Of a stretch of 64,000 nt of DNA, positions 1-64,000 are shown one piece after another. A program made the translations under genes and the position numbers. The notes beneath the pieces are model-generated. The model saw nothing but the letters and a program-made list of their open reading frames with translations, did not search any database and was not told where the DNA came from. The DNA comes from Thermosynechococcus sichuanensis E542 (lineage in GTDB: Bacteria > Cyanobacteriota > Cyanobacteriia > Thermosynechococcales > Thermosynechococcaceae), in assembly GCF_003555505.1 (NCBI RefSeq), contig NZ_CP032152.1, positions 2,465,001 to 2,529,000 on the forward strand, read 5' to 3'. Every line of letters starts with the position of its first letter. Within the stretch, counting starts at the first letter, position 1.

Positions 1-1883
1 CACTGCCGGAAATGTGGCCTCTTTTGGCGCAACGCCATGGGGATGTAGTGGCTCTTGATGCCCCCTACGAAGACCCCCCGACTCGCATTACCTACAGTGA
101 ACTCTATCAACGCATTCAACGCTTTGCCGCTGGACTACAAGCGCTGGGTGTCGCTGCCGGCGATCGCGTGGCCTTATTTGCGGACAATAGTCCCCGCTGG
201 CTGATTGCCGATCAAGGCAGCATGATGGCCGGTGCCATTAATGTCGTGCGCAGTGGTACCGCAGAAGCTCAAGAACTCCTCTACATTTTGCGTGACAGTG
301 GTTCAACCCTGCTGCTGATTGAAAACTTGGCTACCCTGCGCAAGCTCCAAGAGGGTTTAGCAGATACACAGGTGGCAACGGTTGTTCTCTTGAGTGCCGA
401 ACCCCCAGAACTTGAGCATTTTCCCCTGCGGCTTTTGAACTTTGGCCAAGTCTTTACCGAAGGACAATATGGCACCGTGCGGGCGGTAGCCATTACCCCC
501 GATGACTTAGCAACGCTGATGTACACCTCTGGTACCACGGGGCAACCCAAGGGCGTAATGGTCACCCATGGGGGGTTACTGAGTCAAATCGTCAATCTTT
601 GGGCTATTGTGCAACCGCAGGTGGGCGATCGCATCCTCAGTATCTTGCCCATTTGGCACGCCTATGAGCGGGTGGCCGAGTACTTTCTCTTTGCCTGTGG
701 CTGTAGCCAAACCTATACCAACCTGCGTCACTTCAAGAATGACTTAAAACGGTGTAAGCCCCACTACATGATTGCTGTACCTCGGATCTGGGAAGGGTTT
801 TACGAAGGGGTGCAAAAGCAACTGCGGGATGCCCCAGCCATGAAACGGCGTCTTGCCCAGTTTTTCCTCAGTGTCGGCCAGCAATATGTGCTGCAACGGC
901 GACTGCTCACCGGCCTCAGTCTGACCAACCCCCATCCCAGTGGTTGGCAAAAATTTCTTGCCCGTCTGCAAACTTTCTTCCTCAAGCCCCTCTACGAGCT
1001 GGGGGAGAAGCGGGTCTATAGCAAAATTCGTGAAGCCACGGGCGGTGAAATTAAACAGGTGATCAGTGGTGGCGGTGCCCTCGCTCCCCATTTGGATACA
1101 TTCTATGAAGCCATCAACCTAGAAGTGCTGGTGGGCTATGGCCTCACGGAAACGGCCGTGGTGCTGACTGCTCGCCGCTCTTGGGCGAATCTTCGCGGAT
1201 CGGCTGGCCGTCCGATTCCCGATACTGCGATTAAAATTGTTGATCCAGAAACCAAGGTTCCCCTTGAGTTTGGCCAAAAGGGACTGGTGATGGCTAAAGG
1301 GCCACAGGTAATGCGTGGCTATTACAACAAACCGGAGGCCACTGCTAAGGTACTGGATGCTGAAGGCTGGTTTGACACCGGCGACTTGGGCTACCTGACG
1401 CCCAATGGGGATCTGGTACTGACGGGGCGGCAGAAGGACACGATTGTACTCAGCAACGGTGAAAATATTGAACCGCAGCCTATTGAGGATGCCTGTGTTC
1501 GCAGCCCCTACATTGATCAAATCATGCTCGTGGGACAGGATCAAAAGGCGCTTGGTGCCCTGATTGTGCCCAATTTAGAGGCTTTGGAGCAGTGGGTCGT
1601 TGCCAAGGGATACCGACTGGAGTTGCCCAACCGACCGGCAGCGGCAGGCACTGGTGAGCTAGTGACGCTGGAGAGCAAAGTCATTATTGATCTCTACCGC
1701 CAAGAACTGCTGCGGGAAGTGCAAAATCGCCCCGGCTATCGCCCAGATGATCGCATTGCCACGTTTCGCTTTGTCCTCGAACCCTTTACGATAGAGAATG
1801 GTCTTTTGACCCAAACCCTAAAAATTCGTCGTCATGTCGTGAGCGATCGCTACCGCGATATGATTAACGCCATGTTTGAGTAA
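1..1883 (+). CDS. aas: Long-chain acyl-ACP synthetase / acyl-CoA ligase (AMP-forming), 5' partial
   Basis: Member of the adenylate-forming family; in cyanobacteria the single such enzyme activates free fatty acids by ATP-dependent adenylation and transfers them to acyl carrier protein, recycling membrane lipids. The adenylation P-loop motif YTSGTTGQPKG lies near residue 171 counted from the first ATG (position 12). The later motifs GYGLTETA, GWFDTGDLG and GRQKDTIVLSNGENIEP are also present. The frame is open upstream of that ATG to the window edge (codons 3-11 read Leu-Pro-Glu), so the true start probably lies outside. The C-terminus is complete, and the next gene begins 5 bases later. Acyl-ACP rather than acyl-CoA as acceptor is family knowledge, not visible here. 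Confidence 0.9.
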   Translation, partial: LPEMWPLLAQRHGDVVALDAPYEDPPTRITYSELYQRIQRFAAGLQALGVAAGDRVALFADNSPRWLIADQGSMMAGAINVVRSGTAEAQELLYILRDSGSTLLLIENLATLRKLQEGLADTQVATVVLLSAEPPELEHFPLRLLNFGQVFTEGQYGTVRAVAITPDDLATLMYTSGTTGQPKGVMVTHGGLLSQIVNLWAIVQPQVGDRILSILPIWHAYERVAEYFLFACGCSQTYTNLRHFKNDLKRCKPHYMIAVPRIWEGFYEGVQKQLRDAPAMKRRLAQFFLSVGQQYVLQRRLLTGLSLTNPHPSGWQKFLARLQTFFLKPLYELGEKRVYSKIREATGGEIKQVISGGGALAPHLDTFYEAINLEVLVGYGLTETAVVLTARRSWANLRGSAGRPIPDTAIKIVDPETKVPLEFGQKGLVMAKGPQVMRGYYNKPEATAKVLDAEGWFDTGDLGYLTPNGDLVLTGRQKDTIVLSNGENIEPQPIEDACVRSPYIDQIMLVGQDQKALGALIVPNLEALEQWVVAKGYRLELPNRPAAAGTGELVTLESKVIIDLYRQELLREVQNRPGYRPDDRIATFRFVLEPFTIENGLLTQTLKIRRHVVSDRYRDMINAMFE

Positions 1884-1888
1884 TCTCC

Positions 1889-2335
1889 ATGACAGACCCT
1901 ATGGATACTAAACTGCTCCTGCGGCGCCAGATTATGGTGAAAGCAATCGTTACTCCCGAGTGGAAAGACGATGCCCAAAGGCAGCTTCAGGCACAACTTA
2001 ATCAAGTGGATAGCCAAATTCAGCAGTTGGATTTTCAATTGCAGCAGGTGATTGATGAGCTGCGCAGAAGTAATGAAGCAGTGGATGTGGTCAATGCCCG
2101 CATTCAAGAGGTTCAAGGGCAAGCCAACAACCAAAAGGCACAACTCTTGCAGCAAAAAAATCTGATTCTTCAACAATTGGATCAGGTGCAACGCCTAGAA
2201 ATGGGTCAAGAAGTGGATCAAGGTCAGGTGGATAATTTCTTCTATGTCACCAAAGGAGACAACCTGATCCAAAAAATGCAGGTGGAAATTCTCCTGCGCA
2301 ACGGCGTCATCGAAGAAATTCGCGGCACGCTCTAA
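1889..2335 (+). CDS. YlqD-like coiled-coil protein
   Basis: A 148-residue soluble protein with no signal peptide or membrane segment. Residues about 28-80 form a Gln/Asp-rich coiled coil with a regular hydrophobic heptad pattern, followed by a compact C-terminal part ending near VEILLRNGVIEEIRGTL. The N-terminal LLLRRQIMVKAIVTPEW and overall shape resemble the YlqD family (DUF2869-type), widespread in cyanobacteria and Bacillus and of unknown function. It follows the acyl-ACP synthetase by 5 bases and may be cotranscribed with it. The family call is from pattern memory; no catalytic residues are apparent. Confidence 0.75.
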   Translation: MTDPMDTKLLLRRQIMVKAIVTPEWKDDAQRQLQAQLNQVDSQIQQLDFQLQQVIDELRRSNEAVDVVNARIQEVQGQANNQKAQLLQQKNLILQQLDQVQRLEMGQEVDQGQVDNFFYVTKGDNLIQKMQVEILLRNGVIEEIRGTL

Positions 2336-2405
2336 GTTTTACCTTTCATTTCATTTTTAGTGAATTTGACTCCCTCTCGATTGCCAACCAAGGATAGCAG
2401 CCTCT

Positions 2406-3668
2406 ATGATTCGTGAACTGTTCATGCCTGCCCTCAGCTCCACCATGACCGAAGGGAAAATTGTCTCTTGGGTGAAATCTCCCGGCGATAAGGTGGCCAA
2501 AGGGGAAACCGTGCTGATTGTGGAATCCGACAAGGCCGATATGGATGTGGAGTCGTTTTACGACGGCTATTTGGCAGTGATTACCGTGCCTGCTGGCGAA
2601 GTGGCACCCGTCGGTTCCACCATTGGTCTTGTGGCAGAAACAGAAGCAGAAATTGCTGAAGCACAGGCAAAGGCCAAGTCCCTTGGGGCGACTACCAGTT
2701 CTACGACAAGTTCTACGGTACCGGCCTCGACCCCCGCTGCGGCCACGAGTAATGGCTCCGGAACGGCTCCTCCCACCAGTGCTGCCGCTGTACCGCCTGG
2801 GCGAGTGATTGCGTCCCCCCGTGCCCGCAAATTGGCCAAGGAACACAAAATTGATTTGCAGACGCTCAAGGGAACGGGGCCCAATGGTCGGATTACCGCC
2901 GCTGATGTGGAAGCCCTGATTGGTGCGCCTGCAGCCCCCGTCACACCAGTAGCAACACCTTCTGCTCCCCCTGCGACTGCTCCAGTTGTGGCTAAGGAAG
3001 ACTTGGTGCCCCTGACAACGCTACAAAATGCCGTTGTGCGGAATATGGTGGCCAGCCTTGGCATTCCCGACTTTCATGTGGCCTACACGATTACAACGGA
3101 TGCCTTGGATCGGCTGTACCAGCAAATCAAATCCAAAGGGGTGACAATGACGGCGCTCTTGGCTAAGGCGATCGCCCTGACGCTGCAAAAACACCCCATT
3201 ATGAATGCCTATTACACGGAGCAAGGGATTCAATACCGTCGCGACATTAACATTGCTGTGGCTGTGGCGATGCCGGGGGGGGGTCTGATTACACCGGTGC
3301 TGAAGAATGCGGATCAAATTGACATCTACAGCCTCTCGCGTACTTGGAAAGACTTGGTGGAGCGGGCACGCGCCAAGCAACTGCAACCCGAGGAGTACAG
3401 CACGGGCACCTTTAGTCTCTCGAACCTCGGCATGTTTGGCGTTGACTCCTTTGATGCCATTCTCACGCCCGGTCAAGGGGCGATTATGGCGGTGGGGGCA
3501 TCGCGGCCGACGGTCGTTGCCACAGAGGATGGCCTGCTGGGGGTAAAACGGCAAATGAAGGTGAATATCACCTGCGATCACCGCGTGATCTATGGTGCCG
3601 ATGCCGCCGCTTTCCTTCAGGATTTGGCGAAACTGATTGAAACCAATCCCCAAGCACTGACGCTCTAG
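2406..3668 (+). CDS. pdhC: Dihydrolipoamide acetyltransferase, E2 of pyruvate dehydrogenase
   Basis: E2 core of the pyruvate dehydrogenase complex; transfers acetyl groups from E1 to CoA through a lipoyl arm. The lipoyl domain spans residues 1-78 with the lipoylated Lys43 in VESDKADMDVE. A Ser/Thr/Pro/Ala linker follows, then a peripheral-subunit-binding domain around 135-172 (PRARKLAKEH, GTGPNGRITAADV) and another Ala/Pro linker. The catalytic domain runs from about 200 to 420, with the active-site DHR motif at His392. A single lipoyl domain and 420 residues match cyanobacterial and plastid E2. ATG at 2406. The downstream ABC ATPase starts 3 bases after the stop. Confidence 0.93.
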   Translation: MIRELFMPALSSTMTEGKIVSWVKSPGDKVAKGETVLIVESDKADMDVESFYDGYLAVITVPAGEVAPVGSTIGLVAETEAEIAEAQAKAKSLGATTSSTTSSTVPASTPAAATSNGSGTAPPTSAAAVPPGRVIASPRARKLAKEHKIDLQTLKGTGPNGRITAADVEALIGAPAAPVTPVATPSAPPATAPVVAKEDLVPLTTLQNAVVRNMVASLGIPDFHVAYTITTDALDRLYQQIKSKGVTMTALLAKAIALTLQKHPIMNAYYTEQGIQYRRDINIAVAVAMPGGGLITPVLKNADQIDIYSLSRTWKDLVERARAKQLQPEEYSTGTFSLSNLGMFGVDSFDAILTPGQGAIMAVGASRPTVVATEDGLLGVKRQMKVNITCDHRVIYGADAAAFLQDLAKLIETNPQALTL

Positions 3669-3671
3669 GCT

Positions 3672-4319
3672 GTGACTACCCTGTTGGAAATCAGGGATCT
3701 GCATTTTGGCTATGGGGCAACGCCCTCGCTACTGCAAGGGATTGATCTGACCGTAAAGGCGGGCGATCGCCTTGGCATTATTGGTGACAATGGCTCTGGC
3801 AAAACCACACTCCTGCTTCTCTGTGCTGCTGTTCTCAAGCCACAGCGGGGAACGATTACCTGCTTGGGACAGTCAGTGGTGGCTGGACAGTTTCAACCAG
3901 CGGTGGGCGTTGTGTTGCAGCAGCCGGCGGATCAATTAATTGGCGCGACTGTGGCCGAGGATGTTGCCTTTGGTCCTGAAAACTTGGGCTGTCCAACCTC
4001 AGAAGTCCAGCAGCGAGTGCAGCAAGCCTTGGCCATTACTAGAACTGCCCATTTGGCGGGTCGTGTGCCCCATCAATTGTCGGGAGGAGAACAACGCATG
4101 GTGGCGATCGCGGGCGTTTTGGCGATGCAGCCCCAGTTGATTCTCTACGATGAACCCACGGCCTTTCTGGATCAGCGGAGTTGTGGCACGTTAATCGAGT
4201 TTTTGCGAGCAGATACTACCCCCGGTATCATCGTTAGCCATGACCCTGCATTTTTACGCACTGTCTGTACGCAAATTTTGCTCCTAGAGTCAGGACATCT
4301 CCATCCACTGGCGTTGTAA
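3672..4319 (+). CDS. ABC transporter ATP-binding protein (CbiO/EcfA-like)
   Basis: A 215-residue stand-alone ABC ATPase. The Walker A motif GDNGSGKTTLLLL is near residue 40, the signature LSGGEQRM near 137, and Walker B LILYDEPTAFLD near 157, followed by the switch His in IVSHDPAF. The Q-loop region QQPADQLIGATVAEDVAFG is typical of the cobalt/nickel/vitamin (CbiO, EcfA) subclass. No permease or substrate-binding gene is adjacent, so the transported substrate is unknown. GTG start at 3672, 3 bases after the E2 stop and therefore probably translated from the same transcript; the next gene starts 3 bases after this one ends. Confidence 0.85.
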   Translation: MTTLLEIRDLHFGYGATPSLLQGIDLTVKAGDRLGIIGDNGSGKTTLLLLCAAVLKPQRGTITCLGQSVVAGQFQPAVGVVLQQPADQLIGATVAEDVAFGPENLGCPTSEVQQRVQQALAITRTAHLAGRVPHQLSGGEQRMVAIAGVLAMQPQLILYDEPTAFLDQRSCGTLIEFLRADTTPGIIVSHDPAFLRTVCTQILLLESGHLHPLAL

Positions 4320-4322
4320 CCT

Positions 4323-5492
4323 ATGCTGCATCGTCGCGTTTGGCTGTTGTTCTTTCTCTTTTGCTGGAGTTTGTGTTGGACGATTTGGCCGGTACAGGCG
4401 CAAACCTCAACGCTGATTCGCGGCGTCTGGCTGACAACCAATGATTTACCGATCCTGCGCGATCGCCCTCGGTTGCAGGCAACCCTCAATGATTTACAGC
4501 GGCTGAACTTCAACACCCTCTACCCCGTTGTTTGGAACTCTGGCTATGTCAGTTTCCCCAGTGCCACAGCAAGAAATCTGGGAATCCAGCCCTTTGTACT
4601 GCGGGGCATCCAAGACTACGACATTCTCTGGGAACTCACACAACAGGCGCACTGCCGTAATCTCTTGGTTATTCCTTGGTTTGAATTTGGCTTCATGGTT
4701 CCCGAAACCTCAGAACTCGCCCTTGCTCATCCCGACTGGCTCACCCAAGGCATCAATGGTCAAACCACTCGCTTGACGGCGGCCGGGGAAGTGGCGTGGC
4801 TCAATCCCTTTCATCCGCAAGTCCAAGAATTTCTCACCAATATTGTTCTTGAGGTATTGCGACAGTACCCAGTGGATGGTGTGCAGTTTGATGACCACCT
4901 CAGCCTGCCCGTGGAGTTTGGCTACGATACCTATACCCGTGCCCTCTATCAGCAGGAAACCCAAAAGCCCGTTCCCGATAATCCTCGGGATCCAGACTGG
5001 ATGCGCTGGCGTGCTAACAAACTCACCGCCTTTGTGCAAACGTTGCGGCAGCGGGTGAAGCAAGAATTTCCCAATGCCATTTTTTCCGTCTCGCCGACCA
5101 CATTGCCAACAGCGTACCAAAGCTTCCTGCAAGATTGGCCGCAGTGGGTCGCCCTCGGACTCCTCGATGAAGTGATTGTGCAAGTCTATCGCTACAATCT
5201 TCCCAGCTTTGTGCAGCAGTTAACCCAACCGGAGATACTCCACGCCCAAGCCAAAATTCCCACCGCCGTTGGCGTCCTCACGGGACTGCGTACTAACCCT
5301 GTGCCCATTGAACTGGTGGATGCCAAGGTGGAAGCCGCCCTGCGATCGGGACTGGGGGTGTCCTTTTTCTCCTTTGAGACGCTGTGGGAACGGGCGCCGG
5401 ATCCCCGCGATCGCCGTCAAAACACGATTCTTTTTCACTTTCGCCAGCCCCTACCGAGGCGATTGTTTGCTCAAGCGTGCCCGAAGGCCTAG
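4323..5492 (+). CDS. Family-10-like glycosyl hydrolase (GHL10/DUF187), secreted
   Basis: A 389-residue protein with an N-terminal signal peptide (basic RR, then a hydrophobic stretch ending near VQAQT, residue 28). The mature part starts [14 protein letters not shown] and has a TIM-barrel pattern with [27 protein letters not shown] (acidic residues of the presumed active site) and [10 protein letters not shown]. These are marks of the GHL10 hydrolase-like family (Pfam DUF187). A role in cell-wall or polysaccharide cleavage is inferred; substrate unknown. ATG at 4323, tightly spaced behind the ABC ATPase. It converges on ilvB with a 4-base overlap of stop regions (5489-5492). Confidence 0.85.
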
Positions 5493-7297
5493 AGCTTACT
5501 GCCGCACTCCGGACAGAAGCGGTGGGTAGAGATAGTTTTTGCCCCACAGTTGGCGCAGTAGATCAATTCAGCAGCCTTTTCCAGCACCTTGCGTTCTGGC
5601 AGCCCTAGCATTTGGGAGTTGGGCTTACCGGGAGCCACCATCGGATAACAGTTTTCATCGCGGGTGACATGGGCATCGAGGAGCACAGGGCCATCGTAGG
5701 CCAAAACCTCTTGGACAATCGCATCCAAATTGTGGCGATCGCTCACCCGCAATCCCTTAACGCCGTAAGCCTCCGCTAGTTTCACAAAGTCGGGCATCCC
5801 CTTGGCCATATTGGAATGGGAATAACGCTCTTCGTAAAAGGCCTGCTGCCACTGCCGCACCATTCCCTGCCAAAAATTGTTAATAATCACCGTCTTGACA
5901 GCAATACCGTACTGCGCCAATGTGGCCAACTCTTGGGAATTCATCTGGAAACTGGCATCGCCACTAATACAGATGACCTGTTGATCCGGTAACGCCACCT
6001 TCACCCCCATTGCTGCGGGCATGCCAAAGCCCATTGTGCCCAAGCCGGCACTGGAGATCCAACGCCGAGGGCCATTTTTCAAGAATTGCGCCGCCCACAT
6101 CTGGTGCTGACCCACATCAGTTGTGTAGTAGGCATCAGGCGCATGGCGACCAAAGGCAACAATCACCTCTTGGGGCGAGAGTTCACCACTGGGCTGCGGT
6201 ACGACAAGGGGATAGTCCTCCTTCCAGACCTTGATGCGCTCTAGCCACGCTTGGGTGGCGGGTTCAACAGCTTCCCCACTGTCTTCAATATGCTTGAGGA
6301 GCTGCTGGAGAACGGGTTTAACACTACCAACAATTGGCACCTCCGGCACACGGTTTTTGCCTACCTCGGCAGGATCAATGTCAATGTGAATCACCTTAGC
6401 GCGGGAGGCAAATTCATCCAGCTTACCGGTCACGCGATCGTCAAACCGCGCCCCCACAGCAATCAGTAGATCACATTCACTGACGGCAAAGTTGGCATAG
6501 GCAGTGCCATGCATCCCTAACATACCCACGGAGAGGGGATGGGACTCAGGAAACGCCCCCTTACCCATGAGGGTTGTTGTCACAGGAATCTGGAATAGCT
6601 CAGCTAACCTCAGTACCTCCTCGTGAGCACCCGCGGTAATCGCGCCACCTCCCACATAAAGCAAGGGTCGCTTGGCCTCACGGATCAGTTGAACCGCTTG
6701 GGCAATTTGACGGGCATTACCGCGAATCGTGGGACGATAGCCCCGCAGCTTGACTTGCCCCGGCTCAATCGGTTCATACTCACAGACTTCTAGCCCCACA
6801 TCCTTGGGAATATCGACAAGCACAGGCCCTGGCCGACCGGTGGTGGCAATGTAAATCGCTTCAGCAACAATGCGTGCCATGTCTTTGGCTGCACGCACGA
6901 CGTAGGAGTGCTTAACAATCGGCAGCGTAATGCCAAAGATATCCGTTTCCTGAAAGGCATCGGTACCAATGGCAGAGCGAGGCACCTGACCTGTGATCAC
7001 CAGCAGTGGAATGGAATCCATGTGGGCTGTGGCAATGCCTGTCACTAAGTTCGTTGCCCCCGGCCCTGACGTGCCAAAACACACCCCCACTTGACCTGTG
7101 GCACGAGCATAACCGTCAGCGGCATGGGCTGCCCCCTGTTCGTGGCGCACCAGAATGTGCTGAATGATTCCCTTGGACTCAGCACGGTACAGTTCATCGT
7201 AAATCGGTAAAATTGCTCCACCAGGATAGCCAAAAATATGCTTAACGCCGTGACGGCATAGGGTATCAATAAGAATGTATGCTCCAGTTGCTTGCAC
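5489..7297 (-). CDS. ilvB: Acetolactate synthase large subunit with C-terminal zinc ribbon
   Basis: Thiamine-diphosphate enzyme condensing two pyruvates (or pyruvate and 2-oxobutyrate) in the first common step of branched-chain amino acid synthesis. The catalytic Glu53 lies in [15 protein letters not shown]. The central FAD/binding region contains [12 protein letters not shown] and [14 protein letters not shown], and the ThDP/metal motif [15 protein letters not shown] to INNFWQG is near 455-485. After the usual C-terminus an extra segment carries two CxxC pairs (Cys581/584 and Cys595/598), predicting a small zinc ribbon. GTG start at 7297 with GAGG about ten bases upstream. It lies downstream of efp-accB on the same strand. 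Confidence 0.95.
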
Positions 7298-7473
7298 AGG
7301 CCAACCTCGTCAGGCAGTGGTGGTAGATGTTTCTAAATTCTAATTTTTCAATTAGGGTCTCGGCAAGAGCGCAAAGGCTTGAAAGCATTGAATTCTTAGC
7401 CTTAAACTCCTCAATGCTTAACATATCTTTGCAATTAGTACCTGACTCTCTTTGCTGCAAGAAGGATGTTGAT

Positions 7474-7953
7474 TTAGTTAGGTAAAATGCGCATTAAGGT
7501 TTGGCCATACTCAATTGGTTCAGCATTTTGCACCAGAATTTCCACCACTTGGCCATTGACTTCGGCTTCAATTTCATTCATCAGCTTCATGGCTTCAATA
7601 ATGCAAACCACTTGGCCTTTTTTGACTGTGTCACCTACTTCGACAAAGGGGGGTTCATCGGGAGCGGGGGCACGATAAAATGTTCCGACCATTGGTGCCA
7701 CGATATCCACGGTTTTACGATTGGCAGGGGGTGGCGTTGGTTCTGGATCAGGAGGAACGGCTGGTGAAGGCGCAGGTGTGGGCGTGATGGTTGATGCAGG
7801 AGCTGGAGCCACAACCACGGGGGCGCTGCCACTGAGCTGCTCACGCTTGCGGAGTTGAAGTTCCAGTTCGCCACTCTTAAGGTTGAGTTCGGTGACGCTG
7901 GTTTGGTCAAACATTAGTAGCAGTTCGCGTACTTGGTTGAGGTCAAGCTCCAC
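7474..7953 (-). CDS. accB: Biotin carboxyl carrier protein of acetyl-CoA carboxylase
   Basis: A 159-residue carrier subunit of acetyl-CoA carboxylase; carries carboxybiotin between biotin carboxylase and carboxyltransferase in fatty acid synthesis. The N-terminal domain (residues 1-40) is followed by a Pro/Ala-rich linker (about 45-80) and the biotinyl domain, whose biotinylated Lys123 lies in [17 protein letters not shown] at 7953, 11 bases downstream of the efp stop, so efp-accB form an operon, an order common in cyanobacteria. A spacer of 176 bases separates it from ilvB; no convincing gene is seen in that spacer. Confidence 0.96.
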
Positions 7954-7964
7954 ACCCGTTACTC

Positions 7965-8522
7965 CTATTCGCGGCCAAGATACGTATCTGAGCGAGTATC
8001 AATGCGAATCCGCTCGCCTACGGAGATAAATAACGGTACCATGACTTGGGCACCGGTTTCGACAATGGCGGGTTTTGATCCACCCGTGGCGGTATCCCCT
8101 TTAACGCCGGGATCGGTTTGCACCACTTCGAGAACAACGGAATTGGGTAGCTCCACCTCAAGGACTTGCTCGCCCCACTTGACGATATTGACTTCCATAC
8201 CTTCTTTGAGATACTTGGCGCGATCGCCCACTTGTGCGGGCGTGAGGCGAGCCTCCTCATAGCTTTCCATGTCCATAAAGACATAGTCTTCGCCATCTTT
8301 GTAGGTATGCTGCATGGTGCGTTTTTCAAGGGTGGCTTGGGGAACGGTCTCGCCAGCGCGGAAGGTGCGCTCAATCACGTTGCCCGTTTGCACATTTTTT
8401 AGCTTTGTGCGCACAAAGGCTGAGCCTTTACCAGGTTTGACGTGCAAAAATTCGACGACTCGCCAGACGGCACCATCCAGCTCAATACTTACACCGGGGC
8501 GAAAATCATTACTGGAAATCAT
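7965..8522 (-). CDS. efp: Translation elongation factor P
   Basis: A 185-residue protein that binds ribosomes stalled at polyproline and promotes peptide-bond formation. It contains the three expected beta domains, with the tip lysine Lys32 in [14 protein letters not shown] and the EF-P signature near residues 150-170 (the segment around [18 protein letters not shown]). The C-terminus ends with [16 protein letters not shown] as in bacterial EF-P. ATG at 8522. First gene of an efp-accB operon; the divergent gene on the other strand is nfu, leaving about 180 bases for promoters. Confidence 0.97.
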
Positions 8523-8700
8523 GTCCTACCGTGCAGTTCACCAAGCTACTATTGTATCCTTGAGCGTTGCTGTTCCTAACACTGTTGAGCAGATTTCCCT
8601 AGAGCCAGATCCATTGGCACCCCTTGGAATTCCCAAAGGGCGATCGCCCCTGCAAATGCTAGACTAAGGAAATGTGAACGATACGCCAAGGACAGTAACC

Positions 8701-8943
8701 ATGGCTGCAACCCTTGAATTGAGTCAAGAAAACGTCGAAAAAGTCCTTGATGAACTCCGCCCCTATTTGATGGCCGATGGCGGTAATGTCGAACTCGTGG
8801 AAATTGAAGGGCCTGTGGTACGACTGCGCCTACAGGGTGCCTGTGGTTCCTGCCCCAGTTCGACGATGACGCTGCGCATGGGTATTGAGCGCAAGTTGAA
8901 GGAAGCCATTCCCGAGATTGCTGAAGTCCAGCAGGTTCTTTAA
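8701..8943 (+). CDS. nfu: NifU-like iron-sulfur scaffold (Nfu)
   Basis: An 80-residue protein consisting only of the NifU C-terminal domain. It assembles and transfers iron-sulfur clusters, in cyanobacteria chiefly for photosystem I and ferredoxins. The cluster-binding CxxC is Cys48/Cys51 in [20 protein letters not shown] chose ATG 8701 because AAGGA sits nine bases upstream and the length matches known cyanobacterial Nfu. A longer GTG start at 8674 would add nine residues but has no better ribosome site. Confidence 0.93.
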
Positions 8944-8972
8944 CCTAGCTGTCTGCTGGGGAGAGACAGAAA

Positions 8973-9452
8973 GTGGCGATCGCGATCGAGTTAACCCCAG
9001 AGCAGATTGATCGTCTGGACTTATCTCCCCTGCGAAAGGTTCTTGATCCCCTGATTGCAGAGCAGCGACTTTTAGATCATCATCAAGCGTTGCGTTTTAG
9101 GATTGACTATCCTCGGCCAGCGGATGAGCCTGATCTGGAGCTTTCGGAATTAGCCCCTGTGCGCCTCTGGTTCATTCGTGCCGATGTCTGCTACCCGTGG
9201 CTACCCTACTTACTGGATTGGTCAGCGGGTGAGTTAGTGCGTTATGGGGCGATGCTCGTACCCCACGAATTTCATCCGCAGCAGGGTATTATCTTCAACC
9301 CCCAAGCCCTTGATATTTTTGTGATGACGAAGGTGTTTACCCTTTGGCAGTGGCTTCAGGGACAGGGCTATCCCGCGGCTGAAAAGATTAAGGGAATGGC
9401 GGCGATGTTTGGCTATGAGCTAGATGCAGCTCTTTTTACACTGCTGCAATAA
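8973..9452 (+). CDS. CRR6-family NDH-1 assembly factor (DUF1817)
   Basis: A 159-residue soluble protein matching the chlororespiratory reduction 6 family, found in cyanobacteria and chloroplasts. There it is needed for maturation of NdhI, a peripheral-arm subunit of the photosynthetic NDH-1 complex. Recognisable pieces are RLWFIRADVCYPWLPYLLDW, GAMLVPHEF and IFNPQALDIFVMTKVF. GTG start at 8973 with a GGAG-type ribosome site upstream; 29 bases after nfu. ndhH, encoding another NDH-1 peripheral subunit, lies about 4 kb away on the other strand. The role is from family knowledge. Confidence 0.85.
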   Translation: MAIAIELTPEQIDRLDLSPLRKVLDPLIAEQRLLDHHQALRFRIDYPRPADEPDLELSELAPVRLWFIRADVCYPWLPYLLDWSAGELVRYGAMLVPHEFHPQQGIIFNPQALDIFVMTKVFTLWQWLQGQGYPAAEKIKGMAAMFGYELDAALFTLLQ

Positions 9453-9460
9453 TTACTGGC

Positions 9461-10741
9461 ATGACGACTGCCTTGGGGATTGATTTTGGTACCTCGGGGG
9501 CGCGGGCGATCGCCATTGATCCTGAAGGCAAGATTCTCGCCACTGCTCGTCGTCCGCTGCACCAGCCCGATCAACCCCAAGAATGGGCAGCAACACTGCG
9601 GGCGTTGATTTTAGATATTCCAAGTGCTATCCGTCAGCAAATTCAGCGGATTGCCATTGATGCCACCTCTAGCACCGTTTTCCTCTGTAATGCTCAGGGG
9701 CAGCCCTGTTCACCGGTTCTCCTCTACAACGACGATCGCGCCCAAGATCATGTTCAAACCCTGCGGCAGATTTTAACCACGGAGCACCTTGTCCTGAGTG
9801 CCACCAGTAGTTTAGTCAAGCTGTTGTGGCTCCAGACCCACTACCCAAGGGGAAATGCTGTTTTGGTACACCAAGCCGACTGGCTGGCTTTCTTACTCCA
9901 CGGTCAACTGGGCATTTCCGACTGGCACAATGCCCTGAAGTTGGGCTATGACCCGGCAAAGGAAGCCTACCCCGACTGGTTCCGCCACCCCACGCTTACG
10001 CCCTTGCAGCCCCTGCTCCCTAAGGTCGTGCCCCCCGGTACGGTTCTGGGAAAGGTCACAGCCACCGATTTAGGCTTGTCTCCAAACTGCGAGGTGTGTG
10101 CCGGTACGACCGATAGCATTGCCGCCTTTTTAGCCAGTGGTGCCTCTGAGGTGGGTGAAGCGGTGACCTCCTTGGGGTCAACCCTTGTGCTGAAGCTTTT
10201 GAGTGCCTCTAGGGTAGAGGATTTGAGAGCGGGGATCTATAGTCATCGTTTGGGCGATCGCTGGCTAGTGGGGGGTGCCTCCAACTGTGGCGCGGCGATT
10301 TTAGCCCAGTTTTTCACCCCCGAGGAACTAGAGCGCCTCAGTGCCGAAATGGATGTGAGTCAACCCACGGGCTTGGACTACTATCCTTTGCTCAAGCGGG
10401 GTGAGCGCTTTCCGATTAATGATCCTCACCTAGAGCCTCGCCTAGAGCCACGACCCGCCGACCCTCGCCGCTTTTTGCAGGGACTCCTTGAAAGTCTCAG
10501 TCGCATTGAAGCCCAAGGCTATGCCCAATTGCAGCGTTTGGGTGCCTCACCCCTGAAACGGGTCTGGACGGCCGGCGGGGGTGCCCATAATCCAGCGTGG
10601 TTAGCACTGCGTCAGCAACACCTAGGGGTGCCGGTGGCCATTTCACCCTACACTGAGGCCGCTTATGGAACAGCCCGTCTTGCCCAAGGACAACTCAACT
10701 CGGGTACAACTGCTCCTGAATTTCCAGCTTCAGCCGATTGA
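9461..10741 (+). CDS. FGGY-family sugar kinase, ribulokinase-like
   Basis: A 426-residue FGGY carbohydrate kinase. The N-terminal phosphate-binding loop is ALGIDFGTSGARAIAIDPEG; the substrate-domain piece AIDATSSTVFL and the C-terminal nucleotide-domain motif WTAGGGAHNPAW are also present. The short length matches the cyanobacterial/plant XK-1 subgroup (S. elongatus SePSK), reported to phosphorylate D-ribulose rather than xylulose. It begins 8 bases after the CRR6 gene. Its last 47 bases overlap the 3' end of the convergent GTPase gene. Substrate is inferred. Confidence 0.85.
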   Translation: MTTALGIDFGTSGARAIAIDPEGKILATARRPLHQPDQPQEWAATLRALILDIPSAIRQQIQRIAIDATSSTVFLCNAQGQPCSPVLLYNDDRAQDHVQTLRQILTTEHLVLSATSSLVKLLWLQTHYPRGNAVLVHQADWLAFLLHGQLGISDWHNALKLGYDPAKEAYPDWFRHPTLTPLQPLLPKVVPPGTVLGKVTATDLGLSPNCEVCAGTTDSIAAFLASGASEVGEAVTSLGSTLVLKLLSASRVEDLRAGIYSHRLGDRWLVGGASNCGAAILAQFFTPEELERLSAEMDVSQPTGLDYYPLLKRGERFPINDPHLEPRLEPRPADPRRFLQGLLESLSRIEAQGYAQLQRLGASPLKRVWTAGGGAHNPAWLALRQQHLGVPVAISPYTEAAYGTARLAQGQLNSGTTAPEFPASAD

Positions 10742-12083
10742 GGATATGGCGCTGATCCAGTTGACTGAGGATTTGCTGAACAACAGTTTTGGGTCCTGCA
10801 GCCCCCCAGCCTGCGCCATTGGCAAAATAGGTTTTGGCCACTTGTCCCATCGTATAGGAGGAAACACCAGCAATCCCCGCTTGGGTCATGGCCACCGATA
10901 GATAAGGGCCAAGGGCAATGCCGCCGCTCATGGGCGTAGCCAATCCCAACAATCCCTTGAGGGAACTGAGTCCCAAATTGACGGCAAATTCCCCTAAACT
11001 AATGCTGCCCATGGCAAGGGCAATGGTTTGGAGCAGTTCCTTGGCGCCCGCTTCTGTGAGTTCAATGTCGTAGAGGCGCGAGAGCAGTTGAATCGTCGTC
11101 AAATCAATAACAGCACTGCTGACCATATCGAGCACGGTGACGGGGTTGAGGGCGATCGCCAGTGCCTTGGTCACCGCCCCTTTCCAAATCAGTTGATTGG
11201 CCTCATGATCCCGCAGTTGCAGCTTGTAGCGGGCTAACTCTTCACTCACTTTATTAGCAAAGAGCATTGAATTAAGGGCAATCAGGGCTTTGCCTTCGCG
11301 CTCTAGCACCTCCAAGATTTTCCGTTTCAAGGGTTCCACTTGGGGGGCACCGACGGTCATTTTTACCTGTACTCGTCCTTGGCTATCCCGCTGCACTTGG
11401 GGGACAAGGGGGGCTGCTGCCACCATAACAATTTCTTCAGGGGAAAGGAGTTCTTTGACCCGCTCATCGCGGATTTTGGTGTAGATGGCCTCGCGATCCG
11501 CCTCTGGGTACTGATCCACTTTGTTAAAGACCAGAATCATTGGCTTGCCCGCCTGCCGCAGCTCACTGAGGGCTTGGTATTCAAGACGGGTCAAGTCCCC
11601 GGCAATGACAAAGAGAATCAAATCCGCTTGGGCAGCGACCTCCCGTGCCAGTTGCTCCCGTGCCGCGCCATTAACTTCGTCTAATCCCGGTGTATCAATT
11701 AGGCGGATGGGATTGCCACGCTGGGCTTCAGAAATTTGCCAAAGGACACTAGCTTCTTTTTGCGTGACACCATGAATCGGCCCCGTGGCAAAGTAGGGTT
11801 CTCCCAGCAGGGCATTTAGCAGGGAGGATTTGCCCCGCCCCACCATGCCAAAGACGGCAATTTGCACGACCCCATAGTGGAGCTTGTCGAGCATTTCTTC
11901 GAGGTCAGCGATCGCGCGGGCGAGGGAGGCTTTTTCAGGGCTAGTGGCTTTGCACTCGAACAGTAATTTTTCAAGGGCACTCTTGGCCGCTTCGTAGCTA
12001 CGGGCACTTTGGTAGTCTTCAAGATCATCAATTGTGCCTTGAAGTTCCTTTAGGAGGGAATTCGCTGGCGATCGCTCTATCAC
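10695..12083 (-). CDS. GTP-binding protein with DUF697 membrane domain
   Basis: A 462-residue Era/dynamin-like GTPase. The G1 P-loop GMVGRGKSSLLNALLG starts near residue 80, G3 is DTPGLDEV near 130, and G4 NKVDQ is near 185. The C-terminal third (about 300-440) has several hydrophobic helices rich in Gly/Ala, typical of the DUF697 domain, so the protein is probably membrane-associated. The cellular role is unknown; relatives in cyanobacteria are numerous. GTG start at 12083. The 3' end runs 47 bases into the convergent sugar kinase gene. Upstream lies tRNA-Arg on the same strand. Confidence 0.85.
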   Translation of the reverse strand: MIERSPANSLLKELQGTIDDLEDYQSARSYEAAKSALEKLLFECKATSPEKASLARAIADLEEMLDKLHYGVVQIAVFGMVGRGKSSLLNALLGEPYFATGPIHGVTQKEASVLWQISEAQRGNPIRLIDTPGLDEVNGAAREQLAREVAAQADLILFVIAGDLTRLEYQALSELRQAGKPMILVFNKVDQYPEADREAIYTKIRDERVKELLSPEEIVMVAAAPLVPQVQRDSQGRVQVKMTVGAPQVEPLKRKILEVLEREGKALIALNSMLFANKVSEELARYKLQLRDHEANQLIWKGAVTKALAIALNPVTVLDMVSSAVIDLTTIQLLSRLYDIELTEAGAKELLQTIALAMGSISLGEFAVNLGLSSLKGLLGLATPMSGGIALGPYLSVAMTQAGIAGVSSYTMGQVAKTYFANGAGWGAAGPKTVVQQILSQLDQRHILNRLKLEIQEQLYPS

Positions 12084-12135
12084 AGATGCAACACTAACAT
12101 CACAAAGATTTGCTTTTTATTCTAAGGGCAAGAAC

Positions 12136-12208
12136 GGGACTGGTGCGATTTGAACGCACGGCCTAGCGCTTAGGAGGCGCTCGCTCTATCCGACTGAGCT
12201 ACAGCCCC
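12136..12208 (-). tRNA. trnR-CCU: tRNA-Arg (anticodon CCU)
   Basis: A 73-base cloverleaf on the minus strand. The acceptor stem pairs GGGGCTG with CAGTCCC (one G-U). The D-stem is GCTC/GAGC, the anticodon stem AGCGC/GCGCT closes the loop CTCCTAA giving anticodon CCU, and the T-stem GTGCG/CGCAC closes TTCAAAT. CCU reads the AGG arginine codon. No CCA is encoded, as usual in cyanobacteria. Confidence 0.96.
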
Positions 12209-12246
12209 AAAGAGATACCTTCTATCCTAGCGAGTTTCGATCGCCC

Positions 12247-12837
12247 CTAGGCTACTGGCGCGATGATTGCCCCGTTAGCTAAGGCGTCAATTTCCTGAAA
12301 CAAGCGCTCTAGGGGAGCATTGGGTTCTAAAAACGAGAAGAGATGCTTGTAGCGCAGCTTGCCTTCCTGATCAATGAGAAACTGCGCTGGCAGGGGTGCC
12401 CCCAAAGCTTGACCGGTGCGATATTTGCGAAAGACTTGGCAACTGGGGTCATAGAGCAGGGGCATCTTTAAGTCCATATCCGCCTTGACCTTCTCACTTT
12501 GCTGGGCATCGGTACTGGTGACCACAAGAACCGCCACTCCCTTGCCTTGAAATGTTTCATAGTTTTCATTCAAGGCCTTGAGATAGGGATAGCAGACTGG
12601 GCAGTATTGGTGCTCCGTGAAGATGCGAGTAAACACCAGCAAGAGCGGCTGCTCTTTCCACACTTTTGAAAGGCGAACGGGCGCACTCAACCCTACGCCG
12701 GGTAATTCCACATCGGGAACCAGCGCCCCCCGTTGCAATTGGTTTTGGGGCGGCAGTGGCCACGCATTTTGCCAAAAGCGCTCATTAAAGAGGCCACTAA
12801 AGTTGGTGGAGGTGAGGAACGGTAATTGAACAGCCAT
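12247..12837 (-). CDS. Peroxiredoxin-like (AhpC/TSA fold) protein
   Basis: A 196-residue thioredoxin-fold protein. The redox motif is Cys79-Pro-Val-Cys82 in FTEHQYCPVCYPYLKALN, at the position of the peroxidatic Cys of AhpC/TSA proteins but as a CPVC pair rather than the usual TxxC. Other fold markers are LLLVFTRIF, VVTSTDAQQSEKVKAD and PAQFLIDQEGKLRYKH. A third Cys lies in SCQVFRKY. No signal peptide is evident, so it probably acts in the cytoplasm or at the membrane. Function as peroxidase versus thiol oxidoreductase is not decided by sequence. ATG at 12837; ndhH lies 29 bases upstream. Confidence 0.75.
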   Translation of the reverse strand: MAVQLPFLTSTNFSGLFNERFWQNAWPLPPQNQLQRGALVPDVELPGVGLSAPVRLSKVWKEQPLLLVFTRIFTEHQYCPVCYPYLKALNENYETFQGKGVAVLVVTSTDAQQSEKVKADMDLKMPLLYDPSCQVFRKYRTGQALGAPLPAQFLIDQEGKLRYKHLFSFLEPNAPLERLFQEIDALANGAIIAPVA

Positions 12838-12866
12838 AGCTTCCTCGCTGGTGGCTCAACAGTTGC

Positions 12867-14051
12867 CTAGCGATCGACGGATCCCATAATCACATCGATA
12901 CTGCCAAGGATAGCAACAATATCCGCCACTTTCATCCCCTTCAGCAACTGGGGCAGCACTTGCAGGTTATTGAAATCCGGTGGCCGAATCTTCCAGCGCC
13001 AAGGGAAGACATTATCATCCCCAATCAGGTAAATCCCTAGCTCCCCTTTCCCCGATTCAACCCGCACATAGTGCTCCCCTTTGGGAATTTTGAAAGTGGG
13101 AGCCAGCTTCTTACCAAGATACTGATAGTCAAAGCCATTCCACTCTGACTTGGCACCCTCGAGCATCCGCTTGGCTTCGAGGTTTTCGTAGGGACCACCG
13201 GGCAGCCCATCCAAGGCTTGGCGAATGATCTTCACCGATTCGCGCATTTCCTGAATGCGGACAATGTAGCGGGCAAGGCAATCGCCTTCCGTGGCCACGG
13301 GTACATCCCAGTCAAAGTCGTCATAGCACTCGTAGTGATCCACCTTGCGTAGATCCCACTTCACTCCAGAGGCACGGAGCATTGGCCCCGATAGCCCCCA
13401 GTTAATGGCATCCTCACGGCTAATTTTGCCCACACCCTGTAAGCGGCGCACAAAGATGGGATTGTTGGTGATTAGGCGCTCGTACTCGTCCACTTTGGGT
13501 AGGAAGTAATCGCAAAAATCACGGCACTTCGTTACCCAGCCATAGGTGAGGTCGGCGGCCACTCCCCCCATACGGAAGTAGTTGTTGTTGATGAAGCGCA
13601 TGCCTGTGGCGGCTTCAAAGAGATCGTAGATGTATTCCCGCTCGCGGAAGATGTAGAAAAAGGGCGTCTGGGCACCGACATCCGCCAAGAAGGGGCCTAA
13701 CCACAGGAGGTGATTAGCAATGCGGTTCAACTCCAGCATGATCACGCGGATATAGCTGGCACGCTTGGGCACGGGAATACCCGCCAACTTTTCAGGAGCG
13801 TTGACAGTGACCGCTTCGTTAAACATCCCTGCGGCGTAATCCCAACGACTCACGTAGGGAATAAACATAATGTTGGTGCGGTTTTCGGCAATTTTCTCCA
13901 TGCCGCGATGGAGGTAGCCAATCACCGGCTCACAGTCAATGACATCTTCGCCATCAAGGGTCACCATTAACCGCAAAACCCCGTGCATGGAGGGATGGTG
14001 CGGCCCCATGTTGATGACCATGGGTTCTGTGCGAGTCTCTATCGTGGGCAT
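12867..14051 (-). CDS. ndhH: NAD(P)H-quinone oxidoreductase subunit H (NDH-1)
   Basis: Homologue of the 49-kDa/NuoD subunit of complex I. It sits in the peripheral arm of cyanobacterial NDH-1 on the cytoplasmic side of the thylakoid, helping form the plastoquinone pocket for cyclic electron flow and respiration. The protein reads [20 protein letters not shown] at the start, with [13 protein letters not shown] and the C-terminal [11 protein letters not shown] chose ATG 14051, giving 394 residues as I recall for Thermosynechococcus NdhH; an ATG at 14060 would add three residues. Monocistronic here or followed by the peroxiredoxin gene. Confidence 0.97.
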
Positions 14052-14146
14052 AGATGGCAATTCCGCTAGAGGGTGGAAGGCTGAGACCTTACTCTTGATA
14101 TGCTACACAGGTTTTCACCGCTTGCCAATTCAAATTTGCTTATGGC

Positions 14147-15436
14147 TTAGATAACGGTGCCATCGGGGATCACGGCATTTTTGAGAATCACCACGACCCC
14201 ACTGCGGATATAGAATCCCTGATCCTCACGGTTGGATTCTTCAACATGGTCTTTGTTGATGATTTTGACATCGTGACCAATGCAGGCATTTTTATCGACA
14301 ATTGCGCGGCGAATGACACTGTTGGCACCGATGCCGATGGGGATTTTGCGTTGCAGAGCGAGCTGGTGGCGCTGGGCTGAGTCTTGGTAGTAGTCTGCCC
14401 CCATCAAAAGGGAATGGTCAATGACACACCCTGATTCCACTCGCGATCGCACCCCTAACACGGAATGGTGGACTTGGCATTCTTTGAGGATGCAACCTTC
14501 ACTAATGATTGATTCTGTAATCGTGCAACTGAGCATCTTGCTGGGGGGCAAATAGCGGGGACGGGTGTAAATCGGTGCGTTTTCGTCGTAGAAGCTAAAG
14601 GGAGGCTGAGGTTGTTGGGTGAGGGCAAGGTTGGCTTCATAGAAGGAGCCAATGGTTCCAATATCTTCCCAGTAGCCATTAAAGACATAGGTTTGGACAA
14701 GATGAGAACGGGCGGCAGCGGGGATGATTTCTTTGCCAAAGTCCGTGGCATCGGCCATCTGTTGCAACAGATCAATGAGGACTTGCCGCTTAAAGACATA
14801 AATGCCCATGGAGGCAATGTAGGGTTTGCGCTGGGCTTCCTCAGTACTAAGCCCGTAGCGGGTTGTGTCCACCCGCATATCCCGTAGGGCATTCCCTGTC
14901 GGCTTTTCGCGAAAGTCGGTGACTCGGCCGGTGTCATCTACCTTAATCAAGCCAAAGCCAGAGGCGGACTTCTCATCGACAGGCAACACCGACAGGGTAA
15001 TGTCGGCACCCGTATCGCGATGGCGCTGCACAAAAAGACGATAGTCCATGCGGTAGAGGTGATCTCCTGAAAGAATCAGGTATTCATCCACATCCCAGTC
15101 GGCCAAGAGCCACAGGTATTGACGCACCGCATCAGCCGTGCCTTGGAACCAGTTAGGATTTTCTGGAGTTTGCTGAGCTGCTAAGACTTCGACAAAGCCG
15201 CCCGTTAGGCCGGGGAAGGTATAAGTACGGGCAATATGACGGTTGAGGGAGGCCGAGTTGAATTGGGTCAGGACGTAAATGTTATTGATTTCGGAGTTGA
15301 TGCAATTGCTCACAGGAATATCAATGAGGCGATATTTTCCAGCAAGGGGAACCGCAGGCTTGGCACGACGCTTGGTCAAGGGATAGAGACGTGTTCCGGC
15401 ACCGCCCCCAAGGATAATCGCCAGGACTCGTTTCAT
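14147..15436 (-). CDS. glgC: Glucose-1-phosphate adenylyltransferase (ADP-glucose pyrophosphorylase)
   Basis: Makes ADP-glucose from glucose-1-phosphate and ATP, the committed step of glycogen synthesis. The nucleotidyltransferase motif [20 protein letters not shown] is at the N-terminus, with [16 protein letters not shown] and [13 protein letters not shown] behind it. The C-terminal left-handed beta-helix includes [18 protein letters not shown], and the family C-terminus [12 protein letters not shown] appears as [24 protein letters not shown] in two parts. I chose ATG 15436 because GGAG lies six bases upstream and the 429-residue product matches cyanobacterial GlgC. The frame is open about 285 bases further upstream but without family similarity. 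Confidence 0.96.
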
Positions 15437-15579
15437 TGAAAACTCCATCTGAACGGCCACATCAACAGTGTACGCTGTGGTGGCACTTCTCTTTGCGCAG
15501 GGGACGCCTTTTGGTAAAGAAGCCGCGCAATGGCATGATAATGATACTTGGTCGTTGATCCCAAGCGGGGAGGGGCAGC

Positions 15580-15783
15580 ATGGGATTTGTGGACATTGCG
15601 ATCGCGGATCTAGCAGCGGACTACGGCGTGTCGGTCGAAACTGTCTGTGCATGGTGCGATCGCTTGGGTATTCGCTATACCAGTCCACAAACGCGCTTGC
15701 CCCTTGAGGATGCCAAAGCAATTATTTTGGCCTTGACGAACCCTGCCCCCACCAAGGATCAACCAGACACACCGCAATCGTAA
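15580..15783 (+). CDS. Small conserved protein upstream of psbV (IF-2 N-domain-like)
   Basis: A 67-residue acidic protein with a good GGGAGGGG ribosome site just upstream of ATG 15580. Residues 5-50 ([20 protein letters not shown], then [11 protein letters not shown]) have the helix-turn pattern of the small domain at the N-terminus of translation factor IF-2, or of a MerR/excisionase-like DNA-binding helix pair. I do not know a characterised homologue. It ends 21 bases before psbV and may be cotranscribed with it. It is real on grounds of ribosome site, codon usage and position, but function is open. Confidence 0.7.
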
Positions 15784-15804
15784 GACCTGCTTATTGGGAG
15801 AACT

Positions 15805-16296
15805 ATGTTAAAAAAATGCGTTTGGCTTGCGGTCGCTCTCTGCCTCTGCCTCTGGCAACTGACCACGGGCACAGCACTGGCCGCCGAACTGACCCCTGAA
15901 GTCCTGACTGTCCCCCTCAACAGCGAGGGCAAAACAATTACGCTGACGGAAAAACAATACCTAGAGGGCAAGCGTCTCTTTCAGTATGCTTGTGCCTCCT
16001 GCCATGTGGGGGGGATTACCAAAACAAACCCCAACTTGGATTTGCGTACAGAAACCCTCGCCCTAGCCACGCCACCACGGGACAACATTGAAGGCCTAGT
16101 GGACTACATGAAGAACCCCACCACCTACGATGGTGAGCAAGAAATTGCTGAAGTTCACCCCAGTCTGCGCAGTGCCGATATTTTCCCGAAAATGCGCAAT
16201 CTGACGGAAAAAGATTTGGTGGCGATCGCTGGCCATATTCTCGTTGAACCCAAAATCTTGGGGGATAAGTGGGGCGGTGGCAAAATTTACTACTAA
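15805..16296 (+). CDS. psbV: Cytochrome c550, photosystem II extrinsic protein
   Basis: A 163-residue precursor. The signal peptide ends at ALA before residue 27, sending the protein to the thylakoid lumen. There it caps the oxygen-evolving complex of PSII and stabilises Ca2+/Cl- binding. The heme motif is Cys63-x-x-Cys66-His67 (CASCH); the distal axial ligand is His118, equal to mature His92 of the known structure. The C-terminus ends KIYY. It differs from my recollection of T. elongatus PsbV at only a few positions, supporting a close relative. Followed 30 bases later by psbV2. Confidence 0.98.
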   Translation: MLKKCVWLAVALCLCLWQLTTGTALAAELTPEVLTVPLNSEGKTITLTEKQYLEGKRLFQYACASCHVGGITKTNPNLDLRTETLALATPPRDNIEGLVDYMKNPTTYDGEQEIAEVHPSLRSADIFPKMRNLTEKDLVAIAGHILVEPKILGDKWGGGKIYY

Positions 16297-16326
16297 CGAC
16301 TTGTAACAAGGATCTTCCCAACACCC

Positions 16327-16854
16327 ATGTACCAACCTCACTTTTGGCAACGGTCTGTCGGCTGGCTTTGTGGTAGCCTTTTCATTCTGCTGTTGAGCTG
16401 GTCAATCCCACCGGCAACGGCATTAGCAGCCGCCGGGGTAGATAACTATGTGATCCAGTACCTGAAGGTAACGGATACGGTAGAATTGCCCCTCAACGAT
16501 CGCGGTGAGACCAAAACCTTCACAGCAGTGGACTTGACCCGTGGCAAGCGCCTCTTTGAGGAAAACTGCAAAAATTGCCATGTTGGTGGCAGTACATTAC
16601 CTAATCCCCTCGTGTCCCTCTCCCTAAAGGATCTCAAGGGGGCAACGCCGCCACGGGATACGATTGCCAGCCTCGTGGCCTTTCAGCGATCGCCGATGTC
16701 TTACGATGGCAGCGAAGAGAGTTATTCCTGCCGTCGCGTAAGTGAGGACTGGTTGACCACGGAACAGCTTGAGACTTTAGCTGCCTTTATTTTACGAGCG
16801 GCAGACGTCGCGCCCGGTTGGGGCGTAGAAAGCTTTCCGGACAGTGCCCCCTAG
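16327..16854 (+). CDS. psbV2: Cytochrome c550-like protein PsbV2
   Basis: A 175-residue paralogue of PsbV in tandem with it. The signal peptide (hydrophobic core 11-30, cleavage near ATALAA) targets the lumen. The heme motif is Cys81-x-x-Cys84-His85 (CKNCH). The region where PsbV has its distal heme ligand His118 reads SPMSYDGSEESYSCRRVSED here, with Cys135 about one position away and no His. PsbV2 of T. elongatus was reported to have His/Cys heme ligation and a very low redox potential; this sequence keeps the Cys. Its physiological role is unsettled. ATG at 16327. Confidence 0.95.
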   Translation: MYQPHFWQRSVGWLCGSLFILLLSWSIPPATALAAAGVDNYVIQYLKVTDTVELPLNDRGETKTFTAVDLTRGKRLFEENCKNCHVGGSTLPNPLVSLSLKDLKGATPPRDTIASLVAFQRSPMSYDGSEESYSCRRVSEDWLTTEQLETLAAFILRAADVAPGWGVESFPDSAP

Positions 16855-16953
16855 GTTGGGAACTTTGCTACACTGACCTTTGGTGAATCTTGCACCCCTT
16901 GATTTTTGGGGCTTTATCCATACCCTGACGCATTCCATGAAAGGAGAACTCCG

Positions 16954-17292
16954 TTGAAAAAGCTATTCATTCGTGTTTGCGTGATCGCGATCGCGCTATT
17001 TGTCAGCCTCACCCCTGCGGCCTTTGCGGCAGATTTAGCCAATGGTGCCAAAGTCTTTAGCGGCAACTGTGCAGCCTGTCACATGGGGGGTGGCAATGTG
17101 GTGATGGCCAACAAAACCCTGAAGAAAGAAGCCCTTGAACAATTTGGCATGTACTCTGAGGATGCCATTATCTACCAAGTGCAGCACGGCAAAAATGCGA
17201 TGCCGGCCTTTGCCGGTCGTCTTACCGATGAACAAATTCAAGATGTGGCTGCCTACGTGCTGGATCAAGCTGCCAAGGGTTGGGCAGGCTAA
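16954..17292 (+). CDS. petJ: Cytochrome c6 (soluble lumenal electron carrier)
   Basis: Carries electrons from cytochrome b6f to photosystem I in the thylakoid lumen. A 112-residue precursor with signal peptide cut after residue 25 (AFA). The heme motif is Cys39-x-x-Cys42-His43 (CAACH), and the axial Met83 (mature Met58) lies in [13 protein letters not shown] chose the TTG at 16954 because AAGGAG lies five to ten bases upstream and the product begins MKKLFIRV as in relatives; the frame is open upstream to 16906 without similarity. A strong terminator follows at 17325. Confidence 0.97.
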
Positions 17293-17324
17293 AATTGCCA
17301 CAGTCGGAAAATAACGATTGATGA

Positions 17325-17357
17325 AGGGTGTAGGCCTAAGTTCTACATCCTTTTTTT
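17325..17357 (+). terminator. Rho-independent terminator of petJ
   Basis: A nine-pair stem, AGGGTGTAG (17325-17333) with CTACATCCT (17343-17351), one G-U pair, a nine-base loop, and a run of T. It lies 33 bases after the petJ stop and separates the cytochrome cluster from the histidine kinase gene. Confidence 0.85.
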
Positions 17358-17493
17358 GTCCTAAGAGTACCTTAGAAAGCATAGATACTCTGCTCTGAAT
17401 GCTCTAGGCGATCCTCTCTAGAACCAACGCAATTCATATACACAATATAATGATGAAAGACTTGCTCCTACGAAAAGGCGGTACACTTGGGTC

Positions 17494-20400
17494 ATGCCTG
17501 CTGCCCCATTGCCAGCAAATGAACCGGAACGGCAACGTGCCCTTGAGCGGTATCAAATTTTAGATACACCTCCTGAGCCGATTTTTGATGAAATTACCAA
17601 TTTAGCGGCAGCGATTTGCGAGACCCCCATAGCCCTGATTACTCTGATTGACCGCCAGCGCCAGTGGTTCAAGTCCAAAGTAGGGATTAATATTGACGAA
17701 ACATCTCGAGACATTGCCTTTTGTGCTCACGTTATTTTACAGCCTGAATTGGTCATCGTACCAGATGCCCGCCTTGACCCCCGTTTTGCGGATAACCCTG
17801 TTGTCACAGGCCCACCCTATATTCGCTTTTATGCGGGGATGCCCTTGATTACGCCCGATGGCTATGCACTAGGAACACTCTGTGTCGTGGACTACCAGCC
17901 GCGGGAGCTGACCCCAGTTCAGCAACAAACCCTGCGCACCCTTGCTCGCCAAGTCATTAGTGAACTAGAAATTCGCCATCACTTAGAGGTCACCCAGCAA
18001 CAACTGGCCTACATCCAGCAGATGAGCAGCCTCCAAGAGGCGGTCTTCAATAGTACTAATCACGCCATTATTGCCACCCGTACCGATGGCATCATCACGC
18101 TGATGAATCGAGCCGCCGAGGAATGGCTGGGATACCCTGCCGCAGAACTGGTGGGCAAAGCAACGCCAGAACGTTTCCACGATCCTCAAGAGGTGGAACG
18201 CTATGCCCAGATTCTCAGTGCGCAACTGGGAGAACCCATTCCTGCGGGGTTTGAGACACTTGTGGCCCAGGCGCGGCGCGGCTTGGCGGACGAGCAGGAG
18301 TGGACCTTTGTGCGGCGCGATGGCTCTCGCTTCCCTGTGTCCCTGTCAGTGACTCCGATTCATGATAGTCAAGGGCAACTCATTGGCTTTTTGGAGTTAG
18401 CGGTTGATATTACCGACAAGAAAAAAATTGAGGCAGAGCTGCGACTGCGGGAGCGAGCGATTATTGCCAGTACGAATGGCATTGTGATTACTGACTACCG
18501 CCAACCCGATAATCCAATTATCTATGTGAATCCGGCCTTTGAGCGGATGACGGGATACCGGGCAACGGAGGTTCTCGGCAAAAACTGCCGCTTTTTGCAG
18601 GGGCACGATCGCCATCAACCGGGGGCTGAAGCAATTCGTAATGCTATTAAAAAAGGCCAATCCTGCCGTGTGGTGCTGCGCAACTACCGCAAAAACGGCC
18701 AGCCTTTCTGGAATGAACTTGCCATCTCACCGATTTATAACGAGTTTGGCGAAATTACCCACTACATTGGCATTCAAAGTGATGTCACCGAACGGCAGCG
18801 GTCCCAACTGTTTTTACAGCAGCAGGTAAAGCGCGCGCTGATCCTCAACCGCATTACGGAGGAAATTCGCCAGCAGATCGATCGGGAACACATCTGCCGT
18901 ACAGCGGTTCAGCAGGTGGGGACAACCCTCCATGTCAGTCGCTGCCTTTTGTTTGTCTATCAGGAGAATGCCCCTTCGCCGATGGAATTGGTGGCCGAGT
19001 ATTGTGCGCCGGGGGTGCCCTCCATCAATGAGTGTGACCTTAATTTGGCAGAGATACGTGGTGCGTTTTTGGAATCGGTCTTTGCCTCTGATGAAGTATT
19101 TAGCTGCGATAATGTGCAAACTGATAATCGCCTCGTTGCCCTGCATGAGTACTGCGAAGCCCTGAGTGTGAAATCGGCGGTGATTGTGCGCACGGCCTAT
19201 CGCAATCAAGCGAATGGTTTACTCGTTTTACATCAGTGCGATCGCCAGCGGCGGTGGACAGATGCCATTAAAAGTTTGCTCAAGAGTGTGGCAGCCCAAG
19301 TGGGGATTGGCCTTGCCCAAGTACAACTCCTCGAACAGGAAACCCGCCAACGCCAGCAACTGCAACAGCAAATGCAACGGGCACTGCTGCTGAATCAAAT
19401 TACCGAGCAGATTCGCCAAAGCCTTGATCCAGAAACCATTTTTGAGACAACTGTCACCCAAATTGGTCAGGCCTTTGGCGTCAACCGTTGCTTGATTCAC
19501 CGCTACGAGCCGGGGCCACCGCCGCGTATTCCAGATGTGGCCGAGTATCTGCAACCGGGCTACCCGTCAATGAAAGGGGTAAGTGTTCCTATCGAAAATA
19601 ACCCCCACGCCTTGAAGGTCTTAGAAAGTGATGCTGCCGTTGTTTCCCACGATGTGATGCAGGATCCCCTTCTGACCAGTGCAGTAAAACTATGTCGCCA
19701 GTTTGAAATCAAGTCAATGCTCGCTATTCGCACCTCCTATAAAGGGGTGCCCAACGGCATTATTGGCCTGCACCAGTGCGATCGCCAGCGGCAGTGGACA
19801 CCCGACGAAATTGAACTCCTTGAAGCAGTGGCGGCTCAAGTGGGGATTGCGATCGCCCAAGCCGAACTCCTGCGCCACGAACAGCAGCAGCGACAATTGT
19901 TGGCGCAGCAAAACCAAGAACTCGAACAAGCCCGTTTGCAAGCAGAACTGGCCAACCGTGCCAAGAGTGAATTTCTGGCCACCATGAGCCATGAAATCCG
20001 CACCCCCATGAATGCCGTCTTGGGCTTTACCAATTTGCTCTTGGATACGCCCCTCAATGAGCAGCAACGGGACTTTTTGCAAACGTTGCACCAAGCCGGT
20101 GAGGCACTATTAACAATTATTAACGACATTCTCGACTTCTCGAAAATTGAATCGGGCAAATTGGTACTGGAGCAGCAGCCCTTTGATGTACGCGAGTGTG
20201 TGGAGGATGTCCTGAGCCTCTTGGCCAGCAAAGCCGAGGAGAAAGAATTAGAGTTGCTCTACACCTGTACGCCGGAAACCCCTGCTCAAATCAAAGGAGA
20301 TGTGACTCGGCTGCGGCAAGTTCTGGTGAATCTAGTGGGCAATGGCATTAAATTTACCCACGAAGGCCAAGTGGTGGTGCATGTGGGGGTAGTCAAACAG

Positions 20401-21546
20401 GACAGCAAAACATTTTTACAATTTCAAGTTGAGGATACTGGCATTGGCATTCCCAGGGATCGCTTGGACCGGCTCTTCAAACCCTTTAGCCAAGTGGATG
20501 CCTCCACGACGCGGGAGTATGGCGGTACAGGCCTAGGGCTAGTCATTAGCAAACGCCTCTGTGAGTTGATGGGCGGCGATATGTCCGTTGAGAGTGTTGA
20601 GGGTCAAGGCACGACCTTTACCTTTACAATTCTCGCTGAGGGGCAAAAACCCTACGTACCGCCAACGGTTCATCCGGCTTTGGAGAGCAAGCGTGTCCTC
20701 GTTGTTGATGACAATGCCGCCAGCCGTGAGAATCTCTGCACACTGCTGCAAAACTGGGGAATGGTGCCTATTGGGTATGGCAATCCCCAACTGGTTCTGG
20801 AGGCCCCTCCGCAGTGGGATTTGGCGGTGATTGATTTGAACATGCCCCAGATGACGGGACTTCAGTTGGCAGAACGGTTGCAATCAGAGCCGCACTTCAA
20901 TCAACAGCCGATTATTTTGCTCACCCCCCTGAGTTGGCTGGAAACCGCTAGCCGCAAGGAACTGATCACGACGCACGTCCCCAAACCGATTCGCCCCTTG
21001 ACCCTACGGCAAACCCTGATTAAGGCACTCAGCAGTGAATCTGCCACTCAGCCCACCCTGACAAAAACCGGTATTGATCCCAACTTGGGCAGCCGCTTCC
21101 CGCTGCGTATTCTCCTTGCCGAGGACAATGCCGTTAACCAGAAGGTGGCACTGCATATTCTCAAGCGGATGGGGTACCGTGCCGATGTGGCAGCCAATGG
21201 CCTTGAGGTGCTTGAAGCTCTGCAACAGCGCCCCTACGATGTGGTGCTCATGGATGTGCAAATGCCCAAGATGGATGGTCTCGAGACCACCGAACGCATC
21301 TGTGCCCAATGGCCTCCTAGTCAACGCCCTTGGATTATTGCCATGACGGCAAATGCCCTAGCCGGCGATCGCGAGCGCTGCTTTGCGGCGGGGATGGATG
21401 ACTACATCAGCAAACCGATTAAAATTGAAGCCCTTGCCGCTGCCCTCAACCGCTGTCGCTGTCTCAGTCCCAAGACCACCTATCCCCAACTGTGTGATCC
21501 GATCAGTTTTGAGGGGGATCAGAATACGGCAGAGTCTATGAGTTAG
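17494..21546 (+). CDS. Hybrid sensor histidine kinase with LOV blue-light domain (GAF-PAS-LOV-GAF-GAF-HK-REC-REC)
   Basis: A 1350-residue soluble kinase. Domains in order: GAF (about 14-155), PAS (about 180-300), LOV-type PAS (about 322-435), two related GAF domains (about 445-605 and 625-795), HisKA with phospho-acceptor His833 in [12 protein letters not shown], and HATPase ([22 protein letters not shown]). Two receiver domains follow, with Asp1114 and Asp1254 as predicted phospho-acceptors. The LOV core GKNCRFLQG has the flavin-adduct Cys365, followed by [15 protein letters not shown] and [11 protein letters not shown], the signature of FMN-binding LOV domains. Both late GAFs carry LHQCDRQR but lack a Cys at the usual cyanobacteriochrome bilin position. 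ATG at 17494. Its targets are unknown. Confidence 0.92.
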
Positions 21547-22412
21547 AGATATTTGGCCAAGAGCAGATGAAGTTTCTCCTTGGTGGCTGCGGGTACCTTG
21601 TCAAGGGGAGTGAGGATGGCATTCTTTAAGGCACGGTGGGCTTTAGAGGCGGGTGGATTGGCATGGAGACGTTTGACGGTTTCACAGATAATCGCTTGGG
21701 CGTTTTTAGCATTGCGCTGCAAATTGTCAATAATCATCTCCACTGTGACTGAATCGTGCTCTGGGTGCCAGCAGTCGTAGTCCGTAACAAGGGCTAATGT
21801 TGCATAGGCAATCTCCGCTTCCCGAGCCAGTTTCGCCTCCGGTAGATTCGTCATGCCAATTACGGTGCCACCCCACGAGCGGTATAGATTGGACTCTGCC
21901 AGCGTTGAGAAAGCAGGGCCTTCCATACACACGTAGGTGCCTTGGCGGTGGAGGGTGACATCGGGCAAGTTGAGATCGGCAATGGCATCCGCCAGAACCC
22001 GAGCAAGGGCAGGACACACTGGATCGGCAAAGCCAATGTGCGCCACAATGCCATCACCAAAAAATGTCGAAATGCGGTTACGGGTACGGTCAATAAACTG
22101 ATCGGGCACCACCATATCGAGGGGTTTCACCTGTGCCTGCAGGGAACCCACCGCAGAGGCAGAAAGCAGATACTCGACCCCAAGGGATTTGAAGCCATAG
22201 ATGTTGGCACGAAAGGGAATCTCCGTTGGCAGTAGGTGGTGATCACGGCCATGGCGTGCCAAAAAGACGACCGGAATCCCCTCAATCTTACCGCAAATAA
22301 AAGCATCAGAAGGATCACCAAAGGGCGTGGTCAAACGGACTTCTTCAACATCGGTGAGGGCATCCATCTTGTAGAGACCACTCCCGCCAATAATGCCAAT
22401 TTTTGCAGTCAT
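21543..22412 (-). CDS. mtnP: S-methyl-5'-thioadenosine phosphorylase
   Basis: Cleaves methylthioadenosine with phosphate to adenine and methylthioribose-1-phosphate in methionine salvage. Family pieces: [16 protein letters not shown] at the N-terminus, [37 protein letters not shown] (substrate pocket), [20 protein letters not shown] and [10 protein letters not shown] chose ATG 22412, with AGGA upstream and the family start MTAKIG; a TTG at 22439 would extend it without support. It converges with the hybrid kinase gene, overlapping its stop by 4 bases. Confidence 0.95.
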
Positions 22413-22463
22413 GGAGATTCCTAAAACACCAATCGGCAATAGCTTAGCATTAGTTGGAGGGCT

Positions 22464-24083
22464 TTAGATGCCACTGAGGGGGTTGAACTGGTAGTTGGAG
22501 CCTTTAGGGCCATTGGGGCCCGGTGCCGCTTGAACCAGAGGTACGCGATCAAAGGTACCACTGGCGGTTTGCCCCTGAATTTGTACCCCTTGGCGGAGCA
22601 GTTGTTGGGTGCTGGCGCGATCGCCCCCTTGAAGCATCGCTTGGGCAAGGGCTTGGGTGGCATCGTAGGCGGTAGTAGTGCGCCAACTAATCTGACCCCG
22701 CCATGCTTGTGCGGCCTGCTGGGCAAAGGGATCATTGGGGTTGGTACGCCAAGGCACCGCCAAAATCATGCCATTGATGGCATTATCCCCCTTGATCAAT
22801 AAATCAGGACCGTAGAGTTGATCACTACCAAATAGTTGCACCGAGGGGGGTTGGCTTTGATTGGCAATGGCAAGGGCAACGGCATCATTCACCCGTGCAC
22901 GACTCATGGCCAACATCACCACATTAGCTCCCGCTTGCCGCGCTGTGGTTATTGCTGTATTGGCATTAAAGTCCGCAGCAGCCACATCTATTTGTTGCAC
23001 CACTTGAGCACCAAACCGAGGCAGAGCAGTGACTAGTTTAGTTTTCAGTTCATCACTGTAGGGGCTATCGCTGTTGTAGAGAAGTGCTACTTTGGCATTG
23101 GGGACTTTTTTCGCTGCGGCTTGGGCGAGGGTATTGGCGGCATTATCAAGGTAAGTATTGAGGAGTTGTTGCCCCTTTTCATTGAGGGATAGAATCTGAA
23201 CTTGCACCCTGCCATTGCCTTGGGGGGTGACATTCGTGGTCAAGGGAGAAAGGGCGGCAATCCCCGCTTGTTCATAGACCTGTAGAGCCGCACGACTATT
23301 GGCATCGGTGCCATGACCGAGGACCCCTTGGATTGAACTGTTGATCAAATCTTCGGCCAAACTGGTCACACCATTGGGGCTGTTTTCATTGACAATGGCG
23401 ACTTCAAGGGCACGACTGGGGCGACTGGCATTAAAGCGCTCTTGGTACTGAGCTACCCCCCGCAGAATTTCCTTGGCGGTATCGGGACTGGTGCCAATGG
23501 GAACAACGGTGGCCATTGTCATGGGGTTGCCGGCTTGGCGAGCACGGGCATTGTTGAGATAAATGCGCGCCTCTGGATCATTGGGATCGAGGGTGACCAG
23601 TTCTTGATACTTGGCGATCGCCTGTGCCCAGTCTCCCTGATCAAAGGCAAGGGCGGCTTCCTGTTTCAGGGCGGCTCGCTGCGGATTCGGCTCACTGATG
23701 AGAATGCGCTCCCCTTGACTCATATAGGCGGTGTTGCGGCTGGTGGTTTTGCTCACCAGTGGGTTGCTACTGGTTGTCCCTCCTATCGGCAGTGGTGTAG
23801 GGCCGTTGGGGTTGGCAATAAAGATTCGATAGCCGAGGAAACCAATACCACCCGCGAGTAATAGAACCACCCCAAGGGCAGCAGCAACTAGCGGTAGTTT
23901 CGACTTTCCCGCCCCAGCACTGCTATTACCACTGGCCGGCTCCATGGCCTCACGGGGTAGGCCACACACATCACAGTCAGGGCCAAAGTTTTCATAGGGG
24001 GGGTGGGCACCACTGGCATGGGGGTAGGATTTACCGTTTTTAGGTACGCCATCGCACTGCCAAGAACCGGGAGATGGTGCCAT
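22464..24083 (-). CDS. Membrane-anchored TPR / periplasmic-binding (Leu-type) fusion protein
   Basis: A 539-residue protein of unusual build. Residues 1-45 are a cytoplasmic Cys-containing segment (Cys10, then PDCDVCGLPREAM), probably zinc-binding. A single membrane helix covers about 62-85, a TPR-like pair of helices about 130-170 (KQEAALAFDQGDWAQAIAKY), and a type-I periplasmic-binding fold about 185-539 resembles branched-chain amino acid receptors (VAIVNENSP, GVLGHGTDANS, VALLYNSDS, FGSDQLYG). No ABC permease or ATPase is adjacent, so sensing or scaffolding is as likely as transport. Ligand unknown. Confidence 0.8.
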   Translation of the reverse strand: MAPSPGSWQCDGVPKNGKSYPHASGAHPPYENFGPDCDVCGLPREAMEPASGNSSAGAGKSKLPLVAAALGVVLLLAGGIGFLGYRIFIANPNGPTPLPIGGTTSSNPLVSKTTSRNTAYMSQGERILISEPNPQRAALKQEAALAFDQGDWAQAIAKYQELVTLDPNDPEARIYLNNARARQAGNPMTMATVVPIGTSPDTAKEILRGVAQYQERFNASRPSRALEVAIVNENSPNGVTSLAEDLINSSIQGVLGHGTDANSRAALQVYEQAGIAALSPLTTNVTPQGNGRVQVQILSLNEKGQQLLNTYLDNAANTLAQAAAKKVPNAKVALLYNSDSPYSDELKTKLVTALPRFGAQVVQQIDVAAADFNANTAITTARQAGANVVMLAMSRARVNDAVALAIANQSQPPSVQLFGSDQLYGPDLLIKGDNAINGMILAVPWRTNPNDPFAQQAAQAWRGQISWRTTTAYDATQALAQAMLQGGDRASTQQLLRQGVQIQGQTASGTFDRVPLVQAAPGPNGPKGSNYQFNPLSGI

Positions 24084-24123
24084 GATGCCCCCCTTTCAAG
24101 TGAATTTGAGTCCGTGTGCTGTC

Positions 24124-24468
24124 TTAGGCACGGGCAAGAACAGGATTTTCGTCCTCGGCTTCTTCGGTGTCGGTCTCTTCTTCAAGGACAATCGTCATGA
24201 AGCGAAGAATGTTTTCATTGAGGCGCATGGCGCGTTCAAGGGGGGCGATCGCTGTCCCAGCAGCGGTATAGGTCATCAGAATGTAGTAGCCCTCCCGCAG
24301 TTTCTTGATCGGGTAGGCAAACCGCCGCTTACCGCGATTTTGCACCTTAATCTTTGTGGCGTCCTGTTCTTCTAAAAAAGTACGAAATTGGCTAATGGTT
24401 TGTTCCAGTTGTTCTTCGCCCACATCAGGACGAATAATGTAAAGCGTTTCGTAGTTCCGTGTCATCAT
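24124..24468 (-). CDS. rpsF: 30S ribosomal protein S6
   Basis: A 114-residue primary-binding protein of the 30S platform. MMTRNYETLYIIRPDVGEEQ and GKRRFAYPIKKLREGYYILM are typical, with a short acidic tail (EEETDTEEAEDEN). ATG 24468 has GGGAG nine bases upstream; the next ATG, 24465, is equally plausible. The frame extends upstream to 24519 without family similarity. It precedes the PBP-fusion gene on the same strand by 40 bases. Confidence 0.95.
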   Translation of the reverse strand: MMTRNYETLYIIRPDVGEEQLEQTISQFRTFLEEQDATKIKVQNRGKRRFAYPIKKLREGYYILMTYTAAGTAIAPLERAMRLNENILRFMTIVLEEETDTEEAEDENPVLARA

Positions 24469-24583
24469 TGAGGTCAACTCCCTTTGGACAAATGGCCTTT
24501 TGACGGATGCAAAAAGCAAGGCTTTATAATTCTAGCACCGCAGTTTGCCATTCTTGGCAAGGAGAAAAGGGGACTCATTCACT

Positions 24584-25393
24584 ATGGTGGAACGGTTTGT
24601 GCGGGTGCAGACCACGGGGGGACAGATTCATTACGGCACACTGCAACTCAATCGTGAAGTGATGATTTGGGATGCGGCACCGTGGCTCCACGGCCAACCT
24701 ACGAACCAAGTCCTCAGTCCCGATAGCTATCAACTGCTGGCTCCCTGCTCCCCCTCAAAAATTGTTGCTGTGGGACGCAACTATGTGAAGCACGCTGCGG
24801 AAATGGGCGATAGTGTGCCCCCTGAGCCATTAATTTTTTTGAAACCGCCGACAACAGTTCAAGCCCCCGGCTGTCCCATTTGGTATCCGCCCCAAGTGAA
24901 GCGGGTGGACTATGAGGGGGAATTGGCGGTGGTCATTGGTCGTCGCACTCGTGCCTGCCCTGAAAATGAAGCCCTTGAGCATATTTGGGGCTATACGATC
25001 GCCAACGATGTCACGGCTCGGGATCTTCAGCAGCGGGAGCAGCAATGGACGCGGGCTAAGGGGTTTGACACCTTTTGCCCCCTAGGGCCTTGGATTGTGC
25101 GAGAGGTTCCTAGCGATGCACGACTGCAAACCTTTATCAATGACGCGGCACAACCTGTCCAATCGGCAACGATTGATCAAATGGTTTTCTCTCCGGCAAA
25201 GTTGGTGAGTTTCATTAGCTATGTCATGACCCTGCTGCCGGGGGATGTGGTGCTGACGGGGACACCCGCAGGAATTGGTGCATTACAGGTGGGCGATCGC
25301 GTGCGCGTGGAAATTGAAGGCATTGGCAGCCTCCTGTCCGTAGTCACAACACCTGAGACCCCTTGGACACCCCCCTTAGATCCCGCCTATTAG
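24584..25393 (+). CDS. Fumarylacetoacetate hydrolase-family protein
   Basis: A 269-residue FAH-superfamily enzyme. Metal- and substrate-site motifs are visible: KIVAVGRNYVKHAAEMG, FLKPPTTV, DYEGELAVVIGRR (metal-binding acidic residues), GYTIANDVTARDLQ, KGFDTFCPLGPW and GDVVLTGTPAGIG. Relatives are acylpyruvate hydrolases or oxaloacetate tautomerases/decarboxylases; the substrate here is not determined by sequence. ATG 24584 chosen, with AAGGAGAAAAGGGG upstream; an earlier ATG at 24545 lacks support. Divergent from rpsF. Confidence 0.88.
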   Translation: MVERFVRVQTTGGQIHYGTLQLNREVMIWDAAPWLHGQPTNQVLSPDSYQLLAPCSPSKIVAVGRNYVKHAAEMGDSVPPEPLIFLKPPTTVQAPGCPIWYPPQVKRVDYEGELAVVIGRRTRACPENEALEHIWGYTIANDVTARDLQQREQQWTRAKGFDTFCPLGPWIVREVPSDARLQTFINDAAQPVQSATIDQMVFSPAKLVSFISYVMTLLPGDVVLTGTPAGIGALQVGDRVRVEIEGIGSLLSVVTTPETPWTPPLDPAY

Positions 25394-25691
25394 AAACATC
25401 CCTCTTTAGTAAACTTCCCACCGACTAAAGTCGGGGGCTTTCAGCAGCCCTAGACAATTTGGCAAGCGAAACAGCCTGAACTGCCAGCAAGCGTTACGCA
25501 CTCGCCCAATAAGTTAGATGCCACTAGGCACCAAGTACTGCTTGGTTTATGCGCTGGCGCTGAGTCTTCAGATGAACTTGGGTTCTCTGACTACAATGAA
25601 CCGATGATTCAGAAGATAAGCCGCCCTTTAGACCGCTCGGTCGTGCGTAGTAGGGCAAGGCTTTAGACCCAATTCTTTGGTAAGCTAAAGG
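25394..25691. other. Hairpin-rich intergenic segment, possible IS200/IS605-type relic or structured RNA
   Basis: About 300 bases without a credible gene, but with four short perfect hairpins: CCGACT/AGTCGG (25421-25434), ACCAAG/CTTGGT (25530-25546), GCGC/GCGC (25551-25560) and GACCG/CGGTC (25631-25642). The segment CCGACTAAAGTCGGGGGCTT resembles the subterminal palindrome common at ends of IS200/IS605-family elements in cyanobacteria. No tnpA or tnpB is present. It could be a non-autonomous copy, a decayed end with guide-RNA-like sequence, or an unrelated RNA leader of cysH. Identity is inferred. Confidence 0.4.
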
Positions 25692-26432
25692 ATGCTTTCT
25701 AAAACCGTGCTAAAACCTCCTATGGCTGCATCCGTAAGCTTTGACCTCGATGCCCTCAACCAACGCTTTGAGGGGGCACATCCCCGTGAAATTCTAGCGT
25801 GGGCGGTAGCAGAAATTCCCCAAGGACTGGTGCAGACCAGTGCCTTCAATGTTGATGACATGGTGATTACGGATTTGCTCTACCGCGATCTGCGCCCCAA
25901 TCCGCCGGTGCCCGTTCTCTTTTTGGATACCCTGCACCACTTTCCAGAGACCCTTGAATTTGTGCAGCAGGCCAAGGAGAAATACGCTCTCGATTTGCGT
26001 ACCTACAAAACCCCGGATGTGGACAGCCGTGAGGCCTTTGCTGCGCGCTATGGCGACAAACTTTGGCAAACCAATGTTGAGCAGTTTCACCATCTCACTA
26101 AAATTGAACCCCTGCAACGGGGCTTAGCGGAACTTGGTACTGTGGCTTGGATTACAGGACGGCGTCGCGATCAGGCGGTCACCCGTGCCAATATGCCCTA
26201 TGTGGAACTGGACAAAGAGGGTCGTCTGAAAATTAATCCCCTTGCTGCTTGGACGCGCAAACAAACCTGGGCCTACGTGATGGAGCATGGGGTGATTTAC
26301 AATCCCCTCCACGATCGCGGCTATGCCAGCATTGGTGATGAACCCCTCACTACCCCTGTGGCCGAAGGGGAAGATGAACGGGCGGGTCGCTGGCGCGGCA
26401 TGGGCAAAACTGAGTGCGGGATCCACATCTAA
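25692..26432 (+). CDS. cysH: Phosphoadenylyl-sulfate (PAPS) reductase
   Basis: Reduces activated sulfate to sulfite in assimilatory sulfate reduction, using thioredoxin or glutaredoxin. The protein has [44 protein letters not shown] and the catalytic Cys in KTECGIHI at the C-terminus. It lacks the CC...CxxC cluster ligands of APS reductases, which points to PAPS as substrate. ATG 25692 gives 246 residues; an ATG at 25722 is an alternative and the ribosome site is weak for both. glyQ follows 4 bases after the stop. Confidence 0.92.
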
Positions 26433-26436
26433 GCCC

Positions 26437-27324
26437 ATGTACTTTCAGGACGTGATTGCCACGCTGCATCAATTTTGGGCGGCTCAAGGGTGCCTGATTG
26501 CCCAGCCCTACGACGTGGAAAAGGGTGCCGGTACCAAAAGCCCCCATACCTTTTTGCGTGCCCTCGGCCCTGAACCTTGGGCAGTGGCCTATGTGGAACC
26601 CTGTCGGCGACCGGGAGATGGCCGCTACGGCGAAAACCCCAACCGCTACCAGTACTACTACCAGTACCAAGTACTGATTAAGCCCTCTCCTGACAATATC
26701 CAAGAGATCTATTTGGAGTCGCTGCGTGCCCTTGGGATTCGCCCTCAAGACCATGACATTCGCTTTGTTGAGGATAACTGGGAGGATGCTGCTGTTGGCG
26801 CGTGGGGGGTGGGCTGGGAGGTTTGGCTTGATGGCATGGAGGTTACGCAGTTTACCTATTTCCAGCAGTGTGGTGGCTTGGATTGTCGGCCGGTGTCCAT
26901 TGAGATTACCTATGGCTTAGAACGGTTGACAATGTACCTCCAAGAGGTGGACGCGATCGCCAGTATCCGCTGGAACTCCGCTCTGACCTATGGCGATGTC
27001 CATCTCCAAGGGGAAATCGAGCAGTCCACGTACAACTTTGAAGCCTCTGATCCGGAACGATTGTTCACCCTTTTTAGTCTCTACCAGCAGGAGGCGGAGC
27101 AGCTTCTGGAAAAGCAGTTGGTCTTGCCCAGCTTGGATTATGTGCTTAAGTGTTCCCACACCTTTAACCTGCTGGATGCCCGTGGTGTGATTTCGGTAGC
27201 AGAGCGCACTCGCTATATCGGTCGCATTCGTGGACTGGCACGGCGCGTCGCCCAAGCCTATGTCCAACAACGGGAAGCCCTAGGATTTCCACTGCTAAAG
27301 GAGCCAACGGCGATCGCCTCCTAA
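26437..27324 (+). CDS. glyQ: Glycyl-tRNA synthetase alpha subunit
   Basis: A 295-residue catalytic subunit of the alpha2-beta2 glycyl-tRNA synthetase; the beta subunit gene is not in the window. The family start [18 protein letters not shown], then [37 protein letters not shown] and the [13 protein letters not shown] segment are all present. ATG 26437, 4 bases after cysH; the longer open frame upstream overlaps cysH in another frame and is not used. Confidence 0.97.
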
Positions 27325-27358
27325 GGCACGCTCAATGAAGATCAACAAAGGAGCATCC

Positions 27359-28258
27359 ATGGGACGGCAGTGGCACCTCCTAGGAGTTACTGTTTTGTTT
27401 GCGGCATCGGCAGCGATAGCAACAGATGTGCCGCGCTTTCTCAGTCCTAGCAAGTTTTGGGGGCAGTTGGTCTATCAGGTCAAACCCCTCAAACCTGAAA
27501 AAGTGGTGGCGCTCACCTTTGATGATGGCCCTTGGGGTACCTCAACCCGCCAAGTGCTGCAAATTCTCAAGGAGGAGGATGTCAAGGCCACCTTTTTTGT
27601 TCTTGGCAAGCACGCTCTCATGTACCCCGATGTCATTGCTGACATTGTCAAAGCGGGTCACGCCGTTGGCAACCACAGTTGGAGCCATCCCTATCAGCCC
27701 GTTGACCCTGAAGTCGCTAAGCAAGAAATTGAAAACACCTCTGCGCTCATTGCCAAGCAAAGCCAAGCGCAAACACGCCTTTTTCGGCCACCGGGGGGCA
27801 ATTTAACCACGGGGCTAGTGGATTATGCTAAGTCGAAAAACTACGCCATCATCCTGTGGTCCGTGGATACCCACGACACTCGACCCAACACCACAGCCGC
27901 AGATATTGTTGAGCGTACCCTTAAGGCAGTCAAACCGGGCAGTATTATTTTGCTCCACGACGGCGGGGGCGATCGCGCCACGACTCGCAAAGCTCTCCCC
28001 ACGCTAATTCGTCGCCTGCGGCAAAAAGGTTATCGCTTTGTCACTGTGCCGGAACTGCTGCAACTGGCAGTTAAAACCCCCGCCCCAAAGCCTGAACCGA
28101 CACCAACACCCCCGCCTCAACCAACAATTACGCCGACACCTAGTCCAAGCCCAGTTTCCCTACCCACCCCAGAAAGCCTGCCCAGTCCTGAGCTGACGCC
28201 TACCCCTCCCGCCCCCAGTGAACCGCAATTGGAGCCACCGCGCATGCCGCCCAACTAA
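27359..28258 (+). CDS. Polysaccharide deacetylase (NodB domain), secreted
   Basis: A 299-residue carbohydrate esterase family 4 protein. A signal peptide or anchor occupies about residues 4-25. The NodB domain follows with ALTFDDGPWG (metal Asp), GNHSWSHPYQ (two metal His), RLFRPPGGN and SIILLHDGGGDRATT. The last 60 residues are a Pro/Thr/Ser-rich tail (repeats of PTP and PSP), a likely extracellular linker. It probably deacetylates peptidoglycan or an exopolysaccharide; substrate not determined. ATG 27359 chosen for its AAAGGAG site; ATG 27335 is an alternative. Its stop overlaps the convergent gene by 4 bases. Confidence 0.9.
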   Translation: MGRQWHLLGVTVLFAASAAIATDVPRFLSPSKFWGQLVYQVKPLKPEKVVALTFDDGPWGTSTRQVLQILKEEDVKATFFVLGKHALMYPDVIADIVKAGHAVGNHSWSHPYQPVDPEVAKQEIENTSALIAKQSQAQTRLFRPPGGNLTTGLVDYAKSKNYAIILWSVDTHDTRPNTTAADIVERTLKAVKPGSIILLHDGGGDRATTRKALPTLIRRLRQKGYRFVTVPELLQLAVKTPAPKPEPTPTPPPQPTITPTPSPSPVSLPTPESLPSPELTPTPPAPSEPQLEPPRMPPN

Positions 28259-28767
28259 GGCTCTAGGGGAAATTCACTAATCTGTGGCGTCGAGGTACCA
28301 TTGAGGGTTTCCCCCAGTTGATGCAGGGGTTCATAGACGGGTTCTAAACTGGCTTGGGTGTGGGCGATCGCCCGCAGGAGTTCAGCCGTGAGATATTCCA
28401 AGGGATGGGGAGGGGGCGGTTGGCGGCGCCGATACTTGGGGGTGGGCACAAACTCACTGGCCACGGCTTGAAGTTGATAGGCCAATGCTTTTACCTTGGC
28501 AAGGTAGGTCAGGGTTTCCTCAAGGTGCTGGGTAATTTGCTGGTGCTGAGCTTGCAGTTGTTGCCACTGTTCAGGTGCGATCGCACCCGCTGCTGGTTTG
28601 AGATCGAGGGGAGTCAAATCCTGAAACAGTGCGTCTAAGTCTGGGGTCTCACTACTCACGAGTCCCTCCAACAAGGCGGCATCAAATAGCTCCCCGAGCA
28701 CTTCGGGAGACACGGCTGCCCACTCACTAGGGGAAGAAAATGCAGAATCAGGCGCTGTCATGGGCAT
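28255..28767 (-). CDS. Hypothetical protein, helical, Pro-rich centre
   Basis: A 170-residue soluble protein without a recognisable family. Residues 60-105 are helical and Gln-rich (EQWQQLQAQHQQITQHLEE), followed by a basic/proline patch KYRRRQPPPPHP near 115-125 and another helix. The N-terminus is acidic. It is convergent with the polysaccharide deacetylase gene (4-base overlap) and divergent from ubiX. Coding is supported by codon usage and the neat fit between neighbours; function unknown. Confidence 0.65.
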   Translation of the reverse strand: MPMTAPDSAFSSPSEWAAVSPEVLGELFDAALLEGLVSSETPDLDALFQDLTPLDLKPAAGAIAPEQWQQLQAQHQQITQHLEETLTYLAKVKALAYQLQAVASEFVPTPKYRRRQPPPPHPLEYLTAELLRAIAHTQASLEPVYEPLHQLGETLNGTSTPQISEFPLEP

Positions 28768-28852
28768 TTACCAAGTTGCGTTGGATGGGATTGCAGAGTA
28801 TGAGAAAGGGGCAGTTGCCCTAACTTTGTTAACCTTATAACGGTTTTGTTTG

Positions 28853-29485
28853 GTGATCGCGGCTGTGACCTCCTCTTCTTTACCAATTGTGTTGGGTGTA
28901 ACAGGTGCCTCTGGTCTGATTTACGCAGTGCGTGCCATTAAATTTCTATTACAAGCGGACTATCCTATTCAATTAGTGGCATCAAAGGCCGTACATCAGG
29001 TGTGGCAGGCAGAATATGGCCTCACCCTGCCGATGCAGCCCGATAAGCAGGAACTCTTTTGGCGTGAACAGGCGCAGGTCTGGGAAGGTTCGCTCACCTG
29101 TCATCGGCCAACGGATGTGGCAGCGGCGATCGCCAGCGGTTCCTTTCGCACCTTGGGCATGGTGATTCTCCCCTGTAGCATGAGTACGGTCGCCAAGTTG
29201 GCGGCAGGCCTGAGTTCCGATCTCCTAGAGCGGGTGGCGGATGTCCACCTCAAGGAACACCGTCCATTGGTGCTGGTGCCCCGCGAAACGCCTTTTAGTC
29301 TGATTCACCTGCAAAACCTAACCCAATTGGCAATGGCAGGGGCGCGCATTGTGCCAGCTATCCCGGCGTGGTATCACCGGCCGCAGACCATTGAGGACTT
29401 AGTGGATTTTGTGATCGCCCGTGCCCTTGATCAGTTAGGGTTGGATTGTGTGCCTCTGCAACGTTGGCAAGGACCCCTTTCCTAA
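28853..29485 (+). CDS. ubiX: Flavin prenyltransferase UbiX
   Basis: Makes prenylated FMN, the cofactor of UbiD decarboxylases, needed in plastoquinone/quinone synthesis. The N-terminal FMN-binding loop is VLGVTGASGLIYAVRA; AAAIASGSFRTLGMVILPCS and HRPLVLVPRETPFSLIHL are hallmark segments. I list the GTG at 28853; a TTG at 28850 or a GTG slightly downstream are equally possible, since no clear ribosome site decides. Its stop overlaps the next start in TAATG, indicating translational coupling. Confidence 0.93.
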   Translation: MIAAVTSSSLPIVLGVTGASGLIYAVRAIKFLLQADYPIQLVASKAVHQVWQAEYGLTLPMQPDKQELFWREQAQVWEGSLTCHRPTDVAAAIASGSFRTLGMVILPCSMSTVAKLAAGLSSDLLERVADVHLKEHRPLVLVPRETPFSLIHLQNLTQLAMAGARIVPAIPAWYHRPQTIEDLVDFVIARALDQLGLDCVPLQRWQGPLS

Positions 29486-30000
29486 TGCGCGCTTGGATTT
29501 ATCTGGGGGCGATCGCCCTGCTTACGACACTTGTCGTCCAAAATTGGCAGCCGGTGGTCTCCCTGCGCTTTTTGGGACAGCAAACCCCAGCGCTGCCTCT
29601 GGCGGCTTGGATTGTGGTGGCAGCCCTCTCAGGAATCGTGGCGGGGCAGTGTTTACTCTGGCTAACTGCAGAGGCGCCAGTAGCGCGGCCAACCCCGCGA
29701 TCGCAACCTCCCGCACCTGAACTGGATCCCTCAATGCGTCCGCCGCAGGATGAGCCAGAGGTTGATACCAGTGATGTTGAGGATTGGTTTAGCGAGCCAG
29801 AGCCAGCACCCCGCGAACCCGAGATTCAAGATCGCCCCCGCACGACCTACTCGTATCAATATCGTCCTTCCCGCAAAGCCACTGCCAAAGCCCCACCGCC
29901 CCCCGATCAGGTAGTGGATGCTGAATACCGCATTCTGACGCCGCCACCCCCCAAGGACACTCCCCCAGAGGATGAACAGGACTGGGATATTCCCCTATGA
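29485..30000 (+). CDS. LapA-like two-helix membrane protein with Pro-rich tail
   Basis: A 171-residue protein with two hydrophobic segments, about 3-20 and 38-62. The motif between them (VVSLRFLGQQTPALPLAAW) resembles the DUF1049/LapA family of small inner-membrane proteins. The remaining 100 residues are acidic and proline-rich with no domain, ending in DWDIPL. ATG 29485 overlaps the ubiX stop by one base. Function in cyanobacteria is unknown; the family assignment rests on the transmembrane motif. Confidence 0.75.
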   Translation: MRAWIYLGAIALLTTLVVQNWQPVVSLRFLGQQTPALPLAAWIVVAALSGIVAGQCLLWLTAEAPVARPTPRSQPPAPELDPSMRPPQDEPEVDTSDVEDWFSEPEPAPREPEIQDRPRTTYSYQYRPSRKATAKAPPPPDQVVDAEYRILTPPPPKDTPPEDEQDWDIPL

Positions 30001-30030
30001 TCAAAGGCGTTGCCATTGGAGGGACGTGCT

Positions 30031-30693
30031 GTGAAGGTTGCAGTGGTGGGCGCTACTGGTCGTACAGGTCAGCGAATTATCAATGCCCTACAAGCCTCTG
30101 AGCATCAGGCGATCGCTGTCGTCCGTAATCCCGCCAAAGCCCAAGGGCGCTGGCCAACGGTAGAGATTCGCACTGCCGATGTTACCCAACCCCAGACGCT
30201 GCCCCCGGCGCTGCAAGAGTGTGGCGCCGTGATTTGTGCCACGGGAGCCAGCCCCAGCCTCAACCCCTTGGAACCCCTAAGCGTGGACTATCTCGGCACC
30301 AAGAATCTGGTGGATGCGGCTAAATCCGCCCATGTGCAGCAGTTTATTCTCGTCTCCTCCCTGTGTGTCTCGCAATTTTTCCATCCCCTGAACCTTTTTT
30401 GGCTGATTTTGTATTGGAAGCAGCAGGCAGAACGTTATCTCCAAGAAAGCGGTCTAACTTACACGATTGTGCGGCCGGGGGGTTTGAAGGAAACCGATGA
30501 CGGTGGCTTTCCGATCATTGCCCCAGCAGATACCCTCTTTGAGGGGAGTATCGCGCGATCGCGGGTGGCGGAAATCTGTGTCGCTGCCTTGGGCGAGCCG
30601 AGTGCCTACAACAAAATTTTTGAGGTGGTGAGCCGTCCCGATCAGACGCCGCTGGCCTATCCAGAGTTATTCCGCTCAGTTGCGGCAGTGTGA
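30031..30693 (+). CDS. NAD(P)-binding atypical short-chain dehydrogenase
   Basis: A 220-residue Rossmann protein. The dinucleotide motif VAVVGATGRTGQRII is at the N-terminus; AVICATGASPS, DYLGTKNLVDAAKSA, FILVSSLCVS and YTIVRPGGLKETDDGG match the atypical SDR group (NmrA/HSCARG-like, related to plastid NAD(P)-binding proteins). The usual YxxxK pair is replaced by a YWKQQAERYL segment, as in this group. GTG 30031 was chosen because GGAGGG sits seven bases upstream; a TTG at 30010 would extend it. Reaction unknown. Confidence 0.85.
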   Translation: MKVAVVGATGRTGQRIINALQASEHQAIAVVRNPAKAQGRWPTVEIRTADVTQPQTLPPALQECGAVICATGASPSLNPLEPLSVDYLGTKNLVDAAKSAHVQQFILVSSLCVSQFFHPLNLFWLILYWKQQAERYLQESGLTYTIVRPGGLKETDDGGFPIIAPADTLFEGSIARSRVAEICVAALGEPSAYNKIFEVVSRPDQTPLAYPELFRSVAAV

Positions 30694-30703
30694 GGAGAAG
30701 TTA

Positions 30704-31372
30704 GTGCGGTTTTCCCGTTGGTTGCTGGCGATCGCGCTTCTAGGGAGCATGGGCTATTTCTTTTTGGGGTCGCGTTCAAGTGCCCTCTGGTGGTACTGGT
30801 ACCGCTGGCAGCCGGGTCACATTGCCCCCCTAGTGATGCAGGGGGGTGATCCCTATGTACGGGCATTGATGCGCACCATTTCTGCCAGTGAGGCCAATGA
30901 TGCCAATCCCTACACGCTGCTTTATGGTGGCGAGCACGTCCAAGACCTCAGCCAGCATCCCGATCGCTGTATTCCCATTCGCCGCGGCCCCAATCAGCAC
31001 CTGTGTACCACCGCCGCAGGCCGCTATCAATTTCTCACCACCACTTGGGCAGAGAAGGCCGCCCGCTATCATCCCCAACCACCGAGCTGGTTTTGGCAGG
31101 ACTATAGCTTTGCCCCCGAGTATCAAGATCAGGTGGTCTATCGCTGGCTCACGGATCCTACGGCTTGGAATGCTGATATTCCCCAACTGCTGCGAGAAGG
31201 TCGGGTGCAAGAGGTCTTTGCCCTACTGTCGGATACATGGACTAGTCTGGGCTATGGCATTGAAAGCAACCGCATTACCCCCCACCTCGAAGAGATCTAC
31301 CAGCAACTCTTGGCTCAAGAATTAGCCGCCTCCCAGACTGCCCAATCGCCGGGGAGGAATGCCTTACGCTAG
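30704..31372 (+). CDS. Lysozyme-like glycoside hydrolase (muramidase), membrane-anchored or secreted
   Basis: A 222-residue protein with an N-terminal hydrophobic anchor (about residues 5-25). The domain after residue 45 starts VRALMRTISASEANDANPY, where the Glu is in the position of the catalytic acid of GH24/COG4678 muramidases. TTAAGRYQFLTTTWAEKA and SLGYGIESN are also family-like. It likely acts on peptidoglycan in the periplasm. GTG 30704 chosen with GAGGAGAA upstream; a TTG at 30680 is an alternative. It follows the SDR gene by 10 bases. The GH24-like assignment is moderately sure. Confidence 0.8.
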   Translation: MRFSRWLLAIALLGSMGYFFLGSRSSALWWYWYRWQPGHIAPLVMQGGDPYVRALMRTISASEANDANPYTLLYGGEHVQDLSQHPDRCIPIRRGPNQHLCTTAAGRYQFLTTTWAEKAARYHPQPPSWFWQDYSFAPEYQDQVVYRWLTDPTAWNADIPQLLREGRVQEVFALLSDTWTSLGYGIESNRITPHLEEIYQQLLAQELAASQTAQSPGRNALR

Positions 31373-31397
31373 TTAAGGTGAAGGGCGCGATCGCTAG

Positions 31398-31604
31398 AGT
31401 AAAATTTCACAAGTTTTTGTAGTCAAGAAGCGTTTCTTTTGTCTTGCGGTCTTTGACCCCTCTGACATCGAGGCATGGATTGATGGGGACGATACAGCCC
31501 GCTGTCCCTTCTGCGGTACTGATTCTGTCATCGGTTCTGCGTCGGGCTATCCCGTTGACGACGAGGATTTTCTGACAGCCATGCGTTGACATTGGTTTTG
31601 GTAG
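31398..31604 (+). pseudogene. Decayed Cys4 zinc-domain protein gene
   Basis: In this frame the DNA reads KRFFCLAVFDPSDIEAWIDG, then ARCPFCGTDSVIGSASGYPV and FLTAMR, followed by TGA at 31587 and then His-Trp-Phe-Trp-stop. The pattern CFxC...F.P.EI..WID...T..CP.CG.DSVIG..SGYP...FL..M..HWF is that of a conserved small bacterial cytoplasmic protein of unknown function, in which the terminal HWF belongs to the protein. Here it is cut off by TGA, and no start codon or N-terminal part is present upstream. I read it as a pseudogene; an internal-stop sequencing error cannot be excluded. Confidence 0.6.
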
Positions 31605-31621
31605 AAAGTTAAGTTCTATTA

Positions 31622-31649
31622 CAGGATTCAATGATTTTAACGAATCCTG
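31622..31649. repeat. Perfect 8-bp inverted repeat
   Basis: CAGGATTC (31622-31629) and GAATCCTG (31642-31649) are exact reverse complements separated by 12 AT-rich bases. It lies 45 bases upstream of the 33-codon peptide gene and could be an operator or transcript hairpin. No T-run follows, so a terminator is unlikely. Confidence 0.4.
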
Positions 31650-31694
31650 CTAACCTAGGAATTACTTAGGAAGATTTCTTCAAGGAGGTAGTCT

Positions 31695-31796
31695 ATGTTT
31701 GGACTGATTACGTGGATTGGGACGGTTCTGACGGCTGTTACATACGCTATGAAGGCTGTCCAGTATGCTGCAATGGCGGTAAGTCTCTTTGTCTAG
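31695..31796 (+). CDS. 33-residue hydrophobic peptide
   Basis: A short reading frame with an unusually strong ribosome site: AAGGAGGT at 31682-31689, five bases before ATG 31695. The peptide is almost entirely one hydrophobic helix (starting MFGLITWIGTVLTAV, ending MAVSLFV) with a single Lys and no acidic residue. It is followed about 55 bases later by a terminator, so it could form its own short transcription unit. It does not match the small PSI, PSII, b6f or NDH subunits I know. Possibilities are an unknown membrane-complex subunit, a type-I toxin or a bacteriocin-like peptide; none is supported by more than composition. Confidence 0.6.
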   Translation: MFGLITWIGTVLTAVTYAMKAVQYAAMAVSLFV

Positions 31797-31850
31797 TACA
31801 CAAAAAAAGAAGGATACTGTCATAAAAAATAGGCTCACCAGTCAATTTCT

Positions 31851-31884
31851 TTGAGGGGGGTGTTTTCTGCACCCCTATTTTTTT
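31851..31884 (+). terminator. Rho-independent terminator
   Basis: A GGGGTG/CACCCC stem with a small loop (GTTTTCTG region) followed by ATTTTTTT. It lies downstream of the 33-codon peptide gene and upstream of metH, isolating the two. The region from here to metH (about 125 bases) shows no recognised riboswitch. Confidence 0.75.
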
Positions 31885-32011
31885 GGCAAGAAACGTCAAG
31901 GCCGAGCTGTCACTGCGTTGAGCAGGTCTCATCCTTGGGCAAGGCGCTGTACTTCTCCCGAACAGATTAAAATCAGAAGAACCCTCTGGTGCAATTGGCT
32001 GGCCTTGGTGG

Positions 32012-35000
32012 ATGTCTATGTCGTTTCTTGAGTATCTCCATGCAGAACCGCGGCGTGTCATTGTCTTTGATGGCGCAATGGGCACAAATCTTCAGGCACA
32101 GAACCTGACGGCAGAGGACTTTGGTGGCAAAGAGTACGAAGGCTGCAACGAATATCTGGTGATCAGCAAGCCAGAGGCGGTGGCCAAGGTACATCGCGAT
32201 TTTTTGGCAGCGGGGGCGGATGTCATTGAAACGGATACCTTTGGCTCATCCTCGATTGTTCTTAGTGAATACCATTTGGGCGATCGCGCCTACGAAATTA
32301 GCAAGAAAGCTGCTGAACTGGCCAAGTCTGTGGCCGCTGAATTTAGCACCCCCGAAAAACCCCGCTTTGTTGCTGGCTCGATGGGTCCCGGCACCAAACT
32401 CCCCACCCTTGGCCACATTGACTACGACACCCTCTACACCGCTTTTCGCGAACAAGCCGCTGGTCTTTTTGATGGCGGGGTTGACCTATTCATTATTGAA
32501 ACCTGCCAAGACGTGCTGCAAATCAAAGCAGCCCTCAATGGGGTGATGGCCGTCTTCCAAGAGCGGGGGGAACGTCGCCCCCTCATGGTCTCAGTGACCA
32601 TGGAACAGCAGGGCACAATGCTGGTTGGCTCAGAAATTGGCGCTGCCCTAACGATTCTAGAACCCTACCCCATTGATATTTTGGGTCTTAACTGCGCCAC
32701 GGGGCCTGACCTGATGACCGAGCATATCCGCTACCTGTCACAGCATTCCCCCTTTGTCATCTCCTGCATTCCCAATGCTGGCTTGCCAGAAAATATTGGT
32801 GGCCATGCCCACTATAAATTGACGCCGATGGAATTGCGGCTGGCGCTCACCCGCTTTGTGGAAGATTTTGGGGTGCAAGTGATTGGTGGCTGCTGTGGGA
32901 CGCGACCGGATCATATTGCGGCTCTGGCGGAGATTGCCGCGACCCTCACCCCCAAACCCCGAACTCCCCAACGAATTCCTGCGGCTGCCTCGATCTACAG
33001 CCCTCAGCCCTATGACCAAGACAATTCCTTCCTGATTATTGGTGAGCGGCTCAATGCCAGTGGCTCTAAAAAATGCCGCGATCTCCTCAATGCCGAAGAC
33101 TGGGATGGCCTTGTTGCCCTTGCCCGTGCCCAAGTGCGTGAAGGTGCCCATATCCTTGATGTCAATGTGGACTATGTGGGACGCGATGGGGTGCGCGATA
33201 TGCACGAATTGGTGTCGCGACTGGTCACCAATGTGACGCTGCCCCTGATGCTCGACTCCACTGAATGGCAAAAGATGGAAGCGGGTCTCAAGGTGGCCGG
33301 CGGGAAATGCCTGCTCAACTCCACTAACTTTGAGGATGGTGAACCCCGCTTTTATAAAGTCTTGGAACTGGCCAAAACCTACGGCGCTGGTGTGGTCATC
33401 GGCACCATTGATGAAGAGGGGATGGCACGAACCGCTGAGAAAAAGTTTGCCATTGCCGAACGCGCCTATAAAGCTGCCCTTGACTACGGCATTCCCCCCT
33501 ACGAGATTTTCTTTGACCCTTTGGCACTACCCATTTCCACAGGGATTGAGGAGGATCGGGTTAACGGACGTGAAACCATTGCCGCCATTCGCCGTATCCG
33601 TGCTGAACTCCCCGGCTGTCATATCCTGCTGGGGGTTTCCAATATCTCCTTTGGGTTAAATCCAGCGGCGCGGCAAGTCCTCAACTCCATGTTTCTCCAT
33701 GAGGCGATGCAAGCAGGCATGGATGCGGCCATTGTCAGTGCCGCCAAGATTCTGCCCTTGGCCAAAATTGAGCCAGAACATCAGCAGGTGTGCCGTGATC
33801 TTATCTACGATCGGCGACGCTTTGAGGGGGAAGTGTGTGTCTATGACCCCCTTGCGGAACTGACGCGCCTTTTTGAGGGCAAAACCACCAAGCAGGATCG
33901 CTCGCAGGTGGAAAACCTACCCATTGAGGAGCGGCTCAAGCGCCACATTATTGATGGCGATCGCCTTGGTCTCGAGGACACCCTCGCCAAAGCCCTTGAA
34001 AAGTATGCCCCCCTTGACATTATCAATACTTTCCTGCTCGATGGCATGAAGGTGGTGGGTGACCTCTTTGGCTCTGGGCAGATGCAACTGCCCTTTGTTT
34101 TGCAGTCGGCAGAAACGATGAAGGCCGCCGTCGCCTATCTCGAACCCTTTATGGAGAAATCCGCCACGGGAGACACTGCCAAGGGTACTGTCGTCATTGC
34201 CACAGTGAAGGGGGATGTCCATGATATTGGCAAAAACTTGGTGGATATTATTCTCACCAACAACGGCTATCGGGTGATTAACTTGGGGATTAAACAACCC
34301 GTCGAAAATATCATCCAAGCCTATGAGGAGCATCAAGCGGACTGCATTGCCATGAGCGGCCTCTTGGTCAAGTCCACTGCCTTCATGAAGGAAAATCTCG
34401 AGGTCTTTAATGAGCGGGGCATTACGGTTCCGGTGATTTTGGGGGGAGCTGCCCTCACACCCAAATTTGTTTATGAGGATTGCCAGTCCACCTACCACGG
34501 TCAAGTGATCTACGGCAAGGATGCCTTTACTGATTTGCACTTTATGGATCGGCTGATGAGTGCCAAGGCCGCAGGTCTGTGGGACGATCGCCAAGGATTT
34601 TTGGATGGTACGACAGTCGCTGCGCCAGAGGAAGGGAGTACGCCAGCGATCGCCCCCGAACCTACGTCAGTTCCTGAACCTGAAACGCCAGAAGTGGTGG
34701 ATACCCGCCGCTCTGAAGCCGTGGCCGTGGATATTCCCCGCCCCACACCCCCCTTCTGGGGCATTCGTCACCTCAAGGCAGATCAGATTCCCCTCACCGA
34801 GGTCTTTGCTTACCTCGATCTGCAAGCCCTGATTGCGGGTCAGTGGCAGTTTCGCAAACCCAAGGATCAAGACCGCGCCACCTACGACGCCTTCCTTGCC
34901 GAGAAGGTTTATCCCATCCTTGAGGAGTGGAAACAGCGCATCCTTGCTGAAAATCTGTTGCATCCTGAACTGATTTATGGCTACTTCCCCTGCCAAAGTG

Positions 35001-35563
35001 AGGGCAACACGGTCTATATCTACGATCCCGAGAAGGTAGGCGATAAAAGTGCCTGCGTCCCAGAGCGGGCGATCGCCCAGTTTACCTTCCCCCGCCAAAA
35101 GCGGGGTCGTCGTCTCTGTATTGCCGACTTTTTTGCCCCTGTGGAATCGGGCATTATTGATGTTTTCCCAATGCAGGCTGTTACCGTGGGTGAAATTGCG
35201 ACCCAAGTGGCGCAGGAGCTATTTGCCGCCAATCAATACAGTGACTATCTCTACTTCCATGGGATGGCGGTGCAAACGGCTGAAGCCCTTGCAGAGTGGT
35301 GCCATGCCCGCATTCGCCGTGAATTGGGGTGCACTCCCGATCCAACGTCCATCCGCGACATTCTTGCCCAGCGCTACCAAGGTTCCCGCTATAGCTTTGG
35401 CTATCCTGCCTGCCCCAATATGCAGGATCAATATACGCAACTGCGACTCCTCCAGAGCGATCGCATGGGGATGTACATGGATGAGAGCGAACAACTTTAC
35501 CCTGAGCAATCCACTACGGCCATCATCTGCTACCATCCCACCGCCAAGTATTTCAGCGTCTAG
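32012..35563 (+). CDS. metH: Cobalamin-dependent methionine synthase
   Basis: A 1183-residue enzyme transferring the methyl group of methyltetrahydrofolate to homocysteine through B12. Homocysteine domain about 1-320, with zinc ligands in [12 protein letters not shown] and [13 protein letters not shown]. Pterin domain about 340-600 ([14 protein letters not shown]). Cap and B12-binding domains about 640-880, with cobalt-ligating His737 in [10 protein letters not shown] Pro-rich linker about 870-905 follows, then the reactivation domain about 910-1183 ([18 protein letters not shown]-binding). Length and order are canonical. ATG 32012, or 32018 two codons on. The 3' end overlaps the convergent glycohydrolase gene by 11 bases. 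Confidence 0.97.
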
Positions 35564-36521
35564 GCCTTACTTTATCCTTATACTCCAAAACTGCTTGGCC
35601 AAGCCGTTGCCCCAAGGCCACGATGTCTTTGTAGCGTGCTAAAGTCTGCCACCAATCCGCAGGCACATCCCCAAGGCCAAAGGCAAGGGCAGCTATGCCG
35701 CCTGTCACTGTTGCGGTTGTATCGGTATCACCCCCCAAGTTGACCGCCTTCAGCACCGCCTCCAAGTAGGATTGACTCGTCAAGAGACACCACAGTGAGG
35801 CTTCAAGGGTATGCACCACATAACCTCCCGATTCAATCGCATCTCGATCAAGGTGGGGCAGCTTGCCGCTAAGGATGCGTTCAAAATGGGGCAGTTCGGC
35901 AGCAAAGGGGTCATGGTGGTAGGCGGTATTTGCCCAATGAATGGTTGCCTCGTAGGCGCGCATGGGCGTCATTCCCTGCTGAAGCTGGATGGCAAAGAAA
36001 ACATAAAATCCGCAGGCCAGTTGCGATCGCGGGTGTGCGTGGGTAATCCCACACACTTGATGCACTTCCTCTAGGAGCCGCTGCTGATCGCAATGCCGCC
36101 AATAGTGAAAAGCAAGGGGGAGCGTGCGCATCAAACCGCCATTGCCATTGCTGCGTTCGTCAGTCTCACCAGAGGTCAAGGGTGAGTCCCCTGCGGCTAA
36201 CTTCGTCAGGGCGCGACGGGTAGCAATCCCCACATCAAAGAGGGTGCCACGGGCAGTCCAGAGATTTTCGGTGTACCATGCCAGAAACTTAGCCGCAATC
36301 TGCTCTAGGTCAAATCCTTCACAGAGGGCATCCGCAAGGCACAGCATCAGCGAACTGTCATCCGACCATGTCCCCGGCGGCTGGTAATAGGTACCGTAAC
36401 TGCGCATATCCACCACCGGGTCGCGATCGCGCTCCCAGCGAGTGCTAAATTCCACAGGGACACCAAGGGCATCTCCTAAACAGGCACCCAATAATCCATT
36501 GACCACGTATTCGGTATTCAT
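35553..36521 (-). CDS. ADP-ribosylglycohydrolase (DraG family)
   Basis: A 322-residue dinuclear-magnesium hydrolase that removes ADP-ribose from proteins or small molecules. Metal-binding segments are visible: [49 protein letters not shown] and [25 protein letters not shown] 36521 gives the family start [19 protein letters not shown]; a TTG at 36578 is the longer option and neither has a good ribosome site. It lies 28 bases downstream of the truncated DUF3883 gene. Target unknown; no dinitrogenase reductase system is present in the window. Confidence 0.88.
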
Positions 36522-36549
36522 GGGGGGCGATCGGGAGTCTCTCAACTTC

Positions 36550-37098
36550 TCAAGAATTTTTACTACTATTTGCACCAAATGCTACCGATTCTGCCCAAGT
36601 CTGCCAGTCCGTCATTGGAATCACATAGCGCACCACATCCACCTCCTCACCGGGCTTGAGCTTTGCTGCTGGATTCTGAATCAGGTGGAGCTTGGGCTGG
36701 CTCAGGGCTGCGGTTACCACATAGAGCCAATAATCTGCCCCTAGTCGCCCTGCCGTAATCCACTCATTCGCCGTGAGCACCACCGCCCCAACAGCGGCTC
36801 GCCCCTTGACCTCAATGCAGCGGCCACTGGACTCAATGTCATAGCCCAAATTTTGCTGACTCACATCGCGGCGGGTGCGTCCCTGTTGCTGCTCAAAGGC
36901 GATCGCCACCTGCATGGCTGCCTGTTCCACCTGTTGCCGTACTTGGGGGTCGTCCTCCTCCACCGTAGCCGGTAAAGGAATCACATAGGCCTGAGCTAAA
37001 AGGGTGATACCATCCGCAGTCAGGTGTTGCGATCGCGCCAACTCGTTCTCTAGGGCTTGGCGGCGCTGCTGTCTGCTGCGAAACCGAAGGCGTTGTTT
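36550..37098 (-). pseudogene. C-terminal remnant of a helicase-type DUF3883 protein
   Basis: The frame from 37098 to 36550 encodes a basic helical segment (QRRQALENELARSQHLTADG), then AYVIPLP, then a DUF3883 domain with GRTRRDVSQQNLGYDIES and IEVKGRAAVGAVVLTANEW. The DxES/IEVKG pair resembles the PD-(D/E)xK nuclease-like core of DUF3883. In relatives this domain is the tail of large SNF2-type helicases, and the helix plus VIPLP segment is what precedes it there. Here a stop at 37099-37101 cuts it off and no helicase lies upstream. A shorter product from TTG 37041 (163 residues) could still be made. Confidence 0.6.
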
Positions 37099-37236
37099 TT
37101 ATTGGTAGCAGCAAGTTCATCTGCTTAGCAACTCTGATTGCAAGCGTGAAGTCCAGCCGATTCAATCGCTATTGGTTCAGATCAGCGATCGCCCCAATGA
37201 TAAACTGCAAACGAAAGAGTGTCGGAGATACCCTCG

Positions 37237-38571
37237 GTGACGCGCCCAAAAATTATTGTCCTAGATGATGACCCCACTGGCTCGCAAACGGTGCACAGTT
37301 GCCTACTGTTAACCCGCTGGGATGTGGATACCCTCTGTCGCGGCCTCACCGATTCTGCGCCGATCTTTTTTATCCTCACCAATACCCGTGCTCTGCCACC
37401 AGAAATCGCAGCGGAGGTCACGCGCACCGTCTGTCGTCATTTGAAGGTGGCGATCGCCCAAGTGGGCATAACCGATTACCTTGTGGTCAGCCGTTCCGAC
37501 TCCACCCTACGCGGCCACTATCCCCTTGAAACCGACGTGATTGCTACTGAACTGGGCCCCTTTGATGCCCATTTTCTGGTGCCTGCCTTTCTGGAGGGGG
37601 GGCGCATCACCCGTGATAGCCAGCACTATCTGCTCGTTGAGGGTCAGCCGGTACCCGTCCATGAAACGGAGTTTGCCCGCGATTCCGTCTTTGGCTACCA
37701 CCACAGCTACTTACCCGACTATGTGGCCGAAAAGACCCAAGGGCGCATTCCCGCAACAGCCGTAGAGCGTTTTGTCCTTGCCGATGTGCGCAATCCAGAG
37801 ACCCTGCTCAGCCGCTTGACTCAGTTACAAGGCAATGTCTGTGGGGTTGTAGATGCCGAGAGCCAAGCAGATTTAGACCAATTTGCAGCGGCAGTACTTC
37901 AGGTAGCGAGTCAAGGAAAACGCTTTTTATTCCGCAGTGCTGCGAGTTTATTGACTGCCCTCGCCCAATTGCCCCCCCAGCCCACCCCCCCAGAGGCAAT
38001 GGCCACCTATTGCCGCCCTGGCCGCTATGGTGCGGTTTTAGTAGGATCCCACGTGCGCAAAACCACTGAACAACTGACGGCCTTGTTGGAGGAACCCGCT
38101 GTATCTCCCATTGAAGTACCTGTGGCACGACTGCGCGACAGTGCAGCGGCTGAACCTGACATCATCAACGAAGTCTTAGCAGCAGTGGATCAGGCGATCG
38201 CCCGTGAGAAAACCCCCATCATCTTTACCAGTCGTGAGGAACTCACCTTTGCGGATGCGGCGACACGGTTAGCCTTTGGGCAGCGAGTCTCGGAAGTGCT
38301 CATGGCGATCGTCCAGCAGTTACCCGCCGATTTGCGCTATCTGATCAGCAAGGGGGGCATCACCTCCAACGATGTGCTGAGTAAGGGCTTAAACCTAGCG
38401 ACGGTTCGCCTCTTGGGGCAAGTGATTCCCGGCTGCTCCGTTGTGCGCACCGGTGCTGATCATCCCCGTTTTCCAGAGCTGCCCGTGGTGCTGTTCCCCG
38501 GCAATGTCGGCGATCGCGAGGCACTGCGCACGGTCTATCATCGCTTTCAGGGTAGTGGCACCGCAGCTTAG
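37237..38571 (+). CDS. DUF1537 four-carbon acid sugar kinase-like protein
   Basis: A 444-residue protein of the OtnK/DUF1537 kinase family. N-terminal IIVLDDDPTGSQTVH, then SRSDSTLRGHYPLETDV, LVPAFLEGGRIT, and C-terminal YLISKGGITSNDVLSKGLNL with FPGNVGD. Family members phosphorylate erythronate/threonate-type sugar acids in bacterial catabolism; the partner aldolase or dehydrogenase genes are absent here, so the substrate is unclear. GTG 37237 preferred, with GGAG nine bases upstream; GTG 37219 is possible. Confidence 0.85.
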   Translation: MTRPKIIVLDDDPTGSQTVHSCLLLTRWDVDTLCRGLTDSAPIFFILTNTRALPPEIAAEVTRTVCRHLKVAIAQVGITDYLVVSRSDSTLRGHYPLETDVIATELGPFDAHFLVPAFLEGGRITRDSQHYLLVEGQPVPVHETEFARDSVFGYHHSYLPDYVAEKTQGRIPATAVERFVLADVRNPETLLSRLTQLQGNVCGVVDAESQADLDQFAAAVLQVASQGKRFLFRSAASLLTALAQLPPQPTPPEAMATYCRPGRYGAVLVGSHVRKTTEQLTALLEEPAVSPIEVPVARLRDSAAAEPDIINEVLAAVDQAIAREKTPIIFTSREELTFADAATRLAFGQRVSEVLMAIVQQLPADLRYLISKGGITSNDVLSKGLNLATVRLLGQVIPGCSVVRTGADHPRFPELPVVLFPGNVGDREALRTVYHRFQGSGTAA

Positions 38572-38666
38572 GAATTATTACCCACTCGCTTGAATCTGGC
38601 TGAGTTCAGGGTTTAGAATGCAGTTGTAACAATAATAAACAATTTTTAATCTTTCCCGATAAGTGA

Positions 38667-39041
38667 ATGAGTTTCATCAACACAGTTGGGGCTAAATCAA
38701 CAGCATGGCGCTGGCTGCTGCCTGTTTTGGTGGTGCTGGTAGTGGGTGGCGGTTGGGGGGTTTCTCTCCTGTTGCCCCTGCGGGATCCCTACATCCAATC
38801 TGTGCGGGCGGCGGTGGGGGATCCAAGTCGCGGCGAGCAAATTTTTATTCTCAACTGCGCGGGTTGTCATGGCCTTGATGGCAGGGGGGAAGTGGGTCCT
38901 AGCCTCGTGCAGATTAGCCACCGGCGATCGCAAACCAAGCTCATCCAGCAAATTATCAGCGGCAATACCCCTCCCATGCCCAAGTTTCAAGCCCAACCCC
39001 AAGACATGGCCGACCTATTAAGCTACTTGAAGACACTCTAA
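38667..39041 (+). CDS. cytM: Cytochrome cM
   Basis: A 124-residue membrane-anchored mono-heme cytochrome c. One uncleaved hydrophobic helix (about 15-38) precedes the heme domain with Cys64-x-x-Cys67-His68 (NCAGCHGLDGRG) and a likely axial Met in NTPPMPKF. Length, anchor and the DPYIQSV segment match CytM of cyanobacteria, implicated in limiting respiratory or photosynthetic electron flow under mixotrophy and stress. ATG 38667. Intergenic spaces on both sides suggest its own promoter. Confidence 0.88.
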   Translation: MSFINTVGAKSTAWRWLLPVLVVLVVGGGWGVSLLLPLRDPYIQSVRAAVGDPSRGEQIFILNCAGCHGLDGRGEVGPSLVQISHRRSQTKLIQQIISGNTPPMPKFQAQPQDMADLLSYLKTL

Positions 39042-39133
39042 AACTTTTGACAAAAATTCCACAGGGAAAGCCAATATACTAAATTGAAAATTGTGTTATC
39101 AGCATTACCAATTTCGAGCATTCTTTGGTGGGA

Positions 39134-39349
39134 ATGGAAGAAGCCTTTGCGGTGGGCGATCGCGTTCGCCTTGTGGAGCTGCCCCCCTATGTAAAAACAG
39201 CGGAGCCAATGCCGATGCTACGCCCCGCCAGTATTCTTACCGTTGGGGAAGAAGGGGTCATTCTCGGACAACAACCCGGCAATTATTGGGTCGTGCGCCT
39301 AGAGCGGGGTGCCTTTTTGCTGGAAGCCAAGTATCTCAAGCGCGTTTAA
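39134..39349 (+). CDS. sipA: SipA regulatory protein (NblS-interacting, DUF3148)
   Basis: A 71-residue SH3-like protein: FAVGDRVRLVELPPYVKTAE, PMPMLRPASILTVGEEGVI, then WVVRLERGAFLLEAKYL. This is the SipA family, which binds the essential histidine kinase NblS and modulates signalling to RpaB in high light and nutrient stress. I chose ATG 39134 (MEEAFAVGD); a TTG at 39125 would extend it by three residues. The glycosyltransferase gene starts one base after its stop, so they are probably cotranscribed. Confidence 0.85.
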   Translation: MEEAFAVGDRVRLVELPPYVKTAEPMPMLRPASILTVGEEGVILGQQPGNYWVVRLERGAFLLEAKYLKRV

Positions 39350-39350
39350 C

Positions 39351-40490
39351 ATGGCTCCGCTGCTGTCCCTGTGCATGATTGTCAAAAACGAAGCCCATCA
39401 ATTGCGGCGTTGCTTGCAGTCGGTTCAGCCGTGGGTAGATGAAATCATTATTGTGGACACGGGTTCGACAGATGAGACGATCGCCATTGGCCGCGAATTT
39501 ACCCCCCATGTCCATTCCATTGTCTGGCAAGCGGATTTTGCTGCCGCCCGCAATGCCTCCCTAGCCCACGCCAGCGGGGAGTGGGTCTTTTACATTGATG
39601 CCGATGAAGAATTGGTGGTGATGGATCCCCAGTGGCGCGACCAATTGACGGCTGAAAGTGCCAATACCATCAATCAGTGGAGTCTGCTGCGTCGTGAACA
39701 GGCCGGGGAGCGCAACTGGAGTGAGTTTTGGAATGTCCGCTTTGGCCGTCGCTTTCCTGATCTCCACTTTGCTGGGGCGCTCCATGAGCAACTGTCCTAT
39801 CGGGAACGGCCGGCAGTGGTGGGTCAGTTGCAGGGGGTCTATCTCATTCACCACAACCAACAAAGCCAAGAGCGGTTCCTCGCAAAAATTCGCGATCGCA
39901 ATATCCCCATCCTCGAAAAAATGGTGCAGCAGGGCGATCGCCGACTGCAAAACTTGGTGTGTCTTGGGGATCACTACGCCGCCTGTGGCGATGGCGATCG
40001 CGCCCAAGCATGGTATGAACAAGCCCTTGAGCAGATTGCCCCTGCCGTCGAACAGGGGATACTCCCTAGGGACACCACATGGCTGCGTCATCTCCTTTTT
40101 TGGGTGAGCTACCGCGCCTTTGAAGCCAAGGACTACGAAACAGCTCAGTATTACCTCAGCTATGGCCTACGTTTCTTTGATCACTACCCACCTCTGCTCT
40201 ATGTGACGGGGTTACTCATCTTTGAATTGGGCTTGCATCGGGGGGCTTTGCCCTACTTTCACCGTTGCTTAGATCTCTTTGAGCAGGGCACCTACGATCG
40301 CGCTGAACCCTTCGATCGCCAGTGGATGACTACTCAACCCGCCTACAGCCTTGGCTTTACCTACATGACCCTTCAGGAGCGCGATCCCGCCATCGCCTAT
40401 TTTCAAAAGACCCTTGAATTTAACCCTGACTATCCCCCCGCTCAGATGTATCTGCAACAACTGTTGACAGCATCGGCAAATCAATCGTAA
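39351..40490 (+). CDS. Family 2 glycosyltransferase with TPR-like C-terminus
   Basis: A 379-residue protein. The GT-A domain covers about 1-230: LCMIVKNEAHQLRRCLQSV, IIVDTGSTDETIAIG, AAARNASLAHASGEWVFYID and the metal-binding DADEEL. The second half has helical TPR-like repeats (GDRAQAWYEQALEQ, ERDPAIAYFQKTLEFNPDYP). This arrangement is common in bacterial SunS/WaaE-like transferases; donor and acceptor unknown. ATG 39351 directly follows sipA. Its last 71 bases overlap the 3' end of the convergent kinase gene. Confidence 0.87.
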   Translation: MAPLLSLCMIVKNEAHQLRRCLQSVQPWVDEIIIVDTGSTDETIAIGREFTPHVHSIVWQADFAAARNASLAHASGEWVFYIDADEELVVMDPQWRDQLTAESANTINQWSLLRREQAGERNWSEFWNVRFGRRFPDLHFAGALHEQLSYRERPAVVGQLQGVYLIHHNQQSQERFLAKIRDRNIPILEKMVQQGDRRLQNLVCLGDHYAACGDGDRAQAWYEQALEQIAPAVEQGILPRDTTWLRHLLFWVSYRAFEAKDYETAQYYLSYGLRFFDHYPPLLYVTGLLIFELGLHRGALPYFHRCLDLFEQGTYDRAEPFDRQWMTTQPAYSLGFTYMTLQERDPAIAYFQKTLEFNPDYPPAQMYLQQLLTASANQS

Positions 40491-41391
40491 TCCGAGTACC
40501 CGCCCCGAGCGCCGAGCGAATCCACATCCGTCCCTGAAAGCGCTTAGTCACAAAGAACGCCTTCGTCAGCCCAAAGCCACCCCCCATCGTGCGGCGATGT
40601 TGAACGTTGGAGCCTCGGTAACCAAAGCCAACCACCTTAGGAATTTCCTCAACGGGAATCCCACAGCCTGTATCCTCCACCACAAACTTGAGATGATCCG
40701 CTGTTTGCACGAGTCCCGCAATGATTTTGCCCCCTTGGGGCGTGTATTTACGGGCATTGGCAATCAAATCTCGCATCACATCCTCAAAGACAGGGGGCAT
40801 CAAGACCGTGCGACCATTGGGGGTTTGAATGTCAAAGGTAAGAAAGTAATCCGAGGCTTCCTGAGCGGCAATATTGTGGAGAATGCGGTAACGCCCCTTG
40901 CTATTTTTCTCGATGGCTTGGAAGACTTGCTCAAACTGAGCCTGTAATTGCTCAATGGGCACCTCGACCCAAGCGGTGGGAGCCTTTTCGCGGGCAAGGA
41001 GTTGTTGCACTCGCACCTCCACCACATCAAAGACGGATTGGATATTGGCCACTGCCTCCTGCACATCGGGGGTCGTGGCTTTTGCGGGGTACTGAGCCAG
41101 TGCAGTTTCGAGGTTTGCTGTAATTGCTGCCCGCAGATCGCTGATTTGCCGTAGATAGGCCAAAATGGTCGGGCGATCGCCCAAAGCATTCACCAGTTGC
41201 TCCAAGCTTTTCAGACTGGGCTGTAACACGTTCCAATCGTCGAGTTCCAGTTCTAAAAATTGCAGTTCCCCCATCAAGATATTCAGGGTATTTAGAACAC
41301 TGTGCATATCTAATAGGGTTTCCTGGTGGCTGGAAAGGGGGGGAGCCTCCGTAATTTCTATCTCCACAGGGCAACAGGATTGCGCAGTCAT
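40420..41391 (-). CDS. Soluble histidine kinase-like protein
   Basis: A 323-residue protein with no membrane segment or recognised sensor domain. A candidate H-box is His30 in LLDMHSVLNTLNILMGEL, followed by helices (about 40-170). A HATPase domain runs from about 195 to 310 with N-box RDLIANARKYT, G1 VEDTGCGIP and G2 MGGGFGLTKAF. It is unusual in having a long spacer between the presumed phospho-His and the ATPase. Cognate regulator unknown; rpaA lies 4 kb away but no link can be shown. ATG 41391. It overlaps the glycosyltransferase gene tail to tail by 71 bases. Confidence 0.8.
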   Translation of the reverse strand: MTAQSCCPVEIEITEAPPLSSHQETLLDMHSVLNTLNILMGELQFLELELDDWNVLQPSLKSLEQLVNALGDRPTILAYLRQISDLRAAITANLETALAQYPAKATTPDVQEAVANIQSVFDVVEVRVQQLLAREKAPTAWVEVPIEQLQAQFEQVFQAIEKNSKGRYRILHNIAAQEASDYFLTFDIQTPNGRTVLMPPVFEDVMRDLIANARKYTPQGGKIIAGLVQTADHLKFVVEDTGCGIPVEEIPKVVGFGYRGSNVQHRRTMGGGFGLTKAFFVTKRFQGRMWIRSALGAGTRITIDLPMLSTVVADTSERGDSQG

Positions 41392-41544
41392 CTCAAACCA
41401 ACCTTTTTCTTGTTTTTCTTAAAAGTAATCAATAAAGCTTTCGGCAGGAGCTTCTTTTAGCCTAGGCCAAATTTTTGCCGTCTGCCTTGTGTCACGAGGA
41501 GGAAACCCAAGGCTGGGTTAACAGTTTGTTAGGATCAAGGGGAA

Positions 41545-42576
41545 GTGAATTGGTTTAAGACGATGGTACTGCTGGGACAATCCGCAGCAGAACTGAAAGC
41601 ATGGGTCGAAGCCCAAGGGCAGCCCGGCTATCGGGGGCAACAACTCCATCAGTGGCTCTATCAAAAGGGGGCGCGATCGCTCCAAGAGATTACGGTTTTT
41701 CCCAAGCAGTGGCGTGACGCCCTCGCTAATGTAGAAATTGGCCGCTCCCAAATTCGCTATCGCCATGATGCTCAAGATGGCACCGTTAAGCTTCTCTTGA
41801 CCTTAGCGGATGGCGAAACCATTGAAACGGTGGGCATTCCCAGTGGCGATCGCCTGACGGTGTGTGTTTCTTCCCAAGTGGGCTGTCCCATGGCCTGTGA
41901 TTTTTGTGCCACGGGCAAAGGGGGCTATCGCCGTAATCTGGCGAGCCACGAAATCATCGATCAGGTCTTGACCATCCAAAGTGAAATGGGGCGCCGCGTC
42001 AGCCATGTGGTGTTTATGGGTATGGGCGAACCCCTGCTGAACCTAAAGGCCGTCCTACAGGCCGTCACCTGTCTCAACCGCGATATTGGGATTGGTCAGC
42101 GGCACATCACCATTTCCACCGTAGGTATTCCCCAGCAAATTCAGCGATTGGCACAGCACCAATTGCAAACCACTCTTGCCGTCAGCCTGCATGCCCCCAA
42201 CCAAGCTCTACGAGAACAGCTCATTCCCAGTGCCAAGCACTATCCCCTCAACCAGTTAATTGCCGATTGTCGTGCCTATGTGCAGCAAACGGGGCGCCGT
42301 GTCACCTTTGAATATACGGTTCTCGCGGCAGTGAACGATCGCCCCCAGCACGCCGAGGAACTGGCGCAGCTATTGCGGGGCTTCCAAAGCCATGTGAATC
42401 TTATCCCCTACAACCCCATTGCCGAGGCAGCCTATCAACGTCCCAGTGCTCAGCGCTTGCGGCACTTTCTCGGCCAACTACACGCTCTAGGGGTCACGGC
42501 CAGCATTCGGCGATCGCGGGGTCTGGATCGGCAAGCCGCCTGTGGTCAGCTACGCCAAGCTCAGCTCAGTGCCTAA
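41545..42576 (+). CDS. rlmN: 23S rRNA / tRNA adenine-2 methyltransferase RlmN
   Basis: Radical-SAM enzyme methylating C2 of A2503 in 23S rRNA and A37 in some tRNAs. The cluster ligands CxxxCxxC appear in [40 protein letters not shown] and [13 protein letters not shown] are family segments. The C-terminal methyl-carrying Cys is in [11 protein letters not shown] 41545 with AAGGGG very close upstream, or ATG 41563; the ribosome site does not decide. A small hairpin (AACCCA/TGGGTT) lies about 30 bases upstream. Confidence 0.95.
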
Positions 42577-42629
42577 ACATTTTTTGCTATCATAATTTCC
42601 TAATTCGTGTAATTCCTATCACATTTTGA

Positions 42630-44483
42630 ATGAAGCCAGAGCTTTGGTTCGTTGCTCCCGTTAGCGCGATCGCCCTCGGTGGTATTGCCACACTGATTCA
42701 ACCCCAACAACCCTTAGCAACCCTTTTAGGCAGTGGCATTGGTGCCCTTGCGGGTGCGCCCCTCATAGAAAAGAACCAACGCCGTAGCGATCGCCTCCTT
42801 CGAGACATTCACACCTTCCTCTCTTCCTCCCCAGAGACCACCGAACTCAAGGCACTTCTGCTGCGAGAACTGGAGCAACAACGGCGGCAACTCACTGACC
42901 TTGAACAGCACCTGCACCAAGCACTTCCTGAAGCCCTGCACCCGATTCGTCACGAGATAGCCCAAACGCTGCAAACCCTCAAGGACAATCTAAGGGACAC
43001 TTCCCCGCTAACCGCCCAGCAACTGGAGCCCCTGATTGAAACTCTGCACGCCCAGAGTGTTGCTCTGCAAACTATTCAAACCCTACTCCAAAGACCCCAA
43101 CCCCCAGCAACCACCCTAAAAACCGCTGTCCTCTACGACATTGAGAACTTAGTCTTTAACCAAGGGCAGCGACTGGATCCAGCCAGAGTCAATGAGCTGG
43201 TGTCCCTCGACAAGATTCTGGAGGCAATTCAGGCAACCATTGATCTGGGGGAAATTGCCATCAAGCGTGCCTATGGAAACTGGCAAAATCAAATTCTCCA
43301 AGCCCTCAATGCTCAACTGGAGCGATCGCAAATCGAGCGAATAGGGGTCTATGGTCGTAATCACAACCAGCGGAATGCAGCAGACATTCAACTTGCCCTT
43401 GATGCCATTGACCTAGCCTACCAACATCCCGATATCAATACCTTTGTGCTCATCTCCGGGGATGGTGGTTTTGGCTCCATTGCCCTGCGCCTACGGGACT
43501 ACGGTAAAACCGTGATTGGCTGTGCCTACCGTAACGCCGCTAGTGATAGCTTTCAGCGGGTTTGCCACCAATTTATTTTCCTTGAGAATCCCTTCCTGCA
43601 TTCTGCCCCCGCAACCAATGGCACAAACGGCACGCCTCCCCCACGTCAACCCAATGCTGAACATCGCACCTCACCATCCTCCCCCCGCCGACTGCCCATT
43701 GAGCCGCTGAACTATGAACAAATTCCTCCAGGAGCAATTCAACAACGGGAAACCGAAAAACTTTTGGAGCTATTCTCCTACTACACGACCGATGCAACAA
43801 AACGGCGAGAATTGGCTAAGGGAATTGTCTTTAATACAGTATTTCAAGAAATAAGATCTGTGGTACCCCAACTAGATCCGCTGCGATTTGGCTTTTGCAA
43901 GCCCTCTGAATTCGTGGCCTACTTGACCACACAACATCAGTTACAAATTGGCGTTGCAGTGAATGGTCAATTGGGCAGAACGATTCTCTGCTGGCGAAAT
44001 AACCTACCAGAATGTTACACCCTGCGTACCTCCAGTCCCCAAACCATTCACACCGCCTCGATCTACCGTGGTATCTTTCCCGATGAAGTGGCGGCAGATT
44101 TTTTACTGACTCAGGTGGGACACTGGTTAATTGCCCATCGCCCCCGCAATGCCCCTTTTGAGAGAACAATCAACGCAATTCTTGAACACACTCGCAGACA
44201 GGAACACCGCATTGGTCAACAGGGCATTAAGCGGGCGATCGCCAACTATATCAAAGCTGGCATTCTCACCCGAACAGCAAACACCCTAACTCTTAATCCC
44301 ACCATCAAGGACTTCTCTAGTTTAGTTATCGAGCTACAAACTCGTTTTCGCCAAGTTGTAGAAGAGCGCCTCAGCAAGATTGGCGAGACTATTAATGAGC
44401 AGGTCTTTGCCCAAGCGGTTCCCCTGCGCCCCTTGAGACTCCCGACGCAGAAGACAGAGAAGAGACCAGAATCCCAGTCCTAG
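42630..44483 (+). CDS. NYN-domain (LabA-like) protein with C-terminal LOTUS-like region
   Basis: A 617-residue protein. Residues about 5-50 contain hydrophobic segments ([30 protein letters not shown]), 55-160 a coiled coil, and about 172-335 a NYN/DUF88 domain. The NYN acidic residues are in [33 protein letters not shown] and [19 protein letters not shown], a PIN-like predicted RNase site. After a Pro-rich linker, about 370-600 holds winged-helix repeats resembling OST-HTH/LOTUS. LabA, a small NYN protein, acts in circadian output. ATG 42630. It overlaps the 3' end of rpaA by 4 bases. Confidence 0.82.
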
Positions 44484-45208
44484 GATGCATTGGGGGGTTC
44501 AATATGACTCGGCAGCTCTAAACAGTAGCCAGCACCATAGACGGTTTTGATATAGCGAGGACTGCGGGGATCCGGTTCTAGTTTAGTCCGCAGGTGACGC
44601 ACATGGACACGGATGGTTTCAATGTCATCATCGGGGTCGTAACCCCAGACTTCCTTGAGAATTTCACTGGGGGAAACGGTTTGGCCGTGGCGTTGCAGCA
44701 GGCAATGGAGCAGCTCAAATTCAAGGCGCGTCAGCTTAATAATTTTGCCAAACCAAGAAACCTCAAATCGCTCGGGTATGAGCGTCAATGGGCCATAGCT
44801 GAGGATTTCGCAGTGGCCTGCGGTTGCCGGAATGCGATCTGCCCGTCGCAAGAGAGCGCGTACCCGTGCCAGCATTTCCTCCAATTCAAAGGGCTTGGTG
44901 AGATAGTCATCGGCACCGGCATTAAACCCCTCTACCTTGTTGTGGGTTTGGCTTAGAGCCGTCAACATCAAAATCGGAATATCTTGGGTGCGCGGATCGC
45001 GCCGCAGACGTTGGCAAATGGTGAAGCCATCCACTTGGGGCAACATCAGGTCAAGGAGAATCAGATCGGGAGAGAGTTGTACAGCGAGGGCTTGCCCTTG
45101 CATCCCATCTAAGGACTTTGTGACCTCGTAGCCCGCCATTTGCAGGTTAATTGCCAAAACGTCAGCGATCGCAGGGTCATCATCAATGATTAAGATGCGG
45201 GGCTTCAT
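44480..45208 (-). CDS. rpaA: Response regulator RpaA (OmpR family)
   Basis: A 242-residue two-component regulator. Receiver domain with Asp9/Asp10-type acidic pocket ([12 protein letters not shown]), phospho-Asp53 in [13 protein letters not shown] and [18 protein letters not shown]. The winged-helix domain includes [37 protein letters not shown] and [12 protein letters not shown], which I recognise as RpaA rather than RpaB. RpaA is phosphorylated by SasA downstream of KaiC and drives circadian and photosystem-related gene expression. ATG 45208 chosen; a TTG at 45226 would add six residues. Confidence 0.9.
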
Positions 45209-45576
45209 AAGATGGACGGTACTCAATCCTCATGGGCGGCGAACTACCGCTTCTGAGAGAATTATAAACATCGCTGCAAAAACCTTAAGAGTTTGTTGAG
45301 TTTCTTTAGATTTTCTCAATATTTGACGCCAATTGATGTATCGCTCAACGATGCTAGAATTGTCCTAAGCCACTTTTTGATCAGCACTTGTTAGGGGTCA
45401 AAACCCAGTTCTGGGCTGATATTGCGCAAATTGCCCTTAACTGGCAATACGGTCATGCCGTGACCTTTATGCGGTGTTCAGCGGATTTTCTACAAACCTA
45501 GGCTATACTTTGGGAATGCAACTTTTGGGCAGAAACGATTATCCTGTCCTCGTTTTGCGAACGGCTCACTCATGTA
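45209..45576. promoter_or_regulatory. Divergent intergenic region of rpaA and the DUF3370 gene
   Basis: About 370 AT-rich bases with no credible gene. A -10-like TATACT lies at 45504-45509, about 70 bases before the DUF3370 start, without a good -35. Small palindromes include CCTAGG near 45498 and CCCAGTTCTGGG near 45407. Promoters for both divergent genes are expected here but cannot be fixed by eye. Confidence 0.35.
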
Positions 45577-47259
45577 ATGCTGTGGTTTGGATCGAATATG
45601 CTTGCTCCCATTCTTGTGGCACAAGCCGCTCTAGCAACTCCACCCCAACATTCATCCACCGTTGTACAGGAATATTCGCCTCGCTCGAATGTTGTTGTTC
45701 AGGCCAATGCGGTACCCCTCAACGTTCCACCTCCTGAAGTCCCTTCACCCCCCGCTGCCGCGGCCTACGTCACACCCACCAATTTCGCTTATTTTCCCCA
45801 AGACATTCGGCCGCTCCCCGGCCAATTAGATGATGTGCCAGTCTTTAACAGCAACAGTCCAGAGATGGTGCGCTCTGAGGGGATTCTCCTCTCCACCTTT
45901 CCACCCCACGGGAAATGGCAACCAGCGGCTCACCTCAACTATCCCCTAGAGGGGCGCTTTGATGTCTTTGCCCACCACATTACCCAATCCAATCGGGCGG
46001 TAAGTACGCCAACCCTCTATTTGGGGCTGCTGGCCTATAACCCAACAGATCGCTATGTCACGGTGAGATTTCATCAAGCCGCTAGTTTTCTGAGTACGCC
46101 AGATGCTCCTTTTCGCAATTTACCTGCCATACTTGATAACCCCACCGGCTTCGTCTTTTCAGGGCCTGGAAGTCGAGTTACGAATCAAGTGCTGCGGGGA
46201 GTACGGCAGACCTTCTTTCCCTCACAGGTGACCATTCCCCCTCGCGAAGCACGGATGTTGGCTAATTTGCCACTACCCTTGCCCACTCAATTTCCCAATG
46301 CAGTATTGAACCGAGTGCGGGCAGAGTTTATGCTCAATGCCGATGGCACGGTCGGCCCAAAGTTGCCCTTAATTCCAGATACAAATCCCTTTGGTGAGGT
46401 CTCCTCCTCCAATGGCCGCTCCACCCTAATGTATTTAGAAAGTAGCGGTCCGATTTACTTAGCGCAAATGTCAATGTTTGCCCGTATGAACGAGCAGGGG
46501 ACCGAACGGGCGCCAACGTTAGAGGAATGGTGGGCAATGCTCCATCGCGGTCAACTGGTTACCCCCCGCGACATTCCACCCACGCCTCCCAACAGTAGTC
46601 AGTTTGGTCGCTTCTTCTATGGCCGTGTGGCCGGTGTCAGTCAAGGCTCTCGCTGGCAAGCCACGCTCACTGATGGTCAAGGCACGGCTCTCAATATCCC
46701 AGCTCCCGGACGAGCCATTTCCTATGGGATTAGTACGCTCCACCGAGGTACCCTTGGCACCGGTCAAATTCAAAGTGCGCCGATGTTAGTGCGCTATCCC
46801 GACACTGCCTACTACGCCCATGGCAACTATGGGGTTCACTATAGTTTGACTCTGCCTCTGGTTAATAATACCCGTCAACTTCAGTCAGTGGTGCTAACGC
46901 TGCAAACCCCTGTCAAGCAAGATCACCGCAGTGTCATCCTCCAATTTTTGGAACCGCCTGCTCCCCAAGTGTTTTTCCGAGGAACGGTGCGTGTGCGTTT
47001 TGTGGATGACTTAGGACAGAGGCGAGAGCGCTATGTCCATTTGGTGCAGCGGCGTGGTCAGCGGGGAGAACCGTTAGTCACATTAAATATGCGTCCAGGG
47101 GAAAAACGGGAGGTCACTGTGGATTTACTTTACCCACCTGATGCCACCCCACCCCAAGTGTTAACGGTGGCAACATTGCTTGGCCCTAGTTATGAAAACA
47201 CCACCCAAGTGCCAGCCGCTCCCAATTCTCTCTCGCTCTCACCTGTAACCACACCCTAG
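45577..47259 (+). CDS. DUF3370 protein, exported
   Basis: A 560-residue cyanobacterial protein of the DUF3370 family. The short hydrophobic N-terminus (MLWFGSNMLAPILVAQAA) suggests a signal peptide. The mature part includes DIRPLPGQLDDVPVFNSNSPE, LSTFPPHGK, AHLNYPLEGRFDVFAHHI, YLGLLAYNP and the later ISYGISTLHRGTLGTGQIQS. It has many beta-strand-like segments and few charged clusters. Function unknown; relatives are surface or outer-membrane associated in proteomic work I recall only generally. ATG 45577. The ribosome site of the next gene overlaps its stop (TAGGAG). Confidence 0.85.
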   Translation: MLWFGSNMLAPILVAQAALATPPQHSSTVVQEYSPRSNVVVQANAVPLNVPPPEVPSPPAAAAYVTPTNFAYFPQDIRPLPGQLDDVPVFNSNSPEMVRSEGILLSTFPPHGKWQPAAHLNYPLEGRFDVFAHHITQSNRAVSTPTLYLGLLAYNPTDRYVTVRFHQAASFLSTPDAPFRNLPAILDNPTGFVFSGPGSRVTNQVLRGVRQTFFPSQVTIPPREARMLANLPLPLPTQFPNAVLNRVRAEFMLNADGTVGPKLPLIPDTNPFGEVSSSNGRSTLMYLESSGPIYLAQMSMFARMNEQGTERAPTLEEWWAMLHRGQLVTPRDIPPTPPNSSQFGRFFYGRVAGVSQGSRWQATLTDGQGTALNIPAPGRAISYGISTLHRGTLGTGQIQSAPMLVRYPDTAYYAHGNYGVHYSLTLPLVNNTRQLQSVVLTLQTPVKQDHRSVILQFLEPPAPQVFFRGTVRVRFVDDLGQRRERYVHLVQRRGQRGEPLVTLNMRPGEKREVTVDLLYPPDATPPQVLTVATLLGPSYENTTQVPAAPNSLSLSPVTTP

Positions 47260-47270
47260 GAGTCACTACG

Positions 47271-48026
47271 GTGGGCGATCGCGCAGCGTGTTCGGCGGAC
47301 AATCGTGTTGTCCTGATTGGGGATGTCCACGGCCACTATGAAGGTTTGTGCCGCTTGCTGGATCTGATTTCACCGACAGAGGGCGATCGCCTTTACTTCC
47401 TAGGTGACCTCGTGGATCGAGGGCCGAGTAGCGCCTCCGTTGTAGAACTAGTGCGCCAGTGGGGCTATGGTGCTGTGCGGGGCAACCACGAAGACATGAT
47501 GCTCCTCACCTTTGAGGGCAAACAAATTAACCCCACTAGGCTCTTTGTCTGGTGTAATAGTGGTGGCGATGAAACCCTTGCCAGCTACACTTCTAGTGAT
47601 TTGCTTTGGGAGCACCTCGACTGGCTGCACACGGTGCCCCTCTATCAAGATTTAGGGGATGTGTTTATTGTGCATGCGGGTCTTGATCCCCATCTGCCTC
47701 TAAAACAGCAAACCAGCCGCGAATGTTGCTGGATCCGTGAGCCGTTTTTAAGCCATCCTAAACCCTATTTTGCTGATAAAACGATTGTGGTGGGTCACAC
47801 GATTACATTTACGTTTCCCGGGGCTGAAGCAGGACAAATTGTGCGCGGTGCCGGCTGGTTAGGGATTGAAACTAGTGCCTACCATCGCCGCAGTGGTTGG
47901 TTGACGGCGCTCGACTGGACAAATCAATGGGTGTATCAAGTGAATGTACTCTACGGCGGTACCCGTCAAGGAGAACTAGCTCAATTTCGCATGGATGTAG
48001 GGGATGTCTCCTACAGTACAAACTAG
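47271..48026 (+). CDS. Metallophosphoesterase (PPP-type serine/threonine phosphatase fold)
   Basis: A 251-residue phosphatase. Metal-site motifs are VVLIGDVHGHYEG, LYFLGDLVDRGP and AVRGNHEDMML, with later VHAGLDPHLP and VVGHTITF, matching the bacterial PPP/PrpA-like group. It may remove phosphate from proteins or cleave diadenosine polyphosphates; the subgroup is not decidable by eye. GTG 47271 with AGGAG eight bases upstream. Convergent with lspA, overlapping by 4 bases. Confidence 0.88.
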   Translation: MGDRAACSADNRVVLIGDVHGHYEGLCRLLDLISPTEGDRLYFLGDLVDRGPSSASVVELVRQWGYGAVRGNHEDMMLLTFEGKQINPTRLFVWCNSGGDETLASYTSSDLLWEHLDWLHTVPLYQDLGDVFIVHAGLDPHLPLKQQTSRECCWIREPFLSHPKPYFADKTIVVGHTITFTFPGAEAGQIVRGAGWLGIETSAYHRRSGWLTALDWTNQWVYQVNVLYGGTRQGELAQFRMDVGDVSYSTN

Positions 48027-48499
48027 CGCTGGCGCCACGCCGACCACAAAAGACAAATAATACCGATATTGATGGCAATGTCCGCCACATTAAAGACGGG
48101 AAATTGAATCAAGCGAAAATCCAAGAAGTCAACCACCTCGCCCGTGAGAAAGCGATCAATGCCATTGCCCAAGGCGCCACCCAATAAACAACCATAGCCC
48201 GCCTGCTGCCAGCGATCTAAGCGTGGACCCATCACAGCCCAAGTGATTAGACCTAAGCTAACAATAAGAGAGAGCCAACGCAACCAGACACTGCCATTGG
48301 CAAAGAGGCTAAAGGCCGCTCCAGTATTTGTAACGTAGGTAATGTGAAAGACGCCGGGGATAATGGGCGTTGTTTGCGGTGGAATGGTGAGGGCATAGGT
48401 GGCCACAATCCATGCTTTGGTCAGGCGATCGCTGATGAGGGCGAGGCCAGCCGCCCACCAAAAGAGGGGGTTCTTGATCTTGAAGCGCCGACTATTCAT
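48023..48499 (-). CDS. lspA: Lipoprotein signal peptidase (signal peptidase II)
   Basis: A 158-residue integral membrane aspartyl protease that cuts lipoprotein signal peptides. Four membrane helices are apparent. The two catalytic Asp residues lie in GGALGNGIDRF and FPVFNVADIAINIG; the family motif YVTNTGAAFSLF is present. ATG 48499 overlaps the mrp stop by 4 bases (translational coupling). Confidence 0.95.
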   Translation of the reverse strand: MNSRRFKIKNPLFWWAAGLALISDRLTKAWIVATYALTIPPQTTPIIPGVFHITYVTNTGAAFSLFANGSVWLRWLSLIVSLGLITWAVMGPRLDRWQQAGYGCLLGGALGNGIDRFLTGEVVDFLDFRLIQFPVFNVADIAINIGIICLLWSAWRQR

Positions 48500-49575
48500 C
48501 CCACAGGGCTAAGGGCAGCCACCGAGACCCGTGCTGCCACCTGTTGGGCGATCGCCCGCAGGGCTTGAGCCGAAGCAGACTGCGGATCACTAATAAGAAT
48601 CGGTTGACCCAAATCTCCTCCTTCCCGCACGGGCAATTCCAAGGGCACCTGTCCTAAAAGGGGTACACCCATCTCCGCTGCCAAGGCTTCACCGCCCCCA
48701 CTGCCAAAAATGTCATAGCGACGATTGGGCAAATCTGGGGGAATAAAGTAGCTCATATTTTCCACTAGGCCAAGGACAGTAACCCCTAACTGCTGAAACA
48801 TCCGCAATCCCCGCCGTGCATCCCCAAGGGCAACGGGTTGGGGCGTTGTGACGATCACCACGCCGGCCATCGGCACAGCTTGAGCCAGTGTGAGTTGGGC
48901 ATCCCCAGTGCCGGGGGGCAAATCCACAATCAGATAGTCCAGTGTGCCCCAATCACTTTGGTAGAGAAATTGACGAATAATGCCATTGAGCATAGGACCG
49001 CGCCAAATGACGGGCTGATCGCGATCAATTAGGAAGGCCATGGAGACCACTTTCAAGCCGTGGGCTACCGGGGGTAACAGGACATCGCCTCTGGCTTCCT
49101 TGCGCACTTCGACAATGGCATCCTCTAGCCCCAGCATCGTCGGGACATTGGGGCCGTAGATATCCGCATCAATAATGCCGACGGCAGCGCCCGCTTGGGC
49201 AAGGGCAAGGGCTAAATTCACCGCAACGGTACTTTTGCCAACCCCTCCTTTACCACTGGAGACGGCAATAATGTTCTTGACCCCCGCTACATCGGTGCGA
49301 TCCGGCAGGCTCTTTTGCTGGGGTGTTTCGGCAGTAACTGCCACTTGCACGTCCATCACCCCCGGCAGGGTAAAGACAGCTTTTTTGCAATCTTCGACAA
49401 TGAATTCCCGTAGGGGGCAGGCGGGAGTTGTCAGCACCAGCGTAAAGCGAACCGTGCCATCCTCAATGGTGACATCACGGATCATGTTCAACTCCACCAG
49501 CGATCGCCGTAACTCGGGATCTTCCACAGGGCGGAGAACGGCCAACACAGACTCAACAGTAAGGGGGGCACTCAT
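48496..49575 (-). CDS. mrp: Mrp/ApbC-type iron-sulfur carrier ATPase
   Basis: A 359-residue P-loop protein that loads or transfers iron-sulfur clusters. The N-terminal MIP18/DUF59 domain (about 1-85) is followed by the deviant Walker A IIAVSSGKGGVGKSTVAVNL, DADIYGPNVPTMLG, DYLIVDLPPGTGDAQLTL, and a short VENMSYF segment. The CxxC that often follows VENMS in NBP35/Mrp proteins is absent here (VENMSYFIPPDLPNRRYDIF). ATG 49575. First gene of an mrp-lspA pair; divergent from guaA. Confidence 0.93.
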   Translation of the reverse strand: MSAPLTVESVLAVLRPVEDPELRRSLVELNMIRDVTIEDGTVRFTLVLTTPACPLREFIVEDCKKAVFTLPGVMDVQVAVTAETPQQKSLPDRTDVAGVKNIIAVSSGKGGVGKSTVAVNLALALAQAGAAVGIIDADIYGPNVPTMLGLEDAIVEVRKEARGDVLLPPVAHGLKVVSMAFLIDRDQPVIWRGPMLNGIIRQFLYQSDWGTLDYLIVDLPPGTGDAQLTLAQAVPMAGVVIVTTPQPVALGDARRGLRMFQQLGVTVLGLVENMSYFIPPDLPNRRYDIFGSGGGEALAAEMGVPLLGQVPLELPVREGGDLGQPILISDPQSASAQALRAIAQQVAARVSVAALSPVG

Positions 49576-49782
49576 GGAGGTGATTCGTTACATTCGCTAC
49601 TTAGATAGCGATCCTACCACTGTTGGGCAGATTCCCCCGCCAGCCACAGCAGCGATACAGCCAAGGATGCGAGCCAAGACCGCTCTCAGAGGGGATCACA
49701 CCCCCGTTTGCCTACACCATATTTCAGAAAAGGGCGGTATTCTGGAAAGTATGAGCTATTTGGGATCAGAAGGATTGCAACG

Positions 49783-51390
49783 TTGACTCACTCCACCCTC
49801 CACCAACCCGCCACAGCCGCCGACCAAGGCCTACAACGCCAACTGATTGTCATTCTCGATTTTGGGTCGCAGTACTCCGAACTCATTGCCCGCCGCATTC
49901 GTGAGACCCAAGTCTATTCCGAGGTCATTTCCTACCGCACTACTGCTGAGCAACTTGCCCAATTGGCACCCAAGGGCATTATTCTCTCTGGTGGCCCCAA
50001 CTCTGTCTATGACGAAAATGCTCCCCAATGCGATCCAGCGATTTGGAATCTCGGGATTCCCATCCTTGGCGTTTGCTACGGCATGCAACTGATGGTGCAA
50101 CAGTTGGGGGGAACTGTCGAGCGAGCTACCGCTGGGGAGTATGGCAAGGCAGCGCTTTTTATTGACGATCCCACAGATCTGCTCACCAATGTTGAGCAGG
50201 AAACGATTATGTGGATGAGTCATGGCGATAGTGTCACGGCGTTGCCCCCCGGTTTTCGCGTCTTGGCCCATACCCACAATACGCCAATGGCAGCGATCGC
50301 CCATCCCGAGCGGAAACTCTATGGCGTTCAGTTCCACCCAGAGGTGGTGCATTCCGTGGGGGGCATTGCCCTGATCCGCAACTTTGTCTATCACATCTGT
50401 GATTGTGAACCCACTTGGACTACCGCTGCCTTTGTCGAAGAAGCCATCCGTGAAGTGCGGGCCAAAGTGGGGGACAAACGGGTACTCCTTGCCCTATCGG
50501 GGGGAGTGGATTCCTCAACGCTAGCCTTTTTGCTCCACCGCGCCATTGGCGATCAACTCACCTGTATGTTCATTGACCAAGGGTTCATGCGCAAAGGGGA
50601 ACCGGAGCGACTCCTCAAGCTCTTTCAGGAGCAGTTTCACATCAAGGTGGAGTATGTCAATGCCCGCGATCGCTTCCTTGCCCAACTGGTGGGGGTCACC
50701 GACCCCGAAGAAAAGCGCAAACGCATTGGCCATGAATTTATCCGCGTCTTTGAGGAAGAGTCACAGCGGTTAGGGCCTTTTGACTACCTTGCTCAGGGCA
50801 CGCTGTATCCCGATGTCATTGAATCGGCGAATACCAACATTGACCCGCAAACCGGCGAGCGCGTAGCGGTGAAAATTAAGAGCCACCACAATGTGGGCGG
50901 CCTGCCAGAGAACCTGCGTTTTAAGCTGGTGGAACCCCTGCGTAAGCTCTTTAAGGATGAAGTGCGCCAAGTGGGGCGATCGCTGGGGCTACCTGAAGAA
51001 ATTGTGCGGCGGCATCCCTTTCCTGGCCCTGGTTTAGCGATTCGGATTCTGGGGGAAGTGACCCCGGAGCGCCTAGAGATTCTGCGGGATGCAGATCTGA
51101 TCGTGCGGCAGGAAATTAACCGCGCCGAAATGTACCACGACTTTTGGCAAGCCTTTGCGGTGCTGCTGCCAATTCGCACGGTGGGGGTCATGGGGGATCA
51201 GCGTACCTATGCCTATCCAGTGGTGCTGCGGTTTGTCACCAGTGAAGATGGCATGACCGCCGACTGGGCACGGGTGCCCTACGATCTCCTCGAGCGCATT
51301 TCCAACCGCATTGTCAATGAGGTACCGGGGGTGAATCGGGTGGTCTATGACATTACTTCCAAGCCACCGGGAACCATTGAGTGGGAATAA
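49783..51390 (+). CDS. guaA: GMP synthase (glutamine-hydrolysing)
   Basis: Converts XMP to GMP. The N-terminal glutamine amidotransferase has catalytic Cys in [10 protein letters not shown] and the His/Glu pair in [10 protein letters not shown]. The ATP-pyrophosphatase P-loop is [15 protein letters not shown], followed by [11 protein letters not shown], and the C-terminal dimerisation domain ends [10 protein letters not shown] chose TTG 49783 with AAGG about nine bases upstream, giving 535 residues beginning [10 protein letters not shown]; the frame is open upstream to 49708 without similarity. Confidence 0.96.
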
Positions 51391-51451
51391 ATTTGCCAGA
51401 AAGGGGAGCGATCGGTTTAACTGGGAGAGATGGTGGTGTGAGTGATGTGGC

Positions 51452-53329
51452 ATGAACGACAAATGGACACTGGCTCTTGGCTTCAGTGCAGGTGTGTGGC
51501 TGCCCCTTGCAGCGACGGCGCAATCTAGCCCACCCCAATGGCAAATTGAGGCTCGGCCAACAACCAACCCAACCTTTGAAGTGGCACCAACGGCGGAAGC
51601 ACTGCCCCAATGGCAAGCCGTTCCCGAACCTAGGAGCGATCGCCCTTGGCAGCCCGCAACGCCAGAAGAACTGGCGCAACCCATTCTCCCCCCCGTGGCT
51701 GAGCAGGCACCGACACCCGTCATTGCCGAAGAACCCCAGTATCGCATTCCCCCCTTAATGCGTCCGCCCACCCGTCTCTTTAACTTGGAGACCGCCAATA
51801 TCCTGCCGGAGCAAACCCTTGAACTGCGGGGCGGCATCCGCAACTATGATCCCCAAGTGGCTGGGGGCGGCGGTGGTCTGCAAATTTTCTATGGCTCCAT
51901 TGACTATGCGATCAATAATCGCTTGCAAGCGAGCTTTAGTGGCAATTACTACGACGACCCCTTGGGACGCTTGGTGAACGGGCTACAACCCGACCTTCAA
52001 TTTGGGGCGATCGCTGCTGGTCTCAAATATCAAGTGCATCGCGGAGATCGTCTATCTGTGGCTGTGGCTGGCTCCCTAGAGGCAGTGCGGGTGCGATCGG
52101 ACAATTTCCTCTTTGTGCCGGGGGCAGCACGAGCGGGGACGTGGACAGTTGCTGCCTCATTGCAAGCGCCAATTACCTATTCCTTTAATCCCCAGTTGCA
52201 GTGGCACTTTACACCCAACCTCACCTACTTTCCCGACACAGTGAACAAGGGAGGGGAATTTTACGGCACGAACTTCAACTTTGGCACCGGTATCAGTTGG
52301 CAGCCCCATCCTCGCTTTAATCTTTTTGCCGATGTCAATATGCCCGTCGGTCCGGGGGGCAATGCCGTGCGCAGTAGCGATGGCGCGATCGTCAACCTGC
52401 CCGTGTGGAGTGCCGGTGTGCGCTTCCTCGTGAACCCTGCAGTGAGTATTGATTTGGCAGCCACCAACGCCTTTGGCATTACACCAGCAACGCGCACCTT
52501 GGCTTTTTTGCCCGGTGCCGATCAAGTGGGTGTCATGGCCGGACTGAGCTACACCCCCAATATGGGATCTGATTTTGCGCCACCCTTTTTGCCCAGTTTT
52601 CGCAGTGGGCCTCGGCAACCCCTCACGGATCGCGATCGCCAGCTTTTGCTCAATGGCCTCACCCTCACCTCCCCCAGCACCCTTGATCCGGGAATGCTGC
52701 ACCTGCGGGGCAATAGCGGCACCACAGGAACCGGTTTTCAGGTGGGCTTTGGTCTTGCCTACGATGCCCAATTTGCCATTGCCATTGAACAGTGGGAACG
52801 CGGCGAAACCCTCATCGAAAACATCAACTACAGCGGTAACTTGCAGTTGGGGCTAGCAGCTAAGTTGCGTTTCCTCGATCAGACTCAAGGGGATCCCTTT
52901 TCTTTGGCCTTTCAAGGCTCATTTAATCGTGGCATTAAACAAGGAGGGGGTGGCAGTCGTTCCCTAGGCGGCTTGGAACTGGCCTTTATGTATGAACCAA
53001 CTAAGAATGTGGCACTGCTGCTGAATCCCAAGGTAGGGATTTTTACTCCCGATCAAAAAGTAGTGGGTGGCATCGGGGTTGGCCTCAATGTTGAGGTAGT
53101 GCGCAACCTCCAATTTATTGCGGAAGCCACGCCGGTCTTTGGTCAAACGGGGGTCTATAGTGCCGGCTTGCGCTACGTCGTGCCGCAGTGGGGGCTAGGC
53201 ATTGATCTCTATGGATCAACGGCAGTCGGCAGCAGTATTCCCAATGCAGGTCTTGTCGGTCAGGGGTCGCCGGGGGTGGGGGTCAACCTCCATTGGCTGT
53301 TTGGCGGATCGCGGCCACAGGAGAATTAA
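51452..53329 (+). CDS. Exported beta-rich protein, probable outer-membrane barrel
   Basis: A 625-residue protein with signal peptide (cleavage near ATAQ, residue 24), a Pro/Gln-rich linker (about 25-105), then long alternation of polar and hydrophobic residues with Gly/Asn turns (for example SIDYAINNRLQASFSGNYYD, LSVAVAGSLEAVRV, GLAAKLRFLDQ). The C-terminus GVGVNLHWLFGGSRP has a strand-like end. This fits a porin-like beta barrel of unknown substrate, as found in many cyanobacteria. ATG 51452, 61 bases after guaA. Confidence 0.7.
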   Translation: MNDKWTLALGFSAGVWLPLAATAQSSPPQWQIEARPTTNPTFEVAPTAEALPQWQAVPEPRSDRPWQPATPEELAQPILPPVAEQAPTPVIAEEPQYRIPPLMRPPTRLFNLETANILPEQTLELRGGIRNYDPQVAGGGGGLQIFYGSIDYAINNRLQASFSGNYYDDPLGRLVNGLQPDLQFGAIAAGLKYQVHRGDRLSVAVAGSLEAVRVRSDNFLFVPGAARAGTWTVAASLQAPITYSFNPQLQWHFTPNLTYFPDTVNKGGEFYGTNFNFGTGISWQPHPRFNLFADVNMPVGPGGNAVRSSDGAIVNLPVWSAGVRFLVNPAVSIDLAATNAFGITPATRTLAFLPGADQVGVMAGLSYTPNMGSDFAPPFLPSFRSGPRQPLTDRDRQLLLNGLTLTSPSTLDPGMLHLRGNSGTTGTGFQVGFGLAYDAQFAIAIEQWERGETLIENINYSGNLQLGLAAKLRFLDQTQGDPFSLAFQGSFNRGIKQGGGGSRSLGGLELAFMYEPTKNVALLLNPKVGIFTPDQKVVGGIGVGLNVEVVRNLQFIAEATPVFGQTGVYSAGLRYVVPQWGLGIDLYGSTAVGSSIPNAGLVGQGSPGVGVNLHWLFGGSRPQEN

Positions 53330-53350
53330 AGTCATGCAAACTTAATAGTT

Positions 53351-53394
53351 GTTAGTCCCCCCTCAAGAGCAATGAAGGGGGAGAAGGGGCTAAC
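53351..53394. terminator. Bidirectional terminator-like hairpin between convergent genes
   Basis: GTTAG (53351-53355) pairs with CTAAC (53390-53394), enclosing C-rich and G-rich arms (CCCCCC at 53357-53362 with GGGGG at 53377-53381, then another GGGG at 53386-53389). It sits between the stops of the barrel protein gene (+) and the stress protein gene (-). No strong T-run, so efficiency is uncertain. Confidence 0.5.
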
Positions 53395-53396
53395 GC

Positions 53397-54155
53397 CTAA
53401 CTGCCGTAGATGCCTTTATCATCCCGTTGGAAGAGGCGCTTGATGTGCTCCCACGCCTTAATAAGGGCATTTTTTTCATCGTTGGACTCCTTCAGTGCCT
53501 CGTTGTAGACTTCGACAAATTTAGACTGAGCGGCCTCCGAGAGATCTGCACGTACCTCTGGGGAAATATCCTCTGGCCCAGACAACTGCCCCTCAGGCTG
53601 ACGCGGAATTTGCATCTCCGTAATGGCCGCCTCTTGACCGCCGGCGGATTGCAATAGGAGGAAAATCTCCCCGGCTTTGTCCTCAGGAACTTCAACGACC
53701 AGCAAAAATTCACCTGCCTGTACCCGCGTTTGATAAATGGCAGCTTTGTCCTGCGGCATCCCCAAGGAAATCAGTGCGGATCCTAGCCCGGCGCCCAAAG
53801 CACCATAGAGGGCACCACTTGTCGCCCCCAAAAGGGCAGCCGCCAAAGGACCAGCAGCAGCCACAACGCCAATAAAAGGAATGAAGAGAACGCCGACTCC
53901 GGTCAGCAGACTCAGCAGCGAACCAAACACTGAACCGTAGAGGGCACCCGTGGTGACGCCGTCCAAAATAATATCTTTCTTAGTAATAAATCCACTAATC
54001 CGCGCTTCAGACTGAAAATTACGGCCAATGATTGAGATATTTTCCTTGGGCACACCGCGATTCAAGAGCCGTTCGATCGCCTCTTTAACTTTGGCCTCTT
54101 CCTTGAAGGTGGCCGAGACACATTTCGTTGCTGGTTGAGCAAAAGTCGTACTCAT
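53397..54155 (-). CDS. Low-temperature/stress-induced membrane protein with ChaB-like C-terminus
   Basis: A 252-residue protein. Residues about 8-60 resemble the general-stress flavin-like domain (CVSATFKEEAKVKEAIERLL, VPKENISIIGRN). Gly/Ala-rich membrane segments span about 68-140 (GALYGSVFGSLLSLLTGVGVL). The C-terminal 55 residues (LSEAAQSKFVEVYNEALKES, ALIKAWEHIKRLF) match the ChaB fold, once linked to cation transport regulation. The combination is typical of cyanobacterial low-temperature-induced proteins. Function unknown. ATG 54155. Confidence 0.82.
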   Translation of the reverse strand: MSTTFAQPATKCVSATFKEEAKVKEAIERLLNRGVPKENISIIGRNFQSEARISGFITKKDIILDGVTTGALYGSVFGSLLSLLTGVGVLFIPFIGVVAAAGPLAAALLGATSGALYGALGAGLGSALISLGMPQDKAAIYQTRVQAGEFLLVVEVPEDKAGEIFLLLQSAGGQEAAITEMQIPRQPEGQLSGPEDISPEVRADLSEAAQSKFVEVYNEALKESNDEKNALIKAWEHIKRLFQRDDKGIYGS

Positions 54156-54257
54156 TGATGGCTTTCCTCATCAGGACATGCCCCCAGTATAAATAGGAGC
54201 AACTATCGTTGGCACCGAACTTCTCAGGTAAGGAAACAGTACCCTCTCCCCACTCGA

Positions 54258-55607
54258 CTAATCGCGGGCAAGGTTTTCAAAACGAGTGTATTGGGGGTCA
54301 AAGAGGAGCTTGACGGTGCCGACTGGGCCATTGCGGTGCTTGGCAATCAGGAGTTCACAAATGCCGCGATCGGGGGTGTCGGGGTTGTAGTATTCATCAC
54401 GGTACAGCAGGATCACCAAGTCGGCATCCTGTTCAATGGAGCCGGATTCGCGCAAATCAGACATCAGGGGGCGTTTATTTTGCCGTGATTCGACACTGCG
54501 ACTGAGTTGGGAAAGGGCAATGACAGGGACATTGAGTTCCCGCGCCAGTCCCTTGAGGGAGCGGGTAATTTTCGAGAGTTCTTGCACCCGACCTTCTGTG
54601 GTTTCTTCGCCGCCCATCAGTTGCAAGTAGTCAATCAAAATGAGGCCAAGGCCATTGGGATGCTCGGCATGGAGACGGCGAGCTGTAGAGCGAATCTCGC
54701 CAAGGGTGGGGTTGGGGGTGTCGTCAATGTAGATGGGCAGTTGGGAAAGAATCCCGATCGCCCGACTTAGGGGTTCCCACTGGTGTTGGCTAATGCGACC
54801 TGCTCGTAAATAGTTGCTGTCAATGCGGGCTTCACTGGCAAGGAGACGTTGTACCAGTTGCTCCTTGGACATCTCAAGGCTGTAGATTGCTACCCCCAGA
54901 TTGTGAATTTCAGCAATGCGCCGCGCAATTTGTAGGGCGATCGCTGTCTTGCCCATCGAAGGACGACCGGCAATAATAATCAAGTCCGATCGCTGGAAGC
55001 CTTGGGTCATGTTGTCCAGATCATAGAAATTGCAGGATAGACCCGGCTGAATATTGCCGATCGCCCGCTGCTCCAATTCCGTAAACGTGCGGGTAAGAAT
55101 TTCATCGGTGCGAGTCAACCCCTGCTGAATCCGGTCCTGCGTCACACTAAAGATCTGCTGCTCGGCCTGATCCAAGATCGCATTCAATGAGAGGCTGCTA
55201 TCGTAGCCTAGCTTCACCACTTGGCTACCCGCTTCAATGAGCTTGCGGCGCAGGTATTTTTCCTTGACCAAGAGGGCGTAGCGGTCAATATTAATGGCGC
55301 TCACAGTGCGCTCCACCAGTTCCGCCAGCTTCGTGTGCCCCCCAACCTTATCCAATAACCCCTGATCCTGTAACCAAGCCGTAACGCACAGCAGATCCGT
55401 GGGGCTGCCGCGACTGTGCAGGGCAATCGCCGCCCGATAGATCTCACGGTGGGCACTGAGGTAAAAGGCCTCAACCGGCAAAATATCCACCACACGGTTG
55501 ATGGCTTCTGGGTCTAAGAGAATACCCCCCAAGATCCACTCTTCCGCTTCGAGGTTCTGGGGGGGAATGAGTTGGCTATCGGGCTGAAAACTTGGTTCCT
55601 GAACCAT
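54258..55607 (-). CDS. dnaB: Replicative DNA helicase DnaB
   Basis: A 449-residue hexameric helicase opening the replication fork. The N-terminal DnaG-interaction domain (PQNLEAEEWILGGILLDPEA) is followed by the RecA-like motor with Walker A IIAGRPSMGKTAIALQIA, LEMSKEQLVQRLLASEA, Walker B GLILIDYLQLM and VIALSQLSRSVESR. No intein interrupts the P-loop or other motifs, unlike DnaB of some cyanobacteria. ATG 55607. It follows rplI by 14 bases, a common bacterial pairing. Confidence 0.97.
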   Translation of the reverse strand: MVQEPSFQPDSQLIPPQNLEAEEWILGGILLDPEAINRVVDILPVEAFYLSAHREIYRAAIALHSRGSPTDLLCVTAWLQDQGLLDKVGGHTKLAELVERTVSAINIDRYALLVKEKYLRRKLIEAGSQVVKLGYDSSLSLNAILDQAEQQIFSVTQDRIQQGLTRTDEILTRTFTELEQRAIGNIQPGLSCNFYDLDNMTQGFQRSDLIIIAGRPSMGKTAIALQIARRIAEIHNLGVAIYSLEMSKEQLVQRLLASEARIDSNYLRAGRISQHQWEPLSRAIGILSQLPIYIDDTPNPTLGEIRSTARRLHAEHPNGLGLILIDYLQLMGGEETTEGRVQELSKITRSLKGLARELNVPVIALSQLSRSVESRQNKRPLMSDLRESGSIEQDADLVILLYRDEYYNPDTPDRGICELLIAKHRNGPVGTVKLLFDPQYTRFENLARD

Positions 55608-55621
55608 CAGGGAAGTTCGCC

Positions 55622-56080
55622 CTAATCGGCAACCACTTGGATATTGAGTTTGACACTCACTTCGGGATGGAGTTTGATTTCAGCCGTGTAGGTGCCCAGC
55701 TTGCGAATCTCCGGCAGAACCATCTCACGGCGATCAATGGTTTCACCGGTAATTGCTTGAATGGCATCGGCCACATCTTGGGGGGTGACGCTACCAAAGA
55801 GCATATCTTTTTCGCCCACGGGCATCGAGATCGTAATGGTGGCGAGTTTTTCGAGGGTGGCTTTTTGTTTTTCGGCGACAGCTTTGAGTTCGGCAAGCCG
55901 TTGCCGTTCTTTTTCTTGGAGCCGCTCTACCCGCCGCAGGGCACTGGGGGTGGCTGGCTCGGCAATTCCTCTTGGAAATAGATAATTACGGGCATAGCCG
56001 GGGGCGACTTCGACGACTTGACCCATTCGCCCGAGTTTATTGACGGTTTCATTCAGGACAACTTGCACCCGCTTTGCCAT
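55622..56080 (-). CDS. rplI: 50S ribosomal protein L9
   Basis: A 152-residue two-domain protein binding 23S rRNA near the L1 stalk base. The N-domain has [21 protein letters not shown] and [13 protein letters not shown], joined by the long central helix ([20 protein letters not shown]) to the C-domain ending [11 protein letters not shown] 56080 has AGAGGA upstream. First gene of rplI-dnaB. Confidence 0.97.
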
Positions 56081-56212
56081 GGAGATCCTCTTTCATTGAA
56101 CTGGATGGGTTAACAGCAATCGCTAGCGCTGGTGGCTACGGCTGCTATTTTAGGACAAATAACTATTCTACAGCCTCTGGGGAGCGAATACCTATGGTGA
56201 CGCGATCGCAAC

Positions 56213-56242
56213 AAAAAAAGGGCAGAACACTGTTCCACCCTT
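56213..56242 (-). terminator. Rho-independent terminator of psaF-psaJ
   Basis: On the minus strand AAGGG and CCCTT flank an inner GAAC/GTTC stem with a three-base loop, separated by a TG/TG mismatch, and are followed by a run of T. It lies about 30 bases after the psaJ stop. Confidence 0.8.
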
Positions 56243-56273
56243 GTACCGAGCTTGTGGAAATTTCAGAATGCGC

Positions 56274-56399
56274 TTAGAGGGGATGGAAGAGCAAGTCGGG
56301 ATAGAAGCGATTAAACTCAATCAAAATCCCAGCAGTAATCGTCATCCAAATCGCCGCCAGCACGGGCGCGGTGGAAAGATAGGTCAGAAAGTGTTTCAT
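56274..56399 (-). CDS. psaJ: Photosystem I subunit IX (PsaJ)
   Basis: A 41-residue single-helix membrane subunit of photosystem I beside PsaF, which it helps hold in place. Translation begins [19 protein letters not shown] and ends [10 protein letters not shown], as I recall for T. elongatus PsaJ. ATG at 56399. It is 37 bases downstream of psaF in a psaF-psaJ operon. Confidence 0.97.
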
Positions 56400-56436
56400 G
56401 GTACGTCGTCCTTATGACAATCAACAAACAGTGAAG

Positions 56437-56931
56437 CTAGCGAGGGGAAACGGTAATTTCGTTATCTTTGGCCGTGAGTTCACCCGATGCCAGCTCTTTG
56501 AGGGCAGCCAGCGGCCAAGCAAACCCCGTGAGCATGCATTTGATGGCAAGGGGTACATCAATAATGATTTCTTTTTCGTTGGCTTCGCCGCTATCGCGCA
56601 CCGCAATCAAGTAGGCGCGACCCACCCAGCCAATCCAGCCGGCAATGTACAGAAAGAGCACACTGGGAATGAGAAAATCACCCGCACGGCTGAGGCGACC
56701 ATCCACAACGAGGTGGGGCAGACCCTCTTGGCCACAGAGAGCTTGGCTGTAGCGCTCAAACCGTTTTTGACCGGAGGCGGGATCAGCAGTGGTATTCACA
56801 GCAGTGGCAGCGCGTTTTTGAAAGGCAGGAGAATCTTTGCAGGGGACGAGTCCTGCCACGTCAGCGGAGGCTAGCGGGGTAAAACCTAGCCACAGGGTCA
56901 AGACAAGGAGTAGGGCTAACAATCGACGCAT
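56437..56931 (-). CDS. psaF: Photosystem I subunit III (PsaF)
   Basis: A 164-residue precursor. The signal peptide ends at ASA (residue 23); mature [18 protein letters not shown] begins the lumenal domain, with Cys31 and a second Cys in [19 protein letters not shown] forming the known disulfide. A membrane helix covers about 88-112, followed by a stromal helix and the C-terminal hairpin. It lies at the PSI periphery near the plastocyanin/c6 docking side. ATG 56931 with GAGGA upstream; followed by psaJ and a terminator. Confidence 0.97.
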
Positions 56932-57242
56932 GGAGTGTTGTCCTCAAATGCAGACAGGTCAAAGTGCATTCACGGAGAGAGCAATCCCTCCCAAAGCTGC
57001 CATCATTTTAGCGGATGGGCTTCAACCCAACCCGAGGGGAAAGGTTAATAATTTTTACGAGCGCAAATAGCGACTAATGCTTCCTCTGGCGATCGCTCTA
57101 TGGTTGATCGGTGCTGCCAGACTGCATCTATTCAGCCAGAGAAAGCTCCTTTGCTAGACTGGATCTATTGCTGGACTTGATTTCAAACATCTACACGTCG
57201 GTGGCGCTGGGGGGAGAGCTGACCCACGGTGATTTCTCAACT
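56932..57242. promoter_or_regulatory. Divergent promoter region of psaF and FHA-cyclase, with HLR1-like site
   Basis: About 310 bases without a credible gene. An 18-base stretch at 57044-57061 (GTTAATAATTTTTACGAG) matches 14 of 18 positions of the HLR1 direct-repeat consensus bound by RpaB in photosystem I promoters. Its position about 115 bases upstream of the psaF start is plausible. Assignment is by eye only. Confidence 0.35.
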
Positions 57243-58442
57243 ATGAAAAGTGTTTCTTCTAGTTTGCCCCCCATGGATGCTGACCTAACGTTTAACTTGC
57301 CCGATCAAAAGATCCTCGAGACCTTACCTCCCCAGCAATTGGTGGCGATTATTTTGCGTCAGCAGCAAATTATTAATCAACTGCGCCATACCCTCTCGCA
57401 AATTCCCGGCGTCCCCGAGGTCGTTCACCCTGAGACCCCACCCCCCTCAGAACCCCATCTAGCACTAGTAAGCGAGGATACGGTTTGTTATTTTCCCTTA
57501 ACGGGGGGGAACTGCTGGACCATTGGCCGCAGTGAAGACAATTCCATTGTGCTCAGCGATCGCTGGATGTCACGGAACCATGCCATGATTCAGCGCATGG
57601 GGCAGGGGGAGTTTTATCTCATTGATCTCGGCAGTCGCAATGGTACCTTCGTCAATGGTCGCCGCGTCAGTATTCCCGTTGCCCTGCACAATGGCGATCG
57701 CATTACCTTTGGCCAAACGGAACTGGACTTTTTTAACGAACCCTTTGCCCCCCTGTTTGCCGAAAATGCCACTCTGTCTTTGCCCCAATCCGAAGGCTCC
57801 TCCACCGCACTTCTCCATGTCCGCCGCCTGTTGACGGTCTTAGTGGTGGATATTCGGGACTTTACCAAGCTGACACGGCAACTAGAAGAGGAGCTACTGT
57901 CGGAGCTAATTGGCACGTGGTTCCATCGGGCGGGTGAGATTATCCGTCAATACGGTAGTTGGGTCGATAAGTACATTGGCGATGCGGTGATGGCGGTTTG
58001 GATCCACGAAAGCGAGGAGATTGGCTATCAAGAAATTTGCCACACCCTCTCTGCCTTAGAGGATTTACGACGGATGACGGGAGAACTGCACCAGCAATAT
58101 CCCCTACCGTGGCCACTGCGCATTGGTTCGGGCTTAAATACAGGCTATGCAATGGTGGGTAATACGGGGAGTGGCGATCGCCCCGACTATACTGCCTTGG
58201 GAGATACCGTTAACGCCGCCTTTCGCCTCGAGAGTGCCACTAAAACCATTGCCGCTGATCTGGCCATGGGAGCAACCACCTACCACTACCTTGTGCAGTC
58301 TTGTCCAATCGTTGTCCCCTTTCGCCCCCAGGTTCTCAACCTCAAGGGCTATGATGCCCCTGTTCCCGCCTACGTAGGCAGCTTTGATGACCTCCATCGG
58401 TTCCTTGCCCAAGCCGTCAAAGGTAGGGATACCCTACATTAA
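57243..58442 (+). CDS. FHA-domain class III adenylate/guanylate cyclase
   Basis: A 399-residue soluble cyclase. The FHA domain spans about 72-160 with GRSEDNSIVLSDRWMSRNHA and DLGSRNGTFVNG, which should bind a phosphothreonine protein. The cyclase domain (about 195-385) has metal ligands Asp203 (VVDIRDFTKL) and Asp247 (DKYIGDAVMAVW), Lys243, and the transition-state Asn/Arg in ALGDTVNAAFRLES. cAMP is the likely product by analogy with cyanobacterial cyclases; GTP specificity is not excluded. ATG 57243 (MKSVSSS) chosen; the frame is open to 57111. Divergent from psaF. Confidence 0.88.
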   Translation: MKSVSSSLPPMDADLTFNLPDQKILETLPPQQLVAIILRQQQIINQLRHTLSQIPGVPEVVHPETPPPSEPHLALVSEDTVCYFPLTGGNCWTIGRSEDNSIVLSDRWMSRNHAMIQRMGQGEFYLIDLGSRNGTFVNGRRVSIPVALHNGDRITFGQTELDFFNEPFAPLFAENATLSLPQSEGSSTALLHVRRLLTVLVVDIRDFTKLTRQLEEELLSELIGTWFHRAGEIIRQYGSWVDKYIGDAVMAVWIHESEEIGYQEICHTLSALEDLRRMTGELHQQYPLPWPLRIGSGLNTGYAMVGNTGSGDRPDYTALGDTVNAAFRLESATKTIAADLAMGATTYHYLVQSCPIVVPFRPQVLNLKGYDAPVPAYVGSFDDLHRFLAQAVKGRDTLH

Positions 58443-58678
58443 ACACCTGAAAAAAGGGATTAAGGGACGGCCTCCCTCTGATATTATTGAATCACCTGTA
58501 GGGGGCAGTCTAGACATCAGTCGATTGTGGGCGTAATGCCTCAGTTTCCTCTGTCACCCTGCTGGCGATCGGCTACCGCCGCCTGCGCTCGCTGTGCGAT
58601 GTGGTCAGTTCTTTGCTTTGACTCTTAATGAACCGCTGTTTTCGTAATGACCTGTGAGATTTGGGAGGTAAAGGAATT

Positions 58679-59083
58679 ATGCAACGTTTAGGCCGCTGGC
58701 TAGCACTGGCTTACTTCGTGGGCGTTAGCCTGTTGGGCTGGATCAACTGGAGTGCCCCAACCTTGGCGGCAACTGCATCCACGGAGGAAGAACTGGTCAA
58801 TGTGGTAGATGAGAAACTCGGCACTGCCTTTGGTGAAAAAATTGACCTTAACAATACCAACATTGCCGCCTTTATTCAATATCGGGGGTTGTACCCAACC
58901 CTAGCAAAACTCATTGTTAAAAATGCCCCCTATCAATCCGTTGAAGATGTCCTCAATATTCCCGGTCTGACGGAGCGGCAAAAGGAAATTCTGCGGGAAA
59001 ACTTGGATCACTTTACGGTGACCGAGGTGGAAACGGCTCTCGTTGAGGGGGGCGATCGCTATAATAATGGGCTATACAAATAA
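58679..59083 (+). CDS. psbU: Photosystem II extrinsic 12-kDa protein PsbU
   Basis: A 134-residue precursor; the signal peptide ends near TLAA (residue 30) and the mature protein [18 protein letters not shown] caps the lumenal side of PSII together with PsbV and PsbO, stabilising the oxygen-evolving cluster. Residues 60-115 form the helix-hairpin-helix fold ([29 protein letters not shown]). ATG 58679 with AAGGA close upstream and a second GGGAGG; a longer start at 58661 is less likely. Confidence 0.97.
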
Positions 59084-59114
59084 CTACCCTCGTTAGATCA
59101 ATTTTGGGTTAGCG

Positions 59115-60755
59115 TTGACTCCCGCAACTTCTGGATTTGATGTCTTAATCATTGGCAGTGGTGCTGCGGGTCTCAGTGCTACCCTTGCCCTTCCCTCAAG
59201 CTATCGCATTGGCCTGATTACCAAAACTGACCTCCAGCAATCTGCCAGTGGCTGGGCACAAGGGGGTATGGCTGCGGCCATTGACCCGACAGATTCTCCC
59301 CTGCTCCATGCCCAAGATACCCTTGCTGCGGGGGCGGGTCTCTGTGATCCAGTGAGTGTCCAGTTTCTAGTTGAGCAAGCACCGGCGCAGGTGGAACGGC
59401 TCTTGGCAATGGGGGTGGCCTTTGATCGCGCGGGCGATCGCCCGGCTCTCACCCTCGAAGCTGCCCATTCTCGCCCTCGGGTACTCCATGCCGCTGACAC
59501 CACGGGTCAAGCCCTGATTAGGACATTGCTTGAACAGGTCACCGCTGCCCCCCATATCACTCTTTTGCCCAATAGCTTTGTCTTTGATCTGTGGCTAGAG
59601 TCGGGGCGATGCTGCGGAGTGTGTCTATTGCGTCAGGGACGGCTTCAGTGGCTACGCTCGGGTGCAGTTGTTCTCGCCACAGGGGGCGGCGGTCAAGTTT
59701 TTGCCCAAACCACGAATCCTCCCTTAAGCACTGGCGATGGTGTGGCAATGGCATGGCGGGCAGGAGCACACATTCGCGATGTCGAGTTTTTTCAGTTTCA
59801 TCCCACCGCTCTCGCCGTTGCAGGAGCACCGCGATTTCTGATCAGTGAAGCAGTACGCGGTGAAGGGGCGCATCTCATAGACCACACAGGGCATCGCTTT
59901 GTGGCAGATTACCATCCTGCTGGCGAGCTAGCACCACGGGATATTGTCAGTCGTGCCATTTACCGTCACCTCCAGCAGAGCCATGCCCCCCATGTCTGGC
60001 TCGATTTACGACCGATTCCCCGCGATCGCCTGCACTACCGTTTTCCGAAAATCATTGCTGTTTGTCGGCAGTGGGGCATTGATGTTGAGCAACAACCCAT
60101 TCCCGTATCCCCAGCAGCCCATTACTGGATGGGGGGCGTCGTCACCGATTTGCAGGCCAAAACCAGTCTTCCTGGCCTCTATGCCGTTGGTGAAGTTGCC
60201 AGTACAGGTGTCCACGGTGCCAATCGCCTAGCGAGTAATTCCCTTTTGGAATGTTTTGTCTTTTCGGCTCAACTGGCACATCTGCATCCTCAGCCTCTGC
60301 CTTTGGCGGTATCCCCTGTTGGTCAGCAACCCCTTGAAATTGAGCCAGTGAGCTTTCGGCAGTGGCGCCAAAATTTGCGCGAACTCCTGTGGCAAAGTGC
60401 TGGCATTTGTCGCGATGCTCCCACCCTGATGGCTGCTCTTTCCCAAGTGAAGGAATGGCGCCAAGAATTGCTGGCTCATCCAGTCGCGATCGCTTTTCGT
60501 GAACTCAACCCCACTCACTGCTATACCCTCAGCAATAAAGCTGGCCAAATGACCCTTTGGGAATGGGGCGAGCTACGCAATCTTTTGGACATTGCCTATT
60601 TAATTCTCAAAAGCGCCCTCTTTCGGGAGGAAAGCCGCGGGGGTCACTATCGCCAAGACTACCCTCAACCTGATCCCAACTGGCAAATGCACACCCTGAT
60701 TTGGGGAGAACACTGGCAAAAAGCACCGATTCAGGGCGTCCAGAGTAAACTATAG
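59115..60755 (+). CDS. nadB: L-aspartate oxidase
   Basis: FAD enzyme oxidising L-aspartate to iminoaspartate in de novo NAD synthesis. The FAD-binding N-terminus is VLIIGSGAAGLSATLAL; SASGWAQGGMAAAIDPTDSP, AVVLATGGGGQVF, FFQFHPTAL, SPAAHYWMGGVVTDLQAKTS and the VHGANRLASNSLLECFVF segment are diagnostic. Length 546 is normal. TTG start at 59115, no closer ATG with family match. Stands alone between psbU and the MCE-domain gene. Confidence 0.95.
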   Translation: MTPATSGFDVLIIGSGAAGLSATLALPSSYRIGLITKTDLQQSASGWAQGGMAAAIDPTDSPLLHAQDTLAAGAGLCDPVSVQFLVEQAPAQVERLLAMGVAFDRAGDRPALTLEAAHSRPRVLHAADTTGQALIRTLLEQVTAAPHITLLPNSFVFDLWLESGRCCGVCLLRQGRLQWLRSGAVVLATGGGGQVFAQTTNPPLSTGDGVAMAWRAGAHIRDVEFFQFHPTALAVAGAPRFLISEAVRGEGAHLIDHTGHRFVADYHPAGELAPRDIVSRAIYRHLQQSHAPHVWLDLRPIPRDRLHYRFPKIIAVCRQWGIDVEQQPIPVSPAAHYWMGGVVTDLQAKTSLPGLYAVGEVASTGVHGANRLASNSLLECFVFSAQLAHLHPQPLPLAVSPVGQQPLEIEPVSFRQWRQNLRELLWQSAGICRDAPTLMAALSQVKEWRQELLAHPVAIAFRELNPTHCYTLSNKAGQMTLWEWGELRNLLDIAYLILKSALFREESRGGHYRQDYPQPDPNWQMHTLIWGEHWQKAPIQGVQSKL

Positions 60756-60796
60756 TGGCTATAGATTCCAAAAATTTTTTGCGGTGATCTATCCCT

Positions 60797-62005
60797 ATGA
60801 TGCAGTCACGGCGTGTGCAGGAAAGTTTGGTGGGTCTGGTGATCCTTGCCGGTTTAGCCACATTGGGGGTCGGCCTCCTCTGGTTGCGGGGCAACCTTGC
60901 CGGTGCCAATAGCTACACCCTTGAGGTGGAATTGGATACAGCACCGGGCTTGGCAGTGGGGACACAGGTGCGCTATCGCGGCGTCCAAGTGGGACGAGTC
61001 ACGGCCATTGGTTTTGATGCCAATGGTGTCCAAGTGAGTGTGCGCGTCAATAATGTGTTAATTCCGCGTGGCGCTGTACCGGAGATTCGCCAGTCGGGCT
61101 TCATTGGTCAAGCCTTCTTGGACTTTACTCCCAAGGAGCGGGTACCGGAGATTCCCGAAGGCGTCACTGCCTTTGCCCCCAAGTGCCAGCCAGAATTGGT
61201 TTACTGCAATGGCGATCGCGTGACTGGCGTACGTACTGCCAGCTTAGAGGATTTAGTGCGAGCGGCAACTCGCTTTACCACCGCCCTCGAGGAATCGGGG
61301 ATTATCAATAACGCCAATACCCTGATTTTGGCGGCAACCCGCACCGTCAACCGTGCTGATCAATCGTTGACAAAGGTGACCACTGCCCTCGATAGCTTCA
61401 ACGCCCTCAGTAATGAAGCCCGTGCTGAACTACGGAATTTTGGCACGGCCTCGCAAGCCGTGACCCGTGCGGCCAACCAAATTAGTGAACTCGTTGAGGT
61501 CAACCGCAACACGATTAACTCCGCCTTGCGCAACATTGATGGTGCTGCCCGAGATCTGAGAACCACACTCAAGGCACTGCGACCCCTAACCAATCAATTA
61601 GAACAGGGAGAATTGCTGGCGAATTTGGATAGGCTCATTAAAAATGGTGCCGAGGCAGCCGCCAACCTCAATAAAGTCTCTGGAACATTGAGCAGTCCTA
61701 TCATTATGCTGTCGATCGCCCAAACCTTAGATGCCGCCCGCGCCACATTTATCAATGCCCAAAAACTCACGAATGACTTGCTCAAACTCACAGGCGATGA
61801 ATCCTTCCAGTCTGATTTGCGACGCCTGATTAAAATCCTCAGCCGCCTACTGGCTTCTAGCCAAGAGCTTGAGCAGCAATTCTTGGCACTCCATGCCACT
61901 TCCCTAGGAGAAACTCAGCCGCCCCTGCCTAGCCCTGCCCCCCGCCCAAGTGTGGCTGCGACGCCCCCCAAGGAGGAAGAAGCAGCGGTTACGAGTGATC
62001 CCTAG
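60797..62005 (+). CDS. MCE/MlaD-domain lipid-transfer protein
   Basis: A 402-residue protein anchored by one N-terminal helix (about 10-30). The MCE domain (about 38-118) has TYxLEVELDTAPGLAVGTQV-type sequence, RYRGVQVGRVTAIGF and IRQSGFIGQAFLDF. A long helical region (about 150-370) follows, then a Pro-rich tail. It resembles the substrate-binding subunit of Mla/TGD lipid importers. In cyanobacteria and chloroplasts these systems move lipids between envelope membranes; permease and ATPase are not adjacent. ATG 60797 or 60800. It converges on the frameshifted VWA gene. Confidence 0.88.
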   Translation: MMQSRRVQESLVGLVILAGLATLGVGLLWLRGNLAGANSYTLEVELDTAPGLAVGTQVRYRGVQVGRVTAIGFDANGVQVSVRVNNVLIPRGAVPEIRQSGFIGQAFLDFTPKERVPEIPEGVTAFAPKCQPELVYCNGDRVTGVRTASLEDLVRAATRFTTALEESGIINNANTLILAATRTVNRADQSLTKVTTALDSFNALSNEARAELRNFGTASQAVTRAANQISELVEVNRNTINSALRNIDGAARDLRTTLKALRPLTNQLEQGELLANLDRLIKNGAEAAANLNKVSGTLSSPIIMLSIAQTLDAARATFINAQKLTNDLLKLTGDESFQSDLRRLIKILSRLLASSQELEQQFLALHATSLGETQPPLPSPAPRPSVAATPPKEEEAAVTSDP

Positions 62006-62018
62006 GTTGGCAATGGGT

Positions 62019-62971
62019 TTAGCGGGCGGTTTCCGTTCTACCCCTACGGGTAAAGCGCACTTCGATGCGCCGTCGGGAAGGGTCGGGCTTACGACCGAGT
62101 GGTGCCAATTCGCCATTGGGCAGATAGAGTTGACCCGCAGAATAGGCGCGAAATTGGAGGCCAGCCAATTTAGGCTGCTTTGCTTGTCAGACCAAGGAAT
62201 TTGCTGCCGCAGCCAATGCACAGCAAACCACAACCCACCCCCGAGAACCACCACCCCTAAGACACTCACCAGCAGAATCTGCCACCCCAGTTGTCCCCGA
62301 AGATAGGCGTCCACTAGACAGATGTCGCCACCGCCGGGTTTAGGGGTACAAAATTCCTGCACCGTGGCTGGGACATCGACAACGGTTAACTGAAATTTGC
62401 CGGGCTGAATACTGCGCTGCTGCATTGGTAGCGCCACAAACCATTGGCTGCGCTCTTGGGCTTCTGGGGTATCGGCTAGGCCACAGACACTAGTGGGAAC
62501 TTCTATCCACTGATCCGCTTGCCCTTGGGGCAAGTTGAGGGGCGCATCTGTAATCCAAATCACCGACTGGTTTTTGATGGGTTGCTGATTGTGGAGGCGG
62601 TCTTGGTTGAGTTGCGCCAAATAGCGATAGACAAAGAGTTCGGCACACATAATATCGGTGCCCTGCTCGGTGCCGGCATTCATGGGCACTGCTTCTAAAA
62701 TTTTGGGAATATCCGCCGGCCCTTGGTATTCAAAGACGACGGGCGATCGCACCGTCATGGCAAAGGGCAGAATATGAACGGTATCCCCTTTGGTTAAGGT
62801 TTTTTCAATGATTTGCCGTAGGTGAAGCCGTCCCGGATCATTGAGGCCGACACTTTCCGTGAGGTCGATCGCCAGCACCACATCCCGACCACCCCAACGC
62901 CCAACCCAGGCCAACCCGTCCTTTTGCTGGGGGGTGAGGGGACGATTGCCGGGAACCACAGGTGGATTCAT
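62019..62971 (-). pseudogene. Membrane-anchored VWA-domain protein, frameshifted
   Basis: From ATG 62971 the protein reads a VWA-like domain (VVLAIDLTESVGLND with a DxTxS MIDAS motif, VIWITDAPLNLP) and a single membrane helix near residues 230-255 (LVSVLGVVVLGGGLWFAV). Within 62172-62187 the coherent coding frame switches. The original frame runs on as basic low-complexity sequence to 61904, invading the convergent MCE gene by 102 bases. The shifted frame gives KLAGLQFRAYSAGQLYLPNG, then RKPDPSRRRIEVRFTRRG, and stops at 62019, clear of that gene. A genuine mutation and a base-calling error are both possible. Confidence 0.7.
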
Positions 62972-63097
62972 AGTCAGTGGCTTAAATTGTGAGATGTCTG
63001 GGGTTAAGCGGGTCGCCTCTGTTTATCATAGACCTAAGGAATAAATGCGTAGAGCCTCAATTTTAATGATCGGTTGTTACTGGGGATACGACTCACC

Positions 63098-63631
63098 ATG
63101 GAGAATGCTTTACCTGCGGTTTATTTAAGTGTCTTGATTATTCTACTCGGCGTCTCAGCTTGGTTTGTCGTCAAACAAATCCTTAAAACCCGCCGCATTG
63201 AGTCTAGCTTGGCACGCCTACAACGCAAACTCCAGCAGGAACCGGGCACGACCCAAGAATACTTTGAGTTAGGCAGCATTTACCTCACCAAGAAGCTCGC
63301 TAGTCAAGCGATTCCCCTGTTTCAAAAGGCTCTGAAGGCGGCTGAAAGCGAAGGCGAAACCTATGTTGCGCCGATCTACAATGCCCTTGGCTATGCCTAC
63401 TTCATGCAGGAGCAGTATGACTTGGCCATTCGCCAGTACAAAGAAGCCTTGAAAAATCAACCAGAGTATGTGACTGCCGCCAACAACCTTGGGCATGCTT
63501 ACGAGAAAAAGAATTTGGCTCAGCCAGCTCTCGAGGCCTATCAACACACCCTGAAGTACGACCCCAATAACGCGATCGCCCAACGGCGGGTGAATTCCCT
63601 GAAAAAACGGTTGAGTGGTGCAGCGGCTTAG
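63098..63631 (+). CDS. ycf37: Ycf37-like photosystem I assembly TPR protein
   Basis: A 177-residue protein with one N-terminal membrane helix (about 7-28) and three TPR repeats (about 55-160: YFELGSIYLTKKLASQAIPL, YNALGYAYFMQEQYDLAIRQ, ANNLGHAYEKKNLAQPALEA). This matches Ycf37 of cyanobacteria and algae, which stabilises photosystem I trimers during assembly. ATG 63098 (MENALPAVYL) chosen over a TTG-type start at 63074. It lies next to psaI-psaL, consistent with the role. Confidence 0.87.
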   Translation: MENALPAVYLSVLIILLGVSAWFVVKQILKTRRIESSLARLQRKLQQEPGTTQEYFELGSIYLTKKLASQAIPLFQKALKAAESEGETYVAPIYNALGYAYFMQEQYDLAIRQYKEALKNQPEYVTAANNLGHAYEKKNLAQPALEAYQHTLKYDPNNAIAQRRVNSLKKRLSGAAA

Positions 63632-63656
63632 GATACCTCAGCAACTAGCCATCAAC

Positions 63657-63689
63657 AAAAAAACTGGCTAGGCCTATCCCCAACCAGTT
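63657..63689 (-). terminator. Rho-independent terminator of psaL-psaI
   Basis: On the minus strand AACTGGTT pairs with AGCCAGTT around a G/C-rich loop and is followed by a run of T (complement of the A-run 63654-63663). It lies 44 bases after the psaI stop. On the plus strand an overlapping CTAGCCA/TGGCTAG repeat (63645-63671) could serve ycf37. Confidence 0.75.
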
Positions 63690-63732
63690 CTCAATCACTA
63701 TTTGTATTTAGCTGGATAAGCTACCCCTCGGC

Positions 63733-63849
63733 TTAGGCGTCTCCTTCGATGTAAAGGAACAGCAGCCCCATTACCACCGTGGGCATCAGCCAGCACACCA
63801 CGGGAATAAAAATCCAAGGCAAAAAGGATGCAGCATAAGATCCCATCAT
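63733..63849 (-). CDS. psaI: Photosystem I subunit VIII (PsaI)
   Basis: A 38-residue single-helix PSI subunit in contact with PsaL at the trimer interface. Translation begins [20 protein letters not shown] and ends [12 protein letters not shown] 63849; the next codon is also ATG. It follows psaL by 51 bases on the same strand, forming psaL-psaI with a terminator behind it. Confidence 0.96.
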
Positions 63850-63900
63850 AATCAGCGGTTCTCCTTCTGGGTGTTCAAAATCTAAGGTGTGACCAAGGTG

Positions 63901-64000
63901 CTAGTTAAAAAAGCCGGTCATGATGCCATCGACAACAGAGAAATTCTCGAGGAGGAAGAAGGCGACAAAAGCGGCCCCCATGGCACCCACAAAAAAGCCA
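63901..64000 (-). CDS. psaL: Photosystem I subunit XI (PsaL), C-terminal part
   Basis: The last 32 codons of psaL are in the window, reading GFFVGAMGAAFVAFFLLENF and ending GIMTGFFN with TAG at 63901-63903. PsaL mediates PSI trimerisation. The 5' part lies beyond 64000. Assignment rests on the C-terminal helix and its linkage to psaI. Confidence 0.92.
   Translation of the reverse strand, partial: GFFVGAMGAAFVAFFLLENFSVVDGIMTGFFN

What the first reader, a model, noticed from the sequence alone, without database searches (positions are those of the whole stretch)
31680..31884. Isolated 33-residue hydrophobic peptide with a near-perfect ribosome site and its own terminator
AAGGAGGT sits five bases before ATG 31695, one of the strongest ribosome sites in the window, in front of a 33-codon frame that encodes a single hydrophobic helix with one Lys. 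A GGGGTG/CACCCC terminator with a T-run follows. The peptide matches no small photosystem, b6f or NDH subunit I know. It sits in the only patch here with decayed genes. It could be a new membrane-complex subunit, a toxin-like peptide or a small regulator.
Basis: partly seen in the sequence, partly recalled or inferred. Interest (0 to 1): 0.65.

Follow-up and report, generated by a model that had tools for sequence, protein, structure and literature searches.

The report
Strain-specific 33-residue membrane-helix micro-ORF
In one hot-spring cyanobacterium, a tiny reading frame with an excellent ribosome site encodes a single greasy helix, but it lies in a rearranged scar, is missing from nearly all relatives and shows little sign of selection, so it is probably an orphan or decaying micro-gene and not a conserved photosynthesis part.

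Summary
In detail: AAGGAGGT 31683-31690, ATG 31695, 33 codons (MFGLITWIGTVLTAVTYAMKAVQYAAMAVSLFV), TAG at 31794, terminator 31856-31876. The genome length matches Thermosynechococcus PKUAC-SCTE542. Only six AAGGAGGT-N3-8-ATG sites exist genome-wide; four of the other five start genes of 108-457 codons. A hydrophobic small frame behind such a site never arose in 60 shuffled windows. Translation, if the region is transcribed, is therefore likely.

Conservation is poor. The peptide is absent from 9 of 10 other Thermosynechococcus species and from all other class genomes searched; a GTDB r220 scan finds one relative, in MAG M98_K2018_005. There a junction with an unrelated locus removes the ribosome site and ATG, leaving 31 open codons. 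Substitutions there (9/3/9 by codon position) give amino-acid identity no better than neutral; divergence equals metH third positions. Only hydrophobicity is weakly retained.

The site upstream of metH is a rearrangement hot-spot: a broken Cys-pair gene and a probable insertion-sequence end here, an intact gene or a CRISPR array in relatives. The terminator also occurs without the ORF. A conserved membrane-complex subunit is effectively excluded. Best reading: a translated, lineage-restricted amphipathic micro-protein, possibly toxin-like (unproven), or a neutral frame. Interest is low.

The parts
31695..31796 (+). 33-codon ORF, MFGLITWIGTVLTAVTYAMKAVQYAAMAVSLFV, stop TAG; predicted single helix (residues 2-32), amphipathic
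   Evidence: helix by AlphaFold2 pLDDT 93; hydrophobic moment above 99.5% of composition shuffles
31683..31690 (+). Shine-Dalgarno AAGGAGGT just upstream of ATG 31695
   Evidence: genome-wide comparison
31856..31876 (+). intrinsic-terminator-like hairpin GGGGGTG..CACCCCT followed by a T-run; conserved in G001, G005 and G008 with or without the ORF
31845..31856 (+). 3'-UTR stretch ATTTCTTTGAGG, predicted to pair over 12 bp with the SD region 31678-31689
   Evidence: modest significance (3-15% of controls pair as well)
31622..31649 (+). hairpin CAGGATTC/GAATCCTG (8-bp stem, 12-nt loop) upstream of the ORF
   Evidence: z = -5.4
31608..31631 (+). probable remnant of an insertion-sequence terminal repeat (consensus TTAAGTTTTGTTACAGGATTCAACACTTCTG)
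   Evidence: 87-92% matches to ends of repeated IS-like copies in G000, G007 and G009
31428..31589 (+). decayed Cys-pair (zinc-ribbon-like) small-protein gene: 5' part lost, internal TGA; intact in G001 (83 aa)
32012..35563 (+). downstream neighbour, methionine synthase (metH) by its sequence; begins 135 nt after the terminator, with its own conserved AT-rich upstream element
   Evidence: gene name from general knowledge of the sequence

Best explanation
A lineage-restricted micro-ORF that is probably translated. A short transcript ending at the 31856-31876 terminator would carry a strong SD and give a 33-residue amphipathic helix that inserts into or lies on the membrane. It is an orphan in a rearrangement and insertion-sequence scar upstream of metH, either young or in decay, and performs no conserved photosynthetic or respiratory role. 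Shown here: the frame, the SD, the terminator, the predicted helix, the restricted distribution and the near-neutral divergence. Inferred: transcription, translation and membrane insertion. Speculative: a toxin-like, translationally locked mRNA (SD paired to the 3' end).
For: Of the five other AAGGAGGT-N3-8-ATG sites in the genome, four begin long frames of 108-457 codons, among them sequences that look like SbtB and CydB. Hydrophobic small ORFs behind such SDs are absent from shuffles. Amphipathicity P about 0.005; helix pLDDT 93. The G008 frame stays open over 31 codons with the same stop; second codon positions change least (3 of 21, P 0.027) and hydrophobicity is kept (P 0.037). Distribution: only G000 and G008.
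Against: Amino-acid identity with G008 is no better than neutral (P 0.41); 22.6% divergence equals metH third positions (20.5%) and is not below the adjoining non-coding DNA, about 17% by hand count. No sigma-70 promoter was found. A frame without stops is expected in 57% of neutral simulations.
Confidence: 0.48

Rival explanations
1. A neutral, non-functional frame: a scrap of DNA in a rearrangement scar in which an SD-like octamer happens to precede an open hydrophobic frame; the terminator belongs to other transcription units that ended there.
For: Identity with G008 at neutral expectation, rate equal to synonymous sites; absent from G001 and G005, which keep the terminator; neighbouring gene and IS end are decayed.
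Against: SD quality, helix amphipathicity and hydrophobicity are jointly improbable; second codon positions least changed.
Confidence: 0.35
2. A type I-toxin-like locus: a small membrane-disrupting peptide whose mRNA hides its SD by 5'-3' pairing and is silenced by an antisense RNA.
For: Size, hydrophobicity, strong SD; predicted SD (31678-31689) pairing with 31845-31856 and mean SD pairing probability 0.93, reached by 1 of 60 shuffles; a type I candidate is now described in Microcystis (PMC12390103).
Against: No antisense promoter in the consensus scan; only weak candidates in a looser scan, none driving RNA across the ORF; SD pairing as strong in 3-15% of controls; the pairing partner is also present where the ORF is absent; single copy, no plasmid or phage relatives; no similarity to a known family.
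Confidence: 0.1
3. A small regulatory RNA, ended by the terminator, with an incidental ORF.
For: Stable hairpins at 31622-31649 and 31856-31876, whole-region z = -2.5.
Against: No Rfam family reaches its threshold; the 5' half is not conserved beyond a short IS-end match.
Confidence: 0.05
4. A leader peptide or attenuator controlling metH.
For: Small ORF plus terminator upstream of metH.
Against: Absent before metH in all other congeners except the truncated G008 copy; no Met run; metH has its own conserved AT-rich upstream element after the terminator in the relatives inspected.
Confidence: 0.01
5. A new subunit of a photosynthetic or respiratory membrane complex.
For: Single hydrophobic helix, as in small PSII, b6f or NDH subunits.
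Against: Absent from 9 of 10 congeners and from the rest of the class genomes searched.
Confidence: 0.01

Closest known systems
Type I toxin peptides (Hok, Ldr, Fst, TxpA; cyanobacterial candidate MsoT1 of Microcystis, PMC12390103)
   Same: Small hydrophobic membrane helix, strong SD in a stand-alone transcript, predicted SD sequestration.
   Different: No antisense RNA found; no sequence relatives; 33 aa with one helix against 63 aa and two predicted helices in MsoT1; pairing statistically weak.
Cyanobacterial small membrane proteins such as Norf4 and HliR1 (PMC5126843)
   Same: 31-37 aa with one predicted transmembrane region; HliR1 is likewise confined to one genus.
   Different: Norf4 is extremely conserved in 51 cyanobacterial genomes and both have transcript evidence; this ORF has neither.
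Small PSII, b6f and NDH subunits (PsbM, PetG, NdhP, NdhQ)
   Same: Single short hydrophobic helix.
   Different: Those are conserved across cyanobacteria (general knowledge); this one is not.

Membership tests
Type I toxin-antitoxin | small hydrophobic single-helix peptide | tested here: met
Type I toxin-antitoxin | overlapping or divergent antisense RNA | tested here: inconclusive
   no consensus promoter on either strand; looser scan gave only weak candidates; no RNA data available
Type I toxin-antitoxin | translationally inert full-length mRNA with hidden SD | tested here: inconclusive
   predicted pairing of 31678-31689 with 31845-31856; 3-15% of controls as strong
Type I toxin-antitoxin | toxicity on expression | not testable with these tools
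   needs an expression assay
Photosystem, b6f or NDH small subunit | conserved in photosynthetic relatives | tested here: not met
Known Pfam, NCBIfam or PHROG family | profile match above threshold | tested here: not met
Protein-coding gene under purifying selection | amino-acid conservation above neutral expectation | tested here: not met
   19 of 31 identical, P 0.41; second positions P 0.027; only one, truncated, relative available

The most novel reading that the evidence does not exclude
A new strain-specific, translationally locked, membrane-active micro-protein (type I toxin-like) in a thermophilic cyanobacterium, captured at a rearrangement hot-spot next to metH.
Probability: 0.1. Interest if true: 0.5.

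Novelty: new member of a known kind. Interest (0 to 1): 0.22.

Why it matters
If translated, it is one more orphan membrane micro-protein and a clean test case for whether strong-SD orphan frames in cyanobacterial rearrangement scars are expressed. It also shows how a signal that is excellent in one genome (SD, hydrophobic helix, terminator) can lack conservation: the terminator occurs without the ORF in relatives.

Tried and rejected
Plasmid and phage tblastn: no match. Viral contigs: a degenerate pattern hit four contigs, none with a comparable frame, and the alignment search found no relative. Weak hits in other class genomes (E 0.02-1) align over part of the peptide only, mostly inside longer or stop-interrupted frames, and were treated as chance. 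Rfam: nothing near threshold. PDB sequence search: one chance match, E 1.1. A holin reading was considered because a lysozyme-like gene (30680-31372; weak match to lambda lysozyme) lies upstream, but a decayed gene separates the two and the same gene stands before metH in G002, G004 and G006 without the peptide; no membership in a holin family was tested beyond PHROGs.

Full report
Observation. The genome is a single contig of 2,650,294 bases, the exact length listed for Thermosynechococcus PKUAC-SCTE542, NZ_CP032152.1 (PMC9403480).

More than chance? AAGGAGGT occurs once on each strand of the window. AAGGAGGT-N3-8-ATG occurs six times in the genome, with none for the reversed control pattern. 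Four of the other five sites begin long frames of 108, 110, 337 and 457 codons, and one leads to a 14-codon frame. Sixty dinucleotide shuffles of the window produced no 25-60-codon frame with GRAVY >= 1.3 behind even AGGAGG; the window has one. The helix is amphipathic (moment above 99.5% of composition shuffles) and AlphaFold2 gives one helix, residues 2-32, pLDDT 93. So the start looks like a usable translation start. These statistics were computed after the feature had been picked out, so they overstate its rarity.

Distribution. The peptide is found in G000 and in only one of ten other Thermosynechococcus species genomes, in no other genome of the family or class sample at a convincing level (388 class genomes; 29 family genomes), and in GTDB r220 only in MAG Thermosynechococcus sp. 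M98_K2018_005, the same 10,249-base contig as G008:C41. Plasmid, phage and viral-contig searches are negative. No Pfam, PHROG or NCBIfam family matches.

The one relative. In G008 homology starts at about window position 31699, just after the ATG, and runs into metH. The sequence before it belongs to another locus: it matches the region next to a Ycf33-like gene at 420 kb in G000 and continues differently in the other genomes. SD and start codon are therefore missing from that copy, either by a real rearrangement or by a MAG join. The genus is reported to have rampant transposase-associated rearrangements (PMC9403480). The 31 shared codons have no stop or indel, but differ at 9/3/9 sites by codon position. 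Amino-acid identity (19 of 31) is reached by 41% of stop-free neutral simulations, and 43% of simulations gain a stop. The low second-position count (P 0.027) and kept hydrophobicity (P 0.037) are weak and mutually dependent hints of coding. Divergence, 22.6%, equals metH third positions (82 of 400, 20.5%) and is not lower than in the adjoining non-coding stretch, about 17% by hand count on the alignment. Because the G008 copy is truncated, near-neutral change on its own branch would be expected even if the G000 gene were functional; this limits the test.

The site. The stretch before metH differs in nearly every genome. G001 has an intact 83-aa Cys-pair protein and then the terminator, without the ORF. 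G005 has what looks like a CRISPR array right up to the terminator. G002, G004 and G006 have a lysozyme-like gene directly before metH. In G000 the Cys-pair gene has lost its 5' part and has an internal TGA, and 31608-31631 resembles the terminal repeat of an insertion sequence found in several copies. The terminator therefore does not depend on the ORF, and metH keeps its own conserved AT-rich upstream element. The tree of metH does not resolve the order of G000, G008, G001 and G005, so gain and repeated loss cannot be told apart.

Mechanism. The committed reading is a lineage-restricted micro-gene whose product is a membrane-seeking helix, probably translated if transcribed and probably without a conserved role (0.48); the close rival is a neutral frame (0.35). 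A type I-toxin-like lock was examined: in the predicted fold the SD segment 31678-31689 pairs with 31845-31856 and SD pairing is high (0.93, reached by 1 of 60 shuffles), but the duplex alone is matched by 3-15% of controls, its 3' partner exists where the ORF does not, and no antisense promoter was found. It stays a speculation at 0.10.

Verdict. The finding is real in sequence but ordinary in kind. The conserved membrane-complex subunit idea is contradicted by distribution. Interest 0.22.

Noticed in passing
L017 (G005:C1 about 1939861), upstream of metH: What looks like a CRISPR array (repeat GTTTCCACTTAATCTACTTCCCCGAAGGGAAGCAAG) abuts the same terminator directly upstream of metH in a congener; seen by eye.
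   Followed up: no
L074:4600-4760: In MAG M98_K2018_005 a locus that lies near 420 kb in the window's genome is joined to the metH-upstream region; a rearrangement or an assembly join.
   Followed up: partly
31428-31598: Pseudogene of a small Cys-pair (zinc-ribbon-like) protein; the intact version in G001 (L016:1236-1487, 83 aa) matches no Pfam or NCBIfam model.
   Followed up: partly
30680-31372: Lysozyme-like protein with weak similarity to lambda lysozyme (E 7e-4) and no Pfam match; also present before metH in several congeners.
   Followed up: partly
G000:C1:2117295-2117835, 835809-836176, 1707258-1707625, 190997-191168: Several fragmentary copies of one insertion-sequence family, apparently decayed, with the conserved end TTACAGGATTCAACACTTCTG.
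   Followed up: partly
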